Shown here piece after piece: positions 1 through 64,000 of a stretch of 64,000 nt of DNA. A program made the translations under genes and the position numbers. The stretch is from Salinimicrobium sp. TH3 (GTDB taxonomy: Bacteria > Bacteroidota > Bacteroidia > Flavobacteriales > Flavobacteriaceae). Within the stretch, counting starts at the first letter, position 1. Each line of letters starts with the position of its first letter. The notes beneath the pieces were generated by a model that was not told the origin of the DNA, ran no database searches, and saw only the letters and a program-made list of their open reading frames with translations. Location: NCBI RefSeq assembly GCF_026676115.1, contig NZ_JAPONB010000003.1, positions 310,001 to 374,000 on the forward strand. The letters run 5' to 3'.

Positions 1-97
1 TATTTAACTAAAACCTTACGCTATCAAAACACTAAAAAAAATGAGTAACACTAGAATTCCCAAAGTTCAATTGTTACACAAAACAGAAAACCTACTT

Positions 98-1147
98 ATG
101 AAAAAATTAAAATTCGCTTATATACTTCCTGCAATTGCTTTATTTGCATCCTGTGCAAAGGATAATCCGAACGACCTGGATGAGCTGAATGGAACCGATT
201 CTTCCATTGAAACCTCTAGTGAGGAAATGGTAGAAGTTGCCAGTCCAGAGCCAGGTCCGGTAACAGAAGTGTATTACGCTGGACACAAAATACCTGTTGA
301 AGAATTTAACGGAAATTATGTTTATCAGGGAGATATCATACTCTCTCCTGACATGGTTACCCAGGAAGAAGTAAAAATGGTCTACGAGAAAGATGAAGTG
401 CCATCTGGTAATAAGAGCGTTGGAAGAACATCAGGAAGATGGCCTGACAATACCGTCTATTATTCTATTGAGAGTGGACTTGATAATAAATCGAGAGTCT
501 ATGAGGCTATTGACCACTGGGAGGCAAATACCAACCTAAAATTTGTTGAAAGAACCTCTCAATCCAGCTACATCTATTTTGTAACCGGTTCAGGTTGTTC
601 TTCATATGTAGGCAGAGTAGGGGGAAGGCAGAATATTACCTTATCGTCCTCTTGTTCTACAGGAAATACCATTCATGAAATAGGCCATGCTGTTGGTCTT
701 TGGCATGAACAAAGTCGTGTGGATAGAGATAACTACATTACTATTCACTACGATAACATTCAGAGTGGAAGAGAATTCAACTTTCACACTTATTCTGCAC
801 AAGGTATGGATGGAGACGAGTTTACCAGTACACTTGACTTTGGGTCCATCATGATGTATGGAGCCTATTCTTTCTCAAATAACGGTAAGCCTACTATTAC
901 TACAAAAAATGGGGGTACTTATTCTGTTCAAAGATCCAGGTTATCAACTGGAGACAAAACAGGGATCAATAATATGTATCCTTACCAGGGTGGGGAAACA
1001 ACGACGACCCCTGAAACCTATGTGAATGGAGAGTACTATACTATTGAAGGATTAACAGTGCTAAGGTTTTACAATGGATGGTATTATCTTGGGCCGTATG
1101 GTATGAGAGCAGTTGAGCTTAGAAACGGAATTTGGTATTACAAATAG
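98..1147 (+). CDS. Astacin-like (M12A) zinc metalloprotease lipoprotein
   Basis: Secreted or surface zinc endopeptidase of the astacin/flavastacin family, 349 residues. I start at the second in-frame ATG (98) because a lipoprotein signal peptide with Cys at about residue 19 follows it directly; the upstream ATG at 41 would add 19 polar residues before it. The zinc site is HEIGHAVGLWHEQSR, with the HExxH at residues 193-197, and the Met-turn is SIMMYG (250-255) with the family tyrosine; most astacins have His where this has the second Met. The last ~40 residues (aromatic and Gly-rich, after a Thr-rich linker) look like a small separate C-terminal module. Substrate unknown. A strong terminator follows the stop. 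Confidence 0.9.
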   Translation: MKKLKFAYILPAIALFASCAKDNPNDLDELNGTDSSIETSSEEMVEVASPEPGPVTEVYYAGHKIPVEEFNGNYVYQGDIILSPDMVTQEEVKMVYEKDEVPSGNKSVGRTSGRWPDNTVYYSIESGLDNKSRVYEAIDHWEANTNLKFVERTSQSSYIYFVTGSGCSSYVGRVGGRQNITLSSSCSTGNTIHEIGHAVGLWHEQSRVDRDNYITIHYDNIQSGREFNFHTYSAQGMDGDEFTSTLDFGSIMMYGAYSFSNNGKPTITTKNGGTYSVQRSRLSTGDKTGINNMYPYQGGETTTTPETYVNGEYYTIEGLTVLRFYNGWYYLGPYGMRAVELRNGIWYYK

Positions 1148-1170
1148 AGAAAACATTTAGATACAAAAAA

Positions 1171-1198
1171 AAACCCGGCTAATTAGCCGGGTTTTTTT
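1171..1198 (+). terminator. Rho-independent terminator after astacin gene
   Basis: A GC-rich hairpin (arms AACCCGGCTA / TAGCCGGGTT, 3-base loop) is preceded by an A run and followed by a T run, so it could work in both directions. Nearly the same stem recurs after the next gene, at 3512. Confidence 0.9.
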
Positions 1199-1672
1199 GT
1201 ATCTGGTTATCTATATCATTAATTTTCTGCTCGTTTTTTCCTCTTTAGAAGGTTTCATTTTAGTAATTAGTGTGAATTAATTCTACATTTTTGAGGGTGC
1301 GGTTGTGGAAATTTTCTACTTTACTCAAAGACTTTTTTGAAATTGAAAAGAGCGGAGGTTATTCTAAATTAATTTTCAGCTGTACTTTTCGATAAGTAGG
1401 GAATTCCCTTATTGTGTTGACTGTCAATTTCATATATATTTACTTTGTTAGTTGCAACAAATATTTTGTAACTACTACTCGCTTGTTACTCCCCCCGGCA
1501 AAGAATTAAATGTTGATTTATTCCATACTATGGTTATGGATTGTCTAGTATCCTATAGAGTTAAATCAAAATTATTCTTTTTCAGACGAAAAATGTGCAT
1601 GATGCCATGCTTCGTCAGTTACCCTTCTATGAAAACCAGAAACATGTATTTATTAACCAAAACCATTAAATT
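1199..1672. other. Gene-poor intergenic stretch
   Basis: About 470 bases between two lipoprotein genes. A 74-codon open frame (1452-1676) runs through it, but its product is Cys/Met-rich, has no recognisable domain and ends inside the start of the next gene, so I treat it as 5' leader rather than coding. The only signal seen is a possible promoter near 1417-1447. Confidence 0.5.
1417..1447 (+). promoter_or_regulatory. Possible promoter of the large lipoprotein gene
   Basis: TTG, 20 bases, then TTACTTTG, one mismatch from the Bacteroidota -7 consensus TAnnTTTG. It would leave a leader of about 220 bases before the ATG at 1673, which is long; hence low confidence. Confidence 0.35.
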
Positions 1673-3490
1673 ATGAAAAATTTAAAAACTTCCATTGCCT
1701 GGCTGGCCATGTTTGCATTGATTTTTACCTCGTGTAGTAAAGAGGAAACAGGAGTGATTTCTAATGACCCCGAAACTGTCCAAATTACTTTTGGCGCACT
1801 GTTAAACTCCTTTAATCAACAAAATAAACAGGCAGTTTATGAATGCGATGCGGAGGCAGTACCTGCTTATGTAATGTTAGGATGGTCTACCGAAGAAGAT
1901 GCTGGAATGGACGATTATGATCTTATTCAGGTAGATCTTGTTAACAACAATGGATCCTGGGAAACAGTTTATTCCGAAGACCTAGCCGCTCCTGCAGGAA
2001 CCTATTATTTACAACATTTTGCAGTTTATGATGCAAGCGATCAGGTGCTTTGGGTGGCTCCACGTGAGGGAGGATCTTTTGCTTCTGAGGTAGATGATGC
2101 TCTTCCTTTGACTATTGAACTGGTAGCGGGCACAAAACCTTATATTGATGTAGATGTTCTATGCTACATAGCCAGAGAAGAAACTGCTTATGGTTATCCT
2201 TTCTTTGATTTTGACGTTATAGAAGTTGAAAACAGCTATTGTGTCTTTGTTAACTATTGTGACGATGAAACAGGTCGTGATTATCCAGCGTATTTCAATA
2301 TTGACGTATACACTGATGCCGCTATGACAGATGAAGTTGATATTTCTAATGATACAAATATGATTACAATGGCAGGAGAATGGCCTTCAGCATCTGTTTT
2401 ATGTTTTGCATTGCCAGATCTTGGTGATGAAACCTACTACGCCAGAGTAACTGTGTTAAATCACGATGATCTAGACTACACTGCAGATGAAGGAGATATT
2501 TACGACTTTGAAATTACTCAGGCCAGTATAGATGCACAGGAAACACAAGTACCAGCTTACCATCATATACGATTTGAGTGTGGTGACACTACAGAATGTG
2601 ATCCTAATGATCCTGATGCAGATTGTGATAATGATGAGGTGCCCAATGATGTAGACGAATGTCCTGGAACTCCTCCTGGTGTTCAGGTAAACGATCGAGG
2701 TTGCGAGGATATACAGGTACCTGGTAGAGATATAGTGGTTTTTAACGATATTAATCTTTTCAAAAATAACTATATGACAGATGCAGACAATGTGAGACTG
2801 GTTCAAAACCTCGTGACTTATACTACAGAGGGATCAAGGAATGATGGCAATGTAGTAATCATGGATTTTGGTCGGGGTGCAGAATGTGCTACCGAAAATG
2901 GAAATGGCGAATGTGTTGAAGGCAATTGGAACACCATGAGAAATACGATCCAGAACGAAGGTTTTTCGATCACAGATATCTATTCTACTGCAGGCTCCAT
3001 CACCTCTATCCCCAATGATGTAAAAATTATATTTCTTGTTATGCCAACTGTTGACTATACAATTGAAGAAATTAACACTCTTAAATCCTTTGCTGCTGAG
3101 GGAGGTAGGATTGTTTTCGTTGGTGAGTGGGATGGTTACTATTCTTATATTACAGTACAAAACCAATTTCTCCTAAACATGGGAGCTGTTCTACACAATA
3201 CAGGTGGAGCTGTAGATTGCGGCGCCGTGGAACTTCCTGAATCATCTAACCGTTCCCATCCTATTATGGAGGGGGTTGGAAGTGTATTAATTGGTTGTGC
3301 TTCGGTTATTGAACCGGGTCCTAACGATTTTGCTTTATTCTATGATTCATCCAATACGCAGGTATTGGCAGGAGTAGCAAAAATAGATGTTACCCCACTT
3401 GGAGGAATGGCGAGTCCGACCGGGGTCTCTAAAAAGATTCTTAATGATGGAAGAAAGGACCTTAATTCAAAATCTTCCTCGGGATATTAG
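1673..3490 (+). CDS. Large lipoprotein with thrombospondin-3-like repeat
   Basis: 605-residue exported lipoprotein of unknown function. The N-terminus is a clear SPII signal (Lys-rich start, hydrophobic core, TSC at about residues 19-21). The first ~300 residues are acidic and beta-rich with no family I recognise. Residues ~309-347 are an Asp/Cys-rich calcium-binding stretch (CDPNDPDADCDNDEVPNDVD, then ECPGTPPG) like thrombospondin type 3 repeats and OmpA-type linkers. After it comes a Rossmann-like region (~352-545), with an alternating strand pattern and the segment EGGRIVFVGEW, reminiscent of GATase-like or DUF4350-like domains but without a visible catalytic triad. It has its own terminator, so it is probably monocistronic. 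Confidence 0.7.
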   Translation: MKNLKTSIAWLAMFALIFTSCSKEETGVISNDPETVQITFGALLNSFNQQNKQAVYECDAEAVPAYVMLGWSTEEDAGMDDYDLIQVDLVNNNGSWETVYSEDLAAPAGTYYLQHFAVYDASDQVLWVAPREGGSFASEVDDALPLTIELVAGTKPYIDVDVLCYIAREETAYGYPFFDFDVIEVENSYCVFVNYCDDETGRDYPAYFNIDVYTDAAMTDEVDISNDTNMITMAGEWPSASVLCFALPDLGDETYYARVTVLNHDDLDYTADEGDIYDFEITQASIDAQETQVPAYHHIRFECGDTTECDPNDPDADCDNDEVPNDVDECPGTPPGVQVNDRGCEDIQVPGRDIVVFNDINLFKNNYMTDADNVRLVQNLVTYTTEGSRNDGNVVIMDFGRGAECATENGNGECVEGNWNTMRNTIQNEGFSITDIYSTAGSITSIPNDVKIIFLVMPTVDYTIEEINTLKSFAAEGGRIVFVGEWDGYYSYITVQNQFLLNMGAVLHNTGGAVDCGAVELPESSNRSHPIMEGVGSVLIGCASVIEPGPNDFALFYDSSNTQVLAGVAKIDVTPLGGMASPTGVSKKILNDGRKDLNSKSSSGY

Positions 3491-3511
3491 ATCCATAACA
3501 TATTTTAAAAA

Positions 3512-3535
3512 AACCCGGCCTTTAGCCGGGTTTTC
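3512..3535 (+). terminator. Rho-independent terminator
   Basis: Hairpin with arms AACCCGGC / GCCGGGTT and a 5-base loop, flanked by A and T runs. It shares its GC core with the terminator at 1171. Confidence 0.88.
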
Positions 3536-3777
3536 TAATTTCTAATTTGCAGGATGTTAATTTATGGCTTTCTAATCTTTTGGTAATTAGTTGTTTCCAT
3601 TTTAATATTGGGTATATTTTCCACATCTTTTTCCACAAAATGAGGCATTTCTACACATTATTTTATCTCGGTAAGATTAAAGCCTTTTTCCTGTAAACTA
3701 TTCTGGTTGAAATTAAAGTTCACCGGTGATTTGAATATAAAAACTAACTCACCAATATAAATGTCATTTTTGAAAAT

Positions 3778-4362
3778 CTACAGGGAAGAAATTTTTTTTT
3801 GAGAATACTCCTGCAATTGAGGGAAAAATTCCTGGAACTCATTATAGAAGTCATCGTAATGCTCTTTTAGATCATTGACTGCACGGTCCATTTGAACAAT
3901 ATTTTTCGTCCGGATGTTCATTTGATATAAGATCCTCGCAATCCCTTCAATACTTGCATAGCTCAATAACCAGTTTTCAGAAATCATGTAGGGAAGGAAT
4001 CTTTGGATAGGAGCAGGTAAAAGATCAAATTTCCTTTTTAGTAATTTATAAAAAGTAGCCACAAAATTTTCCAGCGGAATTTCGGAGTAATCCTGCCAGC
4101 GCGAAGCAAGAAAGTGGTCGTAATAAATATCTACAATTACGCCACTATAGTGACTGTAGTTTTTATGTAATTTTGCAGAACTTTTCTTTACCAGAGGATG
4201 AGAATCGGTGTATGAGTCGATAGCCCGGTGCAGGAGAATGCCTTTTTGAACTTCAGGAGGATAGGCGAGGTACTTTTTTCCTTTTATGGAATCCGCGATA
4301 AAATTCCCCAGAATTACATCATCATTGTTTCCGGAGAGATATATATGAGCTAAAAAATTCAT
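3778..4362 (-). CDS. Acyl carrier protein phosphodiesterase family (AcpH-like)
   Basis: 194-residue protein of the AcpH/DUF479 family, which in E. coli hydrolyses the phosphopantetheine arm from holo-ACP. The family N-terminus (MNFLAHIYLSG) and the motifs GNFIADSIKG, LHRAIDSYTDSHP and VDIYYDHFLA, which supply metal-binding His/Asp residues of this HD-like fold, are all present and the length is normal. It is divergent from glmM. The biochemical role in Bacteroidota is inferred from family membership. Confidence 0.85.
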   Translation of the reverse strand: MNFLAHIYLSGNNDDVILGNFIADSIKGKKYLAYPPEVQKGILLHRAIDSYTDSHPLVKKSSAKLHKNYSHYSGVIVDIYYDHFLASRWQDYSEIPLENFVATFYKLLKRKFDLLPAPIQRFLPYMISENWLLSYASIEGIARILYQMNIRTKNIVQMDRAVNDLKEHYDDFYNEFQEFFPQLQEYSQKKISSL

Positions 4363-4405
4363 TCAGGCTAAGGTAATTAATCTCTCTGTTTAATTTTTGT
4401 TAAGG

Positions 4406-4437
4406 TTTGTGACGGCTTCAGAAGGACTGTATCTTTG
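4406..4437 (+). promoter_or_regulatory. glmM promoter (Bacteroidota type)
   Basis: TTTG at 4406-4409, a 20-base spacer, then TATCTTTG at 4430-4437. This is a full match to the TTTG / TAnnTTTG pattern of primary-sigma promoters in this phylum, about 80 bases before the glmM ATG. Confidence 0.7.
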
Positions 4438-4520
4438 TGCTGCCTTATTTTTTTGCTGAAATTCTTCCGCAGAAAAAAGTTTAAAAAATGGCATTTTTGA
4501 CAAACCTTTAAAATAAGTCT

Positions 4521-5909
4521 ATGACTCTTATTAAATCTATTTCCGGAATTCGCGGAACCATTGGAGGAAAACCTTCAGAAAATCTCACACCCATCGATGC
4601 AGTAAAGTTTGCTGCGGCTTATGGAAGCTGGCTTAAAAACAGCCGCCAAGGGAAAAAAACAACGGTAGTAGTAGGACGGGATGCAAGGATTTCGGGACAC
4701 ATGATCCAACAACTGGTAATGAATACGCTTACAGGCCTTGGGATTGATGTTATTGATCTTGACCTTTCGACAACGCCTACCGTTGAGGTTGCAGTTCCAA
4801 TGGAAAAAGCAGATGGGGGAATTATTCTTACTGCAAGTCACAATCCTAAGCAATGGAATGCTTTAAAGCTGCTCAATCAAAAAGGAGAGTTTTTAAGTGG
4901 AGATGAAGGAGCTGAAATTCTTGGAATAGCAGAAAATGCCGATTTTTCTTTCGCAGAAGTGGATGACCTCGGAAAAATTAAGCTAGTGGACCATTATATT
5001 GATACTCATATTGAAGAAGTGGTCATGCTTCCGTTGGTTGATGCTAAAAAAATTGCTGAAGCAGGATTTACAGTTGCAGTAGATGGTGTTAATTCTACAG
5101 GTGGAATCGCTATTCCGAAGTTATTAAAGAGACTGGGAGTGAAGGTGATTGAACTTTATTGTGAACCAACCGGGGAATTCCCTCACAATCCCGAACCTTT
5201 AAAAGAGCATCTTTCTGACATATGTAATGTTGTAAAAAAGCAACAGGCCGATCTTGGAGTTGTAGTAGATCCAGATGTTGACAGGCTTGCCTTTATAACT
5301 GAAGAAGGGGAAATGTTTGGGGAAGAATATACTTTGGTGGCTTGCGCAGATTACGTTTTAAGTAAAACCCCCGGTAATACAGTTAGTAATCTTTCTTCTT
5401 CACGTGCTCTTAGAGATATAGCATTAAAACATGGAGGAAGTTATGAAGCCAGTGCTGTAGGTGAGGTAAATGTTGTGGAGTTAATGAAGAAGAACGATGC
5501 CATCATTGGGGGTGAAGGGAATGGAGGGATCATCTACCCAGAGCTTCACTATGGTCGGGACAGCCTCGTAGGAGTAGCTCTGTTTTTGACCTTTTTGGCA
5601 GAAAAGAAGATGAAGGTATCTGAACTGCGAAAAACTTATCCTTCATATTTTATGAGCAAGAATAAAATAGAACTTACCCCGCAGCTTGATGTAGATAAAA
5701 TTTTACAGCAGGTGGAACAGAAATATTCAGGGGAACAGGTGAGTACAGTAGATGGCGTGAAAATAGATTTTCCGGAACATTGGGTACATCTTAGAAAATC
5801 TAATACCGAACCCATCATAAGAATATATACCGAGGCAAATAGCCAGGAGAGGGCAGATGAAGTAGCTCAAAAGATGATTGGTGAAATAAAGGAGATTGCT
5901 AATCTTTAA
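4521..5909 (+). CDS. glmM: Phosphoglucosamine mutase
   Basis: Converts glucosamine-6-phosphate to glucosamine-1-phosphate, feeding UDP-GlcNAc for peptidoglycan, LPS and the nucleotide sugars made further along this window. 462 residues, normal for the Bacteroidota form. The phosphoserine loop TASHNP carries Ser106, the magnesium loop is DPDVDR (Asp250/252/254), the sugar-binding loop GGEGNGG lies near residue 330 and the C-terminal phosphate-binding segment is RKSNTEPIIR. Strictly this clade can be hard to tell from phosphomannomutase by eye; GlmM is preferred from length and the loop sequences. Its 3' end overlaps the convergent acyltransferase gene by 11 bases. Confidence 0.88.
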   Translation: MTLIKSISGIRGTIGGKPSENLTPIDAVKFAAAYGSWLKNSRQGKKTTVVVGRDARISGHMIQQLVMNTLTGLGIDVIDLDLSTTPTVEVAVPMEKADGGIILTASHNPKQWNALKLLNQKGEFLSGDEGAEILGIAENADFSFAEVDDLGKIKLVDHYIDTHIEEVVMLPLVDAKKIAEAGFTVAVDGVNSTGGIAIPKLLKRLGVKVIELYCEPTGEFPHNPEPLKEHLSDICNVVKKQQADLGVVVDPDVDRLAFITEEGEMFGEEYTLVACADYVLSKTPGNTVSNLSSSRALRDIALKHGGSYEASAVGEVNVVELMKKNDAIIGGEGNGGIIYPELHYGRDSLVGVALFLTFLAEKKMKVSELRKTYPSYFMSKNKIELTPQLDVDKILQQVEQKYSGEQVSTVDGVKIDFPEHWVHLRKSNTEPIIRIYTEANSQERADEVAQKMIGEIKEIANL

Positions 5910-6807
5910 TGATCACAGCATCCCGCGACATTGAAGCATTTCTATGTTTCCATCTCTTGTGAGTCCACAAGTAGTAGCGGGGCTCCTGTTTGATTTGTTC
6001 TTCTAGTTTGTCAAAATAATTGCGGGTAATGAAAAACTGCGGTTCTTTTGCAGGTTCGTAAGAAATGGTTTTAAAAGAGGCTTCGTAATAGCCTCTTTTA
6101 ATTTTTTGGACATGTAGATAAACTACTACCATGTCTTGGGAACGGGATAGATGTTCCAATCCCAAAAAAACCGGTACATTAACTCCCATAAAATTTGTCC
6201 ATGCTTTAGCACGGGAGATTTTTGGGGATTGATCTGCGATCATTGCGTATACTCCGCGAATTCCCTTTCTTTCATTTTCAGTAATTACCTTCGTGGCCCG
6301 GGTTGTGGAAATAAGAACCCCATCATAGCGACCTCTTATATCTTTCGCAAGCTGGTCAAAATAGCGATTTTTCACCTTTTTATAAACCCCAAAACCTTTA
6401 TAGTCCAGCCCGTAAAGCTGCAGGGCATTCATCCATTCATAGCTTGCGTAGTGTCCGCAAGCAAGAAGGATACTTTTATTCATGTTTCTAATCTTTTGAA
6501 TTTCTTCAATGTTGGTGAATTTGAATCGTTTTTTTAGCTCTTCATTGGAAATAGAGAGACTCTTTATCATTTCCAGGAACATATCCACCATATGCCGGTA
6601 AAAGTCTTTCCTAATCTTCTTAAGTTCAGTGCCAGACTTTTGGGGAAATGCGAGTTGCAGGTTTTCAAATACTGTTTTCCTTCTATATCCAACCAGGTAA
6701 AATACGACTAGAAAGACAAGATCCGAAAAGAGGTAGAAGAGCCTGAAGGGAAGAATGGAAATAAGCCACAAAAATGGGTAAACCAGCCAGAAAACTAAAC
6801 GCTGCAT
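5899..6807 (-). CDS. LpxL/HtrB-type lipid A acyltransferase
   Basis: 302-residue inner-membrane acyltransferase of the lipid A late-acyltransferase family, expected to add a secondary acyl chain to lipid A. The catalytic HX4E motif is visible as GHYASYEW (His119, Glu124), followed by the family segment around DQSPK; the N-terminus is a membrane anchor. I start at the internal ATG (6807) because the hydrophobic anchor begins there and a -7 element lies at 6824-6831, which would be inside a longer reading frame starting at 6846. Convergent with glmM, divergent from the rhomboid gene. Confidence 0.87.
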   Translation of the reverse strand: MQRLVFWLVYPFLWLISILPFRLFYLFSDLVFLVVFYLVGYRRKTVFENLQLAFPQKSGTELKKIRKDFYRHMVDMFLEMIKSLSISNEELKKRFKFTNIEEIQKIRNMNKSILLACGHYASYEWMNALQLYGLDYKGFGVYKKVKNRYFDQLAKDIRGRYDGVLISTTRATKVITENERKGIRGVYAMIADQSPKISRAKAWTNFMGVNVPVFLGLEHLSRSQDMVVVYLHVQKIKRGYYEASFKTISYEPAKEPQFFITRNYFDKLEEQIKQEPRYYLWTHKRWKHRNASMSRDAVIIKD

Positions 6808-6823
6808 GAAAAAGTCATTTAGG

Positions 6824-6831
6824 CAAATATA
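6824..6831 (-). promoter_or_regulatory. -7 element for the acyltransferase gene
   Basis: TATATTTG on the minus strand, 16 bases before the chosen start. No clear -33 element. It forms half of a 19-base palindrome with the plus-strand element at 6835. Confidence 0.5.
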
Positions 6832-6834
6832 TGG

Positions 6835-6842
6835 TATATTTG
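6835..6842 (+). promoter_or_regulatory. -7 element for the rhomboid gene
   Basis: TATATTTG on the plus strand, 19 bases before the rhomboid ATG. No clear -33 element. It lies back-to-back with the minus-strand element, 3 bases apart. Confidence 0.5.
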
Positions 6843-6861
6843 GCACTAAATTTTAGCATTA

Positions 6862-7512
6862 ATGGGAGATTTCGACCTGGTTACCATTCTAGTCATAGCA
6901 GCCAATGTTATTTTTTCGTTTAAGGGTTTTAAAGATCATTCGTTTTTCGAAAAATACAAATTCAACTCTGCAGCAGTAAAAAGGGGTGAGAAGATAAGAA
7001 TCCTCACTTCAGGATTTTTACATGTAGATACTGCGCACCTATTTCTGAACATGCTCACCTTGTTCTTTTTTGCCGATATAGTAATTGCTTCCCTTGGCAG
7101 TATTAGTTTTTTGCTAATCTATTTTGCCAGTTTGCTTATTGGTAATTTACTTTCCTATTATTTTCATAAAGATGAATTACAATATAATGCTGTAGGAGCC
7201 AGCGGCGCCGTCTCGGGAATTATTTATGCTGGTATTTTGCTGTATCCGGAAATGAGCCTGTACATGTTTTTTATCCCCATTCCTATTCCGGGATATGTTT
7301 TTGGGATTGGCTATATGCTATATTCCATCTACGGAATGAAAAACAGGATAGGAAATATTGGACACGATGCCCATTTTGGTGGTGCTGTAGGTGGTTATAT
7401 TCTCACTTTGATTCTTGTGCCGCAGTTGTTTGCAACGAGCTTATTGATGGTTATCTTACTTGCAATTCCCATTGTTTTACTTTTTTTCCTACAAAAAACC
7501 GGAAAAATCTGA
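6862..7512 (+). CDS. Rhomboid-family intramembrane serine protease
   Basis: 216-residue polytopic membrane protease that cleaves transmembrane substrates within the bilayer. The catalytic dyad is visible: GASGA with Ser114 and DAHFGG with His171 (on the last conserved helix). The loop HVDTAHLFLNM matches the family HxxxxHxxxN pattern. Six hydrophobic segments, no extra domain. Substrates are unknown. The next gene begins about 45 bases downstream and may be co-transcribed. Confidence 0.92.
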   Translation: MGDFDLVTILVIAANVIFSFKGFKDHSFFEKYKFNSAAVKRGEKIRILTSGFLHVDTAHLFLNMLTLFFFADIVIASLGSISFLLIYFASLLIGNLLSYYFHKDELQYNAVGASGAVSGIIYAGILLYPEMSLYMFFIPIPIPGYVFGIGYMLYSIYGMKNRIGNIGHDAHFGGAVGGYILTLILVPQLFATSLLMVILLAIPIVLLFFLQKTGKI

Positions 7513-7558
7513 CATTGGCACTGAAATTGAAAATTCATTATTAATTAATTCAATAATT

Positions 7559-8239
7559 ATGAAAAAATATCTTCTCTTAATTGCCATTTTAGGATACTCA
7601 TTTGGCTTTGCACAAGAAAAATCTATTCCTTCAATTTCTGTACTTGGAACCGGAACTGTAAACATAGTTCCCGACAAAGTTCTTATCAATTCGAGAATTG
7701 AACACACTGGAAAAACAGCTGCAGAGGTTAAGCGGAAAAATGATAACGTGGTAGATCAGGTCATTAAATTTTTAGAATCCCAGGGAGTGGCCTCAAAAAA
7801 CATTCAAACCGAATATATAAGGCTCAATAAAGAAGTTAATTATAATACCCAGGATACCATGTATTCTGCCAATCAGGCGATTTCTATTGAACTGTTGAAT
7901 CTAAAGGATTATGAAAAGATCATGTCTGGTTTACTTGATTCAGGATTGAACAGGATTGACGGTATCGAATTCCGGACCTCTAGGAAAGATGATCTTCAGT
8001 CTGAAGCTCGAAAAAACGCAGTTTTAAATGCAAAAATGAAGGCAGAAGAATATGCAACTGCCTTAGGGCAAAGTGCGGGCAAGGCAATCCATATTTCGGA
8101 GGTGCAAACAAATAATTATCAGCCTGTTTACAGGGTGATGGAAATGAAAGCTGATAGTGCAGAGCAGCAAAGTATCGCCCCGGGAGAAATGGAAATTACC
8201 GTAAAGGTCAATGTAGAATTTCTGCTTAATGAAAATTAA
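7559..8239 (+). CDS. SIMPL-domain periplasmic protein
   Basis: 226-residue exported protein of the SIMPL (DUF541) family, found in many Gram-negative envelopes, with oxidative-stress or envelope roles proposed for some members. The start at 7559 opens a standard Sec signal (MKKYLLLIAI to FAQE). The domain pattern SVLGTGTVNIVPDKV and the C-terminal VKVNVEFLL strand are typical. A longer frame begins at 7460 but overlaps the rhomboid gene and would bury the signal peptide. Confidence 0.85.
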   Translation: MKKYLLLIAILGYSFGFAQEKSIPSISVLGTGTVNIVPDKVLINSRIEHTGKTAAEVKRKNDNVVDQVIKFLESQGVASKNIQTEYIRLNKEVNYNTQDTMYSANQAISIELLNLKDYEKIMSGLLDSGLNRIDGIEFRTSRKDDLQSEARKNAVLNAKMKAEEYATALGQSAGKAIHISEVQTNNYQPVYRVMEMKADSAEQQSIAPGEMEITVKVNVEFLLNEN

Positions 8240-8261
8240 AATATTATATAAAATTAAAAAA

Positions 8262-8288
8262 AAGGGTGCCCTTGTGGCACCCTTTTCA
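8262..8288. terminator. Bidirectional terminator between convergent genes
   Basis: Hairpin AAGGGTGCC / GGCACCCTT with a 5-base loop, an A run on the left and a T run on the right. It sits between the SIMPL gene and the convergent thioredoxin-lipoprotein gene and can serve both. Confidence 0.85.
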
Positions 8289-8317
8289 GTTTTAATTGAA
8301 TTTTAGCTTCAGAAAAA

Positions 8318-9439
8318 CTAGTTATTTAAAACCTCTCCAACTTTTTCTCCCAGGGCTTTTCCTCTAAGATCTTTTGCAATGATCTTTCCATTTTCATCTA
8401 AAAGGAAGGCTGCAGGGATAGCGCGAATTCCGTATTCCACTGCTACAGGATCCTGCCAGAACATAAGATTGGAGACATGGTTCCATTCTCCAAGATTATC
8501 ATCTTCAATAGCCTGGATCCATTTTTCTTTTTGCCCTGGACGGTCCAGGGAAACCTGGATGATATTGAAGCCTTGATCGTGATATTTCTTATATACTTCC
8601 ACAATATTTGGATTCTCTACACGACAGGGTTTACACCAGGAAGCCCAGAAATCCACAAGGGTTACCTTTCCAAGAGCATCGCTTAAAGCAAGCTCATCTC
8701 CCTGTGGGGTAGGAGCACTAAAACCAGGAGCTTTGCTGCCCACAGCGGTTTTACTCATTTTATCGAGGCGTGTTTTTACTGTCTTTGCCAAAGGAACCTC
8801 TTTAACTTCGGGACTTAATTGATTATAAAACCCCATCAATTCTGAAGAAGAGAAGGCCGAAGTATTCAGCATATCCTGCAGGATCATTACAGAAACAATA
8901 GAATTAGGATTTGATTCGATCAATTCAACTTTCGCCTGTTTATCTTCCTCAAATAACTGTTGCTGAAAAGTCTGTAAATTTTGCAAGGTAACAGAATCCC
9001 TGTTCATCATTGCATCTCTAAGGGCAGTTCTATTATCTCCCATTTTCCTGCTTACCTCTCTCACATTTTTTAGGTAGGCGGTTAGTACTTCATTATCTTC
9101 TCCTCCAGAAACTTCTGAAGAATAAATACTGTCAGGATACACTTTAAATTCTATAGGTGTATTATCAGCAATGTAGACCACGTTTCCACGGGTTCCTTCA
9201 ATGGTTAGGAAGCTAATCGTAGGCTTTTCCATTTCGGGAAGATCTAATTCGAATTTGCCATCCTGAACTTCTATTGTATCCAGATGCACAACCTGGGTAT
9301 TACTGTCATTTAATTCTGAAACAATAATCTTTTGCCCGTCGGGAGCATTTTGTACTGTTCCGCTTAAATGGTAGCCCTCATTTTCACTTTCACAAGCAGC
9401 AAGGAGGACAACAAGTCCAACTAATAAAATTTTACGCAT
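8318..9439 (-). CDS. TlpA-like thioredoxin lipoprotein with DUF4369 domain
   Basis: 373-residue lipoprotein (lipobox LLAAC, Cys16) of a layout very common in Bacteroidota: an N-terminal DUF4369-like beta domain (about 24-125), a helical linker, and a C-terminal TlpA/ResA-type thioredoxin fold (from about 235). The redox motif is WCKPC, Cys269 and Cys272, with the family cis-Pro segment AIPAAFLLD. It is expected to act as a periplasm-facing disulfide reductase; the partner is unknown. A minus-strand TATTTTTG -7 element lies 19 bases before the start. Confidence 0.9.
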   Translation of the reverse strand: MRKILLVGLVVLLAACESENEGYHLSGTVQNAPDGQKIIVSELNDSNTQVVHLDTIEVQDGKFELDLPEMEKPTISFLTIEGTRGNVVYIADNTPIEFKVYPDSIYSSEVSGGEDNEVLTAYLKNVREVSRKMGDNRTALRDAMMNRDSVTLQNLQTFQQQLFEEDKQAKVELIESNPNSIVSVMILQDMLNTSAFSSSELMGFYNQLSPEVKEVPLAKTVKTRLDKMSKTAVGSKAPGFSAPTPQGDELALSDALGKVTLVDFWASWCKPCRVENPNIVEVYKKYHDQGFNIIQVSLDRPGQKEKWIQAIEDDNLGEWNHVSNLMFWQDPVAVEYGIRAIPAAFLLDENGKIIAKDLRGKALGEKVGEVLNN

Positions 9440-9457
9440 AATTTGTTACATTTTGCA

Positions 9458-9465
9458 CAAAAATA
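9458..9465 (-). promoter_or_regulatory. -7 element of thioredoxin-lipoprotein gene
   Basis: TATTTTTG on the minus strand fits TAnnTTTG and lies just upstream of the start codon at 9439. No -33 match was found. Confidence 0.4.
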
Positions 9466-9561
9466 AGGAAGTTAGTGGAGAGAGAATGTCGGAATAGATA
9501 AATTAATGTTAATATGAACGAGCCCTGGGGCAGCGGGTCCAAAATCCTGTAATTTTAACAT

Positions 9562-12009
9562 ATGAAGAATCAAAAGGAATTTCCCCTCGAAATAAAGATC
9601 AGTTTTCACAAGATCATTGAACAGTATCGAAAGCAACTGGAGAATGAATCAAGCATGATATCCAAAGATTACCTGGGAAAGATACTCGATTATATTTCTG
9701 GTTTTCCTGTTTTAGAGGATGGAATTGAAAATTCCGAAGATCTTAATAAACTAAAAGATCCAATTAGGATCCTCATGAAAGATCTTTTTCCTGAAATTCT
9801 GTCGGGTACCCAAATCAAAGCGATTTCTGTTCCTTTTCACAATGTCATTTTTAATTCTACTCTTAAGTTTAGAGAAATACTTGCTGGTGCGGGAAAAGAT
9901 TTCAACTTAAATATGAGAGATCTTAGTAAAGACCTTGATTATATCTATGCCTGTATTCTAATCCTCAATAAGTATTATGGTTATGATATGGATTTTTCAA
10001 GACCGTTATATTATGATATACCCGATGAAAATGGCATTTTAAGGCACTATAGAATTGAACTTGATTCCCAATTTATGGAGCTGGAACCTGGCAAAAATGC
10101 TTGTGAAATAACGAAAGAAGATGTTGATGAATTGATCCAAAATATTGAGAATGTGGAATTTTGGAAACAAAAATTTCCACCCAAAAGCTGGATCTTTAAG
10201 GGTTTCACCATAATTACTCTTACAGATGTGACTGTTGATGATGCGATCTCCGATCTAAAAACAACTTTGTTGCAAAGAAATACTTCAGGAAATGAAGAGA
10301 TGGAGAAGTTTGAGGAGATTTTTAAATCCATATATAAGATTCCAAATCTTAGGGTGGGATTTACCATGTATAATGAACAGGAATCGACTTTTGAGAGAAT
10401 GATGGGAAATCGTTCACCAAGTTTCTTGCTTCGGGAGAAGAAAACGGTAGACTGTAGGGAGGCTCTCGAGGAGGAAGCTTATCAAAAACTTGTAAAGGAA
10501 CACAATTACTTTAGCATTCCTAACGTCACAAAATTTTCCACAAAATCTTCAGAAAATCTTTTAGCAAAATCCCTTGTTGATGCTGGTGTGAAAAGTGCCA
10601 TTCTGGCTCCTATTGCTAAAAATGGTATTTTGCTTGGAATGCTTGAGTTGGTCTCTTTTGAAAAAAATGTGCTCAACAGCATAAATGCCACAAAACTAGA
10701 AGATATCTTACCTTATATAGTTACGGCTGTAGAACGCAGTAAAGCAGAGTTTGAAAATCGTGTTAAGGCTGTAATACAAAGTGAATGTACTTCTATTCAT
10801 CCCAGTGTTTTATGGATTTTTGAAAAGGAGGCAAGAAAATTCATTAGAGATCTTGATGAAGATGGACTTGCCTCATTTAAGGATATTACTTTCGAAGATG
10901 TTTATCCTTTGTATGGAGAGATTGATATTGTAGCTTCTTCGGAAGCGCGTAATGAAGCTATTCAAAAAGATCTGCTTGATCAACTGGAACTAATTACAAA
11001 CATTGTGTGCCAGGCTGAAGAAATCGAAAAACTGGATATTTATGAGCAGGTGAAATTTCGTATTAAAGAATTTCAGGATGATCTCGCCAACAGTTTGAGC
11101 ACCTCAAGTGAACAAAAAGTTTTCAATTTGCTCCAACGGGAGATAGATCCTGTTATGGCACATATTGAAAAACAAACACCTGTCTTAGAGGAAAAGGTGA
11201 GCGGTTACCGAAAAAACGTGAATTCTGAAACAGGAATAATTTACAATCACCGAAAAAATTATGATGAAGCTGTACAGCAAATCAATCGTACAATGGCCCG
11301 ATACATTGACCGCAGACAAATTGATGCCCAGGAGATATACCCTCATTATTTTGAAAGATATAAGACCGATGGGGTTGAGCATAACATTTATATAGGGACC
11401 TCGCTTACAAATAAAAAAGCCAAACCTTTTGACGAGGTTTATTTATACAACCTGCGTTTGTGGCAATTGAGCACCATGTGCGAAATGGAAAACCGCTTCT
11501 ATCAAATACAGGAAAACATGCCTTTGAAACTGGAAGCTGCTTCCCTGATCCTTGTGTATAATACAACACTTTCTATTCGATATAGGATGGATGAAAAACA
11601 ATTCGATGTAGATGGAACCTACAATGCAAGGTATGAGATCATCAAGAAAAGAATTGACAAGGCACATGTAAAGGGAACTGAAGAAAGGGTAACTCAAAAA
11701 GGGAAAATTGCCATTGTATATTCTAACAGGAAAGATGAAAGGGAGTATTTGCGCTATATCAAATATTTGCAGTCCAAACAGTATTTAGGAGATAAGGTAG
11801 AAAAATTAGAGCTTGAAGATGTCCAGGGAGTTATTGGACTAAAAGCCATAAGAGTGGAAGTGTTATACCACCTAAAAAATGAACAACAAGAAGAGCAGGT
11901 CTTCACTTATGAAGACCTGGAAAAGGTGTTAGGCCAGGTAATAAGCGGCAATAAAACTGAGAACCGAGAGAATGATTCCTACCATAAAGATAGTATAGGT
12001 AATCCTTAA
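9562..12009 (+). CDS. GAF-domain protein of unknown function
   Basis: 815-residue cytoplasmic protein with no signal peptide or membrane segment. Residues ~240-395 have the look of a GAF sensory domain, ending in a strand-turn-strand around NGILLGMLELVSF. The remainder is mostly helical, with many charged residues, and no kinase, cyclase, phosphodiesterase or HTH signature is visible. It is probably a conserved flavobacterial protein whose function I cannot assign. Its final 27 codons overlap the end of the convergent HD-PycTM gene by 81 bases, an unusually long tail-to-tail overlap that both proteins appear to use. Confidence 0.75.
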   Translation: MKNQKEFPLEIKISFHKIIEQYRKQLENESSMISKDYLGKILDYISGFPVLEDGIENSEDLNKLKDPIRILMKDLFPEILSGTQIKAISVPFHNVIFNSTLKFREILAGAGKDFNLNMRDLSKDLDYIYACILILNKYYGYDMDFSRPLYYDIPDENGILRHYRIELDSQFMELEPGKNACEITKEDVDELIQNIENVEFWKQKFPPKSWIFKGFTIITLTDVTVDDAISDLKTTLLQRNTSGNEEMEKFEEIFKSIYKIPNLRVGFTMYNEQESTFERMMGNRSPSFLLREKKTVDCREALEEEAYQKLVKEHNYFSIPNVTKFSTKSSENLLAKSLVDAGVKSAILAPIAKNGILLGMLELVSFEKNVLNSINATKLEDILPYIVTAVERSKAEFENRVKAVIQSECTSIHPSVLWIFEKEARKFIRDLDEDGLASFKDITFEDVYPLYGEIDIVASSEARNEAIQKDLLDQLELITNIVCQAEEIEKLDIYEQVKFRIKEFQDDLANSLSTSSEQKVFNLLQREIDPVMAHIEKQTPVLEEKVSGYRKNVNSETGIIYNHRKNYDEAVQQINRTMARYIDRRQIDAQEIYPHYFERYKTDGVEHNIYIGTSLTNKKAKPFDEVYLYNLRLWQLSTMCEMENRFYQIQENMPLKLEAASLILVYNTTLSIRYRMDEKQFDVDGTYNARYEIIKKRIDKAHVKGTEERVTQKGKIAIVYSNRKDEREYLRYIKYLQSKQYLGDKVEKLELEDVQGVIGLKAIRVEVLYHLKNEQQEEQVFTYEDLEKVLGQVISGNKTENRENDSYHKDSIGNP

Positions 12010-13119
12010 AAGATAATACTTTCGGTTTAGTACCACTCCCAGCATGTAAAGGTCCTTCATAAGAGATTCATACACGTCGGTTTGGTTTTCAAGTATTTCG
12101 TGCATGGCCCACTCAAACTGTTCGTAAGGCATACGATGAAAATTTCCAAAAAACAGTACATTAACATCTCCGTTTTTAATTTGCTCCCGGGTAAATTCTC
12201 CCGAAGTTACATTTGGACGGGTGGACATTATTGCTCCTATTATTGAGGCGACGCTAAAGATCATTAAGATAAAAATCGGGAGCATCATAACCGTACTTGA
12301 GTTGGCAGGAGAAGTGAGATCGGGAATGAAATTAGCGATGGCCAGGGAAATGATGATGGCATTAACCGATAGGAGAATGTTGGCTTTGGCATCTGCAATG
12401 TCACTTAATTTAAGATGATTACGCATAGTGACTCTAAACAGGGTCTGTATCCCTCGGTCTGGGCTCTTATCTTTATATTTAACTTTAAGACGGGCTTTTG
12501 CTTCTTCTTTAGCTAACTTCTTATTTGCTTTTCTTTCTTTATTGAGTAAGTTGTATAGATTTTCATCTTTTTGTTCCTTCCAGTTCTCCCTCGCGTACTG
12601 CGTGTAGAATTGATGCCGCTCGGTAAATAGTTCTATATTTTTTTCAATCCATTCCTGGTGTGAATAATTTTTGATCTTCTGAAGTTTTAACTCCTGCCGA
12701 AGAAATTCGCTTGTTTCTTCAAAGTAATCTTTTGCGAGGTGAGACGTGTCAGCATCTTTGATGATTTTCTCATCAAGTTCTTTTGGCTCCGCCTGCATTC
12801 TGGAAGCCATTATTATCCTGGTAACATCTTCAATAAGGGCCTTATCGGCATTTTGCTTTTCCAGCCACTCCCTGGCTATTTCGGCACTTTTTTCTTCGTG
12901 ACCTGCATATTCTTCGATATACCCTGTGTCATGTAACCAGGCGGCCAGCAGTAGCGGCTCCTCGTGTTTAACATGAATTTCAGATTTTTCGATTAATTCT
13001 TTAGTACTTTTAACGACCCTCTGAGTGTGCTTAAAATTGTGATAAATGAATGTATTGGGTAATTTTTTTCTGAATAGATCCTGTACAAAAATTTCAGCTT
13101 TATCGGTAAGAGTTGTCAT
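11929..13119 (-). CDS. HD-domain protein fused to Pycsar-type membrane effector (PycTM)
   Basis: 396-residue two-part protein. Residues ~10-190 form an HD phosphohydrolase domain with the metal ligands visible: His31, the HD pair His63/Asp64 (WLHDTGY), His74 and Asp122/Asp124. After a Lys-rich coiled linker, residues ~225-396 carry a PycTM/DUF5706-like region: the hallmark ADAKANILLSVNA that starts the first helix, then a second helix (FILMIFSVASIIGAIM) and a final one at the C-terminus. In Pycsar defence, PycTM proteins bind cCMP or cUMP and damage the membrane; the HD domain could hydrolyse a nucleotide signal. No pyrimidine cyclase is seen nearby, so a defence role is inferred only. It is divergent from the metallophosphoesterase gene. 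Confidence 0.82.
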   Translation of the reverse strand: MTTLTDKAEIFVQDLFRKKLPNTFIYHNFKHTQRVVKSTKELIEKSEIHVKHEEPLLLAAWLHDTGYIEEYAGHEEKSAEIAREWLEKQNADKALIEDVTRIIMASRMQAEPKELDEKIIKDADTSHLAKDYFEETSEFLRQELKLQKIKNYSHQEWIEKNIELFTERHQFYTQYARENWKEQKDENLYNLLNKERKANKKLAKEEAKARLKVKYKDKSPDRGIQTLFRVTMRNHLKLSDIADAKANILLSVNAIIISLAIANFIPDLTSPANSSTVMMLPIFILMIFSVASIIGAIMSTRPNVTSGEFTREQIKNGDVNVLFFGNFHRMPYEQFEWAMHEILENQTDVYESLMKDLYMLGVVLNRKYYLLRITYTIFMVGIILSVLSFIAAYYLA

Positions 13120-13174
13120 TCAGTTGTGGTTAGATTTGCACCAAATTACAAAAAAATCCCCCCAATAGTTTTGT

Positions 13175-16100
13175 ATGAGAAAAAATAACAAATTTCTAAC
13201 ACTGGTATTATTTATTGCTGTTACCGCCTGTTCTCCACATTTAAATCAGCTTTATTACGCAAAGGATGAACCTTCAGAAGATTTTGGATATCCTGAGGAT
13301 AAAGTAGTTGAGAAATCTTTTTATCTTTTGGGAGACGGAGGTTATTCCCCCCCCGGAGGTTCTTCAGAAGCTTTATTGGCATTTAAAACCTACATTGACT
13401 CGGTTAAGCAGGTTGGAAATTACACAATTTTTATTGGTGATAATGTATACCCGGCGGGGCTTGTTTCAAAAGATCACCCAGACAGGGAACTTATGGAGTA
13501 CCGCCTGGATGCTCAAATAGATGCCGTGGAAAATTATGATGGCAACCTCTTTTTTGTGCCGGGAAACCATGATTGGTATAATCAGGGATTGACCGGTCTT
13601 AAAAGACAGGCAGACTACTTACGAGAAAAACTTAACAGAGAGGATGTTTTTTATCCTGAACCGGGCTGCGGATTAGCTTCTTTTGAAGTAAGCGAAAATA
13701 TTCAGGTTGTTGTTGCAGATTCGCAATGGTTCCTTGAGGATTGGGATGAGCATCCAAAAATTAATGATGACTGTGCCGAAATTAAAACCCGGGAAGCTTT
13801 TTTTCAGGAAATAGATAGCGAATTAAAGAAGAATCAGACAAAAACAGTGGTATTTGTTATTCATCATCCCTTGTATACTAACGGGCTGCATGGAGGAAAC
13901 TTCAGTTTAACAGATCACCTTTTTCCTACCCAACGTAAGCTTCCATTACCCATACTCGGAACTCTGGCAAATTTTATAAGAACTACAGGAGGAGTCACCA
14001 GTACAGACCTCCAAAATGAAAGATATAAAGGAATGAGAAAACGAATTGAAACTATTGCTTCCCGGTGGGGGAATGTAGTTTTTGTTTCGGGGCACGATCA
14101 TTCTATACAGTATATTGAACACGACAAAATAAAACAAGTAGTGTCAGGATCGGCTTCCAAGGCATCTTATGTGGGATTAGGGAACGATGGATTGTTTGCT
14201 TATTCAGGCCAGGGATTCGCTACCCTGGATATATTTGAAGACGGTTCCTCCTGGATTAGTTTCTATGGGAGCGCAGATAAACAGCCTAAACTTTTATATC
14301 AAAAGGAAGTTATCGCAGCACCGGAACCCTTTAATATTGACACCTTGCCTACTTCTTTTCCCCGCAGTGTCGTGGAGTCAGTTTATGAACCCCGGGATAC
14401 TAATGTATCGAAGGCCTATGAAAGTATTTGGGGAGACAGGTACAGGGATTTGTACGGGACCGGAGTGGAGGTTCCCGTTGCTGTACTGGATACCTTATAC
14501 GGGGGACTTACTGTAGAAAGAGCAGGTGGGGGTCACCAAACACGGTCTCTAAGATTAAAGGATAAGCAGGGAAGAGATTACAATATGCGGGCGCTTGAAA
14601 AAAGTGCTGTGCAATTCCTCCAAACGGTTGCCTATAAAGATACTCCTGTAGAGACTAAATTTGAAAATACCCTTGCCGAGGATGTAATAAAAGATTTTTA
14701 CACCTCTGCGCATCCTTATGCGTTCCTGGCAATACCTACATTATCGCAGGCAGCGGGAATTAACCATACCAATCCACAGTTGTATTATGTTCCCAAACAA
14801 AATGCTCTTGGAGATTTCAACAGTGAGTATGGGGATGAATTATATATGATCGTTGAACGACCCGAAGGAGCCTGGACAGGTTATGAATCTTTTGGCAGCC
14901 CAAATCATGATATTGAAAGCACGGCTGGAGTTTTTGAACGTCTTCGGAAGGATGAGAAATACAGTCTTGACGAATCTGCCTATATAAGAGCAAGAATATT
15001 TGATATGCTTGTGGGCGATTGGGATCGGCATGAAGATCAATGGAGATGGGCTGAAATTGAAAATGAGGAAGGAGATCACCTTTTTAAGCCTATACCTAGA
15101 GACAGGGACCAGGTCTTTTCTAATTTTGATGGGGCCTTTTTAAACACCTTAAGGGGATTAACGGGATTTGCCAATCAATTTGCTGTTTATGATGAAAACA
15201 TTGCTGACATTGAGTGGTTTAACTCGGCCGCTGTTGGGCTGGATAGAAGCTTAATTCAAAATTCCAGTAAAGACGAATGGCTAAGGCAGGCTGAGTTTCT
15301 TCAGGAGCACGTGACAGATGAAGTGATTGAAGAAGCTTTTGAAAAGCTTCCGAAGGAAACCCGGGGAGAATCCACACAACGAATTATTAAAAATCTTAAA
15401 GCCAGAAGGGACAATTTGGTGGACATAACCAGTAGATACTACAATTATTTTGCTGAGTTTGCCATCATTTCTGCTACAGATAAAGATGATCATATTGAGA
15501 TTGAACGCCTTCCGGAAGGAAAAACCCGCGTATCTATTTATAGGATTAAGGATGGAGAGAAGGCAGATGTTGTGAGCAACAGGGTATATGATTCTCAAGT
15601 GACCGAAGAATTGTGGATCTATGGTCTTGATGATGACGATATTTTCGAGGTCTATGGAGAAGCTTCCTCTTCAATTCTTGTGAGGATTATTGGAGGACAA
15701 AATAATGATATTTACAGGATCAAAAATGGCAAAAACGTAAAGGTTTATGATTACGAATCTTTGCCTAACACTGTGGAGATCAACAATGGCGCAGATATTA
15801 CTTTTACAGATAATTATGAGGTAAATGTCTTTGATAAGGATCGGAAAATATTTTCTACAAGTGCCATACTTCCGGTAGTTGGATATAATCCCGATGATGG
15901 ATTTCAGGTTGGCTTAAGCACCTCCTTTACGAAGTATGGTTTCCGTAGAAATCCATTTACAGCCCAACATAGATTTAAAGCGGGCTATTATTTTGCCACT
16001 CAAAGTTTTGATATGCGTTACCAGGGGGAATTTGCCAATGTTTTTGGAAACTACAATTTTCTTGTGGGAGCACATTTTACGAATCCCAGTTATACCCGTA

Positions 16101-16897
16101 ATTTCTTCGGGATGGGAAATGAAACTGAAAACTTTGAAGAAGAACTAGGAAAGGACTACAATCGGGTACGTATTAGTAGAATTGGTGGAGAAGCGGGAGT
16201 GATAAAGGACTCACCCTTTGGACGTTATTATAAATTAGCAGCAACCTTTGAAGGTGTGCAAATAGAAGAGACAGTGGATCGTTTTCTCTCTTCGGAATAT
16301 ATGAAGGACACCAATTTTTTTGAACGGCAATATTTTGCAGGTATTGAAGGTGTTTTTCGCTATGAAAGTTACGATGATGTGCTTAATCCTTCAAATGGAA
16401 TGAAATTCGAATTCATTGGTGGTGGAAAAATGAATACCGGAGAGACAGAGAATATTTACGCTTTTATAACACCATACCTTGGGTTTTATAAAGCCATAAG
16501 TCAAAATAATAAGTGGGTTATAAATACTCGCGTAAATGCAGAAGTTCTTTTTGGTGATGATTTTGAATTCTACCAGGCCGCTACTATAGGTGGGGCTGAG
16601 AGTTTAAGAGGATTTAGAGAAGAACGGTTTACTGGAGAAAGCGCTTTTGTTTGGGGAAATGATCTAAGATATAGCTTTGACGAGTTTAAAACTTCATTTA
16701 TCCCTCTTCAAATAGGGGTATTTGCCGGATATGATCTAGGCCGGGTTTGGTTGGACGGAGAGAATAGTGATCTTTGGCATGACAGCTATGGCGGCGGATT
16801 TTGGATAACCGGAGCAGATGCTCTTTCTGCTAAAGTCAATTTATTTTCGGGAGGTGAAAAACTACGTTTCAGTTTTAGCGTGGGTATGAATTTCTAG
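13175..16897 (+). CDS. Metallophosphoesterase / BamA-like outer-membrane lipoprotein
   Basis: 1240-residue surface protein. A lipoprotein signal (TACSP, Cys19) precedes a calcineurin-like metallophosphoesterase domain (~45-330) with GDGGYS, GDNVYP, GNHDW, HHPLY and SGHDHS, i.e. all metal-binding motifs. The middle (~400-800) includes GDWDRHEDQWRW (near 614) and PRDRDQVF, a pair reminiscent of FAM20C/CotH-type kinase active sites, although I could not confirm the fold. From ~880 there is a BamA/TamA-type beta-barrel with the typical ESLRGFREERF strand and a C-terminal Phe. This layout suggests an outer-membrane phosphoesterase; the substrate is unknown. Confidence 0.83.
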   Translation: MRKNNKFLTLVLFIAVTACSPHLNQLYYAKDEPSEDFGYPEDKVVEKSFYLLGDGGYSPPGGSSEALLAFKTYIDSVKQVGNYTIFIGDNVYPAGLVSKDHPDRELMEYRLDAQIDAVENYDGNLFFVPGNHDWYNQGLTGLKRQADYLREKLNREDVFYPEPGCGLASFEVSENIQVVVADSQWFLEDWDEHPKINDDCAEIKTREAFFQEIDSELKKNQTKTVVFVIHHPLYTNGLHGGNFSLTDHLFPTQRKLPLPILGTLANFIRTTGGVTSTDLQNERYKGMRKRIETIASRWGNVVFVSGHDHSIQYIEHDKIKQVVSGSASKASYVGLGNDGLFAYSGQGFATLDIFEDGSSWISFYGSADKQPKLLYQKEVIAAPEPFNIDTLPTSFPRSVVESVYEPRDTNVSKAYESIWGDRYRDLYGTGVEVPVAVLDTLYGGLTVERAGGGHQTRSLRLKDKQGRDYNMRALEKSAVQFLQTVAYKDTPVETKFENTLAEDVIKDFYTSAHPYAFLAIPTLSQAAGINHTNPQLYYVPKQNALGDFNSEYGDELYMIVERPEGAWTGYESFGSPNHDIESTAGVFERLRKDEKYSLDESAYIRARIFDMLVGDWDRHEDQWRWAEIENEEGDHLFKPIPRDRDQVFSNFDGAFLNTLRGLTGFANQFAVYDENIADIEWFNSAAVGLDRSLIQNSSKDEWLRQAEFLQEHVTDEVIEEAFEKLPKETRGESTQRIIKNLKARRDNLVDITSRYYNYFAEFAIISATDKDDHIEIERLPEGKTRVSIYRIKDGEKADVVSNRVYDSQVTEELWIYGLDDDDIFEVYGEASSSILVRIIGGQNNDIYRIKNGKNVKVYDYESLPNTVEINNGADITFTDNYEVNVFDKDRKIFSTSAILPVVGYNPDDGFQVGLSTSFTKYGFRRNPFTAQHRFKAGYYFATQSFDMRYQGEFANVFGNYNFLVGAHFTNPSYTRNFFGMGNETENFEEELGKDYNRVRISRIGGEAGVIKDSPFGRYYKLAATFEGVQIEETVDRFLSSEYMKDTNFFERQYFAGIEGVFRYESYDDVLNPSNGMKFEFIGGGKMNTGETENIYAFITPYLGFYKAISQNNKWVINTRVNAEVLFGDDFEFYQAATIGGAESLRGFREERFTGESAFVWGNDLRYSFDEFKTSFIPLQIGVFAGYDLGRVWLDGENSDLWHDSYGGGFWITGADALSAKVNLFSGGEKLRFSFSVGMNF

Positions 16898-17094
16898 ATT
16901 AATTGATTCCACCGGGAGAATAAAAGGATGACATTAAATTCTTTATGCGGTGGATATAGAATATTAAATTCATCCTCCATTTACCCTTTTTGAAACCTAA
17001 AGCTTCTAATTTTTTGTTTTCAAAGGATGTTAGAAATTTTAGTTTAAAATAATATAAAGCAACTGTTCTTTCGGAATTTTTAAAGCCATTTAAA
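16898..17094. other. Intergenic gap
   Basis: About 200 bases between the barrel protein and the terminator. AT-rich, with no reading frame or promoter I can support. Confidence 0.5.
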
Positions 17095-17137
17095 AAAGCA
17101 AAAGCGGACTATAATAATCCGCTTTTGCTTTTTTTTG
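17095..17137. terminator. Bidirectional terminator
   Basis: Long hairpin with arms AAAAGCAAAAGCGGA and TCCGCTTTTGCTTTT and a 9-base loop, followed by a T run. It is placed between convergent genes (barrel protein and mscS) and has an A run on the other side, so it can serve both. Confidence 0.9.
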
Positions 17138-17147
17138 GAATTTGGGG

Positions 17148-18044
17148 CTAAGATTCTCCTTCAGAAGAAGGTTTTTGAATGTTTAACCTGTTGTTGAATT
17201 CCAAAGTTCTTATTGGGAATGGGATATTGATGTCGTGTTGATCATACACTTTCTTAATAGCGATAATAGCGGCGCTTCTGGCCAAAAGTATATCTCTGTT
17301 AGAAGTGACATTGCTCCAGAATCTTACAACAAAATTAATCGAACTGTCGCCAAATTCATTGTACATAAATTCTACTTCCTCGCCCTTTTTTTGAGGGTAA
17401 AGTTCAGAAAGTGTATTAATAGTTATAGTTTTTACGAGCTCAAGATCGGAATTGTAAGCCACACCGCAATTCACCATTATACGGGATCTTGAAGTGCGGG
17501 AAAAGTTTTTAAAAGGGGCATCGATAACCTGTGAGTTAGGAATAACTACATAATTATTATCTGCCTCCCTTATCACAATGCTCCTAAGGTTTATTTCCAC
17601 AACTCTTCCGGCGTATCCGTTATTCTCAATCCAGTCTCCAATTTGAAGTTCAGGAAGAAAACTTAAGAGAATTCCCGAAAAGGTATTGTTTAAGGTTCCC
17701 TGCAGAGCAAGACCTACGGCCAAACCTACCACCCCGGCACCTGCCAGAACAGAAGTAAGGATTGTATTCAAATTTAACAGCCCCAGTGCAACAAAAAATC
17801 CAATTGCAATAACCACCACCTTCATGATCTTGATGGTTATTTCGCGAATTGAAGCCTGCCTTACCTTGAACCGCAGGAGCCTGTCCAGCAATTTTCCAAG
17901 GTACTTTGCTGCAAAGACAAAAATGATAAATACTAAAACAGCTAAAATGAAATTAGGCAAACCCAGGATTATTGAATCCAGCCATTCGCCTAATTTCTCC
18001 CAGATTCCTTCAACGGAATCCTGAATATCAAATTTTTTCGCCAT
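17148..18044 (-). CDS. Small-conductance mechanosensitive channel (MscS family)
   Basis: 298-residue inner-membrane channel that releases solutes on osmotic down-shock. Three N-terminal hydrophobic segments are followed by the pore-lining TM3 signature GVVGLAVGLALQGTLNN and then the beta domain (LQIGDWIENNGYAG, IVIREADNNYVVIPN). Length is close to E. coli MscS (286). It starts 5 bases after the dps stop codon, so the two are almost certainly one transcript, an arrangement that couples a channel to a stress protein. Confidence 0.92.
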   Translation of the reverse strand: MAKKFDIQDSVEGIWEKLGEWLDSIILGLPNFILAVLVFIIFVFAAKYLGKLLDRLLRFKVRQASIREITIKIMKVVVIAIGFFVALGLLNLNTILTSVLAGAGVVGLAVGLALQGTLNNTFSGILLSFLPELQIGDWIENNGYAGRVVEINLRSIVIREADNNYVVIPNSQVIDAPFKNFSRTSRSRIMVNCGVAYNSDLELVKTITINTLSELYPQKKGEEVEFMYNEFGDSSINFVVRFWSNVTSNRDILLARSAAIIAIKKVYDQHDINIPFPIRTLEFNNRLNIQKPSSEGES

Positions 18045-18049
18045 TTATT

Positions 18050-18541
18050 CTATACCGGCTTATGTTGTTCGGAAGTTTTCATTTTCCAGGCATCCAACAT
18101 CCAGCTGGTTTTTTCCAATTCTCTAATATAAGCTCCAATGAGATCAATCGTACCTTCATCTCCTCCTTTATCGGCCACTTCCACAACTTTACGCATTTGC
18201 TTTAGAAGAGTCCCATGATCATCCAAAAGATTTTTGATCATTTGAGAGTCAGAGAGATCAGATTTTGATTCTTTCAGGTTAGATTTTTCCAGGTATTCAC
18301 TTAAATTGCTGGTAGGTTGATATCTTAGCGTAAGTATACGCTCAGCGATTTCATCGACCTTAATTTTGGCATCATCATAAAGCTCTTCGAATTTTTCATG
18401 AAGATCAAAGAAATTTTTCCCTATGACGTTCCAGTGATAATTACGGAGTTTTTGGTAATATAAATGATAATCGGCTAACAGAACATTAAGTTCCTGAACT
18501 GTATTTGACGTCTTTTTAGCGTCTAGACCTAAATAGCTCAT
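18050..18541 (-). CDS. dps: Dps-family ferritin-like DNA protection protein
   Basis: 163-residue Dps. These proteins form a 12-subunit shell that oxidises and stores iron and protects DNA in starvation or peroxide stress. Ferroxidase ligands line up by spacing with E. coli Dps: His36, His48, Glu52 (Asp in E. coli), Asp63 and Glu67, within the segment NYHWNVIGKNFFDLH. No long Lys-rich N-terminal tail, so direct DNA binding may be weak. It is the first gene of a dps-mscS operon with a near-perfect promoter. Confidence 0.92.
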   Translation of the reverse strand: MSYLGLDAKKTSNTVQELNVLLADYHLYYQKLRNYHWNVIGKNFFDLHEKFEELYDDAKIKVDEIAERILTLRYQPTSNLSEYLEKSNLKESKSDLSDSQMIKNLLDDHGTLLKQMRKVVEVADKGGDEGTIDLIGAYIRELEKTSWMLDAWKMKTSEQHKPV

Positions 18542-18573
18542 AGTTTTTATTTATGGTTTTTGTGATTAGTATT

Positions 18574-18604
18574 CAAATATACAATAAGTATAAGGTAAAT
18601 CCAA
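18574..18604 (-). promoter_or_regulatory. dps-mscS promoter
   Basis: On the minus strand TTG (18602-18604), a 20-base spacer and TATATTTG (18574-18581), a full match to the Bacteroidota promoter pattern, 32 bases before the dps ATG. Confidence 0.68.
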
Positions 18605-18606
18605 GT

Positions 18607-18930
18607 TTATTCTGAAGTAGGGCGGTTGCTCTTAAGATCCAGTTTTTTCAATAGTTCTTCTGAAATTTGACCTGAAGTGTAGTTAAAGCCATCTACGAGA
18701 ACACCTTTTCTTCCCGAGGATGTGGTAATTGCATAAATAGTAGCTTCATCTCCCGGATTAGAAGCCCCTTCGAATCTATACACTTCATCCACCACAAATT
18801 TTTGGTTGAAAAATTTCTCCCTTTCTTCACTGGATTTTATTTTCTCATCAAGAAGGTTAAAATCTTCTTCGTATCCTTCTTCAGTCCGCAACATATTCAG
18901 GGTTTGAGACAGAGTTCCTTTTTGTTTCAT
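18607..18930 (-). CDS. Small conserved protein of the 'PRPP synthetase'-labelled family
   Basis: 107-residue soluble protein. The pattern (TLSQTLNMLRTEEGYEEDFN, then VDEVYRFEGASNPGDEATIY and GRKGVLVDGFNYTSG) matches a small Bacteroidota family that databases often label phosphoribosylpyrophosphate synthetase. It is a third the length of real PRPP synthetases and has no PRPP or ATP motif, so that label should not be believed. Function unknown. Confidence 0.7.
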   Translation of the reverse strand: MKQKGTLSQTLNMLRTEEGYEEDFNLLDEKIKSSEEREKFFNQKFVVDEVYRFEGASNPGDEATIYAITTSSGRKGVLVDGFNYTSGQISEELLKKLDLKSNRPTSE

Positions 18931-19017
18931 TATTACCTTTTTTGGTTCAGGATTAAATTACGTTCAAGGTTTCATCTTTGCAAATGGAAGGGCTGGTTTA
19001 GTAATTATTTAACGCAG

Positions 19018-19161
19018 CTATTTCTCGTTGTCTTTTTTGCCAAAATTAAAAAAGCCCAAAGGCAGGACTAAAAGGAAGAAAAAGTACCACCCCGTAAGGA
19101 GGCCAAAGATGGTAATAAGGGCAGCAATTATGTAAAACCAGTAGCTGTTGAAAAATTTCAT
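19018..19161 (-). CDS. Small membrane protein, 47 residues
   Basis: A short minus-strand frame with ATG at 19161 and TAG at 19018. It reads MKFFNSYWFYIIAALITIFG at its start, then a second hydrophobic stretch (YFFFLLVLPLGFF) and a charged tail ending in KKDNEK. Two transmembrane hairpin helices and a positive-outside tail make a plausible real small membrane protein of the kind conserved in Flavobacteriia. Function unknown. Confidence 0.65.
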   Translation of the reverse strand: MKFFNSYWFYIIAALITIFGLLTGWYFFFLLVLPLGFFNFGKKDNEK

Positions 19162-19239
19162 TTCTAACTCATTTTAGATTAAAATATAAATTTTAGCGGA
19201 AGTTTGAGGCTAAAAATACCTCAATTAACGCGGCTTTAT

Positions 19240-19247
19240 TACATTTG
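19240..19247 (+). promoter_or_regulatory. -7 element of LacI-type regulator gene
   Basis: TACATTTG, 27 bases before the ATG at 19275. No -33 match. Confidence 0.42.
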
Positions 19248-19274
19248 TGATTAATCCCTATATTCTTTTCAAAA

Positions 19275-20309
19275 ATGAAAACCAGAATTACCCTTAAGGA
19301 ACTGGCTAAATTGCTGAATGTATCTGTTTCTACAGTTTCAAAGGCCTTAAACGATAGCCCCGAAATTAGTCCTAAAACAATTGAAAGGGTAAAAGAGCTG
19401 GCAGCTCTGCACAAGTACCGGCCTAATCCTACTGCTGTTAATTTGAAAAGCAGTAAAAGTGGAACTATAGGAGTTATTATACCTAATATTGCCAATTCAT
19501 TTTTTGCGAAAGTCCTTTCAGGGATGGAGGCCAGTGCACAACGTGAAGGTTTACAGGTTATAACCTATATCTCCAATGAATCCCATGAACGAGAAAAACA
19601 AATAGCCGAAATGCTTACTGCAGGCTTTGTGGATGGAGTTCTTATTGCAATTGCTGAAGAAACCCAGAGAAAGAAAGAATTTGATCATATTATGAATATT
19701 ATTCAATATGATATCCCGGTAGTGCTTTATGATCGTATTGATTTTGATATGCCGGTGGATAAAGTAGGAATTGATGACAGAAAGATCTTTTACGATGCAA
19801 CCCGGGATCTTCAAAGTAAAGGGGTGAAAAAGATCGGTTTGGCTACTTCCATTCACCATATGGGAGTGGGTAAGGCACGAATTGAGGGTTACCGGAATGC
19901 TTTGGGGGAAGACCATACTTTCTTTATCGCTAATTCTGCCAAAATGGAAAGTCTTAAGGAAAAGATCTTAATTATGTTATTGGAGGATAAGGTGGAAGCT
20001 GTCTTGTGCAGTGATTTTGACAGTACAATGCTTACCTACAGGCTCGCATATGAAAATGGGTTAAGAATTCCCGAAGATCTTAAGATCATTGGATTTATTC
20101 GTGGAGGATTAGCTAAATATCTAACTCCGTCCGTTAGTTTTGTTGATCAGTCTCCCGATAAGATCGGAGCGAAGGCGATGGAGGTTCTTATTGGCAGGAT
20201 CAATAGAAAAACAACGGGTCCTAAGGAAAGAATTTTAATCGATACAGAAGTAGTGCACTATGAATCTACTCAGTTTCCGGAAAATGAAGCTTCTTTAAGA
20301 GGAAATTAA
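19275..20309 (+). CDS. LacI-family transcriptional regulator
   Basis: 344-residue DNA-binding regulator. The LacI helix-turn-helix occupies residues ~4-26 (TLKELAKLLNVSVSTVSKAL), followed by the hinge helix YRPNPTAVNLKSSKSGTIG and a periplasmic-binding-protein-like sensor domain (~62-330). The ligand cannot be told. It stands just before the polysaccharide locus, but no sugar-catabolic genes are adjacent; whether it regulates the locus is open. The next gene begins 66 bases downstream with its own -7 element. Confidence 0.9.
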   Translation: MKTRITLKELAKLLNVSVSTVSKALNDSPEISPKTIERVKELAALHKYRPNPTAVNLKSSKSGTIGVIIPNIANSFFAKVLSGMEASAQREGLQVITYISNESHEREKQIAEMLTAGFVDGVLIAIAEETQRKKEFDHIMNIIQYDIPVVLYDRIDFDMPVDKVGIDDRKIFYDATRDLQSKGVKKIGLATSIHHMGVGKARIEGYRNALGEDHTFFIANSAKMESLKEKILIMLLEDKVEAVLCSDFDSTMLTYRLAYENGLRIPEDLKIIGFIRGGLAKYLTPSVSFVDQSPDKIGAKAMEVLIGRINRKTTGPKERILIDTEVVHYESTQFPENEASLRGN

Positions 20310-20331
20310 TAAAAACCATTCTTCAAAATTT

Positions 20332-20339
20332 TACCTTTG
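20332..20339 (+). promoter_or_regulatory. -7 element at the head of the polysaccharide locus
   Basis: TACCTTTG, 36 bases upstream of the UDP-GlcNAc 4-epimerase ATG. No -33 match. It is a candidate first promoter of the whole locus. Confidence 0.45.
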
Positions 20340-20374
20340 ACGCCAAATTAAATAATCAACCCAAATTATATTAA

Positions 20375-21370
20375 ATGAACAGCAAACAATTTGAATTGCT
20401 TAGTTCTTCAAAAGTATTAGTAACCGGCGGTGCCGGATTTATTGGATCCAATCTTTGTGAGACTCTTCTGAATCTTAATGCTGAAGTAGTTTGCCTTGAT
20501 AATTTCGCGACAGGAAAAAAAGAAAATCTTTCTGCAATTATTGATCATGAGAATTTCACTTTAATTGAAGGTGATATTAGAAATATTGAAGACTGCAATA
20601 AAGCAGTCTCAGGAGTAGATTATGTGCTACATGAGGCTGCGCTGGGTTCAGTACCCCGCTCCATAAATGATCCTATCACCAGCAATAATGTCAATGTTTC
20701 CGGATTTGTAAATATGCTGGTTGCCGCAAAGGATGAAGGGGTGAAAAGGTTTGTTTATGCTGCAAGTTCCTCTACTTATGGAGATTCTGAAGCCTTGCCT
20801 AAAGTCGAAGACAAGATTGGCAAACCTTTATCACCGTATGCTATCACCAAGTATGTAAATGAATTGTATGCAGATATTTTTCATTCTACCTATGGACTGG
20901 ACACTATAGGTCTGCGGTATTTTAATGTTTTTGGTAGAAAGCAGGATCCGCATGGGGCTTATGCTGCTGTTATTCCAAAATTCGTTATTCAGTTCATGAA
21001 GCATGAGAGTCCGGTAATTAATGGAGACGGTACTTATTCAAGAGATTTCACTTACATTGACAACGTGATCCAAATGAACCTGCTTGCTTTGACTACAGAT
21101 AATAAACACGCCTTAAATCAGGTTTATAATACAGCAGTAGGGGATAGAACAAATTTACAGGAGCTTACTCAGCTATTGAAAAAATATCTTTCTGAATACG
21201 ATCCTGAAATAGCAAATGTGGAAGTAAAGCATGGACCCAATCGGGCAGGAGATATTCCGCACTCTTTGGCTTCTGTAGAAAAAGCAAAAAACTTAATGGG
21301 TTATGACCCTCAGTATAAAATTGAAGATGGTCTTAAAGAGGCTGTTAATTGGTACTGGGAAAATTTATAA
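20375..21370 (+). CDS. UDP-N-acetylglucosamine 4-epimerase (WbpP/TviC type)
   Basis: 331-residue short-chain dehydrogenase fold epimerase converting UDP-GlcNAc (or its uronic acid) to the galacto form. It shows the Rossmann loop TGGAGFIG (17-24), the catalytic Tyr155/Lys159 (YAITK), and the segment AALGSVPRSINDPI that marks the WbpP/TviC group rather than GalE. It is followed 8 bases later by a WbpO/TviB-type dehydrogenase. The pair makes UDP-GalNAcA or UDP-GlcNAcA pathways in Vi antigen and O-antigens. First gene of the polysaccharide locus. Confidence 0.87.
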   Translation: MNSKQFELLSSSKVLVTGGAGFIGSNLCETLLNLNAEVVCLDNFATGKKENLSAIIDHENFTLIEGDIRNIEDCNKAVSGVDYVLHEAALGSVPRSINDPITSNNVNVSGFVNMLVAAKDEGVKRFVYAASSSTYGDSEALPKVEDKIGKPLSPYAITKYVNELYADIFHSTYGLDTIGLRYFNVFGRKQDPHGAYAAVIPKFVIQFMKHESPVINGDGTYSRDFTYIDNVIQMNLLALTTDNKHALNQVYNTAVGDRTNLQELTQLLKKYLSEYDPEIANVEVKHGPNRAGDIPHSLASVEKAKNLMGYDPQYKIEDGLKEAVNWYWENL

Positions 21371-21378
21371 CAAACACA

Positions 21379-22659
21379 ATGGAGAATAAAAAAATAGCAG
21401 TTGTTGGACTCGGATATGTTGGCCTGCCATTAGCAAGATTGTTTGCAACAAAATTTCCTGTAATAGGATTTGATATCAACAAGAAGAGAGTAGAAGAGCT
21501 TAAGAAAGGTATAGATACTACTCTTGAGGTTGAAAATGACAAACTGCAGCAGGTGCTCATAGAATCTCCTTCTAACGAATACGGCTTGTATTGTACAGCC
21601 GAGCTTCAGGATATAAATGACTGCAACTATTATGTGATTACTGTACCTACGCCGGTCGATAAAAACAACCGCCCGGATCTCACTCCACTTTATAAAAGTA
21701 GTGAGTCGGTAGGGAAAGTTCTTAAGAAAGGAGATATTGTGATTTATGAATCCACTGTTTTCCCGGGAGCTACAGAAGATGAATGTGTTCCTGTTTTAGA
21801 GAAAACGAGTGGGTTGAAATTTAATGAAGACTTCTTTGTAGGTTATTCTCCTGAGCGAATCAATCCCGGGGATAAAGAACACACTGTAGAAAAAATTCTG
21901 AAAGTTACTGCAGGGTCAACTCCTGAAGTTGGGAAAAAAGTAAACGATCTTTACGCTTCGGTTATTACCGCGGGAACTCACCTGGCACCTACAATTAAAG
22001 TCGCAGAGGCCGCTAAAGTAATAGAGAATTCCCAACGTGATATAAATATCGCCTTTGTCAATGAGCTGGCAAAGATCTTTAATATGATGGATATCGACAC
22101 TCAGGATGTATTAGAGGCAGCGGGAACCAAGTGGAATTTTCTTCCTTTTAGGCCCGGACTGGTAGGAGGACATTGTATAGGGGTCGATCCTTATTATCTC
22201 GCTCAAAAAGCTCAGGAAATTGGATATCATCCTGAAATTATTTTGGCTGGACGTCGAATGAATGATTCCATGGGAAGTTATGTGGCCTCTGAGGTTGTGA
22301 AACTGATGCTAAAGAATGACCAAAAAGTAAAGGGATCGAATATCCTCGTTCTGGGTATTACTTTTAAGGAAAACTGCCCCGACGTTAGAAACACCAAGGT
22401 GGTTGACGTTATTAAGAACCTGAAGGAATATGGCACTAATGTTACTATATATGATCCATTAGCCGATCCTGATGAAGTACGTCATGAATATGGCCTTACT
22501 ACCACAAAAGATCTTCCGCAAGGAAAATTTGAAGCAGTAGTTTTAACCGTTGCTCATAAGGAGTTTTTAGATCTTGATCTTGATAAGTTCAAGAATGGGC
22601 AAACTGTTATATATGATGTGAAAGGAGTGCTGGGGGATAGGTGTGATAAAAAACTGTAA
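21379..22659 (+). CDS. UDP-HexNAc 6-dehydrogenase (WbpO/TviB type)
   Basis: 426-residue NAD-dependent nucleotide-sugar dehydrogenase oxidising C6 of UDP-GalNAc/GlcNAc to the uronic acid. Visible are the Rossmann loop GLGYVGLPLA at the N-terminus, the catalytic Cys266 in GGHCIGVDPYYL, and the C-terminal UDP-binding domain with FKENCPDVRNTKV. I start at the ATG 21379, immediately before the Rossmann strand; a GTG further upstream would overlap the previous gene. It is the partner of the preceding epimerase. Confidence 0.88.
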   Translation: MENKKIAVVGLGYVGLPLARLFATKFPVIGFDINKKRVEELKKGIDTTLEVENDKLQQVLIESPSNEYGLYCTAELQDINDCNYYVITVPTPVDKNNRPDLTPLYKSSESVGKVLKKGDIVIYESTVFPGATEDECVPVLEKTSGLKFNEDFFVGYSPERINPGDKEHTVEKILKVTAGSTPEVGKKVNDLYASVITAGTHLAPTIKVAEAAKVIENSQRDINIAFVNELAKIFNMMDIDTQDVLEAAGTKWNFLPFRPGLVGGHCIGVDPYYLAQKAQEIGYHPEIILAGRRMNDSMGSYVASEVVKLMLKNDQKVKGSNILVLGITFKENCPDVRNTKVVDVIKNLKEYGTNVTIYDPLADPDEVRHEYGLTTTKDLPQGKFEAVVLTVAHKEFLDLDLDKFKNGQTVIYDVKGVLGDRCDKKL

Positions 22660-22828
22660 TTGGTTATTGGTTATTGGTGATTAGGGATTAGTTAATTAGG
22701 GATTGATGAATTGTAAGGATGGGATCCTTCTTTACTAAGGATTATGTTTATAAATTTTTAAAAGTATAAAAAGTCTAAATAATATATTCAAATTGACCAA
22801 TTAACCAAAAAACCGATTAATCAAACCA
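22660..22828. repeat. AT-rich degenerate short repeats
   Basis: Starts with TTGGTTATTGGTTATTGG and overlapping copies of GATTAGGGATTAGTTAATTAGGG, and ends with CCAATTAACCAAAAAACCGA, whose complement resembles the first part. Similar AATTAACCA-type motifs recur after the four-helix-bundle gene (23215-23270). They look like a border of low-complexity DNA around that inserted gene. Confidence 0.5.
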
Positions 22829-23205
22829 ATGGCTGACAATTTCGAGAAATTGGAGTGCTGGAAAAAGTGTTTTGAGCTTAAACTTTTAATAAAGGAAAAA
22901 GTTATTATAGCTTTGCCGGATTCTGAAAAATTGATTTGCGGTCCCAATTATTAAGAGCCTCCCGCTCAGCAACTGCAAATATTGCAGAGGGATGGGGAAG
23001 ATATCACTTTAAGGATTATATAAAATATCTGCTGAATGCACGAGGTTCAGTCGCGGAAGTACTGGATCATGCTATTGAAGCTAATTCCTGGAATTATATC
23101 AATAATGATGTTTTGAATGAAATAAGTACTACTACTGACTCCTGTATAAGGTTGTTGAATGGTTATATTAAATACTTGAGAAAACAGAATGAAAGCAATG
23201 GTTAA
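22829..23205 (+). pseudogene. Four-helix bundle protein (23S rRNA IVP family), frameshifted
   Basis: The gene belongs to the small S23/four-helix-bundle family often found between genes in Bacteroidota and in 23S intervening sequences. From ATG 22829 the frame gives a typical N-terminus (FEKLECWKKC to LPDSEK) but then hits a stop within 10 codons. One base later the rest of the family pattern continues (LRSQLLRASRSATANIAEGW to the end at 23205). Inserting one T at about 22931, where a TT could be TTT, restores a single ~125-residue frame with SEKFDLRSQL, the expected junction. So it is either an inactivated gene or a homopolymer sequencing error. Confidence 0.75.
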
Positions 23206-23272
23206 ACCCAAAATTTAATTGTGAAAAATCCAATTAACTAATTAACCATTTCACCAATTAACTTACAAAAAA

Positions 23273-24667
23273 ATGAAAATAAAGAACATCTGCTGTATTG
23301 GTGCAGGATACGTAGGCGGACCTACCATGGCAGTTATAGCACAAAAATGTCCCAATATTAATATTACGGTTGTTGATATAAATGAAAAAAGAATCAAGCA
23401 GTGGAATGATCCCGATGTTGAGAAGATTCCAATATATGAGCCCGGTCTTTCTGCCATTGTTAAGGAGGCCAGGGGACGAAATCTTTTCTTTTCAACAGAC
23501 GTAGATAAGGCCATTGATGAGGCGGATATGATCTTTATTTCAGTTAACACTCCAACTAAAACCTACGGGATTGGAAAAGGAATGGCGGCCGATCTTAAGT
23601 ATATTGAGCTGTGTGCCAGGCAAATAGCGAGAGTCGCCAAAAATGATAAGATCGTGATTGAAAAGTCAACATTGCCGGTGAGGACTGCAGCAGCTTTAAA
23701 AAATATTCTCGATAATACAGGAAATGGAGTGAAATACCAGATTCTTTCCAACCCCGAATTCCTTGCAGAAGGAACTGCTGTTCAGGATCTTTTAAACCCA
23801 GACAGAGTTTTAATTGGAGGGGATATAGAAACTGAAAAAGGAAGGGAAGCTGTAAATGCTTTAGTGGATATATATGCTTCATGGATCCCAAAGGAAAATA
23901 TTCTTACTACCAATGTTTGGTCTTCTGAATTATCAAAACTTACGGCAAATGCTTTTTTGGCTCAGAGGGTTTCCAGTATTAATGCAATGTCACAACTTTG
24001 TGAAGTAACCGGGGCCGATGTTGATGAAGTAGCCCGTGCTGTGGGAAAAGATTCCAGGATTGGACCTAAATTCTTGCAATCTTCAGTTGGTTTTGGAGGC
24101 TCCTGCTTCCAAAAAGATATTTTAAACCTGGTCTATATCGCCCGTAGCTTTAATCTTCAGGAGGTAGCAGATTACTGGGAGCAGGTGATCATTATGAATG
24201 ACCATCAAAAAAGGCGGTTCGCGGCAAACATGGTCCAGACCATGTACAATACTGTGGCAGGTAAAAAGATAGCTATTTTAGGTTGGGCATTTAAGAAAGA
24301 TACCAATGACACCAGGGAATCGGCAGCTATATATGTAGCAGATTATCTATTAAACGAACAGGCAGAAATTGTAGTTTATGACCCCAAAGTAACCGAGGAG
24401 CAAATTTATTCCGACCTTGATTATTTAGGAAGCAGAAGTGGTGATGCTAACCGACAGGCTGTAACTGTAGTGAACGATTCTATTGAAGCTTGTGAAGAGG
24501 CCCATGCTGTTGCCTTGTTAACCGAATGGGATGAATTTAAAGAGCTGGATTGGCAGAAAATCTATGACCAAATGCTAAAACCCGCTTTTCTATTTGATGG
24601 TAGAAGGCTGTTGGAGCCCAAAGCTAAGAAGAAAATTGGCTTCGAATTTTATGCAATAGGTAATTAA
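23273..24667 (+). CDS. ugd: UDP-glucose 6-dehydrogenase
   Basis: 464-residue enzyme making UDP-glucuronate from UDP-glucose with two NAD+. It has the longer, eukaryote-like form: N-terminal [14 protein letters not shown], the segment KNICCIG, catalytic Cys278 in [13 protein letters not shown], and the C-terminal [11 protein letters not shown]. Its product is the substrate for the UDP-glucuronate 4-epimerase at 41538 and supplies uronic acids for the glycan. A terminator-like hairpin follows. Confidence 0.93.
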
Positions 24668-24704
24668 ATATTGATTATACGGTTAGAGATTTATTATAAC
24701 TGTT

Positions 24705-24755
24705 ATAGGTTAAAGCAAAAAAAGACAGGAACATCTTTTTTGCTTTAACCTATTC
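24705..24755 (+). terminator. Long hairpin terminator after ugd
   Basis: Arms ATAGGTTAAAGCAAAAAA and TTTTTTGCTTTAACCTAT pair almost perfectly around a short loop. The stem is AT-rich with a run of T in the right arm and again after it, so it may act weakly. It separates ugd from the first PAPS cassette. Confidence 0.65.
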
Positions 24756-24773
24756 TCTTTTTCTAACTTTCGG

Positions 24774-24781
24774 TATATTTG
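24774..24781 (+). promoter_or_regulatory. -7 element of first PAPS cassette
   Basis: TATATTTG, 7 bases before the cysQ ATG at 24789, just after the ugd hairpin. No -33 match. If used, the transcript would be almost leaderless. Confidence 0.38.
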
Positions 24782-24788
24782 GTGCCCA

Positions 24789-25592
24789 ATGAATGAATAT
24801 CTAAAAATCGCGATTAAAGCCTCTCTAGCTGCCGGCACAGAGATCATGAAGGTTTATAATGAAGAGGACTTTCAGGTGGAAGTGAAATTAGATAAATCAC
24901 CTTTGACTATAGCTGATAAAAGAGCTAATGAAGTTATCAATTCTCATTTGAAGCTACTTGGAATACCTATTATTAGTGAAGAGAACGAAGAGGTATCCTA
25001 TGATGAAAGAAAGCAGTGGAAGGAATGTTGGATCGTAGATCCTCTCGATGGGACCAAAGAATTTATTAAGAAAAATGGGGAGTTTACAGTTAATATTGCT
25101 CTGGTTTCTGAAGGGCGTCCTCAATTGGGAGTAATTTACGCTCCCGCTCTTAAAACTCTGTATTTCGCAATAGTTTCAGAAGAAAAAGCTTTTAAATTTA
25201 CTGTTCCTGATGATGTAGTCGACCCTAACAAAGTAATTTTAAAGTTTTCTAATGAAATTTGGCCAGAAGTTACATCCAACTATACTAAAGTTGTGGGTAG
25301 TCGTTCCCATATGAATGATGAAACAAAAAAGTTCATAGATGATCTTAAGAGCACCAAAAAAGAAGTTCAGGTAGTTTCAAAAGGAAGTTCTCTGAAGTTT
25401 TGTCTGCTGGCGGAAGGTGAAGCCCATCTTTACCCCCGATTTGGACCTACTATGGAGTGGGATACAGCAGCCGGGCAGGCTATTTGTGAAGCGGTAGGTT
25501 ATTCCTGCAAGTTCACTGACTCGGGTAAAACTATTTCTTATAATAGGGAAAATTTAAGAAACGATAATTTTTTAGTTTCTTATGAAGGATAA
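24789..25592 (+). CDS. cysQ: 3'(2'),5'-bisphosphate nucleotidase CysQ, copy 1
   Basis: 267-residue inositol-monophosphatase-fold enzyme that hydrolyses PAP, the by-product of sulfotransferases and of PAPS reduction, to AMP. The metal-binding motif DPLDGTKEFI and the second site MEWDTAAGQAICEA are clear. It heads the first five-gene sulfate-activation cassette; the DUF2061 gene overlaps its end by 11 bases, as in the second copy at 35416. Because no PAPS reductase gene is present here, PAP from a sulfotransferase is the likely substrate. Confidence 0.92.
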   Translation: MNEYLKIAIKASLAAGTEIMKVYNEEDFQVEVKLDKSPLTIADKRANEVINSHLKLLGIPIISEENEEVSYDERKQWKECWIVDPLDGTKEFIKKNGEFTVNIALVSEGRPQLGVIYAPALKTLYFAIVSEEKAFKFTVPDDVVDPNKVILKFSNEIWPEVTSNYTKVVGSRSHMNDETKKFIDDLKSTKKEVQVVSKGSSLKFCLLAEGEAHLYPRFGPTMEWDTAAGQAICEAVGYSCKFTDSGKTISYNRENLRNDNFLVSYEG

Positions 25593-26031
25593 AACCTATA
25601 AGCGACACATTGCGAAAACTATTACCTGGAGAATAGTAGGAACTCTTGACACTATTTTATTAGCATGGCTTATTTCAGGAAACCCGTCGACAGGGTTGAA
25701 AATAGGATTTGCAGAGGTAATCACCAAGATGGTTTTATATTATTTACACGAAAGAGTTTGGTTTCATGGGGAATTCAGAACTTCTTCGGGAAAATGGAAT
25801 AGTAGAACACGACATATTGCCAAAACCGTTTCCTGGAGAATAGTTGGAACTATGGACACTATGCTTCTCGCCTGGATCATCACCGGGAGCCCCGTTACCG
25901 GACTTAAGATCGGGTTAGCAGAAGTAGTAACCAAAATGCTCCTGTATTATTTACATGAAAGAACGTGGTACAAAATCGACTATGGCCTTCCGGCTAGGAG
26001 AACCAAAAGACTTGGAGATGGAGAGACTTAG
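25582..26031 (+). CDS. Tandem DUF2061 membrane protein, copy 1
   Basis: 149 residues made of two repeats of the ~55-residue DUF2061 unit (HIAKTITWRIVGTLDT, then a helix pair and YYLHERVWF; again from about residue 77). Each unit has two hydrophobic segments with a conserved Asp-Thr. Function unknown; DUF2061 genes often sit beside sulfate-activation genes. Its start lies inside cysQ (11-base overlap), implying coupled translation. The C-terminus is short and polar and runs into a stretch of AGACTT repeats. Confidence 0.85.
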   Translation: MKDKTYKRHIAKTITWRIVGTLDTILLAWLISGNPSTGLKIGFAEVITKMVLYYLHERVWFHGEFRTSSGKWNSRTRHIAKTVSWRIVGTMDTMLLAWIITGSPVTGLKIGLAEVVTKMLLYYLHERTWYKIDYGLPARRTKRLGDGET

Positions 26032-26332
26032 AGACTTGGGTACGAGGAGAAAAATGATCAGAAGTCGGTGATCCGTGATCAGTATCAGTATTGAAAACAG
26101 GGGGGAGCAGTTGTCATTTCGACAGAGCCTTTTCTTTTGAGAAAAAGAAGGAGGCGACGAGAAAGCGCAGCTTCGACGTAGTCAAATCTCATCGTTTAAA
26201 AAATAACAATAGAAAGCGAGAGTGGAAAACGAGAACGAAGAGTCTTAATCTGAGGAACTAATGAATTAACAATTCTTGAATCCCCAATAAACAAATCCCG
26301 AATTAACGAAAACAGAATATATTTCTTAACCT
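26032..26332. repeat. Intergenic region with REP-like sequence
   Basis: About 300 bases between the DUF2061 gene and cysC. It contains a GTCATTTCGACAGAGCC-type block (26114-26130) followed by an inverted-looking arm (GCTTCGACGTAGTCAAATCTC, 26170-26190) around a short palindrome TTCTTTTGAGAAAAAGAA. This resembles the short interspersed repeats that end in GTCATTTCGAC or its complement in flavobacterial genomes. No reading frame of note. The second cassette lacks it at the matching place. Confidence 0.5.
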
Positions 26333-26926
26333 ATGACCAACATTGTAAAGCATGATTATCATATAAACCGGGAGGACCGCAACATACAGAATAACCACAA
26401 TTCTTTTGTCATTTGGTTTACTGGACTTTCAGGTTCAGGAAAATCAACCATCGCAAACAAGCTTGAAAAACGCCTTTTTGAAGAGGGTATAAAAGTCTAC
26501 GCTTTGGATGGAGATAATATTCGGAGTGGTTTGAGCAAAGGACTCAGTTTTACCCGTGAGGATCGATGGGAAAACAATAGAAGAATATCCGAAGTAGCAA
26601 AACTTTTCATGGATGCCGGCATGATTGCGATAACTGCTTTCATCTCTCCTTTAAAAGAAGATAGGGATCAGGCAAAAAAGATAATTGGAAGAGAAAATTT
26701 TATTGAAGTTTTCATAAACACCCCTCTGGAGGTTTGTGAGGAAAGAGACGTTAAAGGTTTCTATAAAAAAGCAAGGGCAGGGAAAATTGAGAATTTTACC
26801 GGCATCAGTGCGCCTTATGAAGCTCCCGTGAGGCCGGATTTTGAAATAAAGACCGAAGAAGAATCTGTCGAAGATGCAGTAGCAAGACTTTTCAGCTTCT
26901 TACAACAAAAAATGAAAGTAAAATGA
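26333..26926 (+). CDS. cysC: Adenylylsulfate kinase CysC, copy 1
   Basis: 197-residue APS kinase that phosphorylates adenylyl sulfate to PAPS, the sulfate donor. P-loop GLSGSGKST (31-39), the LDGDNIR segment binding APS, and the family ITAFISPLKEDR loop are present. It ends 4 bases into cysD (ATGA overlap). The N-terminal tail before the P-loop is also conserved in copy 2. Confidence 0.94.
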   Translation: MTNIVKHDYHINREDRNIQNNHNSFVIWFTGLSGSGKSTIANKLEKRLFEEGIKVYALDGDNIRSGLSKGLSFTREDRWENNRRISEVAKLFMDAGMIAITAFISPLKEDRDQAKKIIGRENFIEVFINTPLEVCEERDVKGFYKKARAGKIENFTGISAPYEAPVRPDFEIKTEEESVEDAVARLFSFLQQKMKVK

Positions 26927-27828
26927 GTAAATATTTTTTGAATTACCTGGATGAGTTGGAATCTGAGGCTATTTTTATCCTTCGGGAGGTATGGGCTCAA
27001 TTCGAGAATCCGGTCATCCTGTTTTCGGGAGGAAAAGATTCTATCCTGGTTACTCACCTGGCTAAAAAGGCATTTTATCCAGCAAAAATCCCTTTTGCAT
27101 TATTGCATGTGGATACAGGCCACAACTTTCCGGAAACCCTTCAGTTCCGGGATGATCTTGTTAATAAATTAGGAGTGAAATTAATAGTTGGATCTGTTCA
27201 GCAATCTATTAATGACGGAAGGGTGGCTGAAGAAAGAGGGAAAAACGCCACCAGAAATGCATTGCAGATTACCACCCTACTGGATACCATCGAAGAACAT
27301 AAAATAGATTGCGCTATTGGCGGAGGTAGAAGGGATGAAGAAAAAGCGCGTGCAAAGGAAAGATTCTTTTCTCACAGGAATGACTTTGGGGAATGGGATC
27401 CTAAAAATCAGCGTCCTGAACTATGGAATCTTTTAAATGGTAAACATTTTGAAGGGGAGCATTTCAGGGCTTTTCCTATTAGCAACTGGACAGAAATGGA
27501 TGTTTGGAATTATATTAAAAGAGAAAATATTGATATTCCATCATTGTATGTTGCCCATAAAAGGGAGGTAGTTTGGAGGAGTAATTCGTGGATTCCTGTT
27601 TCTGAATTTCTTAAACTTGAAGAAGGGGAGGAGATCCATAACAAAAAGATTCGTTTTAGGACTTTAGGAGACATTACTATTACAGGGGGAATTGAGTCGG
27701 AAGCCGATAGTTTAGAAAAAATAGTGGAGGAAGTTGCCGCGATGCGAAAGACTGAAAGAGGAGATCGTAGTGATGATAAAAGAAGTGAGACGGCGATGGA
27801 GGATAGAAAAAAACAAGGATATTTTTAA
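26923..27828 (+). CDS. cysD: Sulfate adenylyltransferase subunit 2, CysD, copy 1
   Basis: 301-residue PP-loop ATP pyrophosphatase-type subunit that makes APS from sulfate and ATP with the CysN GTPase. PP-loop SGGKDS (35-40) and the typical C-terminal ERGDRSDDKRSE... GYF are present. By-eye comparison with copy 2 gives about 32 differences over 301 residues, roughly 89% identity. Overlaps cysC by 4 bases; cysN starts 2 bases after its stop. Confidence 0.94.
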   Translation: MSKYFLNYLDELESEAIFILREVWAQFENPVILFSGGKDSILVTHLAKKAFYPAKIPFALLHVDTGHNFPETLQFRDDLVNKLGVKLIVGSVQQSINDGRVAEERGKNATRNALQITTLLDTIEEHKIDCAIGGGRRDEEKARAKERFFSHRNDFGEWDPKNQRPELWNLLNGKHFEGEHFRAFPISNWTEMDVWNYIKRENIDIPSLYVAHKREVVWRSNSWIPVSEFLKLEEGEEIHNKKIRFRTLGDITITGGIESEADSLEKIVEEVAAMRKTERGDRSDDKRSETAMEDRKKQGYF

Positions 27829-27830
27829 AA

Positions 27831-29087
27831 ATGGAGATCAATAACAACCAACTACTACGATTCACTACCGCCGGGTCTGTCGACGACGGTAAATCCACCC
27901 TCATAGGCCGGCTTTTATATGATTCCAAATCTATTTTTGAAGACCAACTGGAGTCTGTAAGTGCCACCAGTGCAAAAAAAGGTCATAAGGGTGTGGATCT
28001 GGCGCTATTTACCGATGGACTAAGGGATGAAAGAGAGCAGGGAATAACTATAGATGTAGCATATAGATATTTTACTACTCCAAAAAGGAAGTTTATTATT
28101 GCAGATACTCCGGGGCATATTCAATATACAAGGAACATGGTTACAGGGGCCTCTACAGCAAATGCTGCAGTAATTTTAATTGATGCCCGCCATGGTGTGA
28201 TTGAGCAGACGAAGAGACATTCCTTTATTGCGTCTTTATTAAATATTCCCCATCTCATTGTGTGCATAAATAAGATGGATCTTGTCGAATATTCTGAACA
28301 AAGGTTCAATGAGATCATTGGGCAATTTGAAGAATTTTCTTCGAAACTGCTTATGAAGGATGTGCGATTTATTCCAATAAGCGCTTTGGATGGAGATAAC
28401 GTGGTGAACCGATCAGAGAAGATGGATTGGTACCAGGGAGGAACTTTACTGAATATCTTGGAAACCCTGCACATTAGCAGCGATATTAATAAAATTGACG
28501 CTCGATTCCCAGTCCAGACTGTTCTGAGACCTCAAAGTGAAGAACATCGGGATTATAGAGGGTACGCAGGGAGAGTAGCCAGCGGAATTTATAGATTAGG
28601 AGATGAAGTGGCTGTACTTCCTTCCGGTTTTACTTCGCGTATATTTTCGATGAATTCAGGAGAAACAGAACTGGAAGAAGCTTATGCTCCAATGTCTATA
28701 GCGATGACCCTGGAGGATGATATTGATGTGGGGCGGGGAGATATGATCGTTAAATTGAATAATCAACCCGAACCTGTACAGGAATTTGATGTAATGTTGT
28801 GTTGGCTAAATGATGATTCGGCAAAGCCAAGAGCCAAATATACAGTTATGCATACTTCTAATGAGCAGCGTATAATGATCAAGGAAGTTATCTATAAAGT
28901 TGATATTAATACCTACGAGAGAATTGAGCAGGATAAGTCTCTAAACATGAATGATATCGCACGGGTCAAACTGAGATGCACCAAGCCATTAATGCTTGAC
29001 TCTTACAGGGACAATAGAAACACAGGAAGTATCATATTAGTGGACGAAAATACAAATGAGACAGTGGCTGCGGGAATGATGGTTTAA
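27831..29087 (+). CDS. cysN: Sulfate adenylyltransferase subunit 1 (GTPase), CysN, copy 1
   Basis: 418-residue EF-Tu-like GTPase driving APS formation. The G1 loop AGSVDDGKST (14-23), G3 ADTPGH (Asp92) and G4 NKMD are intact, followed by the beta-barrel domains. Length fits stand-alone CysN without a fused CysC. It closes the first cassette; the next gene (flippase) starts 83 bases on with its own -7 element. Confidence 0.94.
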   Translation: MEINNNQLLRFTTAGSVDDGKSTLIGRLLYDSKSIFEDQLESVSATSAKKGHKGVDLALFTDGLRDEREQGITIDVAYRYFTTPKRKFIIADTPGHIQYTRNMVTGASTANAAVILIDARHGVIEQTKRHSFIASLLNIPHLIVCINKMDLVEYSEQRFNEIIGQFEEFSSKLLMKDVRFIPISALDGDNVVNRSEKMDWYQGGTLLNILETLHISSDINKIDARFPVQTVLRPQSEEHRDYRGYAGRVASGIYRLGDEVAVLPSGFTSRIFSMNSGETELEEAYAPMSIAMTLEDDIDVGRGDMIVKLNNQPEPVQEFDVMLCWLNDDSAKPRAKYTVMHTSNEQRIMIKEVIYKVDINTYERIEQDKSLNMNDIARVKLRCTKPLMLDSYRDNRNTGSIILVDENTNETVAAGMMV

Positions 29088-29118
29088 TTTGATTCACAAC
29101 TTATAAGGCTCGTTTGTG

Positions 29119-29126
29119 TACTTTTG
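29119..29126 (+). promoter_or_regulatory. -7 element before the flippase gene
   Basis: TACTTTTG, 44 bases before the flippase ATG; no -33 match at the normal spacing. Confidence 0.38.
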
Positions 29127-29170
29127 AGGTGGTACTAATTAAAAATTCATGATGCTATGATATATTATCA

Positions 29171-30607
29171 ATGTCATTAAAAAAAGTAGCTACAACTGGT
29201 TTCCTGTGGACATTTGCTCAACAATTTGGAAACCAGGCAGTAAGTTTTATTGTCTCCTTAATTTTGGCCAGGATTCTTTTACCAGCCGAATTCGGTTTGA
29301 TAGGAATGGTAGCTATTTTCATTGCAATTGGTAATACCCTTCTAAATTCAGGATTGACCCAATCTCTCATTAGAAGTAAAGATCTTGATCAGGAAGATTA
29401 CTCTACAGTGTTTTATTTTAATCTAATAATGAGCTTAATTTTATATGTAATAATATATTTTTCAGCTCCTCTAATTGCTAAATTTTACGATCAGGAAATC
29501 TTAATCAACATATTAAGATTGTATTGTTTGACTTTTGTGATTTCTGCCTTTGGTGCGGTTCAATTGGCCCGGTTGACAAGATCAATGGATTTTCGTACGC
29601 AGACAATAATCGCAATTCCTGCTTCAATTGTGGGAGGAGTTACAGGAGTTTATATGGCTTATAACGGTTATGGCGTTTGGAGCTTAGTTTGGAGCAGTAT
29701 TATTACAATAGCGGCGAGTACTTTTCAACTGTGGGTGTATTCCCAATGGTCACCAGCTTTAGTTTTCAATTTCTCCAAATTTAAAGATCATTTTAATTTC
29801 GGTTATAAACTGACTCTTTCAGGCATAATAGATAAAATCTTCAATAACTTGTTTTTAATAGTCATAGGAAAGTTCTTTTCCCCTTCACAGGTTGGTTTCT
29901 ATACCAGGGCCGAGACAATGAAACAATTGCCGGTAACGAATATTTCAACTGCCTTGAACAAAGTGACTTATCCATTATTTGCTACGATTCAGGATGATGA
30001 TGTACGTTTAAAAAACATATATAAAAGATTGATGAAAATGGTACTTTTCGTCATTGCCCCAGTTCTTGTATTCTTGGCAGTACTTGCAGAACCTACCTTT
30101 AGATTCCTATTCACTGAAAAATGGTTGCCTGCTGTTCCTTACTTTCAAATTTTGTGTGCTACAGGTATTTTGTATCCTTTACATGCTTACAATTTAAATA
30201 TTCTCAAGGTCAAAGGTAGAAGTGATTTGTTCCTCAAACTTGAGATAATAAAGAAAACCCTGATAATATTAGCTATAGTCATTGCTCTTCAGTTTGGGGT
30301 AATGGCACTTCTTTATGGACAGGTAATTGTTTCTCTTGCAGCATACTTTATAAATTCTCACTATTCGGGAAGATTTATAAATTATCCGGCTTTACAACAG
30401 ATCAAAGATATTTTTCCCATTCTTCTTTTATCTATTATTACAGGTGGTTCAATCTGGACAATCGATAGGTTTTTTTTAATTGATACTGCGGATATCTCCA
30501 GAATTTTAATCGGTGGCTTAACAGGGGCATTTCTTTATATAGGACTTTCTCTTATATTAAAGTTTGAAAGCATTTTTGAACTTATTAATCTATATCAAAA
30601 AAGATGA
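29171..30607 (+). CDS. Wzx-like polysaccharide flippase (MOP superfamily)
   Basis: 478-residue polytopic membrane protein with about 12-14 hydrophobic helices, resembling the oligosaccharide flippases (Polysacc_synt_3 type) that move undecaprenyl-linked repeat units to the periplasm. The N-terminal segment KKVATTGFLWTFAQQFGNQ and the following helices fit that family. It is followed with a 4-base ATGA overlap by an aminotransferase. Substrate unknown. Confidence 0.88.
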   Translation: MSLKKVATTGFLWTFAQQFGNQAVSFIVSLILARILLPAEFGLIGMVAIFIAIGNTLLNSGLTQSLIRSKDLDQEDYSTVFYFNLIMSLILYVIIYFSAPLIAKFYDQEILINILRLYCLTFVISAFGAVQLARLTRSMDFRTQTIIAIPASIVGGVTGVYMAYNGYGVWSLVWSSIITIAASTFQLWVYSQWSPALVFNFSKFKDHFNFGYKLTLSGIIDKIFNNLFLIVIGKFFSPSQVGFYTRAETMKQLPVTNISTALNKVTYPLFATIQDDDVRLKNIYKRLMKMVLFVIAPVLVFLAVLAEPTFRFLFTEKWLPAVPYFQILCATGILYPLHAYNLNILKVKGRSDLFLKLEIIKKTLIILAIVIALQFGVMALLYGQVIVSLAAYFINSHYSGRFINYPALQQIKDIFPILLLSIITGGSIWTIDRFFLIDTADISRILIGGLTGAFLYIGLSLILKFESIFELINLYQKR

Positions 30608-31683
30608 TTCCAGTTACAAAAACCTTTTTACCTCCAATAGAGGAATACCAGAAAATCATTAAAGTAATATGGGAGAAGAATTGGATCACCAACAGAGGTG
30701 ATCTCGTCAATAAATTAGAAGATCAAATAAAGACCAAGCTTGGTATTTGGGGTGTTATTGCCACGGCTAATGGTACTTTGCCGATCCAAATAGCCTTAAA
30801 ATTGTTGGCGCGGAATGGAGAAGTAATTACCACTCCGTTTAGCTACGTGGCAACTACGGCTGCAATAGTTTGGGAGAATTGTACGCCTGTGTTTGTAGAT
30901 ATTCATCCTGAATATTTAACTATTGATGAAACTAAAATAGAAGCAGCTATTACAAATAAAACAACGGCAATTCTTGCCACCCATGTCTACGGCAATCCTT
31001 GTAATGTTTTAGAGATTGAGAAAATAGCTGCAAAACACAATCTTAAGGTTATTTATGATGCTGCTCATTCATTTGGAGTCAACTACAATGGACAATCAAT
31101 CTTTAATTATGGAGATATAAGCACTTGCAGTTTTCATGCTACAAAGATTTTCCATTCTGGAGAAGGAGGAGCTATGTTTTGCAAAGATTTTTCGTTGGGA
31201 TTAAAAATGTTTTATAGTCATAATTTTGGCCATAGTGGTGAAGAAGATTTTGTTGGTTTGGGAATTAATGCTAAAATGAGTGAACTCCAGGCAGCCATGG
31301 GTTTATCTATTTTGCCTTACCTCGACCAGTTAATTGAAAAACGAAAGAAGTTAGTTACAGCATATAAAGAATACCTTTTATTTGATCACTTGAGGGATCT
31401 ACAAATCCGAGAAGCTACAGAATGGAACTATAGTTACTACCCGGTAATCTTTGATACGGAAGAAGATTTGCTCCGGGTCAAGACTAAACTAAATGCAGAA
31501 GAGGTTTTTCCACGACGATATTTTTATCCTTCTCTGGAGAGCCTTAATTATGTGAAATCACCAGCTATGGAAATTTCACATAGTATTTCGCGAAGAATTC
31601 TATGCCTACCTCTTTTTGAAAGTCTGGATTTAGAAGAAGTCAGGAAAATCTCAGATTTGATCAATCTGACGTTGAAGACTTGA
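30604..31683 (+). CDS. DegT/DnrJ/EryC1-family sugar aminotransferase
   Basis: 359-residue PLP-dependent enzyme that aminates a keto nucleotide sugar. The PLP lysine is Lys181 in SFHATKIFHSGEGG and the family strand DAAHSFG is present. The product sugar is not clear; a 4-amino-dideoxyhexose (VioA/WecE type) is a fair guess. Overlaps the flippase by 4 bases. It is distinct from the PseC enzyme at 47990. Confidence 0.87.
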   Translation: MIPVTKTFLPPIEEYQKIIKVIWEKNWITNRGDLVNKLEDQIKTKLGIWGVIATANGTLPIQIALKLLARNGEVITTPFSYVATTAAIVWENCTPVFVDIHPEYLTIDETKIEAAITNKTTAILATHVYGNPCNVLEIEKIAAKHNLKVIYDAAHSFGVNYNGQSIFNYGDISTCSFHATKIFHSGEGGAMFCKDFSLGLKMFYSHNFGHSGEEDFVGLGINAKMSELQAAMGLSILPYLDQLIEKRKKLVTAYKEYLLFDHLRDLQIREATEWNYSYYPVIFDTEEDLLRVKTKLNAEEVFPRRYFYPSLESLNYVKSPAMEISHSISRRILCLPLFESLDLEEVRKISDLINLTLKT

Positions 31684-31704
31684 TTTAAAATAGAAGTATA
31701 AGAT

Positions 31705-32598
31705 CTATTGGATTTTTATATCTCGAAAAAGCCTTTCTGTTAAATAATCTTCAAAACTCTTTTGTCCTAAACGAAATTTTGTAGATCCAAGATTCTTTGG
31801 ACCGTAGAGACGGGAAATTTGGTCTGGAATAACTCCTACGAAAAATGGTAGTTTTTCAGTTATACCTTGTATGAGGAACATCCATGATTTTAAAACAGGA
31901 ATTGTGATGGTATTTCTCTTATTTACATTTTTGGTTAAGCTAATTACGTCCGAAAAGGAATATCCTGTGGGACCACAGATAGTGATTTTTTCGTTTGTTA
32001 TCCTTTCTTCAAAAACCAAATTGTAAATTATTTCAGCAACATCTTCAAAATGAATAGGATAAAACTTTGAAGGAACTCCTGTAGGGTATAAGATAATAGA
32101 TTTGTAAGTTATTTCGGAAACAAATTTCTCAATACCCTCCTTACTGTCGCCACCATAAATTTCAGAAGGTCTTAAAATTAACCAGTTCTTCAAATTATCT
32201 GCAATATAGTTCTCTGCCAAAAATTTGGTCAAACCATATGCTCCGCTTTTTTCACTGGCCGTATTAGAACTAATAAAGACGAATTTCCCGATATCCAGTG
32301 TACTGGCGAGGTCGACTAATTTCTTTGTGGCGTGTAGATTAACATTGAAATATTTCTCTTTATCAAATGAATGAGTAACTGCAGCGGCATGAATAATAAG
32401 ATCACACTCTTTAATAAGATTTTCTATCCTTTCATAATCAGTTATATCCCCCTTTATCAGGTTGATTTCTGGATGTAAGTTAAGATTCTCCGGATTTCTG
32501 GTAAGGCCAAAAATCTCATGCTCTTCCAAGTCAATTAACTCTATGAGAGCGAGAATGATTTTTGAAGAAATTCCGGTTATAAAAATTCTCTTTTTCAT
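31705..32598 (-). CDS. NAD-dependent epimerase/dehydratase family protein
   Basis: 297-residue SDR-type nucleotide-sugar enzyme. The Rossmann loop is degenerate (FITGISSKIILALIEL, lacking the usual GxxGxxG), while the catalytic YGLTK (Tyr-x-x-x-Lys) is clear and the substrate-binding segment LRPSEIYGG is present. It is one of only two oppositely oriented genes in the first half of the polysaccharide locus. ATGA overlap with the preceding GT2 gene on the minus strand shows the two are co-translated. Confidence 0.8.
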   Translation of the reverse strand: MKKRIFITGISSKIILALIELIDLEEHEIFGLTRNPENLNLHPEINLIKGDITDYERIENLIKECDLIIHAAAVTHSFDKEKYFNVNLHATKKLVDLASTLDIGKFVFISSNTASEKSGAYGLTKFLAENYIADNLKNWLILRPSEIYGGDSKEGIEKFVSEITYKSIILYPTGVPSKFYPIHFEDVAEIIYNLVFEERITNEKITICGPTGYSFSDVISLTKNVNKRNTITIPVLKSWMFLIQGITEKLPFFVGVIPDQISRLYGPKNLGSTKFRLGQKSFEDYLTERLFRDIKIQ

Positions 32599-33302
32599 CT
32601 TCTTATTTTAAATAAAATAAGATTTTTAAGGAATTCAAAAATGGCAGAAAATTTTACAAAAGAAGAACGGTCTTTTAATTCCCTAAAATGAGTTGGAAAT
32701 TCATAAAATTCCACATTTAATCTTTCAACATTCAGCATTATTTCGGCATCAATAAACCAGTCATCCGAATCTAATCTCATTTTTTCATAAACTTCACGAG
32801 TCATGATCTTGGGCTTGGAGTTTATATCCTTAGATTTTACTTTAGGAAAAAGAATGGAAAAAATCCAGTTGTATGTAGCCGACAAAATTTTCCGGTATAT
32901 TCCATCTCCTCTTGTCGTTCTGAAAGTTTTGACAAGGCCAAAGGATGACGATTTTATTAGATTAAAACATTTTTCAATATTTTCAATAGGAAATTGGCTG
33001 TCCCCATCTATCACACAAAGATAGTCACCTTTGGCTGTCTTTAAACCTTCTTTCATGTCCCAGCCCATCATTCCTTTTTTAGGTTTGCATACAGCTACGA
33101 AATTATCTTCTTTAGCTGCTATTTCTCTAACAATAGCTTCTGTGTGATCATTTGAATTTTCAATGTAATTCCCAACCAGGATTATTTCGTAACTATCAGT
33201 TAGAGATCGGGTCAGTTCATGGATCTTTTCTGCAAATGGAATAATATTTTCCCCAGATCGATAACACAAAATAATAATGGATAATTCAGGAGAAACTTTC
33301 AT
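32595..33302 (-). CDS. Glycosyltransferase family 2 (DPM1-like)
   Basis: 235-residue cytoplasmic-type GT2, with the N-terminal strand LSIIILCYRSGENI, the donor-binding DXD as DGDSQFP, and the fold size of polyprenyl-phosphate sugar transferases. The C-terminal helix is short. It is upstream of the epimerase on the minus strand with a 4-base overlap. Confidence 0.87.
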   Translation of the reverse strand: MKVSPELSIIILCYRSGENIIPFAEKIHELTRSLTDSYEIILVGNYIENSNDHTEAIVREIAAKEDNFVAVCKPKKGMMGWDMKEGLKTAKGDYLCVIDGDSQFPIENIEKCFNLIKSSSFGLVKTFRTTRGDGIYRKILSATYNWIFSILFPKVKSKDINSKPKIMTREVYEKMRLDSDDWFIDAEIMLNVERLNVEFYEFPTHFRELKDRSSFVKFSAIFEFLKNLILFKIRR

Positions 33303-33327
33303 TTATATTATAAGTAAAGCCACAACA

Positions 33328-33335
33328 TATATTTG
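33328..33335 (+). promoter_or_regulatory. Upstream TATATTTG element
   Basis: First of two TATATTTG -7 matches in the divergent gap, pointing toward the membrane-protein gene; 130 bases from its start. Confidence 0.3.
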
Positions 33336-33379
33336 TAGACGAGCATCTATCCTTTAGCAGGATACGCCGGAATAATATT

Positions 33380-33387
33380 TATATTTG
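33380..33387 (+). promoter_or_regulatory. -7 element of the membrane-protein gene
   Basis: TATATTTG, 70 bases before the TTG start at 33458. The only -33-like match is TTTA about 22 bases upstream. Confidence 0.4.
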
Positions 33388-33457
33388 TCAGGATTTCATT
33401 CCAATCCATAGAAAATCAGGGACCAGCACTTTATTTTCAATTTTCAATTTAAAGAAT

Positions 33458-35083
33458 TTGAACACCTCTAATCTATTTAAATTAAAAAATGTTTTTTCTC
33501 GAACTTTTTATGCTATTGTATTCTTTATAATTTCTGTTGTTTCCTTTTTCTCTGGGATTTTTTTCGGGATGGATTTTACCGATACATTTTATCATTTAAA
33601 CCAGGCCCTAAATCCACCTCATGATATTCACCTGTTTCCCATACTACTGAGCTCTTTAATAATAAAAGGTTTAATTAATATCTCTGGCCCGGAGTTAATA
33701 ACACTTCGATTTATAAATGCTTTTCTTTTCTTTTTCTCTGCTTTGCTTCCTTTTCTAATTGTAAGAACTGCGGTTTCAAGAACTAAGATCATGTTTTACC
33801 TGGGTTGCATTCTTTTTTTAATAGCTCCTTTAAACGCCAATGTTTTAGGTTATGATACCCTGAGCGTTCTTATTAACTCAATAATATTTTCGGTTACCAT
33901 CTTATACTTAAAAAGTCTAAAAACGAGCTTACTTATAATCCTGGCAATCCTGTGTTCAATTTCTATTCTTATTAGATTACCCAATCTCGTTGTGCTACCT
34001 ATTATACTGTCCGTTATACTTTACCAACAAAAAAGGGAAACAGGCAAAATTACTACAGGAGCAATAAAAAAATCGCTGTTGGTCTTGCTGTTTTCTTTAC
34101 TCAATGTTTTTGTCATCTATTACCTCTATTACCAGGAATGGCAAGCTTTTGTTCAGGCTTCACTGGGGTCTGTTTCCCATGATCTAAAATTATTGATATA
34201 TCGATATATTAGAGACGGTTTTAAAATACTCATTTTTTCTTCATTCATAGTAGCCAATTTCTTCCTGTACGCTAAGGTGTCGAAACTTTATAGTAATGAT
34301 TCTGCTTTCAGGATAAACATTGCAATTTATTTATTTTTTGTTCCTGTTTTTTTGTTTGCTGGGTACTCTTATCCATTGTTTTTAGCTGCTTTGGCCTTTT
34401 CTGTTGCCGTCCTTCACTTCTTTACTACCTCTGGAAAAACCAAAAAGATGGAGTACATTATTTTATTCGTTTTTGTAGCCTTTCTTTTTATTAATCCTGC
34501 CGGATCTAATTTAGGTTTTTTAAAAGCTTCCTTTTTATTTCTTCTTTTTCCTTTTGTTCTAAGCAATGTAAAGTTAAAAGCAAAAAATTTCTGGATTTCA
34601 ATAATAGTCGTTTTGATTCCCTTTGCATTTTTTGGAAAATTCTTTAGAACTTATGAAGATGGAGAAATCACAACGCTTAAGAAAACACTCGATTTCGAGG
34701 TCCTGTACCCTATCCAAACGAGTGAGGAAAGATATAAATTTCTTAAAACAATTGATCAACAGGTTACCGAGTTACAAGAGCAAGATGTTCAGGTGTATTT
34801 CTATGGAAACAAAAGTCATATTTTCCATTATTTGTATCCTGATTCCTCTTTGGATATCAAAGCCTTCAATCAACCGGTAGATGACTTGATTTTTTATCCA
34901 ATTATTAAAGATGAAATTTCAGATAAAGCAAAAGTCGCTATATTCTTAGTAACTTCTTATCCGGAATCCACAGAAACATCTGAAAATATTCTTAAAAAGG
35001 AATTGCTTAGTAGGGGCTTCACAAAATCGGGGAGAGGAGCGCTGACATATCTGCTAAAAGTAAAAAGCTGTGATAATGATTAA
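33458..35083 (+). CDS. Polytopic membrane protein, possible GT-C glycosyltransferase
   Basis: 541 residues with about 11 hydrophobic helices and a soluble C-terminal tail (~420-541). The first helix is followed by GMDFTDTFYHL, an acidic loop like that of GT-C sugar transferases (for example ArnT/PMT types), but no family is certain. It uses a TTG start; no in-frame ATG before the first helix exists, so TTG at 33458 is the best choice. It stands alone in its orientation group, opposite the epimerase/GT2 pair. Confidence 0.65.
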   Translation: MNTSNLFKLKNVFSRTFYAIVFFIISVVSFFSGIFFGMDFTDTFYHLNQALNPPHDIHLFPILLSSLIIKGLINISGPELITLRFINAFLFFFSALLPFLIVRTAVSRTKIMFYLGCILFLIAPLNANVLGYDTLSVLINSIIFSVTILYLKSLKTSLLIILAILCSISILIRLPNLVVLPIILSVILYQQKRETGKITTGAIKKSLLVLLFSLLNVFVIYYLYYQEWQAFVQASLGSVSHDLKLLIYRYIRDGFKILIFSSFIVANFFLYAKVSKLYSNDSAFRINIAIYLFFVPVFLFAGYSYPLFLAALAFSVAVLHFFTTSGKTKKMEYIILFVFVAFLFINPAGSNLGFLKASFLFLLFPFVLSNVKLKAKNFWISIIVVLIPFAFFGKFFRTYEDGEITTLKKTLDFEVLYPIQTSEERYKFLKTIDQQVTELQEQDVQVYFYGNKSHIFHYLYPDSSLDIKAFNQPVDDLIFYPIIKDEISDKAKVAIFLVTSYPESTETSENILKKELLSRGFTKSGRGALTYLLKVKSCDND

Positions 35084-35415
35084 ATCTAAAAGCATTCCTA
35101 TCATTTACTCTAATCATGCACGTCACTTACAAATCGATTTATTCCTCAATTGTTGTGTAGCAAAAAATTCCATTTGCAGAAAAACTATTTTTTAAATAAA
35201 TCGGTTTATCGAAATAACAATTTTATAATTACTAAAAATTATAGATTGGAGTTGTTTTTTTAGGTTCTGAAGGAATAGTTAAAATCAATTTAAGGATATT
35301 TTATTATGCTCTCTTCCGCTAAGATTTAAATTTCCTCACAGTTCTTTAAGATCATTTTTTCATGCTATTCAATATTAGCTGAGTATATTAGCTGACTCAT
35401 AATTATTGGACAAGT
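35084..35415. other. Gene-free leader of second PAPS cassette
   Basis: About 330 bases, AT-rich, with no coding signal. It holds a 15-base element TCACAGTTCTTTAAG at 35336-35350, 65 bases before the cysQ copy 2 start; the same 15 bases occur 57 bases before the epimerase at 41538. No promoter match. Confidence 0.5.
35336..35350 (+). promoter_or_regulatory. Shared 15-base upstream element, copy 1
   Basis: TCACAGTTCTTTAAG. Exact repeat of 41466-41480, at a similar distance (65 versus 57 bases) from a gene start. Function unknown; a regulator-binding or leader element is possible. Confidence 0.4.
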
Positions 35416-36219
35416 TTGAATAAAAATTTAAAGATTGCAATTGAAGCAGCGGTTGCAGCGGGAAAAGTGATTATGGAAATCTACGAAAGTAAGAATTTCG
35501 ATGTGCAGACCAAAGAAGATAATTCCCCTCTGACTCTTGCGGATAAAAAAGCAAATGAAGTTATTAATAAATTTCTGCTTCCCACCAATATTCCCCTCAT
35601 AAGTGAGGAGAATAAGCAAATAGACTATAGTATTAGAAAACAATGGCAAGAGTGTTGGATCGTAGACCCACTGGATGGGACTAAAGAATTCATCAAAAGA
35701 AATGGGGAGTTTACAGTAAACATTGCCCTTGTTTCCGGTGGAAAGCCACAATTGGGAGTGATCTTCGCACCTGCTCTTAACAGTTTATATTTTGCTAATG
35801 TTTCCGAAGATAGAGCTTTTAAGGTATCCCTTGCCCCAAATGATGTTAGGATCGAAAACATTTTGGATAAAGCTGAAGAAATTTCGCCTTCCGGTCATGA
35901 AAATAGCATAAGAATAGTGGGTAGCAGATCTCACATGAATGACGATACTCTGCAATACATTGAGGAATTAAAAAGGAAATACGGAAAGGAGATCGAAGTA
36001 GTCTCAAAAGGAAGCTCATTAAAATTTTGTTTGGTAGCCGAGGGAGAAGCCCATATTTACCCCAGGTTCGCACCTACCATGGAATGGGATACCGTTGCGG
36101 GACAGGCAATTTGTGAGGCAGTAGGTTTAAATTGTATTTCCCGGGAGACCGGTAGGCCAATGACATATAACAGGGAAAACCTTTTGAACGGCCATTTTTT
36201 TGTTTCCTATGAAGGATAG
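35416..36219 (+). CDS. cysQ: 3'(2'),5'-bisphosphate nucleotidase CysQ, copy 2
   Basis: 267 residues, same length as copy 1 and the same metal motif DPLDGTKEFI and MEWDTVAGQAICEA. It is visibly more diverged from copy 1 than cysD/cysN are from their copies. The start is TTG (35416), not ATG as in copy 1, which may lower translation. Its end overlaps the DUF2061 gene by 11 bases exactly as in the first cassette. Confidence 0.91.
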   Translation: MNKNLKIAIEAAVAAGKVIMEIYESKNFDVQTKEDNSPLTLADKKANEVINKFLLPTNIPLISEENKQIDYSIRKQWQECWIVDPLDGTKEFIKRNGEFTVNIALVSGGKPQLGVIFAPALNSLYFANVSEDRAFKVSLAPNDVRIENILDKAEEISPSGHENSIRIVGSRSHMNDDTLQYIEELKRKYGKEIEVVSKGSSLKFCLVAEGEAHIYPRFAPTMEWDTVAGQAICEAVGLNCISRETGRPMTYNRENLLNGHFFVSYEG

Positions 36220-36703
36220 TTCCCATAAAAGACATATTGCCAAAGCTGTAACCTGGAGAATAGTAGGAACTATTGATACCATCCTTCTCTCCTGGTTTAT
36301 TTCAGGCAGTCCCTTTACAGGTCTTAAGATTGGTTTTGCAGAGGTCATTACTAAAATGGCCCTTTACTATCTTCATGAAAGAGTTTGGTTCAAGGTTATA
36401 CTGGGGGTAAAAAAGAATGGAGATGACAGTAAGAAAAGACATCTTGCAAAAACAATATCCTGGAGAGCTGTAGGAACACTCGATACCATTCTATTGGCCT
36501 GGATCATTACGGGGGATCCGGTTACCGGCTTACAAATTGGTTTTGCAGAGGTGGTAACTAAAATGATCCTTTATTACCTTCATGAAAGAACGTGGTATAA
36601 GATTGATTTTGGCTTACCAAACCGAAGAAGGAAAGAAAATATCGATAAAAAGATTGTAGAAGATGAGGAAGAATTACTGGTAGAAAATGATCAAAAAAGA
36701 TAA
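36209..36703 (+). CDS. Tandem DUF2061 membrane protein, copy 2
   Basis: 164 residues, two DUF2061 units (HIAKAVTWRIVGTIDT and HLAKTISWRAVGTLDT) with the same layout as copy 1 and a longer acidic tail of ~20 residues. I start at the ATG 36209, which gives the same 11-base overlap with cysQ as in copy 1; an in-frame ATG 9 bases upstream is possible. Function unknown. Confidence 0.85.
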   Translation: MKDSSHKRHIAKAVTWRIVGTIDTILLSWFISGSPFTGLKIGFAEVITKMALYYLHERVWFKVILGVKKNGDDSKKRHLAKTISWRAVGTLDTILLAWIITGDPVTGLQIGFAEVVTKMILYYLHERTWYKIDFGLPNRRRKENIDKKIVEDEEELLVENDQKR

Positions 36704-36786
36704 ATAAATAGCAGGGAGTTAAATATACAATAAAAAACGATAGTTAATCCTGAAAGTCATTCCTAAAATACTCGATAACAAATCTC

Positions 36787-37386
36787 ATGTCCGCCAATAT
36801 AACAAAACACAATTACCATATTTCCCGGGAAGAACGTAATAGGCAGAATGATCATAATTCCTTCGTGATCTGGTTCACAGGTCTATCCGGATCCGGGAAA
36901 TCTACTGTTGCCAATCTATTAGAGAAAGAACTATTCACGAACGGGATCAGGACGTATTCCCTTGATGGGGACAATATTCGGAGTGGCCTTAATAAAGCCT
37001 TAACCTTCTCCCTTGAGGACCGGAGGGAAAATAACAGGAGAATAGCTGAAGTAGCTAAACTTTTCATGAATGCGGGGATGGTTACTATTACCGCTTTTAT
37101 TTCTCCATTAAAAGAGGACCGCGAAGAGGCTAAAAAGGTAATTGGGCAGGATAATTTCATAGAGATCTTTGTAAACACACCTATAGAAGTCTGTGAAGAA
37201 AGAGATATTAAGGGGCTTTATAAGAAAGCGAGAGTCGGGGAAATTAAGAATTTTACTGGCATCAGTTCTCCATATGAAGCTCCCGATTATCCGGCCATTG
37301 AAATAAGAACAGAGGAGGAAACCGTGGAGGAGTCAGTAGAGAGGATAATTAAGGTTTTAAAGGAAAAATTGAAATACAATGAGTAA
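36787..37386 (+). CDS. cysC: Adenylylsulfate kinase CysC, copy 2
   Basis: 199 residues; P-loop GLSGSGKST at 32-40 and LDGDNIR as in copy 1. The N-terminal extension (HNYHISREERNRQNDHNSF) parallels copy 1. It overlaps cysD by 8 bases (4 in copy 1). Makes PAPS from APS. Confidence 0.94.
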   Translation: MSANITKHNYHISREERNRQNDHNSFVIWFTGLSGSGKSTVANLLEKELFTNGIRTYSLDGDNIRSGLNKALTFSLEDRRENNRRIAEVAKLFMNAGMVTITAFISPLKEDREEAKKVIGQDNFIEIFVNTPIEVCEERDIKGLYKKARVGEIKNFTGISSPYEAPDYPAIEIRTEEETVEESVERIIKVLKEKLKYNE

Positions 37387-38284
37387 ATATTATTTGAATT
37401 ACCTGGACGAGTTGGAATCTGAAGCCATTTTTATCCTTCGGGAAGTATGGGCTCAATTTGAAAATCCCGTCATCCTTTTTTCCGGGGGTAAGGATTCGAT
37501 TCTCGTTACCCATTTAGCTAAAAAGGCATTTTTTCCGTCCAAAATTCCTTTTGCACTCATGCACGTGGACAAAGGTCATAATTTCCCGGAAACAATTAAA
37601 TTCAGGGACGACCTTATAGAAGAATTAGAGGTGAAGTTGATCGTAGGTTCGGTGCAGGAATCTATTAATAAGGGCCGGGTAGCAGAGGAGAAAGGTAAGA
37701 ATGCTACGCGGAATGCTTTACAAATTACCACCCTGTTGGACGCTATTGAAGAAAATAAAATAGATTGTGCGATCGGGGGAGGCAGAAGGGATGAAGAGAA
37801 AGCCCGTGCCAAGGAAAGATTTTTTTCCCATAGGGATGATTTCGGTCAGTGGGATCCTAAGAACCAACGTCCTGAGTTGTGGAATCTCCTGAATGGAAAG
37901 CATTTCGAAGGGGAGCATTTCAGGGCTTTCCCAATTAGCAACTGGACAGAAATGGACGTCTGGAATTACATTAAAAGAGAAAACATTAAAATTCCGTCTT
38001 TGTACTTCGCTCATGAAAGGGAAGTGGTATTCAGAAGCAATTCCTGGATCCCCGTTTCAGAATATTTAAGACTGGAAGAAGGAGAGAAAATAGAGAAGAA
38101 AAATATTCGTTTCAGAACTTTAGGCGATATTACCATTACCGGCGGAATTGAATCTGATGCCGACACGCTGGAAAAGATTGTCCAGGAGGTTTCTGCTATG
38201 CGCAAAACCGAAAGGGGTGATCGTTCAGATGACAAACGTAGTGAGACTGCTATGGAAGATAGAAAAAAGCAAGGTTATTTCTAG
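37379..38284 (+). CDS. cysD: Sulfate adenylyltransferase subunit 2, CysD, copy 2
   Basis: 301 residues with SGGKDS at 35-40. About 89% identical by eye to copy 1, with differences spread along the chain and none in the PP-loop or the C-terminal motif; both copies therefore look functional. Confidence 0.94.
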   Translation: MSKYYLNYLDELESEAIFILREVWAQFENPVILFSGGKDSILVTHLAKKAFFPSKIPFALMHVDKGHNFPETIKFRDDLIEELEVKLIVGSVQESINKGRVAEEKGKNATRNALQITTLLDAIEENKIDCAIGGGRRDEEKARAKERFFSHRDDFGQWDPKNQRPELWNLLNGKHFEGEHFRAFPISNWTEMDVWNYIKRENIKIPSLYFAHEREVVFRSNSWIPVSEYLRLEEGEKIEKKNIRFRTLGDITITGGIESDADTLEKIVQEVSAMRKTERGDRSDDKRSETAMEDRKKQGYF

Positions 38285-38368
38285 GTACTCGTCATTCTGA
38301 ATTTATTTCAGGGGCTGGATTGAGATACTAAAGAACTCAAAATATGATTCAAAGAACCCAATTTTATT
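38285..38368. repeat. REP-like intergenic fragment between cysD and cysN copy 2
   Basis: The bases CGTCATTCTGAATTTATTTC (38290-38309) followed by GAGATACTAAAG resemble a short interspersed repeat common in Flavobacteriaceae (CATTCTGAATTTATTTCAGAATCTC type). In cassette 1 cysD and cysN are 2 bases apart, so this 84-base spacer is an insertion in copy 2. Confidence 0.5.
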
Positions 38369-39625
38369 ATGGAAATAAATAACAACCAGTTACTACGATT
38401 TACAACTGCCGGAAGTGTAGATGACGGTAAAAGTACATTAATCGGTCGCCTCTTATACGATTCCAAATCCATCTTTGAGGATCAGCTGGAGTCGGTAAGT
38501 GCCACCAGTGCAAAAAAAGGACATGATGGGGTGGATTTAGCTCTCTTTACTGATGGTCTAAAGGATGAGAGGGAACAGGGAATCACTATCGATGTCGCTT
38601 ACCGATATTTCACCACTCTTAAACGCAAATTCATTATTGCAGATACCCCGGGACATATCCAATATACCCGAAATATGGTTACCGGAGCTTCTACGGCCAA
38701 TGCAGCAGTGATCCTTATCGATGCACGCCATGGGGTAATTGAGCAAACAAAACGGCATTCGTTTATTGCTTCTTTACTCAATATTCCCCACCTGATCGTG
38801 TGTGTTAACAAAATGGATCTGGTAGATTTCTCTGAAGAAGTTTATAATAATATAATTGGTCAGTTTGAAGAGTTCTCTTCCAAGCTGTTGATGAAAGATG
38901 TGAGGTTTATTCCTATTAGTGCCTTGAAAGGTGATAATGTAGTGAATCGTTCAGAGCATATGGAATGGTATCAGAACGGAACTCTTTTAAGTACATTGGA
39001 GAACCTTCATATTAGCAGTGATATTAATAAGATCGATGCGCGTTTTCCGGTGCAAACCGTATTGCGGCCTCAGAGTGAGGATTTCCGTGATTACAGAGGT
39101 TGTGCTGGAAGAATCGCCAGTGGCATTTACCGTAAAGGTGATGAAGTAGCTGTATTGCCATCTGGATTTACTTCTAAGATAAGATCGATAAATGTCGGGG
39201 AGCAGGAAGTTGAAGAAGCTTACGCCCCAATGTCTGTTGCAATAACTCTTGAGGATGATATTGATGTAAGCAGGGGAGATATGATTGTGAAAAAAAATAA
39301 CCAACCAGAGCAGGAGCAGGAGTTTGATGTAATGCTATGCTGGTTAAACAATGGTGCTATGAAACCTCGTGCAAAGTACACGGTTATGCATACATCGAAC
39401 GAGGAACGGGCCATGATCAAGGAGGTGGTATATAAGATGGATATCAACACCTTTGAAAGAGATAGTGAAGATAAGGGTCTTGCCATGAACGATATTGCCA
39501 GAGTGAAAATTCGCACTACCCGAAGCTTAATGTTGGATTCTTATAGGGACAACCGTAATACGGGTAGTATTATTTTAATCGATGAAAGTACCAATGAAAC
39601 CGTTGCAGCGGGAATGGTAGTGTGA
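38369..39625 (+). CDS. cysN: Sulfate adenylyltransferase subunit 1 (GTPase), CysN, copy 2
   Basis: 418 residues, same length as copy 1, G motifs intact (AGSVDDGKST, ADTPGH, NKMD). Highly similar to copy 1 in the GTPase domain and more diverged in the barrel domains, for instance around FRDYRGCAGRIA. It is the last gene of the second cassette. Confidence 0.94.
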   Translation: MEINNNQLLRFTTAGSVDDGKSTLIGRLLYDSKSIFEDQLESVSATSAKKGHDGVDLALFTDGLKDEREQGITIDVAYRYFTTLKRKFIIADTPGHIQYTRNMVTGASTANAAVILIDARHGVIEQTKRHSFIASLLNIPHLIVCVNKMDLVDFSEEVYNNIIGQFEEFSSKLLMKDVRFIPISALKGDNVVNRSEHMEWYQNGTLLSTLENLHISSDINKIDARFPVQTVLRPQSEDFRDYRGCAGRIASGIYRKGDEVAVLPSGFTSKIRSINVGEQEVEEAYAPMSVAITLEDDIDVSRGDMIVKKNNQPEQEQEFDVMLCWLNNGAMKPRAKYTVMHTSNEERAMIKEVVYKMDINTFERDSEDKGLAMNDIARVKIRTTRSLMLDSYRDNRNTGSIILIDESTNETVAAGMVV

Positions 39626-40032
39626 CATTAAATGCTTAGCTGGTCAGGCAGGAGTTCCCTTTATAGAAAATTCGGGAAGTCTAAGTTGATGATAATGTTT
39701 GATCTTTAAATTTTACTGAATACTGCCGCAATTTGCACTGGTGAACGTTCCTATTAAGTTCTCAGGTCTACGGGAATAGTGAAGGAGTTTATTTTCCACT
39801 TAAGATGATTTCTTATCATCTTGTAAAGGTCTATACCGCTATTACGAAAAGGTATCAAAATTTGAAGAATGGTAAAAGAAGATCATTCTTTTTCAAGACC
39901 TTTCTGAAAATCTTTACCCAGCCAGTCTCCGCCCGTGCGCTTCTGAAAAAAATCTGCTCTTTTAATTTCTTTCAAAACTAAGAAAAAATTTGTTCTTTAG
40001 TTTCCTTTGGCCTTATATTCGAACCCGTTAAA
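39626..40032. other. Gene-free upstream flank of sulfotransferase
   Basis: About 400 bases of low-G+C DNA with no frame I can support. The end carries a promoter-like pair (39989-40021). No inverted repeat or transposase remnant was recognised. Confidence 0.5.
39989..40021 (+). promoter_or_regulatory. Possible sulfotransferase promoter
   Basis: TTTG, 21 bases, then TATATTCG, one mismatch from TAnnTTTG, 11 bases before the ATG. It lies in AT-rich, resident-type DNA just outside the high-G+C gene. Confidence 0.42.
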
Positions 40033-40839
40033 ATGACAAAAATCGGAATGGATATGAGACCTGACTTTCTAGTGGTAGGTGCTACCAAGGCTGGAACGAC
40101 GACGCTCCAGGGTTACCTCGGGATGCATCCAGAAATCTACATGCACCCTAATGACTTGCACTTCTTCAGTGATGACGGTCGGTATAGTAGAGGGTCGGAT
40201 TGGTACCGCGCACAATTTTCGGAGGCTGCTGCCTATACGGCTGTGGGTGAGAAATCGCCGACCTACTCCTGGGATGACAGAGCTCCTGACCGCATCTACG
40301 CCTATGATCCTGATGTGAAGCTTGTTTGGATCCTGCGTGAGCCTATCGCACGGGCACATTCGCATTACTGGCAAATGGTATGGAGTGGAGGGGAGTACAT
40401 GAGCTTTGAACAGTGCTTCTACCATAAGCGACACTGTATCCAACGCAGCGTCTATGCGGACCAAGTGGAGAGGTACCTCGCCTTATGGCCGGTCGAGCAG
40501 ATGTACTTCCTCACGTTCGAGAACATGATCAGCAATCCGCTTGCTACCATGAACGGGTTGTTCGATTTCCTAGGTGTGCCTCCGCGGGATTCGCTGCGGG
40601 ACGAGGTCCACGCACGGAAGGCTACGAAGTATCCGCGCTACCCCTGGATAAATTACCCCTTCGTAGTAACTGGGGCGCATGGGCGTGTGGCTCAGGTGAT
40701 ACGTTCTAGTGCTCTGCGCCTCACCACCACCCCGAAAAAAACAAAGATTGATCCGGGATTGCGAGACGAGATGGAGGCGTTCTTCGCGCCACACAACGAG
40801 CGTCTGAACGAGCTCGTGGGCGTTACCTATAGGTACTGA
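40033..40839 (+). CDS. PAPS-dependent sulfotransferase, probable recent acquisition
   Basis: 268-residue sulfotransferase. The 5'-phosphosulfate loop is VVGATKAGTTTLQ (14-26) and the 3'-phosphate motif REPIARAHSHYW places Arg102 and Ser110 at the normal 8-residue distance. Both loops are intact, so it should use the PAPS made by the adjacent cassettes, probably on a glycan; the acceptor is unknown. Base composition is unlike everything around it: hand counts of two 60-base stretches give 52% and 63% G+C against about 22-40% next door. It uses codons such as CGC, CGG and CTG rarely seen in the neighbours. Start at 40033 is the first ATG; 40048 and 40054 are alternatives. Confidence 0.9.
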   Translation: MTKIGMDMRPDFLVVGATKAGTTTLQGYLGMHPEIYMHPNDLHFFSDDGRYSRGSDWYRAQFSEAAAYTAVGEKSPTYSWDDRAPDRIYAYDPDVKLVWILREPIARAHSHYWQMVWSGGEYMSFEQCFYHKRHCIQRSVYADQVERYLALWPVEQMYFLTFENMISNPLATMNGLFDFLGVPPRDSLRDEVHARKATKYPRYPWINYPFVVTGAHGRVAQVIRSSALRLTTTPKKTKIDPGLRDEMEAFFAPHNERLNELVGVTYRY

Positions 40840-41465
40840 TCTGACGTGCTCTTGGCGATGCTTGCTGGTACGCCGCATTTCCACCACCCACTTTTTTTTC
40901 GGCAATATAAAAAGTAATTATAGAACTGGATCAGCTGAAGATTTTAGATGAAAGGTAAACCCAACTAAGAACACTTACAGAATTCTATAGAGGCAAAGAT
41001 CTGAAAAAGGCAGGAAATCTGCATAAATTTTATTTGTACTTGTAATTCGCGCAGAAGTCAGCTGGCTAGCTAGCAAATTAGCACAGGCAATTACTAAATC
41101 AGTACAATCCAGGCTCAGCTTTAGACATTTCTCCATATATTTTTCTCCCATATACTGATCTACACAGATTATCGTAGCTGTTACACAGTAATATCAGTTG
41201 TCAATGACATTGTTGAAATTTTAACTTAATTATTTCATTTTACGGCTATTTTAAAAAAGCTTTCCTTATTTTATAAAATTTTCATTTTCTTTTCGGACAA
41301 AGTGCCCAAGGGAAATTCACAAAACTTTTCTGGAATTTTTGCTGTATAAATGAAAAAAAAGATCTCGCTTTTAAAGAACAGCGGTGATTTGATTCTATTT
41401 CCTCTTCAAATGACATGAGATTATAGTCTGCTGATTCCAGAAAAAAGTAATTAAACTATCATTTT

Positions 41466-41480
41466 TCACAGTTCTTTAAG
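41466..41480 (+). promoter_or_regulatory. Shared 15-base upstream element, copy 2
   Basis: TCACAGTTCTTTAAG, identical to 35336-35350, 57 bases before the epimerase start and 33 bases before its -7 element. Confidence 0.4.
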
Positions 41481-41492
41481 GTTGTTTGCGGC

Positions 41493-41520
41493 TTGTATTG
41501 GAGGCATTATCTTATATTTG
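41493..41520 (+). promoter_or_regulatory. Promoter of UDP-glucuronate epimerase gene
   Basis: TTG (41493-41495), 17 bases, TATATTTG (41513-41520), then 17 bases to the ATG. Confidence 0.52.
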
Positions 41521-41537
41521 AAAATTAAAATTTAGAA

Positions 41538-42572
41538 ATGCCGGAAAAATCAGACCAGAGAAAAATTTTAGTTACAGGGGCTGCCGGCTTCATAGGCTTT
41601 CATCTAGTAAGGAAATTACTGGATTTGGACTATGAAATTGTTGGTATTGATAACATCAACGATTACTATGATATTGATCTAAAGTATGATCGTCTCAAGG
41701 AGCTGGGAATCGATAGAAAAGCTGCAGAAAATTTTAATGAAAAGGTTCAAAGTGAGCATCAGTTCCGTTTTACATTCATTAGAGTAAATCTTGAAGACCG
41801 CGAACAACTTCCCAAGATATTTGCTGAGAACAATTTTGAGCAGGTTTGCAACCTTGCTGCACAGGCAGGAGTGAGGTACAGTTTAGAAAATCCTGAAGCT
41901 TACGTTGACAGTAACGTGGTCGGGTTTTTAAATCTTTTAGAATGTTGTAGAAACTATAAAGTTGAACATTTAATATATGCCAGTAGTTCGAGTGTATATG
42001 GACAAAATGAAAAGGTGCCATTTTCAGTTGAAGATAACGTAGATCATCCTATAAGTCTCTATGCGGCTACCAAGAAAAGTAATGAGTTAATGGCTCATAC
42101 CTACAGTCATCTTTTTAAGTTTAAAACCACAGGTTTACGATTTTTTACGGTTTATGGTCCCTGGGGAAGGCCAGACATGGCAATGTTCTTGTTCACCGAC
42201 GCAATTATAAACAATAAGCCTATTAAAGTCTTCAATAATGGAAACCTTGAGCGGGACTTTACATACATTGATGATATCGTTGAAGGGATTGTAAAAATTG
42301 TAGAACCTGAAAAGGAAGTTCCTGCACCTTTGTACTCTCTGTACAACATTGGAAATAGCAAACCGGTAAAGCTTATGGAATTTATAAACGAAATAGAGAA
42401 GCAAATAGGGGTGAAGGCTGAAAAACAAATGTATCCTATGCAACCGGGAGATGTAAGGAGAACCTGGGCTGACGTTGAATCCTTAAAGGAAGATTTTAAT
42501 TATAATCCCAATACCCCGGTTTCGACAGGAGTGAAAAATTTCATAGACTGGTTTAAAAATTATTATAATTGA
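41538..42572 (+). CDS. UDP-glucuronate 4-epimerase
   Basis: 344-residue SDR epimerase giving UDP-galacturonate from UDP-glucuronate. The Rossmann loop GAAGFIGFHL, the family segment GIDNINDYYD and the sequence YGPWGRPDMAMFLF distinguish the UDP-GlcA epimerases (Gla/Cap1J) from GalE; the YAATK catalytic pair is present. With ugd it would supply GalA to the glycan. Confidence 0.88.
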   Translation: MPEKSDQRKILVTGAAGFIGFHLVRKLLDLDYEIVGIDNINDYYDIDLKYDRLKELGIDRKAAENFNEKVQSEHQFRFTFIRVNLEDREQLPKIFAENNFEQVCNLAAQAGVRYSLENPEAYVDSNVVGFLNLLECCRNYKVEHLIYASSSSVYGQNEKVPFSVEDNVDHPISLYAATKKSNELMAHTYSHLFKFKTTGLRFFTVYGPWGRPDMAMFLFTDAIINNKPIKVFNNGNLERDFTYIDDIVEGIVKIVEPEKEVPAPLYSLYNIGNSKPVKLMEFINEIEKQIGVKAEKQMYPMQPGDVRRTWADVESLKEDFNYNPNTPVSTGVKNFIDWFKNYYN

Positions 42573-42647
42573 TTGGACAGAGAGCCTTAGTTGGTAATTT
42601 TTGCAATTGTTTAAGAAACCAAAAGCATGCTCTCTTTTTTTAAGTAT

Positions 42648-42655
42648 TATCTTTG
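42648..42655 (+). promoter_or_regulatory. -7 element upstream of ABC exporter
   Basis: TATCTTTG about 150 bases before the exporter start. No -33 match. Confidence 0.33.
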
Positions 42656-42805
42656 CTAGCTATTTTAATCGAGCAAGACAATCCTTCAACGGTTAAACTA
42701 GGTAATCTGTTGCATTAAGTATATTCAAGTGAGGACTTCAGGAACATTCCTTGAAAATATTGCAGCTTAAAATTTGACTTAATAGCCGGTTTAAAAAATA
42801 AACTA

Positions 42806-44596
42806 TTGATTAAAAATTTTATCAAAAAGTACTTTGAGAGTTTTTCTTTTTTTTACTCTTATTTAGGGTACAAAGTATTTGTCATATTTGCTTTAAATAT
42901 TTTAGTAGGGGTTCTGGATGGATTAGGACTTACCATGTTTCTGCCTTTACTACAATTAGTTAGTGATTCTTCTGAAATTGATCCTGAAAAGCTGGGTAAA
43001 ATGGCTTTCATTGTGGAATTTATTACAGATTTGGGACTTCCTCTTAATCTAGGTTCCGTGTTGTTGTTCATGGTTATTTTCTTTTTTGGAAAGGCCTTAA
43101 CTCAGTATTTAGCCGGAATCTATAGGGTTTCTGTGCGGGAAGGATTTGTGAAAAGATTAAGGACTACCAACGTCAGGAGACTGAGCAAGTTAGCCTATAA
43201 ATATTTTGTAACCTCAGATGTCGGTCGTATTCAGAATACGTTAACTGGAGAAGTAGATCGTGTCGCGGCTTCTTTCCAAACATATTTTAAAACCATAGAA
43301 GCCTTTGTGCTTGTGGTGGTGTATATGGCTTTTGCTTTTAGCATTGATCCTGAATTTGCAGTGCTCGTTACAATAGGAGGGATTCTTACAAATTTTTTAT
43401 ATAAACATTTATATAGAAATACTCGTGGCTTTTCGCGAACCCTGACCGGTGAAAATAATATTTTTCAGAGTTTGATAATCCAAAATGTAGCTAATTATAA
43501 ATATTTGAAAGCAACAGGATCGCTAGAAAGATATGGGGACAAATTAAACAAATCTATAGATAGAATTCAGGAAACCAACACGAAAATAGGCAGGTTAGAA
43601 TCATTGTTGTATGCTGGCAGAGAACCTATTTTAATTCTTGTTGTTGTTTGTGTGATTTTTATACAAACTAGTGTCTTAGGTTCTGAGCTTGGACCTATTT
43701 TGATGAGTTTATTGTTCTTCTACCGAGCTTTGACATACTTAATGCAGATGCAGACAAATTGGAATAAATTTCTTGCTGTTTCGGGCTCTTTGGAAAATAT
43801 GGTTTCTTTTGGAAAGGAACTTGCGGGAAACAAAGAGCCCAGTGGAGCGGGTGAGCTGAAAGATGAAATCGAAAAACTAGAATTACATGATATTTCATTC
43901 TATTATGATGAAACACCTGTTTTAAAGAAAATATCGTTAACTATTGCTAAAAATGAAACCGTAGCTTTTGTGGGAGAAAGTGGTAGCGGGAAAACTACCA
44001 TTGTAAATATAGTTTGTGGTCTTTTGCCTGTAGACAAGGGATCTTACTTAATCAATGGAAATAATATTGAAGATATAGATAAGAGTGACCTGCAGAAGAG
44101 AATAGGTTATATTACTCAGGACCCTGTAATTTTCAATGATACCCTATATAATAATGTCACCTTTTGGAGTGAAAGAACTAAAGAAAATGAGGAGAAATTC
44201 TGGAAGGCAGTTAAGCAGGCAGCAATAGTAGATTACATAAAGGAGCTTCCGGAAAAGGAAGATGCGGTTCTGGGAAACAATGGTATTAACTTAAGTGGGG
44301 GGCAAAGACAAAGGATTTCTATAGCCAGGGAATTATTCAAGCAGGTGGAGATCCTTATTTTGGACGAAGCGACATCTGCTTTGGATTCTGAAACAGAAAA
44401 AGCGATCCAGCACAATATAGATCAGCTTAAAGGGGATTATACTATGTTAATTGTTGCTCACAGAATTTCCACGATTAAAAATGCTGATAGAATAGTGGTA
44501 ATGAAGAATGGCAAGATAAGTAACATTGGAAGTTTTTCGAATTTGGTTGAAGAATCTAAGTATTTTCAGAAGCTGGTGGAGTTGCAGGAAATTTGA
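42806..44596 (+). CDS. ABC exporter, fused permease/ATPase (PglK/MsbA-like)
   Basis: 596-residue half-transporter: six N-terminal helices, then an ATPase with Walker A GESGSGKTT (~390), signature LSGGQRQ (~496) and Walker B LILDEATSALD. Genes of this kind in glycan loci resemble PglK, which flips lipid-linked oligosaccharides. It is a second export candidate besides the Wzx-like flippase at 29171. The start is TTG; the codon context (MIKNFIKKYFESF) leads directly into the first helix. Confidence 0.9.
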   Translation: MIKNFIKKYFESFSFFYSYLGYKVFVIFALNILVGVLDGLGLTMFLPLLQLVSDSSEIDPEKLGKMAFIVEFITDLGLPLNLGSVLLFMVIFFFGKALTQYLAGIYRVSVREGFVKRLRTTNVRRLSKLAYKYFVTSDVGRIQNTLTGEVDRVAASFQTYFKTIEAFVLVVVYMAFAFSIDPEFAVLVTIGGILTNFLYKHLYRNTRGFSRTLTGENNIFQSLIIQNVANYKYLKATGSLERYGDKLNKSIDRIQETNTKIGRLESLLYAGREPILILVVVCVIFIQTSVLGSELGPILMSLLFFYRALTYLMQMQTNWNKFLAVSGSLENMVSFGKELAGNKEPSGAGELKDEIEKLELHDISFYYDETPVLKKISLTIAKNETVAFVGESGSGKTTIVNIVCGLLPVDKGSYLINGNNIEDIDKSDLQKRIGYITQDPVIFNDTLYNNVTFWSERTKENEEKFWKAVKQAAIVDYIKELPEKEDAVLGNNGINLSGGQRQRISIARELFKQVEILILDEATSALDSETEKAIQHNIDQLKGDYTMLIVAHRISTIKNADRIVVMKNGKISNIGSFSNLVEESKYFQKLVELQEI

Positions 44597-44668
44597 TTCT
44601 TACTGGACTATTAAAAGAGCGAATGGATATGATGAAGAAAACCTTTTATAATAATTAAAAAATATAAA

Positions 44669-45550
44669 GTGAGATTACAATACTACAGGAAACCAAATTT
44701 TGGAGATGCTTTAAACCCTAAAATATTTAAGAGGCTTTTACCTGATTTTTTTGATGATGATCCTGAACACGATTTTTTTGGAATAGGATCAATTATTGGG
44801 CTTCCTATGGTAAAAAAAGCTAATAAAAAAATCATCTTTAGCAGTGGTTTTGCTTATGGAAAGCTGCCTCAACTTGACTCTTCCTATGACGTCATTTGTG
44901 TAAGAGGACCTTTATCTGCAAAGGCTTTAAATATTGATAAACAGCTTGGAATAGCAGACGGAGCATTACTTCTTAGAGAGTTTCAATATGGGAAAGTCGA
45001 AAAGGAATATGACTTTTCTTTTATGCCTCACTGGGATAGTGAAAATAGATACCCCTGGGATGAACTCTGTAAGGAAGCAGGTATCCATTATGTTAGCCCT
45101 ACCTCGGAGCCTGAGTTTGTAATACAGGAAATTTTAAAATCTAAATTCGTCGTAGCTGAAGCCATGCATTATGCAATAGTAGCCGACACACTGAGAGTAC
45201 CGTGGATACCTGTTAAATCTTATTCTTCTATTAATGATTTTAAATGGCAGGACTGGACTTCATCTTTAGATATGAAATATGATCCAATTTCCTTAGCGGC
45301 ATTATATTCCCCTGAGACCGTAAAAGGTTTTTTAAAGAGAAGGAGTCCCGTAAATTTGCCTGAACCACTATACGATTTGGCAGGAACCGCACGTGCAGGT
45401 TATGAGAGCCTGGGCCTCAAAGCCAAGGCAATTAAGGGTCTCAAAAAGGCTAAAGAAACACCACCTCAGCTAAGTAAGGAATTGATTTTTAATTCAAAAG
45501 TAGATCAGCTTTTGGAACGACTTGCTTTTGTGAAAAACAAGTATAAGTAA
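44669..45550 (+). CDS. Polysaccharide pyruvyl transferase family (ExoV-like)
   Basis: 293 residues, GTG start. The family pattern NFGDALNPKIFKRLLP, GIGSIIGLP and VRGPLSAKAL is present, and the relatively short length fits the ExoV-type group. It should add a pyruvate ketal to a sugar using phosphoenolpyruvate, adding negative charge. Acceptor unknown. A Lys-rich C-terminal tail is present. Confidence 0.82.
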   Translation: MRLQYYRKPNFGDALNPKIFKRLLPDFFDDDPEHDFFGIGSIIGLPMVKKANKKIIFSSGFAYGKLPQLDSSYDVICVRGPLSAKALNIDKQLGIADGALLLREFQYGKVEKEYDFSFMPHWDSENRYPWDELCKEAGIHYVSPTSEPEFVIQEILKSKFVVAEAMHYAIVADTLRVPWIPVKSYSSINDFKWQDWTSSLDMKYDPISLAALYSPETVKGFLKRRSPVNLPEPLYDLAGTARAGYESLGLKAKAIKGLKKAKETPPQLSKELIFNSKVDQLLERLAFVKNKYK

Positions 45551-45582
45551 ATGATTAAAATTTCATTGTAACTATAGACTCC

Positions 45583-46980
45583 ATGAATAAGCCCCTTAAT
45601 TTGTATATCCTTAATACACCTCACGATCAATGGGAAAATTATCTTATAAAAGATTTTAAAGAAAAAGGAATAATTGAGAATGCTGTGGTCCAGAAGACGG
45701 TTACTGCCAGCAAGAAAAAGTTTGTAAATCTTGGCTCTAAAGGCTTGAATGGTGAATATAAATTTGTGCCGGTAGATATTTATGATAGGGTGTATGATCA
45801 TCTACCTAAGTTTATAGACATGTATTCGAGGGTTAACCTGCATAATTCGGTTAACTACAATGAACTTAACTACCATCAGTATCTCGATCACTTCAACTTA
45901 ATGATAAATTACTATTATGGTTTATTCACTGAAAATAATATCGATTTGCTCGTCCAAAACAATTCCCCTCATGCCGGCTATGATTACATTCCTCATTTAC
46001 TGGCAAAAGAAATGGGTATAAAGACTTTATATTTAGAACAAACAACTTTTCCTAACAGATTTTTCCACTATTGGGAATTTGAGGATTTTGGAACCTTTAG
46101 TACTACTAAAAGGCTTTTTGGCCCCTATCCTCCAATAGTTATTGAAAATAAATTTGAGAAGGATTTGCCTTATATGAAGGTGAATCGTAGAGATGGCTTT
46201 AAATTGTCTAATATTAAAGGTCCAGCTTCATTACATAATGAGTTGACTAAATATGTTCCCGAATATCAATTGACAAAGGATTTACTTAAATCAAATTACA
46301 GGAGTCAGGCTTATTACCGTTATAAGCTACGAAAGCAATATGAAAAAAACAGAAAGAAACTCGCAGCTGAACTTAATTTAAATGTTCCCTTTGTTTATTT
46401 TGCATTACACCTACAACCAGAAAAAACGACCTCTTCCCTTGGAGGTAAGTATTCGGATCAGGCTTTAGCTTTGGAACATTTGTCCTCTATTTTACCCGAA
46501 AATTGGAAGATCTATGTAAAGGAAAATCCTAAGCAGACTTATTTTATGAGAAATCCTGAATTTTTTAGAAGGTTAGAAAGAATTCCTAATCTTGAATTTG
46601 TTTCCCCTTCATACAATACCTATGACTTAATTAAGAATTCTAAAGTTTGTGCAACCATAACTGGAACCGTTGGTTGGGAGGCTATTACAGGTGGAAAATC
46701 TGTCGTCATTTTTGGACGGGCATGGTATAAAACGCTGTCTGGCGTTTACACCTTCTCTCCTGATCTAGATTTAGAAGAAATAAGCTCTAAACCAGTCAAT
46801 TTTTCTGAGCTTCAATTATCATTTAATGATCTTACTGCCAAATTAGCACCAGGGTATACGTTGAATGAAGTCTATCCTACCTATTATAAGGAATATGACG
46901 TCGACGAAAACGATGTTATTGTTGCCAATAGTCTAGAAAAAATTATACGATCTAAATTTGAAAATAATGTTACAGAATAA
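45583..46980 (+). CDS. Capsule-type glycosyltransferase (KpsS/LipB-like)
   Basis: 465-residue soluble protein. The C-terminal half has the GT-B capsule motif TGTVGWEAITGGKSVVIFG, as in the KpsS/LipB group of capsule transferases, and YVKENPKQT before it. Its place directly in front of pseB makes it a candidate nonulosonic acid transferase, but that is inference. It overlaps nothing; pseB starts within its last codons. Confidence 0.65.
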   Translation: MNKPLNLYILNTPHDQWENYLIKDFKEKGIIENAVVQKTVTASKKKFVNLGSKGLNGEYKFVPVDIYDRVYDHLPKFIDMYSRVNLHNSVNYNELNYHQYLDHFNLMINYYYGLFTENNIDLLVQNNSPHAGYDYIPHLLAKEMGIKTLYLEQTTFPNRFFHYWEFEDFGTFSTTKRLFGPYPPIVIENKFEKDLPYMKVNRRDGFKLSNIKGPASLHNELTKYVPEYQLTKDLLKSNYRSQAYYRYKLRKQYEKNRKKLAAELNLNVPFVYFALHLQPEKTTSSLGGKYSDQALALEHLSSILPENWKIYVKENPKQTYFMRNPEFFRRLERIPNLEFVSPSYNTYDLIKNSKVCATITGTVGWEAITGGKSVVIFGRAWYKTLSGVYTFSPDLDLEEISSKPVNFSELQLSFNDLTAKLAPGYTLNEVYPTYYKEYDVDENDVIVANSLEKIIRSKFENNVTE

Positions 46981-47986
46981 GAGTTTATTAATTACAGGCG
47001 GAACCGGATCATTGGGAAAAGCCCTTACAAATCATATTTTAAAGAAGTATCCAAATATCAAGAAGCTTATAATATTTTCCAGGGATGAGCAAAAGCAGTT
47101 TCAAATGGCCCAGGAATTTCCTTCGGACCAATACCCTCAAATTCGTTTCTTTATTGGAGATGTGAGAGATAAAGAGCGTCTGGTTCGCGCCTTTAAGGAT
47201 GTAGATTATGTAATACATGCTGCTGCAATGAAACATGTGCATTTAGCAGAATATAACCCCGATGAATGTATTAAAACTAATGTAGGGGGAGCACAAAATG
47301 TTGTTCATGCCTGTCTGGAAACCGGAGTGGAACGTGTAGTTGCCCTTTCGACAGATAAAGCCTGTGCTCCTATCAATTTATATGGGGCTACAAAGCTTAC
47401 ATCCGATAAACTCTTTATAGCAGCTAACAATATTAAGGGTTGGAATCCCATTAAATTTTCAGTGGTGCGATATGGAAACGTTATGGGATCAAATGGATCT
47501 GTGATTCCTTTCTTTATGGACAAAAGGGAAGAGGGGGTTTTGCCAATTACAGATCCTGAAATGACAAGGTTTAATATTTCCTTACAAGGAGGTGTGGATA
47601 TGGTTATGCATGCTTTAGAAAATGCATGGGGAGGTGAACTTTTTGTTCCAAAAATCCCTTCATATAAGATTATGGATGTTGCGGAAGCTATTGGTCCGGA
47701 TTGTGAAAAGAAAATTGTAGGGATTAGACCTGGCGAAAAGCTTCATGAAGAAATGATCACTCCTTCTGATTCTTTTTACACCTACGATCTTGGAAAATAC
47801 TATACTATTTTACCATCAAACCCGCGATGGAATCTGGAAGAGTTTAAAGAAAAATTTAATGCTAAAAAGGTTCCCCAGGGTTTCAGATATAATTCTGAAG
47901 AGAACGCAGAATGGGAAACTGTAGATTCTTTACGTTCTTTAATCAAAGAACATATAGATGAAACTTTTGAAGTGGCTCAACAATAA
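46967..47986 (+). CDS. pseB: UDP-GlcNAc 4,6-dehydratase (inverting), PseB
   Basis: 339-residue first enzyme of CMP-pseudaminic acid synthesis. TGGTGSLGKAL at the N-terminus, the STDKA strand and YGATK catalytic pair are as in PseB/FlaA1. I choose ATG 46967, 14 bases inside the preceding gene; a TTG 9 bases earlier is also in frame. The product goes to PseC, which starts 4 bases after its stop. Confidence 0.93.
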   Translation: MLQNKSLLITGGTGSLGKALTNHILKKYPNIKKLIIFSRDEQKQFQMAQEFPSDQYPQIRFFIGDVRDKERLVRAFKDVDYVIHAAAMKHVHLAEYNPDECIKTNVGGAQNVVHACLETGVERVVALSTDKACAPINLYGATKLTSDKLFIAANNIKGWNPIKFSVVRYGNVMGSNGSVIPFFMDKREEGVLPITDPEMTRFNISLQGGVDMVMHALENAWGGELFVPKIPSYKIMDVAEAIGPDCEKKIVGIRPGEKLHEEMITPSDSFYTYDLGKYYTILPSNPRWNLEEFKEKFNAKKVPQGFRYNSEENAEWETVDSLRSLIKEHIDETFEVAQQ

Positions 47987-47989
47987 ATA

Positions 47990-49180
47990 ATGATGAAAAA
48001 TAAACCTATTCCCTACGGAAGGCAGCATATTACTGAGGAAGATATTCAGGTTGTCATTGAAACTCTTAAATCTGATTATTTAACTCAAGGTCCTAGGATT
48101 GAGGAGTTTGAAGAAGCTTTTGCTGAGTACACCGGCAGTAAATATGCAGTGGCTGTAGCAAATGGTACTGCAGCTCTCCATCTTTGTGCTCTTGCTTTAG
48201 GAGTGAAAGAAGGGGATAAGGTCATTACAACTCCAATAACTTTTGCTGCCTCGGCAAACTGCGTAAGATATTGTGGAGGAGAAGTGGTTTTTGCTGATAT
48301 TGATCCGGAGACATATCTTTTGGATATCAATTCAGTTAGAAAATTACTTTCTGAAGCTCCCAAAGGAACTTACTCCGGAATTATTCCGGTAGATTTTGCA
48401 GGACGTGCAATTAATTTGGAGGAATATAAAGAATTAGCAAAAGAATATGAGCTTTGGATTATAGAAGATGCTTGTCACGCTCCGGGTGGATTTTTTACTG
48501 ACTCTCAAAATGAAAAACAACTCTGCGGTAACGGAAAGTTTGCCGATTTAGCGATATTTTCTTTCCATCCTGTCAAGCATATAGCCAGTGGAGAAGGAGG
48601 AATGATAACTACTAATGATGAAGTCTTGTATAATAAACTACTTCAACTTCGTACCCACGGGATTGTCAAGAATGATGATTTATATGAGAATTCCATAGAG
48701 TTTGCTGGTGGAGAGGATAATTATCCGGGCTGGTATATGGAAATGCAGGATTTGGGTTACAACTATAGAATAACAGATTTTCAGGCGGCTTTGGGAAGCA
48801 GTCAGCTAAAAAGAGCTGATAAAGGACTAATTCGAAGAAGAGAAATTGCTCAAAAATATTTTAACGAATTTCAGAATGGAAAATTTATAAAAGGGCAGTC
48901 GGGGGTAGTTGAAGGCCACGCTTACCATCTATATATTATTGAAGTTGAAAACCGGCTGGGACTTTATAATTATTTAAGAGAAAACAAAATTTTTGCGCAG
49001 GTTCATTACATCCCCTGCCATCTTATGCCTTATTATAGAAGTTTTGGATGGAAAGAAGGAAATTTTCCAAAGGCTGAGAATTATTACAGGCACTGCATTA
49101 GTCTGCCAATGTTCCCAACACTCACGACAGAAGAGCAGGAATTTATTATTTCAAAAGTAAAATCTTTTTATGGTGAGTAA
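47990..49180 (+). CDS. pseC: UDP-4-amino-sugar transaminase PseC
   Basis: 396-residue PLP aminotransferase forming UDP-4-amino-4,6-dideoxy-AltNAc. PLP lysine Lys196 in SFHPVKHIASGEGG and DACHAPGG near the cofactor are as in PseC, and N-terminal GRQHITEEDI is diagnostic. A second in-frame ATG follows immediately. Overlaps pseF by 11 bases. Confidence 0.93.
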   Translation: MMKNKPIPYGRQHITEEDIQVVIETLKSDYLTQGPRIEEFEEAFAEYTGSKYAVAVANGTAALHLCALALGVKEGDKVITTPITFAASANCVRYCGGEVVFADIDPETYLLDINSVRKLLSEAPKGTYSGIIPVDFAGRAINLEEYKELAKEYELWIIEDACHAPGGFFTDSQNEKQLCGNGKFADLAIFSFHPVKHIASGEGGMITTNDEVLYNKLLQLRTHGIVKNDDLYENSIEFAGGEDNYPGWYMEMQDLGYNYRITDFQAALGSSQLKRADKGLIRRREIAQKYFNEFQNGKFIKGQSGVVEGHAYHLYIIEVENRLGLYNYLRENKIFAQVHYIPCHLMPYYRSFGWKEGNFPKAENYYRHCISLPMFPTLTTEEQEFIISKVKSFYGE

Positions 49181-49865
49181 AAATCTCTGTATCATACCGG
49201 CACGTGGTGGAAGTAAGCGTATTCCTAGGAAGAACATTAAGAGCTTTATGGGAAAACCCATTATAGCATATTCCATAGAAGCCGCGTTAAAAACTAATCT
49301 TTTTAAAGAGGTGATGGTTTCTACAGATGACACAGAGATCGCTGAAATAGCACGGAAACATGGAGCAGTGGTGCCATTTTTGAGAAGTAGTGAAAATGCT
49401 GATGACTTTGCAACCACGGCAGACGTTCTTTTGGAAGTTCTTAGGGAATACCGAGCCTTGGGGGAAAAGTTTGAAAATGTGTGCTGCATCTATCCTACAG
49501 CTCCTTTTGTTACTGAGGTCAAACTAATAGACGCACATGAAAAATTATTGGCAGAAAATCTTAATGCTGTATTTCCTGTAGTTCCCTTTGGTTATCCTAT
49601 CCAAAGGGCATTGAAAATACAGCAAGAAAAACTGCAGTTCTTTTTCCCGGAATTTGAAGAATCCCGGTCTCAGGATCTTGAAAAAGCATATCATGATGCA
49701 GGGCAGTTTTATTTTGTCAGAACCAGGAGTCTTTTGGAAAGTGGAACTATATTATCAGATAATACCGGTAGCATAATAATAACCGAAATGGAGACCCAAG
49801 ACATAGATAATCCAATAGATTGGGACTTGGCAGAAGTGAAATTTAAGATGTCTTTTGAGAAATAA
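49170..49865 (+). CDS. pseF: Pseudaminic acid cytidylyltransferase PseF
   Basis: 231-residue CMP-sugar synthase that activates Pse with CTP. The N-terminal PARGGSKRIPRKNI nucleotide loop, YPTAPFV, and DAGQFYF in the acceptor loop are typical; PseF rather than NeuA/LegF from context. Translation is coupled to pseC by the overlap. Confidence 0.9.
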   Translation: MVSKNLCIIPARGGSKRIPRKNIKSFMGKPIIAYSIEAALKTNLFKEVMVSTDDTEIAEIARKHGAVVPFLRSSENADDFATTADVLLEVLREYRALGEKFENVCCIYPTAPFVTEVKLIDAHEKLLAENLNAVFPVVPFGYPIQRALKIQQEKLQFFFPEFEESRSQDLEKAYHDAGQFYFVRTRSLLESGTILSDNTGSIIITEMETQDIDNPIDWDLAEVKFKMSFEK

Positions 49866-49906
49866 ATATTCCTTAAGAAGGACTTTGTAATTTTATAAAA
49901 GCGACA

Positions 49907-50911
49907 ATGGCGGACATTAGAAGAAAAGTTTATATAAGAGCAGATGGAAGCCCAGAGATCGGTTTAGGACACTTAGTAAGATGTATAGCTCTTGCTCATA
50001 TGCTGCAAGAAGCTTTTCTCATAACTTTTATTTCAAAAGAAATTCCTGATAGCTTAATAGCTGAACTAAATAAAAACAATTTCCAATTAAAAATTATTTC
50101 TTCTGAAGAAGACTTTTTTAAGCTTCTTTCTGGAGACGAAATTGTACTTTTAGATCATTATGGTTTGGACTCTGAATATCAAAAAGAAATAAAGAAGAAA
50201 GGAAGTAAACTTGTTTGTATTGATGACATACATGACAAAGAATTCTTCGCAGATCTTGTAATCAACCATTCTCCTGGAATTTCTCCAGAGAATTATCAAG
50301 CTCAAAAATATACCAAGTTTGCTTTAGGTCCCGAATACGCACTATTGCGACCTTGTTTCTTGGAAGCTGCCAAATTAAAAAAGGATTTTTTGGAAGTTAA
50401 TAAGGTCATGATTTGTTTTGGAGGATCTGATTTTCAAAACTTAACAGCATCAGTTTTGACAGTCGTGAAGAATATTAAGGAAATTAAGGAAGTTACGGTA
50501 ATATTGGGGGCAGCATATCCTCATAAAGAATCTATTGATGCCATCGCACATGGCGAGTCAAGAATAAGAGTCTTGTCTTCCTTAAATGAAGAAAGCATGC
50601 TTTCAGAAATAAGAAGTGCAGATATATCCATAATACCTTCTAGTGGTATTTTATATGAAGTGATAGCAGCCGGTTCATTCCCCATAATATGTTATTATGC
50701 CGAAAATCAGAAGAAATTCTTTAACTATTTTAAAGAAAGAGAATTGGTGCCGTCTTTCAACGCTTTAGAGTTTTACCCTGATAAATTAAGGGTTATTATT
50801 ACCAGTATATTAAACCAGAAAGAAATAATAGGTGAGATTCCTTTACGCAAGGAGATTGCAGAGTCATCATCGAATCACCTTACGAACTTTAAACAGCTTA
50901 TACATGGATGA
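49907..50911 (+). CDS. pseG: UDP-2,4-diacetamido-altrose hydrolase PseG
   Basis: 334-residue enzyme removing UDP to give 2,4-diacetamido-2,4,6-trideoxy-L-altrose. The N-terminus (RADGSPEIGLGHLVRC) and the GT-B-like CFGGSDFQNL region match the PseG family. pseH begins within its last codons (8-base overlap). Confidence 0.9.
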   Translation: MADIRRKVYIRADGSPEIGLGHLVRCIALAHMLQEAFLITFISKEIPDSLIAELNKNNFQLKIISSEEDFFKLLSGDEIVLLDHYGLDSEYQKEIKKKGSKLVCIDDIHDKEFFADLVINHSPGISPENYQAQKYTKFALGPEYALLRPCFLEAAKLKKDFLEVNKVMICFGGSDFQNLTASVLTVVKNIKEIKEVTVILGAAYPHKESIDAIAHGESRIRVLSSLNEESMLSEIRSADISIIPSSGILYEVIAAGSFPIICYYAENQKKFFNYFKERELVPSFNALEFYPDKLRVIITSILNQKEIIGEIPLRKEIAESSSNHLTNFKQLIHG

Positions 50912-51452
50912 AATAAACTTTACAGAAGTCAAAGAAGCCGATTTGGAAATGATCAGACAGTGGAGAAATTCTCCTGAAGTGGGTCAGTACATGTATACTG
51001 ATAATGAAATATCGGCGGTTCAACAAAAAAAATGGTTTGATAAAATTAGTCTTGAAGAAAACAGTAGATACTGGGTTATTGAATTTCAGAAAAAAAAGTT
51101 AGGGCTGGTATACTTGGTCCATATCGATTTTAAACATAGTAAATGTTTTTGGGGATTTTATCTTGGAGATACTTCTATACGAGGCAAAGGAATTGGTGCA
51201 AAAGTGGAATATAAAGTACTAGAATATGTTTTTGAAGAATTAAAACTAAATAAATTGTGTGGAGAAGTTCTTTCCTTTAATGAAAAGGTAATAAAGATGC
51301 ACGAGAAGTTTGGCTTTAAGCAGGAAGGATATTTAAGGCAACATGTTAATAAAAATGGATCCTTTATGGATGTGGTGAGCATCGGACTTTTAAAGAGCGA
51401 ATGGAAGGTTATTAAAGATGATCTTTATAAAAAAGTTTATAGGTTTTCTTAA
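50904..51452 (+). CDS. pseH: UDP-amino-sugar N-acetyltransferase PseH
   Basis: 182-residue GNAT that acetylates the 4-amino group of the PseC product. Acetyl-CoA loop GDTSIRGKGIGAKV and EVLSFNEKVIKMHEKFGF fit. I start at ATG 50904; a longer frame upstream is out of register with the family. In the canonical pathway this fixes the N7-acetyl of Pse. Confidence 0.88.
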   Translation: MDEINFTEVKEADLEMIRQWRNSPEVGQYMYTDNEISAVQQKKWFDKISLEENSRYWVIEFQKKKLGLVYLVHIDFKHSKCFWGFYLGDTSIRGKGIGAKVEYKVLEYVFEELKLNKLCGEVLSFNEKVIKMHEKFGFKQEGYLRQHVNKNGSFMDVVSIGLLKSEWKVIKDDLYKKVYRFS

Positions 51453-51488
51453 TCATGAAGAAGAAGTTTAACTATTAAAAATACAGGT

Positions 51489-51890
51489 ATGGATTTAAAA
51501 ATTGGTGATAAAGCTTCCTTAACCAAAGAATTTTCAGAGCAAGATGTAAAAGATTTTTCCGTCCTTTCTGGAGATCAGAACCCAATTCACTTCGACGAGG
51601 AGTATGCTAAAAAAAGTCGTTTTGGACGCAGAATAGTACAGGGGCCTATGGTGGTTTCCTTAATTGGAGGAATTTTAGGATCTCAACTTCCGGGACCCGG
51701 GACAATTTATTTAAGCCAAGAAACTTTTTTTAAAAAACCGGTTTTTTTAGATCAAAAACTTACAGCTTGGGTTGAGGTAGTTAATGTAAGAAAGGATAAA
51801 CCTGTAGTGACGTTGAAATCCTGGGTGGAAAATGATGAAGGAGAAGTTGTTGTGGACGGTACTTCAGTAATTTTGTTTTTAGATACATAA
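51489..51890 (+). CDS. MaoC-type (R)-enoyl-CoA hydratase in pse cluster
   Basis: 133-residue single hot-dog domain. The hydratase motif is intact: GDQNPIHFDEEYA with Asp29 and His34, the same spacing as the catalytic Asp/His of PhaJ, then RRIVQGPMVVSLIGG. It would hydrate a short enoyl-thioester to an (R)-3-hydroxyacyl-thioester. It has no known role in the standard Pse pathway; its place between pseH and a second GNAT suggests it makes a 3-hydroxyacyl donor for sugar N-acylation. Substrate chain length is unknown. Confidence 0.85.
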   Translation: MDLKIGDKASLTKEFSEQDVKDFSVLSGDQNPIHFDEEYAKKSRFGRRIVQGPMVVSLIGGILGSQLPGPGTIYLSQETFFKKPVFLDQKLTAWVEVVNVRKDKPVVTLKSWVENDEGEVVVDGTSVILFLDT

Positions 51891-51909
51891 GCTATAATTT
51901 GAAAATCTG

Positions 51910-52359
51910 ATGAAAAAAGCTGAATTGGAACTTAAATTACGGGGTGTTGTCGAGGAGGATAGTTTCTTGTTGTTTAAGTGGGCTAATAGTTCAGATGTCA
52001 GAAAAAATGCAATAGATCCTCAAAGGATTGAGTGGAAAAAACATCAAGTCTGGTTTAGAGAAAAAAATAGTAGTCCTTATTCCAAGATTTATATTTTAGA
52101 AAATAAAAACCTCCCTATCGGTCAGGTAAGATATGACAGGAAAGAGCAAGGCTTTTGGTATATCGATTTTTTTATTGAACAAAAATTTAGAGGATTGGGT
52201 CTAGGAAAAAAAATAATCGGACTCAGTAGAAGTACCATTTCCGGTCCGGTAAAAGCTCTGGTGAAAAAGGAAAATTTGGCTTCTCATATAGTTTTTCAGA
52301 AACTGGGATTTGTAAAAACAAGAAGTGAAAAAGGAATTGTTGAGTATTTACATAAATAG
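51910..52359 (+). CDS. GNAT-family acyltransferase in pse cluster
   Basis: 149-residue second GNAT, shorter than PseH, with the cofactor loop QKFRGLGLGKKIIG and the C-terminal NLASHIVFQKLGF. It may transfer an acyl other than acetyl, consistent with the adjacent MaoC hydratase. Its stop codon abuts the next ATG, so it is tightly coupled to the formyltransferase. Confidence 0.82.
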   Translation: MKKAELELKLRGVVEEDSFLLFKWANSSDVRKNAIDPQRIEWKKHQVWFREKNSSPYSKIYILENKNLPIGQVRYDRKEQGFWYIDFFIEQKFRGLGLGKKIIGLSRSTISGPVKALVKKENLASHIVFQKLGFVKTRSEKGIVEYLHK

Positions 52360-53040
52360 ATGAGAAAATTTGTTGTTCTATCCGAAAAATCATGGCATAA
52401 AAGTCTCCATTCTTCCCTTCAAAAGAAATTTAAAGAAGTAGATTGGATACTTATAGATAAAAAGGCAGAGTTTTCTTTTGAAGAATTAGCGAAATTACAA
52501 CCGGAAAAAGTCTTTATACCACATTGGTCACATATTATTCCGCCCAGAATTTTTTCCAATTTTGAATGCATTGTTTTTCATATGACAGATTTGCCATTCG
52601 GACGTGGAGGAAGTCCTCTTCAAAACTTAATTGCCAGTGGACATACAAAAACAAAGATTTCGGCTATAAGAGTGGAGAAGGGATTAGATACCGGTCCGGT
52701 ATACTTAAAAGAAGATTTACAATTACTGGGTACAGCTCAGGAAATTTTTATTAGAAGTTCCAATGTTGTTGAAGAAATGATTTTTGAAATCGTTGAAAAG
52801 GATTTAAAACCTATATCACAAGAGGGAGAAGTAGTTGAATTTAAGCGTCGAAAACCGGAACAAGGGAATATATCCAATTTAGAAGAAGCTAATAAAATAT
52901 TTGATTATATAAGAATGCTGGACTGTGAAGGTTATCCCCCAGCTTTCATTGAAACCAGTAATTTCCGTTTCGAATTTACAAGAGCTTCATTAAAATCTGA
53001 AAAAGAAATAATAGCAGATGTTAGAATCATTAAGAAATAA
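52360..53040 (+). CDS. Formyltransferase-family protein in pse cluster
   Basis: 226-residue protein with the N10-formyl-tetrahydrofolate formyltransferase fold. The His-containing loop FHMTDLPFGRGGSPLQNL and the Asp loop GLDTGPVYLK align with the catalytic His and Asp of Fmt and sugar N-formyltransferases, but the usual Asn two residues before the His is replaced by Val (CIVFH). It is too short for Fmt and lacks the tRNA-binding C-terminal domain. A sugar N-formyltransferase role is inferred from context. Confidence 0.78.
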   Translation: MRKFVVLSEKSWHKSLHSSLQKKFKEVDWILIDKKAEFSFEELAKLQPEKVFIPHWSHIIPPRIFSNFECIVFHMTDLPFGRGGSPLQNLIASGHTKTKISAIRVEKGLDTGPVYLKEDLQLLGTAQEIFIRSSNVVEEMIFEIVEKDLKPISQEGEVVEFKRRKPEQGNISNLEEANKIFDYIRMLDCEGYPPAFIETSNFRFEFTRASLKSEKEIIADVRIIKK

Positions 53041-53731
53041 AAGAATTTTAGTTGTCGTAGCCCATCCCGATGATGAATTACTGGGGTTGGGTGCTACCAT
53101 GCATAAGCTGATCCATGAATATTCCTGTGTAATAAGAGCCGTTATTTTGGGGGAGGGTATTACATCCCGATCTGAAAAACGCGATCCTGAAAAATGGCAA
53201 AATGAGTTAAAAATTCACAGAATGAATATAGAAAGTGCCCGTAAAGCAATAGGATATGATTCGGTTGGGGTCTATGATTTTCCAGATAATCGATTTGATA
53301 CGGTTGCTTTGCTGGATATAATTAAAACTGTTGAAAAGGAAAAGCAGCAGTTTCATCCTGAAGTAATATTTACTCATCATCGGGGTGATGTGAACATTGA
53401 TCATCAACGGACTTTTGAGGCTGTTATTACGGCATGTCGACCTCTGGAGGAAGAAAAAGTAAAAATTATAATTTCCTTTGAAACTCCATCCGGCACGGAG
53501 TGGATAGCACCATCAGATCATGCAAAGCAATTTATCCCCAATTTATTTTTTGAAGTATCTGAAGAGGCAGTAAATGCGAAAATAAAAGGAATGGAAAGTT
53601 ACGAATTTGAGAAAAGAGCCTATCCGCATCCTAGATCACCTGAAGCTTTAAGGATTCAGGCACAGAGGTGGGGGGTGGTAGTAGGAAAAAGCTTTGCGGA
53701 AGCATTCTCGATAGTTAGGGTAGTAGAATGA
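53018..53731 (+). CDS. PIG-L-family deacetylase in pse cluster
   Basis: 237-residue LmbE/PIG-L zinc deacetylase: AHPDDE at residues 15-20, THHRGDVNIDHQR as the second metal loop. It starts 23 bases inside the formyltransferase gene. These enzymes remove N-acetyl groups from sugars; one plausible job is to free an amino group for formylation or 3-hydroxyacylation by its neighbours. Confidence 0.88.
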   Translation: MLESLRNKRILVVVAHPDDELLGLGATMHKLIHEYSCVIRAVILGEGITSRSEKRDPEKWQNELKIHRMNIESARKAIGYDSVGVYDFPDNRFDTVALLDIIKTVEKEKQQFHPEVIFTHHRGDVNIDHQRTFEAVITACRPLEEEKVKIIISFETPSGTEWIAPSDHAKQFIPNLFFEVSEEAVNAKIKGMESYEFEKRAYPHPRSPEALRIQAQRWGVVVGKSFAEAFSIVRVVE

Positions 53732-53813
53732 CCTAATCTTTTTGAATTTAATTTTCACCTATCTTACAACTATGTTAGTTATGGTTACTTAGGTGAAGAA
53801 AAAAATGAGATAT

Positions 53814-54857
53814 ATGAAAATTAATAATGTAGAAATTGGAAAGAATAATCCTGTTTTTATTATAGCGGAACTATCTGCAAATCATAATGGTAGTTTAGAA
53901 GTAGCTTTGGAAACAATTAAAGCAGCAAAAAGAACGGGAGCAGATGCCGTTAAAATCCAAACCTACACTCCAGACACCATGACCCTCGATGTGAAAAAAC
54001 CAGATTTTATGTTGAGTCAGGGGACAATATGGGATGGTCAATATCTTCACGATCTATACAAAGAAGCTTATACACCATGGGAATGGCACGAACAGCTGTT
54101 TAAAACGGCAGAAGAAGAAGGATTGATTTGTTTCTCATCTCCTTTCGATGCAACGGCCGTAGATCTTCTTGAAAGTTTAAATGCTCCTGCATATAAGATT
54201 GCTTCTTTCGAAATTACCGACATACCTCTCATAGAACTGGTAGCTTCTAAGGGCAAACCGGTTATTATCTCCACAGGTATTGCAAAAAGAGAAGATATAG
54301 AACTGGCATTAAACGCCTGTCACAGGATGGGGAATAATAATGTGGCGCTGTTAAAATGTACATCTTCCTACCCGGCACCTATTGATGAAGCAAATATGGT
54401 AATGGTGAAGGATCTGGCAGAAAGATTTAATGTGATATCCGGCCTTTCAGATCATACAATGGGAAACACGGTTCCGGTAGTCGCAACCTGCTTTGGAGCA
54501 AAAATTATAGAAAAACATTTTATTTTGAATAAAGAAATTGGAGGACCTGATGCTTCCTTTTCCATGGACGAAAAAGAATTTACTTCTATGGTAAATGCTG
54601 TTCGGGAGGCAGAAAAAGCAATTGGAATAGTAGATTATTCACTTACTGAAAAACAAAGAAAAGGAAGAGATTTTTCACGTTCACTTTATGTGGTTAAAGA
54701 TATTAATAAAGGAGAGTTGATTTCAGAAGAAAATGTAAGATCGATAAGGCCAGGTTTTGGTATGCATCCTAAGCATTATTCTGTCGTTCTAGGGAAAAAG
54801 GTTCGAAGCAGCCTAATAAAAGGAACCCGACTTTCATTTGAAGATTTAGAAGAGTAA
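53814..54857 (+). CDS. pseI: Pseudaminic acid synthase PseI
   Basis: 347-residue NeuB-type enzyme condensing the altrose derivative with phosphoenolpyruvate to Pse. IIAELSANHNGS and KIQTYTPDTMTLD are PseI-like, and a C-terminal SAF domain (SLYVVKDINKGELIS) is present. ATG 53814 gives the normal N-terminus; ATG 53805 and a GTG at 53793 are also in frame. It closes the pse block. Confidence 0.92.
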   Translation: MKINNVEIGKNNPVFIIAELSANHNGSLEVALETIKAAKRTGADAVKIQTYTPDTMTLDVKKPDFMLSQGTIWDGQYLHDLYKEAYTPWEWHEQLFKTAEEEGLICFSSPFDATAVDLLESLNAPAYKIASFEITDIPLIELVASKGKPVIISTGIAKREDIELALNACHRMGNNNVALLKCTSSYPAPIDEANMVMVKDLAERFNVISGLSDHTMGNTVPVVATCFGAKIIEKHFILNKEIGGPDASFSMDEKEFTSMVNAVREAEKAIGIVDYSLTEKQRKGRDFSRSLYVVKDINKGELISEENVRSIRPGFGMHPKHYSVVLGKKVRSSLIKGTRLSFEDLEE

Positions 54858-54937
54858 AGATTCTATTAAAATTCAACTTCTAATAATGCCAACATTTCAA
54901 TCATTAACTTTATATATCTTTCAGAATCTATTAAAGA

Positions 54938-56107
54938 ATGAGCAATAAACTTAAAAAAGTACTTTTCATAATTGACACCTTGCAAGGTTCCGGTGCGGAA
55001 AGAAGTTTGGTAGAAATTGCCAGGAATTTTGAGGAGTACATTCCTATTTTTGTTCACGTATACAAGGGAGACATGCTAAAGAATGATTTAGAAAAATCAG
55101 GCATAAAAGTATATTCGCTGAATATTAATAAAAAGTATGGTTTTAAGGAAGCGACTCAGGCGCTTACTACTATTTATAAAGAGGAAAAACCATCTTTAAT
55201 TCATTCTACTTTATTCAAGTCGGATATAATTGCAAGGCGAATGAAGAAAAAATTTCCGGAAATACCTTTAATGGGTAGTTTTGTAAATAATACCTATACG
55301 CCTCAAAGATATCAAAATCAAAATCTTATTAATAAAGCTAAACTTTGGCTGGCTTATCAAATGGATAAGCAATCGGCAAGAAAGGTTGATTTTTATATTT
55401 CTAATTCTGAAACAATAAAAAAGGCGGAAGGTGGAGCTTTAGGCGTACCGGAGTCAAAAATAGAAGTGATTTACAGAGGAAGGGATCTTTCAAAGTACGA
55501 GGGATTTATTGATGAAGAACAAAAAAACAGTAAGAAAGCTTCTCTTGGTCTCAAAACTGATAACATTCTTCTAAATGTTAGCAGGTTGATCGAGAGAAAA
55601 GCGCAGCTGGATATAATTAATGCATTGCCGGCGGTTTTGGAAAAATATCCGGATGCTATTTTACTTATTGCTGGTCACGGGGAATACCACAAGATTTTAG
55701 AAAATAGAGCGAAGGCTTTGAACATTGCTAATCATGTAAAACTTTTAGGTCGAAGATTAGATGTCGCTGAACTTCTCGAATTATCCAGAGTTTTTGTTTA
55801 TCCTTCCTATGCAGAAGGGCTGCCCGGTGCTTTAATAGAGGCAATGATGGCTCAAAAACTAATAATAGCCTCTAATATTGGCGAAAATCTGGAATGTGTT
55901 GATGAAAGTAGTGCTTTAATTTTTCAGAAAGGCGAGGTAGGGGAATTGTCAAATAAAATTGTTTATGCTTTAGGAAACTTTTCAAGCTTGAGGCACTATG
56001 GCGAAAATGCGAGAAAGCTGGCGCAGGCAAAGTTTCAAATTCAAACTATTGCTCAGAAATATGAGGAGTTGTACGAGGAGGTAATCAATAGAGGAAGTAG
56101 TAAATGA
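54938..56107 (+). CDS. Glycosyltransferase family 4
   Basis: 389-residue retaining GT-B enzyme. The acceptor-side loop DTLQGSGAERSL at the N-terminus and the donor EGLPGALIEAM (E-x7-E motif) in the C-terminal half are clear. Sugar and acceptor unknown. It overlaps the polysaccharide deacetylase gene by 4 bases (ATGA). Confidence 0.9.
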   Translation: MSNKLKKVLFIIDTLQGSGAERSLVEIARNFEEYIPIFVHVYKGDMLKNDLEKSGIKVYSLNINKKYGFKEATQALTTIYKEEKPSLIHSTLFKSDIIARRMKKKFPEIPLMGSFVNNTYTPQRYQNQNLINKAKLWLAYQMDKQSARKVDFYISNSETIKKAEGGALGVPESKIEVIYRGRDLSKYEGFIDEEQKNSKKASLGLKTDNILLNVSRLIERKAQLDIINALPAVLEKYPDAILLIAGHGEYHKILENRAKALNIANHVKLLGRRLDVAELLELSRVFVYPSYAEGLPGALIEAMMAQKLIIASNIGENLECVDESSALIFQKGEVGELSNKIVYALGNFSSLRHYGENARKLAQAKFQIQTIAQKYEELYEEVINRGSSK

Positions 56108-56973
56108 GAAACTTGGTCTATAACACCTTAAAATTATTTCACCCAATTTTTAATAGCCTCTTTAAAAATCGGCTTAGGGTATTGGCATATCATGATATTG
56201 TGGATGAAGCTAATTTTGAAACTCAAATAATTTGGTTGAAATCTCAATATAATATTATTGACATTTCAACCTTAAAAGATCATTTGTTCTACAACAAAAA
56301 GTTACCTGTACATCCTTTGTTAATAACCTTGGATGACGGGGATATCACAGTATTTAAAAAGGGATTTCCAGTTTTAAAGAAGTATAAAATAGGTGCATGT
56401 CTTTTCATCATTACAGATCTTATAAACTCAAGCAAGGATTTTTGGTGGAACACGATCAGAAAAAATGAAAAAAAGAAAGGACTGTCGGAAAAAGATATTT
56501 TAAAACTTATAAATGAAAGTAAAGCATTATCAAATAAAGACAGGATACAACTTCTGGAAAAATATCCTGCCACTTCCCAACAGCAGTTAACAATTGATGA
56601 AGTAAAAGAACTGGAAAAAGACAGAGTGTTCATTGGAAACCATTCTCATACTCATCCTATGTTTGATAAACTTGAAAAAAAGGATCTGATAAATGAACTG
56701 GAACAGGCGAAAAATTTTTTCGAAAAAAATGATGTAGGTGACTACAGAGTATTTGCTTATCCTAATGGCAATTTGAGTGAATATACAGAAGCTTTGCTCC
56801 AGGAAAAAGGTATTGAAATGGCATTTTTATTTGATCATAAAGTTAATGAGAAAAAGATAAACCCCTTTAGAATTTCTCGCATAGCTGTAGATTCAGATAC
56901 TCCCCTGACTGAGTTTAAAACAAAAGTTTCTGGTTTACATCCTTTAATTTTAAAAGTAAAAAAACAGTTTTAA
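56104..56973 (+). CDS. NodB-type polysaccharide deacetylase
   Basis: 289 residues. The motif 1 LITLDDGD (Asp pair), motif 2 GNHSHTHP with the two zinc His, and FAYPNGNLSEY are in order, so the metal site is intact. No signal peptide, so a cytoplasmic sugar or lipid-linked intermediate is the likely substrate. Confidence 0.87.
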   Translation: MRNLVYNTLKLFHPIFNSLFKNRLRVLAYHDIVDEANFETQIIWLKSQYNIIDISTLKDHLFYNKKLPVHPLLITLDDGDITVFKKGFPVLKKYKIGACLFIITDLINSSKDFWWNTIRKNEKKKGLSEKDILKLINESKALSNKDRIQLLEKYPATSQQQLTIDEVKELEKDRVFIGNHSHTHPMFDKLEKKDLINELEQAKNFFEKNDVGDYRVFAYPNGNLSEYTEALLQEKGIEMAFLFDHKVNEKKINPFRISRIAVDSDTPLTEFKTKVSGLHPLILKVKKQF

Positions 56974-57065
56974 CAGTAGTTTTTGTTATCTGTGTTTGAT
57001 TAATTAAAAAACTAGAAATTAACTGTTATTCCGGTGAAGAGGCTTTGGATGAAAATATTTGTAAG

Positions 57066-57947
57066 ATGATAGAAATCAGGGAAATTAATTACAATCAGGA
57101 TCTGGATCAGATAGTAAATCTAATCCGGAACAATTTAGCTTCCAACTATACAATCCGCTTCTTTAAGAGAAAACATCTAGACAATCCTTTCGGCCCTTCT
57201 TATGGATTAGTGGCTTTAAATGAAGAAAAGGTTATAGGGGTAAGAATGGCTATGAAGTGGGAATTTTTAAATTTAGAAAATGAAGAAATTTTAAAGAGCC
57301 TGAGAATGGTCGATACTGCAGTAGACCATAAATTTAGAAAAAGGGGGATTTTTAACTCTCTGAATTCAAAATTTCTTGAATCTATCGGAAAAAATTACCG
57401 GTGTATTTTCAATACTCCTAATAAAAGTAGTATCCCCGGAAATTTGAAGATGGGTTGGCAGGCATTGGATGATATCGGGTACTGCAAAATTGGTATTGCC
57501 AATTTTATGTCCCGGAGCCTAAAGTTAAGTTTTATTCCATTAAATGAAATAAGATATAAGAATCACAAAAGTAATTCAGGATTTACAACTAATTTTTCAG
57601 ATTCTTTTTTTTCTTGGCGTTATTCCCTGAGCGACTATCAGGTAGCTTCTTTTAATGAAGAAAAATCTTTAATAATTATTTTTAAAACTATTCGATTAAA
57701 AGGCTTCAAGGTACTTGTAGTAGAGGAAATTTTTGGAGATCCCATATATTTTTCAAAAATGATAAATTCTTTAGCGAAAAGATTGAAAATTTTTTTGATT
57801 TTCTTTTTAGATAGTGAGCACTGGAAGAAAATTAAATTTATTGGATCTGTTAAGAGATATAAGCCTACTGTTTTGTTTAGAGGAGAAAATTGCCCGTTGT
57901 CGAGACATACCAGATTTTCTTTAGGGGACCTGGCAGGAATAATTTAG
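57066..57947 (+). CDS. GNAT-family acyltransferase, twin 1
   Basis: 293 residues. N-terminal acyl-CoA fold with FRKRGIFNSLNSKF near residue 95-108 and the signature HLDNPFGPSYGLVAL. I start at ATG 57066; a TTG 21 bases upstream is in frame. A tandem paralogue follows 13 bases later. In glycan loci this family acts on amino sugars; the substrate here is unknown. Confidence 0.82.
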   Translation: MIEIREINYNQDLDQIVNLIRNNLASNYTIRFFKRKHLDNPFGPSYGLVALNEEKVIGVRMAMKWEFLNLENEEILKSLRMVDTAVDHKFRKRGIFNSLNSKFLESIGKNYRCIFNTPNKSSIPGNLKMGWQALDDIGYCKIGIANFMSRSLKLSFIPLNEIRYKNHKSNSGFTTNFSDSFFSWRYSLSDYQVASFNEEKSLIIIFKTIRLKGFKVLVVEEIFGDPIYFSKMINSLAKRLKIFLIFFLDSEHWKKIKFIGSVKRYKPTVLFRGENCPLSRHTRFSLGDLAGII

Positions 57948-57960
57948 TTACATTCAATAT

Positions 57961-58872
57961 ATGGATCAGGTAATAATTAAAAGAAAAAAGATAGACAAGA
58001 TAGAATTTCGGGAAATAAATTATGAACAGGATTTGGATGATGTTATTGGATTAATTCAAACCAATTTAAGATCTGATTATTCGGCCGATCTGTTTAATTG
58101 GAAGCATCTACAAAATCCTTTTGGAAGATCCTACGGGTTATTGGCTTTAGATGGAAAAAAGATTATAGGAGTCAGAATGTTCATGTTTTGGGAATTCAGG
58201 TTTCCTCAAAATAAAGAAATAATAAGAGCTATTAGACCTGTAGATACTGTGACCGATTTGGAATATCGCGGAAAGGGCCTCTTTAAAAAATTAACCCTGC
58301 AAGGACTTCATAATTGCCGGAAAAAATATGATATTGTTTTTAACACTCCTAATAAAAATAGTCTTCCCGGCTATTTAAAGATGGGATGGGAAAAGATTCT
58401 TGACGTAGATTCCTTTAAGGTGGGCCTACTCAATCCCTTCAGAAAAATATCGCCCGGGGTTATAATAAAAATAGATGATCTTGTTTTAAAAGAGTCTGCA
58501 GAGTTTAGTAATGATTCAGTAACCACCTGTAGAACTTCCGATTTTTACAAATGGAGATATCAGGATTCTGAAGGATACCAAATAGTGTTTTTTGAAAAAG
58601 AAGACACCTATGTAGTTTTCGGCAAGAGAAAGTGGTTTACGATAATCTATGAAATTATAGGAGCAACGTTCCTAAATATAAGCATGTTAAACACTATAGG
58701 AATTAAAACAAAGAGGCCTTTTGTTTATTACTATAATAGCCACTCTTTTGAGCAAGTAAATTTCTTAGCTACTATTAAAAAAGATAGACCTGTTATTGTA
58801 CTCAAAAATTGTGATTTAAAATATAATGAGCAAATCAGTTTTTCTTTGGCTGATTTAGAAGCTAAATTTTAG
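57961..58872 (+). CDS. GNAT-family acyltransferase, twin 2
   Basis: 303 residues, clearly a paralogue of the previous gene: FREINYEQDLDDVIGLIQTN, HLQNPFGRSYGLLAL and FNTPNKNSLPGYLKMGWE match in order. The C-terminal halves differ, suggesting separate acceptor specificity. Confidence 0.82.
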   Translation: MDQVIIKRKKIDKIEFREINYEQDLDDVIGLIQTNLRSDYSADLFNWKHLQNPFGRSYGLLALDGKKIIGVRMFMFWEFRFPQNKEIIRAIRPVDTVTDLEYRGKGLFKKLTLQGLHNCRKKYDIVFNTPNKNSLPGYLKMGWEKILDVDSFKVGLLNPFRKISPGVIIKIDDLVLKESAEFSNDSVTTCRTSDFYKWRYQDSEGYQIVFFEKEDTYVVFGKRKWFTIIYEIIGATFLNISMLNTIGIKTKRPFVYYYNSHSFEQVNFLATIKKDRPVIVLKNCDLKYNEQISFSLADLEAKF

Positions 58873-58879
58873 TTTTTGA

Positions 58880-59476
58880 CTAAATGAAATTTGAAGTTTG
58901 TGACAAGACCTGTGCATCTTCAATCTTCTCCTGACGGGGAAAGTTTATGACATGCGACGATTTTTGATTCTGAGAAACTTTTTCCTGGATCTCTTTGACT
59001 ACTTTGGCAGGATTACCTGTAACTATAGTCCACGCGGGCACATCTTTTACTACTAATGAACCAGCACCTACAATGGCACCTTCTCCTACAGTTACGCCAG
59101 GCATAATTATGCTGCCCATTCCTATAACACAACCTTTTTTTAAAATGACAGGTGCCTTTGTGTATCCAAGATCGTTATACCTTGTGTTCTTATAGTAAGA
59201 TTTTAGATCTCTTTTATGGCAAAGGATTAGGCTGCGACTGGCAACCCAGACATCATCCTCAATTGTTATTAAGGAGGCATTATGGACATCATAGTAAATA
59301 TCATAGCCCATTGAAACATTTTTACCGACAGTACAACCAGTTTTTTTCCAGATTTCGGGTCGTATTCTGGGACTTATTCTATTCAGAATTACCCAGTTTT
59401 TAGAAATTTTAAAAAGATAAAAGAAAGTAATGATTCGCACTTTTTCATAAAAAGCTTTGCCGATTTTTTTGAGCAT
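58880..59476 (-). CDS. Hexapeptide-repeat acyltransferase (WcaF/LbH type)
   Basis: 198-residue left-handed beta-helix O-acyltransferase. Its repeats (GAIVGAGSLVVKDVPAWTIVTGNPAKVVK) are classic, after GMGSIIMPGVTVG. It is the only minus-strand gene in this part of the locus and probably has its own promoter; no -7 match was found upstream. Likely O-acetylates a sugar of the polymer. Confidence 0.87.
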   Translation of the reverse strand: MLKKIGKAFYEKVRIITFFYLFKISKNWVILNRISPRIRPEIWKKTGCTVGKNVSMGYDIYYDVHNASLITIEDDVWVASRSLILCHKRDLKSYYKNTRYNDLGYTKAPVILKKGCVIGMGSIIMPGVTVGEGAIVGAGSLVVKDVPAWTIVTGNPAKVVKEIQEKVSQNQKSSHVINFPRQEKIEDAQVLSQTSNFI

Positions 59477-59714
59477 AATATTTGATTAAAGAACTGGGAG
59501 GCAACAATAACATCCCTATGGTTTCTTAGAATAAGCAGACAAAAATATGAAAAACATTACTAGAATTTTTTTTTAAGATGTTTAACCTAAATTCTTAAGA
59601 GTAATTTAAGTTTGATACTGATTATTTACTAAAAAAAACTCTTATGTGTTAGAATTTCCTTCATTATGAATACAAATTAAAAAGTGTCGCAGTAATTAGG
59701 TTTTTAAAAGGTTG

Positions 59715-59722
59715 TACTTTTG
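59715..59722 (+). promoter_or_regulatory. -7 element of GT4 gene
   Basis: TACTTTTG, 25 bases before the TTG start at 59748. No -33 match. Confidence 0.4.
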
Positions 59723-59747
59723 CTTTTTATAATTAAGTCCAAATAGA

Positions 59748-60830
59748 TTGAAAATCTTACAATTGATCCATAAGCCTCAAAATCGGGGAGCAGAAACTTT
59801 TGCTTGCCAACTGTCGGGTCATTTAGTTGCCCTGGGTCACCAGGTCGAAATAGTCGCATTATTCAGTGGTGAAGCTTCCTTGCCTTATAAAGGGGAAATT
59901 CATAATTTAAATGCATCCCCGGGTACCAGATTTTTTGATGTTAAAGCATGGAAAAGATTGGCAGGGATAATTAGGTCTTTTAAGCCTGATATAGTCCAGG
60001 CTAACGCGGGAGATACCTTAAAATATGCTGTTTTTTCAAAGCTTTTTTTTAGATGGAAAACTCCAATATTATTTAGGAATGCCAGTGAAGTCGGACGTTA
60101 TTTAAATTCAAATTTCCAAAAACATTATAACAGTTTTTTATATCGGCATATAGGCTGGGTGGCTTCAGTTTCAAAAGCTTCAGAACAGGATTTATTACGT
60201 CAGTTTTCTTTCTTGAAAGGTAAAACTGAAGTACTCCCTGTTGGCCTGGAGGAAAAAAAGGAGATCCCTCCTGTGAAATTAAATCCTGCTTCAGTAAATC
60301 ATATTGTTCATGTAGGAGGCTTTAGTTTTGAGAAAAATCATAAAGGGCTCTTACGTATTTTAAAACTGGTACTGGATATGGATGATCAGGTTCACCTACA
60401 TCTTGTTGGCGATGGGCCCTTAAAAAAAGAAATTGAATTAGAGGTAAAAAAAATGAGGTTGGTAACTAGGGTGTCTTTTCATGGTTTTGTTAATAACCCT
60501 CTCTCTTACATTAATGCTGGAAATGTTTTGGTATTGCCCAGTATCATAGAAGGGCTGCCCGGAGTGCTTTTGGAAGCTATGTTTTGTAGGACACCTGTTG
60601 TCGCGTATAACGTAGGTGGAATTTCAGAAATAGTTAACCCAGAAACAGGTTATCTTATTGAAAAAGATAATGAGGAAGCTTTTGCTAAGACGGTAGGGGA
60701 GCTCCTCGCCAGCTCTGATCCTATTCGCCTTGCTAAGGCGAATGAAATGGTGCGGAAAAAATTTATAAATAAAAACATTGCGTTAAAATTCGTTAATTCT
60801 TATCGAAAGCTTGTTGAGGGTGAAGAATAG
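59748..60830 (+). CDS. Glycosyltransferase family 4
   Basis: 360-residue GT-B enzyme with acceptor loop HKPQNRGAETFA and donor motif EGLPGVLLEAM. TTG start, since the conserved first strand begins there (MKILQLIHKP by family). Substrates unknown. It is followed 34 bases later by another GT4. Confidence 0.89.
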   Translation: MKILQLIHKPQNRGAETFACQLSGHLVALGHQVEIVALFSGEASLPYKGEIHNLNASPGTRFFDVKAWKRLAGIIRSFKPDIVQANAGDTLKYAVFSKLFFRWKTPILFRNASEVGRYLNSNFQKHYNSFLYRHIGWVASVSKASEQDLLRQFSFLKGKTEVLPVGLEEKKEIPPVKLNPASVNHIVHVGGFSFEKNHKGLLRILKLVLDMDDQVHLHLVGDGPLKKEIELEVKKMRLVTRVSFHGFVNNPLSYINAGNVLVLPSIIEGLPGVLLEAMFCRTPVVAYNVGGISEIVNPETGYLIEKDNEEAFAKTVGELLASSDPIRLAKANEMVRKKFINKNIALKFVNSYRKLVEGEE

Positions 60831-60864
60831 ACTAATTTTGCAATTCGTGTGTTGTTAAAAAATA

Positions 60865-61983
60865 ATGAAAAAAGTCAAAGTCCTCCATTTAATTAAATCA
60901 TTAGGAAGAGGAGGGGCAGAGATGCTTCTTCCAGAAACACTTAAACTGCATGATCAAAACAGGTTTGAATTCTTCTATATTTATTTTCTACCCTGGAAAG
61001 ATCAAATGGTCAAACCTATAGCAGACGCAGGGGGAAATATTACCTGTTTTTCCGCTAAAAATAATTTAAAGCTGCTTCAGCGTGCTTCAGAGGTAACCAA
61101 ATTCTGCAAAGAAAATGATATTGATATTATTCATGCGCATCTTCCGTGGTCAGGATTCTTAGCCAGATTGGTGCACAAGAGGACCAAACTGCCTTTAGTT
61201 TATACCGAACATAATATACAGGAAAAATACCATTTCCTAACGAGGACATTAAATAAACATACCTATAATTACCAAACTCTAGCTTTGGGAGTTTCAAATG
61301 ATGTTTCTCAATCAATTCAACGTAATATTAAGCCGCACATTTCGGTAAAAACTCTTTTAAATGGAGTCAATACCCAGAAATTTAAAAAGAATGACATAAA
61401 AGGCAATGAAATCAGGAAGAAATATGGAATCCCTTTGGATGCGGTTGTAGTGGGAAATGTAGCAGTTTTTAGAGAACAAAAAGCAATTCCGGTTTGGTTA
61501 AAGGCCTTTAGGGAGATAAGTGAGAATTACCCAGAAGTGTATGGTTTATTGGTTGGTGCAGGACCTAAAGAAGAAGAAATTAGACAATTGATCAGGGAAT
61601 TTAAATTAGAGGGAAAGGTAAAACTTCCCGGTCTGCAGGTAGAGACACTTCCTTATTTCTCTGCTATGGACATTTTCATGATGAGTTCTGCTTTTGAAGG
61701 CTTACCTATTGCACTTTTAGAAGCTATGAGTTGTGAATGTGCCGTAGTATCGACTAAAGCAGGTGGCGTGGTCGAAGTTGTACGTGAAGGGAAAGACGGA
61801 CTTTTAAGTGCCACTGGTGATTGGAAGGGTTTGGTAGTTAATGTTCAGGATCTGTTGATCAACAATTCAAGAATGGAAGAGTTTAAAAGATCTTCCCGGA
61901 TACGCGTTGAAAAAAAGTTTAGTCTTCAAAACATGGTATTGGAATTGGAAGAGATTTATCCAAAATTAATACACCAGTTTTGA
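60865..61983 (+). CDS. Glycosyltransferase family 4
   Basis: 372 residues, GT-B with SLGRGGAEMLLPE at the N-terminus and EGLPIALLEAMSC as the donor motif. Not closely similar to the preceding GT4 outside the family motifs, so a different linkage is likely. Confidence 0.89.
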   Translation: MKKVKVLHLIKSLGRGGAEMLLPETLKLHDQNRFEFFYIYFLPWKDQMVKPIADAGGNITCFSAKNNLKLLQRASEVTKFCKENDIDIIHAHLPWSGFLARLVHKRTKLPLVYTEHNIQEKYHFLTRTLNKHTYNYQTLALGVSNDVSQSIQRNIKPHISVKTLLNGVNTQKFKKNDIKGNEIRKKYGIPLDAVVVGNVAVFREQKAIPVWLKAFREISENYPEVYGLLVGAGPKEEEIRQLIREFKLEGKVKLPGLQVETLPYFSAMDIFMMSSAFEGLPIALLEAMSCECAVVSTKAGGVVEVVREGKDGLLSATGDWKGLVVNVQDLLINNSRMEEFKRSSRIRVEKKFSLQNMVLELEEIYPKLIHQF

Positions 61984-62065
61984 GATTAGAATCTTTATTT
62001 CCTCAAATTAGATCACATTCCAGGATTGTATAAAAAGAAATAATAGGACCTTTACAAACCAAAAC

Positions 62066-63277
62066 ATGTTTGGAGTATTATTTTTAATAATATTATTTTA
62101 TGTCTTAAATCAGGCGATCTTCGGTGTTTACCAAAAGAAGCATAGCTTCTTTAATAAAAAGAAGATGAACCTTCTTTATCTTTACCATTTGTTATTTTAC
62201 GGAGTTTATTTGTGGTATGCGAATAACAATCCTTCAGATTCCGCAGGATATTTTCGGCATGTTAATGAACACCCCGGTACATGGTTAGAATTGTTTGGGA
62301 CGGATACGAATTTTATTGAATTTCTTGCATACCCATTTGCATTTGTAGGTTTTAATTACAACATGCTTATGTTGGTATTTGCTTGGTTTGGATTCCTTGG
62401 ATTCATGTATGCTTACCTTTTCTTCCGGGAAAAAATTCCTATCAAAGTGAAGGTTTTTAGATCTGTTGATCTGCTTACCTTAATTCTGTTTTTACCAAAC
62501 ATGCATTTTTGGACAGCATCCTTAGGTAAGGGTTCCGCGATATTTCTGGGGCTAATGATGTTCACATATGCAATAGCTAGACCAGGTTCTCGACTTTTAT
62601 TATTAGTTCTTGGGGCAATAATAATTTACTATATAAGACCTCATGTCTTTCTGTTTGTTGCAGTGGGGGCAGTTGTGGGATACATGAGCGGAAAACAATC
62701 CATACCACTATGGCAGAAACTTGCCGTATTTATAGGATTAATTGGAGGTTTGGTAATTGCACAGGATCAAATCCTCGCTGTGGTTGGATTGCAGAGTTCA
62801 GAGAATTTAATAGAAGATTTTGGATCCTTTTCAGAGGACAGGGCGGAAGATCTTCAGAAAGCGGGTTCAGGAGTTGATTTATCCTCGTACCCATTACCCG
62901 TAAAGCTTTTTACTTTTTGGTTCAGGCCTCTATTTATTGATGCCCCAAACATTCTAGGTCTAATTGTCTCTTTTGAAAATCTAGTTTATCTGTTGTTGTT
63001 CCTAAAAATCATTAAAAAGGACTTTGTGAAGTTTATCAGAAAATCTCCAGCCCTTGTGAAAATGAGCTTTGTCATTTTTTTCACAACATCTTTTGCAATG
63101 ACTTTTATAATGTCCAATCTTGGAATAATTATGAGACAAAAATCTATGGTAATGTACTTTCTGTTTTTTGTGATCTATTACTATTTGGCTGAAAAGAAGT
63201 ACTTAAAAGTTATGAAAATTAGAAAGCTTCGGGCTTTAAATGAGAAAAGGCGGATTCAAAATCTGGTCGGCAATTAG
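62066..63277 (+). CDS. Wzy-like polysaccharide polymerase (EpsG-type membrane protein)
   Basis: 403-residue polytopic protein with about 10 hydrophobic helices, a periplasmic-type loop with SDSAGYFRH, the segment SLGKGSAIFLG and YYIRPHVFLF, features of EpsG/Wzy polymerases that join repeat units in the periplasm. No closer family can be seen. It is the only polymerase candidate in the window. Confidence 0.75.
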   Translation: MFGVLFLIILFYVLNQAIFGVYQKKHSFFNKKKMNLLYLYHLLFYGVYLWYANNNPSDSAGYFRHVNEHPGTWLELFGTDTNFIEFLAYPFAFVGFNYNMLMLVFAWFGFLGFMYAYLFFREKIPIKVKVFRSVDLLTLILFLPNMHFWTASLGKGSAIFLGLMMFTYAIARPGSRLLLLVLGAIIIYYIRPHVFLFVAVGAVVGYMSGKQSIPLWQKLAVFIGLIGGLVIAQDQILAVVGLQSSENLIEDFGSFSEDRAEDLQKAGSGVDLSSYPLPVKLFTFWFRPLFIDAPNILGLIVSFENLVYLLLFLKIIKKDFVKFIRKSPALVKMSFVIFFTTSFAMTFIMSNLGIIMRQKSMVMYFLFFVIYYYLAEKKYLKVMKIRKLRALNEKRRIQNLVGN

Positions 63278-63327
63278 TCTTATTCTGGTGCTAGAAATCA
63301 AGCTGAAATTTTTAATTTAGAAGTAAA

Positions 63328-64000
63328 ATGAAAGGTAAGGTAGGAGTTGTTATTTTAACCCATAATAGATTAAGTCTTTTAAAAGTTACCCTATGTAAGG
63401 TTTTGGCGCAGACTTATAAGCCTGCAGAAATTCTTGTTGTAGACAATAACTCCGATGATGGAACTAAGAATTTTTTGGCGGACTTGAATGATGTAACAAA
63501 GTTGCTTTTAAATGATAACTCCGGGCCGGCAGGGGGATTTTATGAGGGCATCAAATACTTTGCAGAAAATACAGACGTGGATTATGTCTGGTTAATGGAT
63601 GACGATTTCTTTCCTTTTCCATCTTGCCTTCAAATATTACTGGATAATACTCATAATGAAAAAGTAGTGTATCCATATGTGAGGGAAAAGAATTTGGCCA
63701 CTCGATTAAAACCTGGGTGGTGGGGTGTACTTGTTCCCTTGCACGTGGTTAAAAAAGTTGGATATCCCAAAAGAGAGCTTTTCTTTTGGGCTGAAGATTC
63801 AGAATATTTGCAGACCAGAATGCACAAATTTAATTTTTCTTCAGAATGGATACCTTCAGCTAAAGGGGTGCATTTCACTGCACGGACCACCAATCATCGG
63901 AAACCATGGAAATATTATTATGAGGTCCGTAATATGCTGTATATGCGCCTTTATGAGAAGGAACCAACAATTCGAAGATATAAAAAAATGTTGAGGAGCT
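63328..64000 (+). CDS. Glycosyltransferase family 2, cut by window edge
   Basis: Starts at ATG 63328 and is still open at the right edge after 224 codons. GT-A strand GVVILTHNRLSLL, donor DNNSDDGT, the metal-binding MDDDFF and the acceptor-side FFWAEDSEY resemble galactofuranosyl/rhamnosyl transferases (GlfT-like GT2). Its C-terminus lies outside the window. Confidence 0.85.
   Translation, partial: MKGKVGVVILTHNRLSLLKVTLCKVLAQTYKPAEILVVDNNSDDGTKNFLADLNDVTKLLLNDNSGPAGGFYEGIKYFAENTDVDYVWLMDDDFFPFPSCLQILLDNTHNEKVVYPYVREKNLATRLKPGWWGVLVPLHVVKKVGYPKRELFFWAEDSEYLQTRMHKFNFSSEWIPSAKGVHFTARTTNHRKPWKYYYEVRNMLYMRLYEKEPTIRRYKKMLRS

Follow-up and report, generated by a model that had tools for sequence, protein, structure and literature searches.

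A pseudaminic acid operon in Salinimicrobium sp. TH3 with a putative enoyl-thioester hydratase gene beside pseH and a formyltransferase-like and PIG-L gene pair

The pseudaminic acid (Pse) operon described here lies within a 64,000-nucleotide window (positions 310,001 to 374,000 of contig NZ_JAPONB010000003.1 of the marine flavobacterium Salinimicrobium sp. TH3), and may specify a Pse with non-standard N-acyl groups. The reading that we prefer, to which we give about an even chance from sequence comparisons, is that a MaoC-family hydratase supplies an (R)-3-hydroxyacyl thioester that PseH transfers to the sugar, with the formyltransferase-like gene (FT) and its PIG-L neighbor forming a separate unit. 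N-acyl groups on pseudaminic acid, a surface sugar resembling sialic acid, in general alter what phages, antibodies and lectins see, and the origin of unusual acyl donors is seldom clear. A hydratase-fed acyl group would be an unusual route to bacterial coat variation. A MaoC gene next to pseH would allow 3-hydroxyacyl-Pse to be predicted from sequence, as the FT–PIG-L pair would allow for C5 editing across many loci of bacteria and some of archaea.

Organization of the operon

The genes are in the order pseB-C-F-G-H, MaoC, GNAT2 (a second GNAT), FT, PIG-L, pseI, with all open reading frames on the plus strand (Table 1). The pse genes were identified using NCBIfam equivalog cut-offs, and because PseB, PseC, PseF, PseG, PseH and PseI all pass these, the standard set is complete and MaoC, GNAT2, FT and PIG-L are additional to it. 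The coordinates and the Pfam and NCBIfam scores agree with the first-pass annotation, which had placed four tightly packed genes, not needed for standard Pse synthesis, between pseH and pseI. The pseH start is an ATG that overlaps pseG by 8 nt, and the subsequent intergenic gaps are 36 nt (pseH–MaoC), 19 nt (MaoC–GNAT2), 0 nt (GNAT2–FT), −23 nt (FT–PIG-L) and 73 nt (PIG-L–pseI). A scan for promoters and terminators showed no excess of either, with 26 promoter-like sites (28.6 in shuffled sequences) and five terminator-like sites (5.3 in shuffled sequences).

Table 1. Genes of the pse operon, in window coordinates, with profile scores and cut-offs
Gene	Product	Coordinates	Strand	Profile match
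pseB	UDP-GlcNAc 4,6-dehydratase (inverting)	46967..47986	+	TIGR03589 512 bits (cut-off 407.75)
pseC	Aminotransferase creating free N4 amine	47990..49180	+	TIGR03588 456.1 bits (cut-off 423.5)
pseF	CMP-Pse synthetase	49170..49865	+	TIGR03584 301 bits (cut-off 205.7)
pseG	UDP-sugar hydrolase	49907..50911	+	TIGR03590 202.6 bits (cut-off 153.55)
pseH	GNAT N-acyltransferase	50904..51452	+	TIGR03585 155.7 bits (cut-off 93.1; scanned from 50907)
MaoC	MaoC/PhaJ-like putative (R)-specific enoyl-thioester hydratase	51489..51890	+	PF01575 (MaoC_dehydratas) 67.9 bits (cut-off 27)
GNAT2	Second GNAT	51910..52359	+	Pfam Acetyltransf_3 29.2 bits (cut-off 25.4)
FT	Formyltransferase-like	52360..53040	+	PF00551 Formyl_trans_N 31.9 bits (cut-off 26.1); PF21553 Formyl_trans_C_2 87.9 bits (cut-off 27)
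PIG-L	PIG-L/LmbE-type putative N-deacylase	53018..53731	+	PF02585 72.6 bits (cut-off 28.2)
pseI	Pseudaminic acid synthase	53805..54857	+	TIGR03586 506.5 bits (cut-off 340.25)

MaoC and its pairing with PseH

The MaoC reading frame is intact, and its product has as its best PDB match the (R)-specific enoyl-CoA hydratase 1iq6 (E 6.9e-30). Residues D29, N31 and H34 are conserved throughout an alignment of 41 rows (one of them a repeat of the window's own protein), and we take the catalytic Asp and His to be those of the MaoC D-x-N-P-x-H motif. These comparisons support the proposal in the first-pass annotation that MaoC is a maker of (R)-3-hydroxyacyl thioesters, and the acyl group of the thioester that it would make is probably 3-hydroxybutyryl. 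It is the sole PF01575 match in this genome, where searches gave no match to FdtA and none to PhaC (PF07167; the identical search was positive in one of 14 control genomes), and there is therefore no evident role for this MaoC in PHA or 3-amino-sugar synthesis.

A dedicated hydratase does appear to be unusual in a pse operon, as had been supposed. MaoC relatives are present in five of 299 Flavobacteriaceae genomes, and we found no report of MaoC with pseudaminic acid, or in O-antigen gene clusters, in the open-access literature, where absence is weak evidence; the combination of pseudaminic acid, 3-hydroxybutyryl and a formyltransferase likewise gave nothing there. This rarity would suit a MaoC that was inserted recently or is carried as a passenger, taking no part in Pse acylation, as would the finding that sugar-locus MaoCs are not one clade. 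The MaoC tree requires seven changes to or from sugar loci, at least three of them forced (shuffled mean 9.9; six of 500 shuffles as low), so that a single origin of these MaoCs was rejected in favor of several; a clade of the window and G087 MaoCs is compatible with the tree but not established by it (p-AU 0.33). We nonetheless regard a passenger as very unlikely, given the intact frame and conserved residues, a GC content (0.368) close to that of the window (0.369), and the recurrence of MaoCs from different branches next to acyltransferases in sugar loci unrelated to each other.

Surface-sugar genes surround MaoC in all eight matched genomes of the order (counting the present one), and a recognized acyltransferase directly adjoins it in six of the eight, with contexts judged by eye and by Pfam checks. 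FdtA ketoisomerase precedes MaoC in three of these eight genomes and also in G583, which belongs to another class; in both G047 and G583, MaoC is followed by an LpxA-like gene (E 8e-42 to 4e-40) that scores under the LpxA equivalog cut-offs.

PseH relatives (E≤1e-25) were found in three of 397 family genomes: the present genome, G087 (51%) and G1017 (31%). MaoC is directly 3′ of pseH in the present genome and in G087, where the two reading frames overlap and where no match to GNAT2, FT or PIG-L was found beside the PseH–MaoC pair. Against a general pairing, pseH has neighbors other than MaoC in G1017 and in a relative from the wider phylum (G646; 37%), where it precedes genes for glyoxalase-fold and FkbH-like proteins. 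Because MaoC adjoins PseH in both of the pse loci that have it, we read PseH, and not GNAT2, as the candidate hydroxyacyl transferase. The PseH–MaoC link comprises two genomes, representing two genera.

Alternatively, PseH and GNAT2 could both use acetyl-CoA, with MaoC acting on another thioester (for example 3-methylcrotonyl-CoA, giving 3-hydroxy-3-methylbutyryl) or outside the sugar altogether. PseH is described as an acetyltransferase in PMC4964394, N-acylation with 3-hydroxy-3-methylbutyrate is reported for Shewanella in PMC3210612, and MaoC relatives in other Bacteroidota are in many different contexts. There are also PseH relatives whose product may be acetyl, which counts against the hydroxyacyl reading of PseH; PMC11494974 describes a di-N-acetylated sugar in an Acinetobacter baumannii strain, although not the strain that is the source of the A. 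baumannii PseH scored here. A function unconnected with the sugar is disfavored by the place of MaoC in the operon, by its adjacency to PseH in two genera and by the eight of eight surface-sugar contexts, which leave a methyl-branched donor as a candidate; we consider this alternative unlikely as a whole. The PseH model score is not diagnostic of the donor, with 127 bits for PseH of Sinorhizobium meliloti Rm41 (a 3-hydroxybutyryl producer) and 94 bits for the A. baumannii PseH.

GNAT2, FT and PIG-L

GNAT2 scores 36.1 bits with the PseH equivalog model, below the cut-off of 93.1, and its AlphaFold model (pLDDT 94.9) has a GNAT fold that matches 3eo4 best, which carries no donor information. GNAT2-type proteins are encoded in 44 of 80 FT loci, and among the 80 there are domain fusions to PseG (12), a second GNAT (5), FT (2) and PIG-L (2), which tie GNAT2 to PseG, FT and PIG-L and not to MaoC. 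We take GNAT2 to be an N-acyltransferase, probably with an acetyl donor.

FT and PIG-L often occur together near nonulosonate synthase genes: in 69 of the 80 loci, no more than 300 bp separates them. The PIG-L translation has AHPDDE and DH motifs, recognized by eye. FT contains a Formyl_trans_N domain and best matches 1zgh in the PDB (237.5 bits). Sugar N-formyltransferases have an Asn-His-Asp triad, with the Asn two residues ahead of the His. In an alignment of 81 FT family members, H74 and D110 are kept in all 81 but the canonical Asn is in none, the position being occupied by Val (57), Ile (19), Met (3) or Leu (2); formylation by FT is uncertain for this reason. Some loci contain a second FT-like gene (FT2); in a comparison with solved structures to see whether FT2 is near a sugar formyltransferase, the FT2 of locus L021 again matches 1zgh best, with 57.7 bits.

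The first-pass annotation had treated the four genes as one inserted module. In the corresponding route, MaoC would make an (R)-3-hydroxybutyryl thioester, GNAT2 would transfer it to an amine freed by PIG-L, and FT would formylate the other amine. MaoC and GNAT2 are adjacent, PIG-L could free N2, and both N-formyl and N-hydroxybutyryl groups are described on such sugars. The distribution of the genes argues otherwise. FT–PIG-L, often with a GNAT, recurs in nonulosonate loci, but just one of the 80 FT-locus stretches gave a relative of the window MaoC (L018, at some 5 kb from FT). In the cluster most similar to this one (L002, which seems to be the G686 locus) the order is pseG-hexapeptide transferase-GNAT2-FT-PIG-L, and both pseH and MaoC are absent from it. 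Together with the G087 locus, where MaoC accompanies PseH without GNAT2, and the atypical FT site, this leads us to reject a single four-gene module and leaves its route improbable and GNAT2 unsupported as the hydroxyacyl transferase. The broader proposal of extra N-acyl chemistry on Pse is supported by these comparisons, with its formylation component in doubt.

Proposed pathway and relation to known systems

PseB and PseC produce UDP-4-amino-4,6-dideoxy-AltNAc in the established pathway, and would do so here. In the preferred reading, MaoC would act as a PhaJ-type hydratase on a short enoyl thioester, with crotonyl-CoA the likeliest substrate, and the adjacent PseH would place the resulting (R)-3-hydroxyacyl group in place of acetyl; we lean towards N4 as the acceptor, corresponding to C7 of Pse. 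PIG-L would most likely remove acetyl from N2, which corresponds to C5 of Pse, and FT re-acylate that position with a formyl or another one-carbon group, with GNAT2 working alongside PseG, FT and PIG-L, probably as an acetyltransferase. We note that there are three acyltransferases for two known amines, which counts against this explanation. It is possible, if doubtful, that acyl-donor enzymes and cognate N-acyltransferases are swappable cassettes in Bacteroidota sugar loci, with FT–PIG-L a widespread C5 de- and re-acylation module whose formyl-transfer site lacks the canonical Asn. Examples of such cassettes would be PseH–MaoC (here and in G087), PseH with the glyoxalase-fold and FkbH-like proteins (G646), and MaoC with the LpxA-like protein (FdtA loci).

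The operon shares all six enzymes of the PseB-C-H-G-I-F pathway and differs in the addition of MaoC, the second GNAT, FT and PIG-L. MaoC is of the same family as PhaJ, being 45% identical to an Aeromonas caviae homologue with D-x-N-P-x-H kept, but PhaJ supplies polyhydroxyalkanoate synthesis whereas this MaoC is in a Pse operon, in a genome with no PhaC match. In the FdtA-type loci (G047, G583, G682 and G866) MaoC adjoins a sugar-modification gene set, as it does here, but the genes are for a 3-amino-3,6-dideoxyhexose (judging from FdtA and an aminotransferase) rather than Pse, and two of these loci have an LpxA-like transferase where this operon has a GNAT.

Sugars of this class with N-hydroxybutyryl at C5 or C7 are described in PMC6388019 and tabulated in PMC4881576, and 3-hydroxybutyryl-Pse is attributed to the K-antigens of S. 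meliloti Rm41 and S. fredii HH103, to Shigella boydii type 7 and to Acinetobacter K93 (PMC4881576, PMC3628348, PMC11494974). The 19-kb Rm41 locus contains pseH but gave no match to MaoC, FT or PIG-L, all three of which this operon carries; as Rm41 makes its 3-hydroxybutyryl Pse without a cluster MaoC, a cluster hydratase is not required. The 3-hydroxybutyryl group of the marine flavobacterium Flexibacter maritimus is given as (S) in PMC3210612, a form not made by PhaJ-type hydratases, and this case counts against the MaoC route. For the FT–PIG-L pair, the nearest parallel by description is the 5-N-formyl-legionaminic acid of Halorubrum sp. PV6 (PMC6137143), which has an N-formyl at C5 and a locus with a predicted formyltransferase, although the sugar is legionaminic and the organism archaeal.

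The operon and a proposed role for MaoC

In the window all six pse genes exceed their NCBIfam equivalog cut-offs, and the four extra genes, coding for MaoC, a second GNAT (GNAT2), a formyltransferase-like protein (FT) and a PIG-L N-deacylase, have Pfam matches above cut-off. Intergenic spacing from pseH through pseI is -23 to 73 nt, and the operon is flanked by surface-polysaccharide genes (ABC transporter, pyruvyl transferase-like, capsule-type protein, glycosyltransferases and polysaccharide deacetylase). The genome (G000) is 3.69 Mb, with a completeness of 100.

Features of the window and of one comparison locus
Feature	Stretch	Coordinates	Remarks
pseB-pseC-pseF-pseG-pseH-MaoC-GNAT2-FT-PIG-L-pseI	window	46967-54857	operon-like run, co-directional
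pseH start (ATG)	window	50904	pseG/pseH overlap of 8 nt
Tandem ~300-aa gene, first	window	57045-57947	3' of pse operon; weak GNAT (Acetyltransf_9) match, 20.5 bits (cut-off 25)
Tandem ~300-aa gene, second	window	57961-58872	like the first by eye; Acetyltransf_9, 34.6 bits (cut-off 25)
Amino-sugar locus of G388	L125	4667-15476	FdtA gene and ketoacyl-ACP synthase III (Pfam)

We favor a reading in which MaoC would make an (R)-3-hydroxyacyl thioester for transfer by PseH, with FT and PIG-L as a separate module. The best PDB match of MaoC is an (R)-specific enoyl-CoA hydratase (1iq6), and D29, N31 and H34 are kept in all 41 aligned rows, one of which duplicates the window protein. We found no publication in the open-access literature on a MaoC gene in a pse locus, and it is solely on this basis that we call the arrangement unpublished. 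The idea that glycan loci may carry genes for making donors has precedent, since excerpts of one paper place fatty-acid synthesis genes, with FabZ in one strain, within flagellin glycosylation islands (PMC4875605); further background is in excerpts of PMC6137143, PMC5109656, PMC3628348, PMC4964394, PMC4270759, PMC9037385, PMC11494974, PMC8053191 and PMC6388019.

MaoC relatives and their neighbors

MaoC relatives are present in 5 of 299 family genomes (E≤1e-10), 4 of 395 order genomes (1e-12) and 2 of 12 genus genomes (1e-8); these sets overlap, each includes G000, and their union is eight genomes. The window MaoC is the sole PF01575 match in G000. At E≤1e-25, a search of 397 family genomes gave PseH relatives in three, namely G000, G087 (51%) and G1017 (31%). 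The order in G087 is pseB-pseC-pseF-GNAT-pseH-MaoC-pseI, and its 19 kb locus has no match to FT, PIG-L, GNAT2 or PseG; in G1017 the relative adjoins AMP-ligase-like and SDR-like ORFs, assigned by eye. A search of 395 phylum genomes at 1e-28 matched, apart from G000, just G646 (37%), in which the PseH relative is followed by a glyoxalase-family protein, a protein matching FkbH_N and NIF, and pseI. The adjacency of PseH and MaoC is based on two genomes, G000 itself being one, which weighs against our reading, as do three acyltransferases for two known amines. In L002, the nearest cluster (and apparently the G686 locus itself), a hexapeptide protein takes the place of pseH-MaoC, and from this single comparison the difference would be a cassette exchange.

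MaoC lies among surface-polysaccharide genes in all eight genomes of the order (by eye, with Pfam checks), and in six of them a recognised acyltransferase is directly beside it: PseH (G000, G087), an LpxA-like protein (G047), a hexapeptide protein (G866, G292) or an aminoglycoside-3-N-acetyltransferase family member (G832). The gene after MaoC in G682 has no Pfam match, and in G157 the MaoC domain is within a 394-aa ORF that resembles the MaoC-SDR fusion of L018 (also in G388, by similarity) and has no acyltransferase immediately adjacent. An FdtA-family ketoisomerase gene precedes MaoC in G047, G682 and G866 and, outside the class, in G583. The LpxA-like neighbors in G047 and G583 match LpxA models at E values of 8e-42 to 4e-40, short of equivalog cut-offs; LpxA transfers (R)-3-hydroxyacyl groups. 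The amino-sugar locus of G388 also has SDR-like, MaoC-SDR-like, FkbH-like, AMP-ligase-like and GNAT ORFs (by eye or similarity), and is perhaps a complete acyl-making set.

A phylum-wide search matched MaoC in 63 of 395 genomes, and contexts outside the order are mixed. Among 29 loci besides the window's, read by eye with 1.5-kb flanks (the remaining matches, four of them in the window's class, were left out), L093 and L109 are sugar loci, MaoC neighbors a glycosyltransferase-like gene in six others (L100, L101, L103, L105, L111, L113) and a sugar-nucleotide-transferase-like one in L088, and 20 show no such neighbor. We rejected a single clade of sugar-locus MaoCs, as the tree has seven changes, at least three of them forced by well-supported branches. 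Their clustering exceeds that in most shuffles (6 of 500 equally low) on a tree with many long branches, and a clade of the window and G087 MaoCs has a p-AU of 0.33.

The FT-PIG-L module and GNAT2

A contig search of genomes gave 153 FT relatives, and the best 80 were taken; these are the closest relatives of the window FT, such that the counts describe the FT family and not nonulosonate loci at large. By record title, the relatives include members of Bacteroidota, Bacillota, Proteobacteria and Planctomycetota and two archaea, among others. Of these 80 loci, 76 have a nonulosonate synthase within the stretch and 69 have a PIG-L gene no more than 300 bp from FT. Eight of the other 11 have PIG-L at 545-1942 bp, and it was not found in the stretches of L032, L037 and L063, the first two of which end within ~160 bases past FT. 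Gene order indicates that FT and PIG-L form a common module.

GNAT2-type proteins are in 44 of the same 80 loci, ending directly before FT in 18, with fusions to PseG in 12 and to a second GNAT in five (both halves Pfam-confirmed in L003, the remainder by similarity), as well as to FT (L063, L066) and to PIG-L (L056, L061). These arrangements place GNAT2 with the predicted FT-PIG-L module. Its structural model (pLDDT 94.9) matches GNAT structures, with 3eo4 the best. For L005, L007, L014 and L022 our queries found no GNAT beside FT-PIG-L other than a PseG-GNAT2 fusion. This suggests that GNAT2 carries out a single acylation, at N4, and PIG-L with FT a single exchange, at N2 (C7 and C5 of Pse, respectively).

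The FT position two before the conserved His is that of the Asn in the known Asn-His-Asp triad, an Asn visible in the alignment to 4iqf. All 81 proteins (80 loci and the window) instead carry V, I, M or L there, and with the triad Asn absent from the family, formyl chemistry is only putative. H74 and D110 are invariant in all 81, as are T76, D77, Q88 and N89 among others, and the nearest solved structure is 1zgh (237.5 bits), taken as listed, a methionyl-tRNA formyltransferase.

A second divergent FT-like gene (FT2) shares 16 loci with FT (L018, L019, L021, L025, L033, L034, L036, L042, L043, L048, L050, L051, L056, L064, L071, L073), and the four proteins aligned have Val two before the His and Asn four before it. 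A distinct ~190-aa GNAT, alone or fused to GNAT2, is in Bacteroidota nonulosonate loci with no PseG match in the examined stretch (L003, L009, L010, L011, L015, L017, L026, L030, L120). A single locus of Salinimicrobium sediminilitoris (L006) has FT-PIG-L amid two nonulosonate synthase genes and as many PseG-type genes; in G682, probably the same genome, the MaoC of the FdtA locus is ~14 kb from FT on the same contig.

Known 3-hydroxybutyryl pseudaminic acids

Excerpts of one paper report 3-hydroxybutyryl Pse in Sinorhizobium meliloti Rm41 (at N5) and S. fredii HH103 (at N7), and Pse5NAc7NAc in NGR234 (PMC4881576). The Rm41 locus holds pseB-C-F-G-H-I, and its 19 kb have no MaoC, FT or PIG-L match. 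In NGR234 no pseH match was found in the stretch examined, and a GNAT2-like GNAT (46 bits) lies ~2.3 kb upstream of the pseB ORF. The comparison fits PseH as a candidate hydroxybutyryl transferase, but an A. baumannii PseH also reaches 94 bits, and the differing positions in Rm41 and HH103 qualify it further. Also weighing against our reading is the (S)-3-hydroxybutyramido group of the marine flavobacterium Flexibacter maritimus, from an excerpt of PMC3210612. Rm41 has 3-hydroxybutyryl Pse without a cluster hydratase, and this too weighs against our reading. Rhizobia make PHB, so (R)-3-hydroxybutyryl-CoA is available there; no PhaC match was found in G000, and this may be why G000 needs a hydratase.
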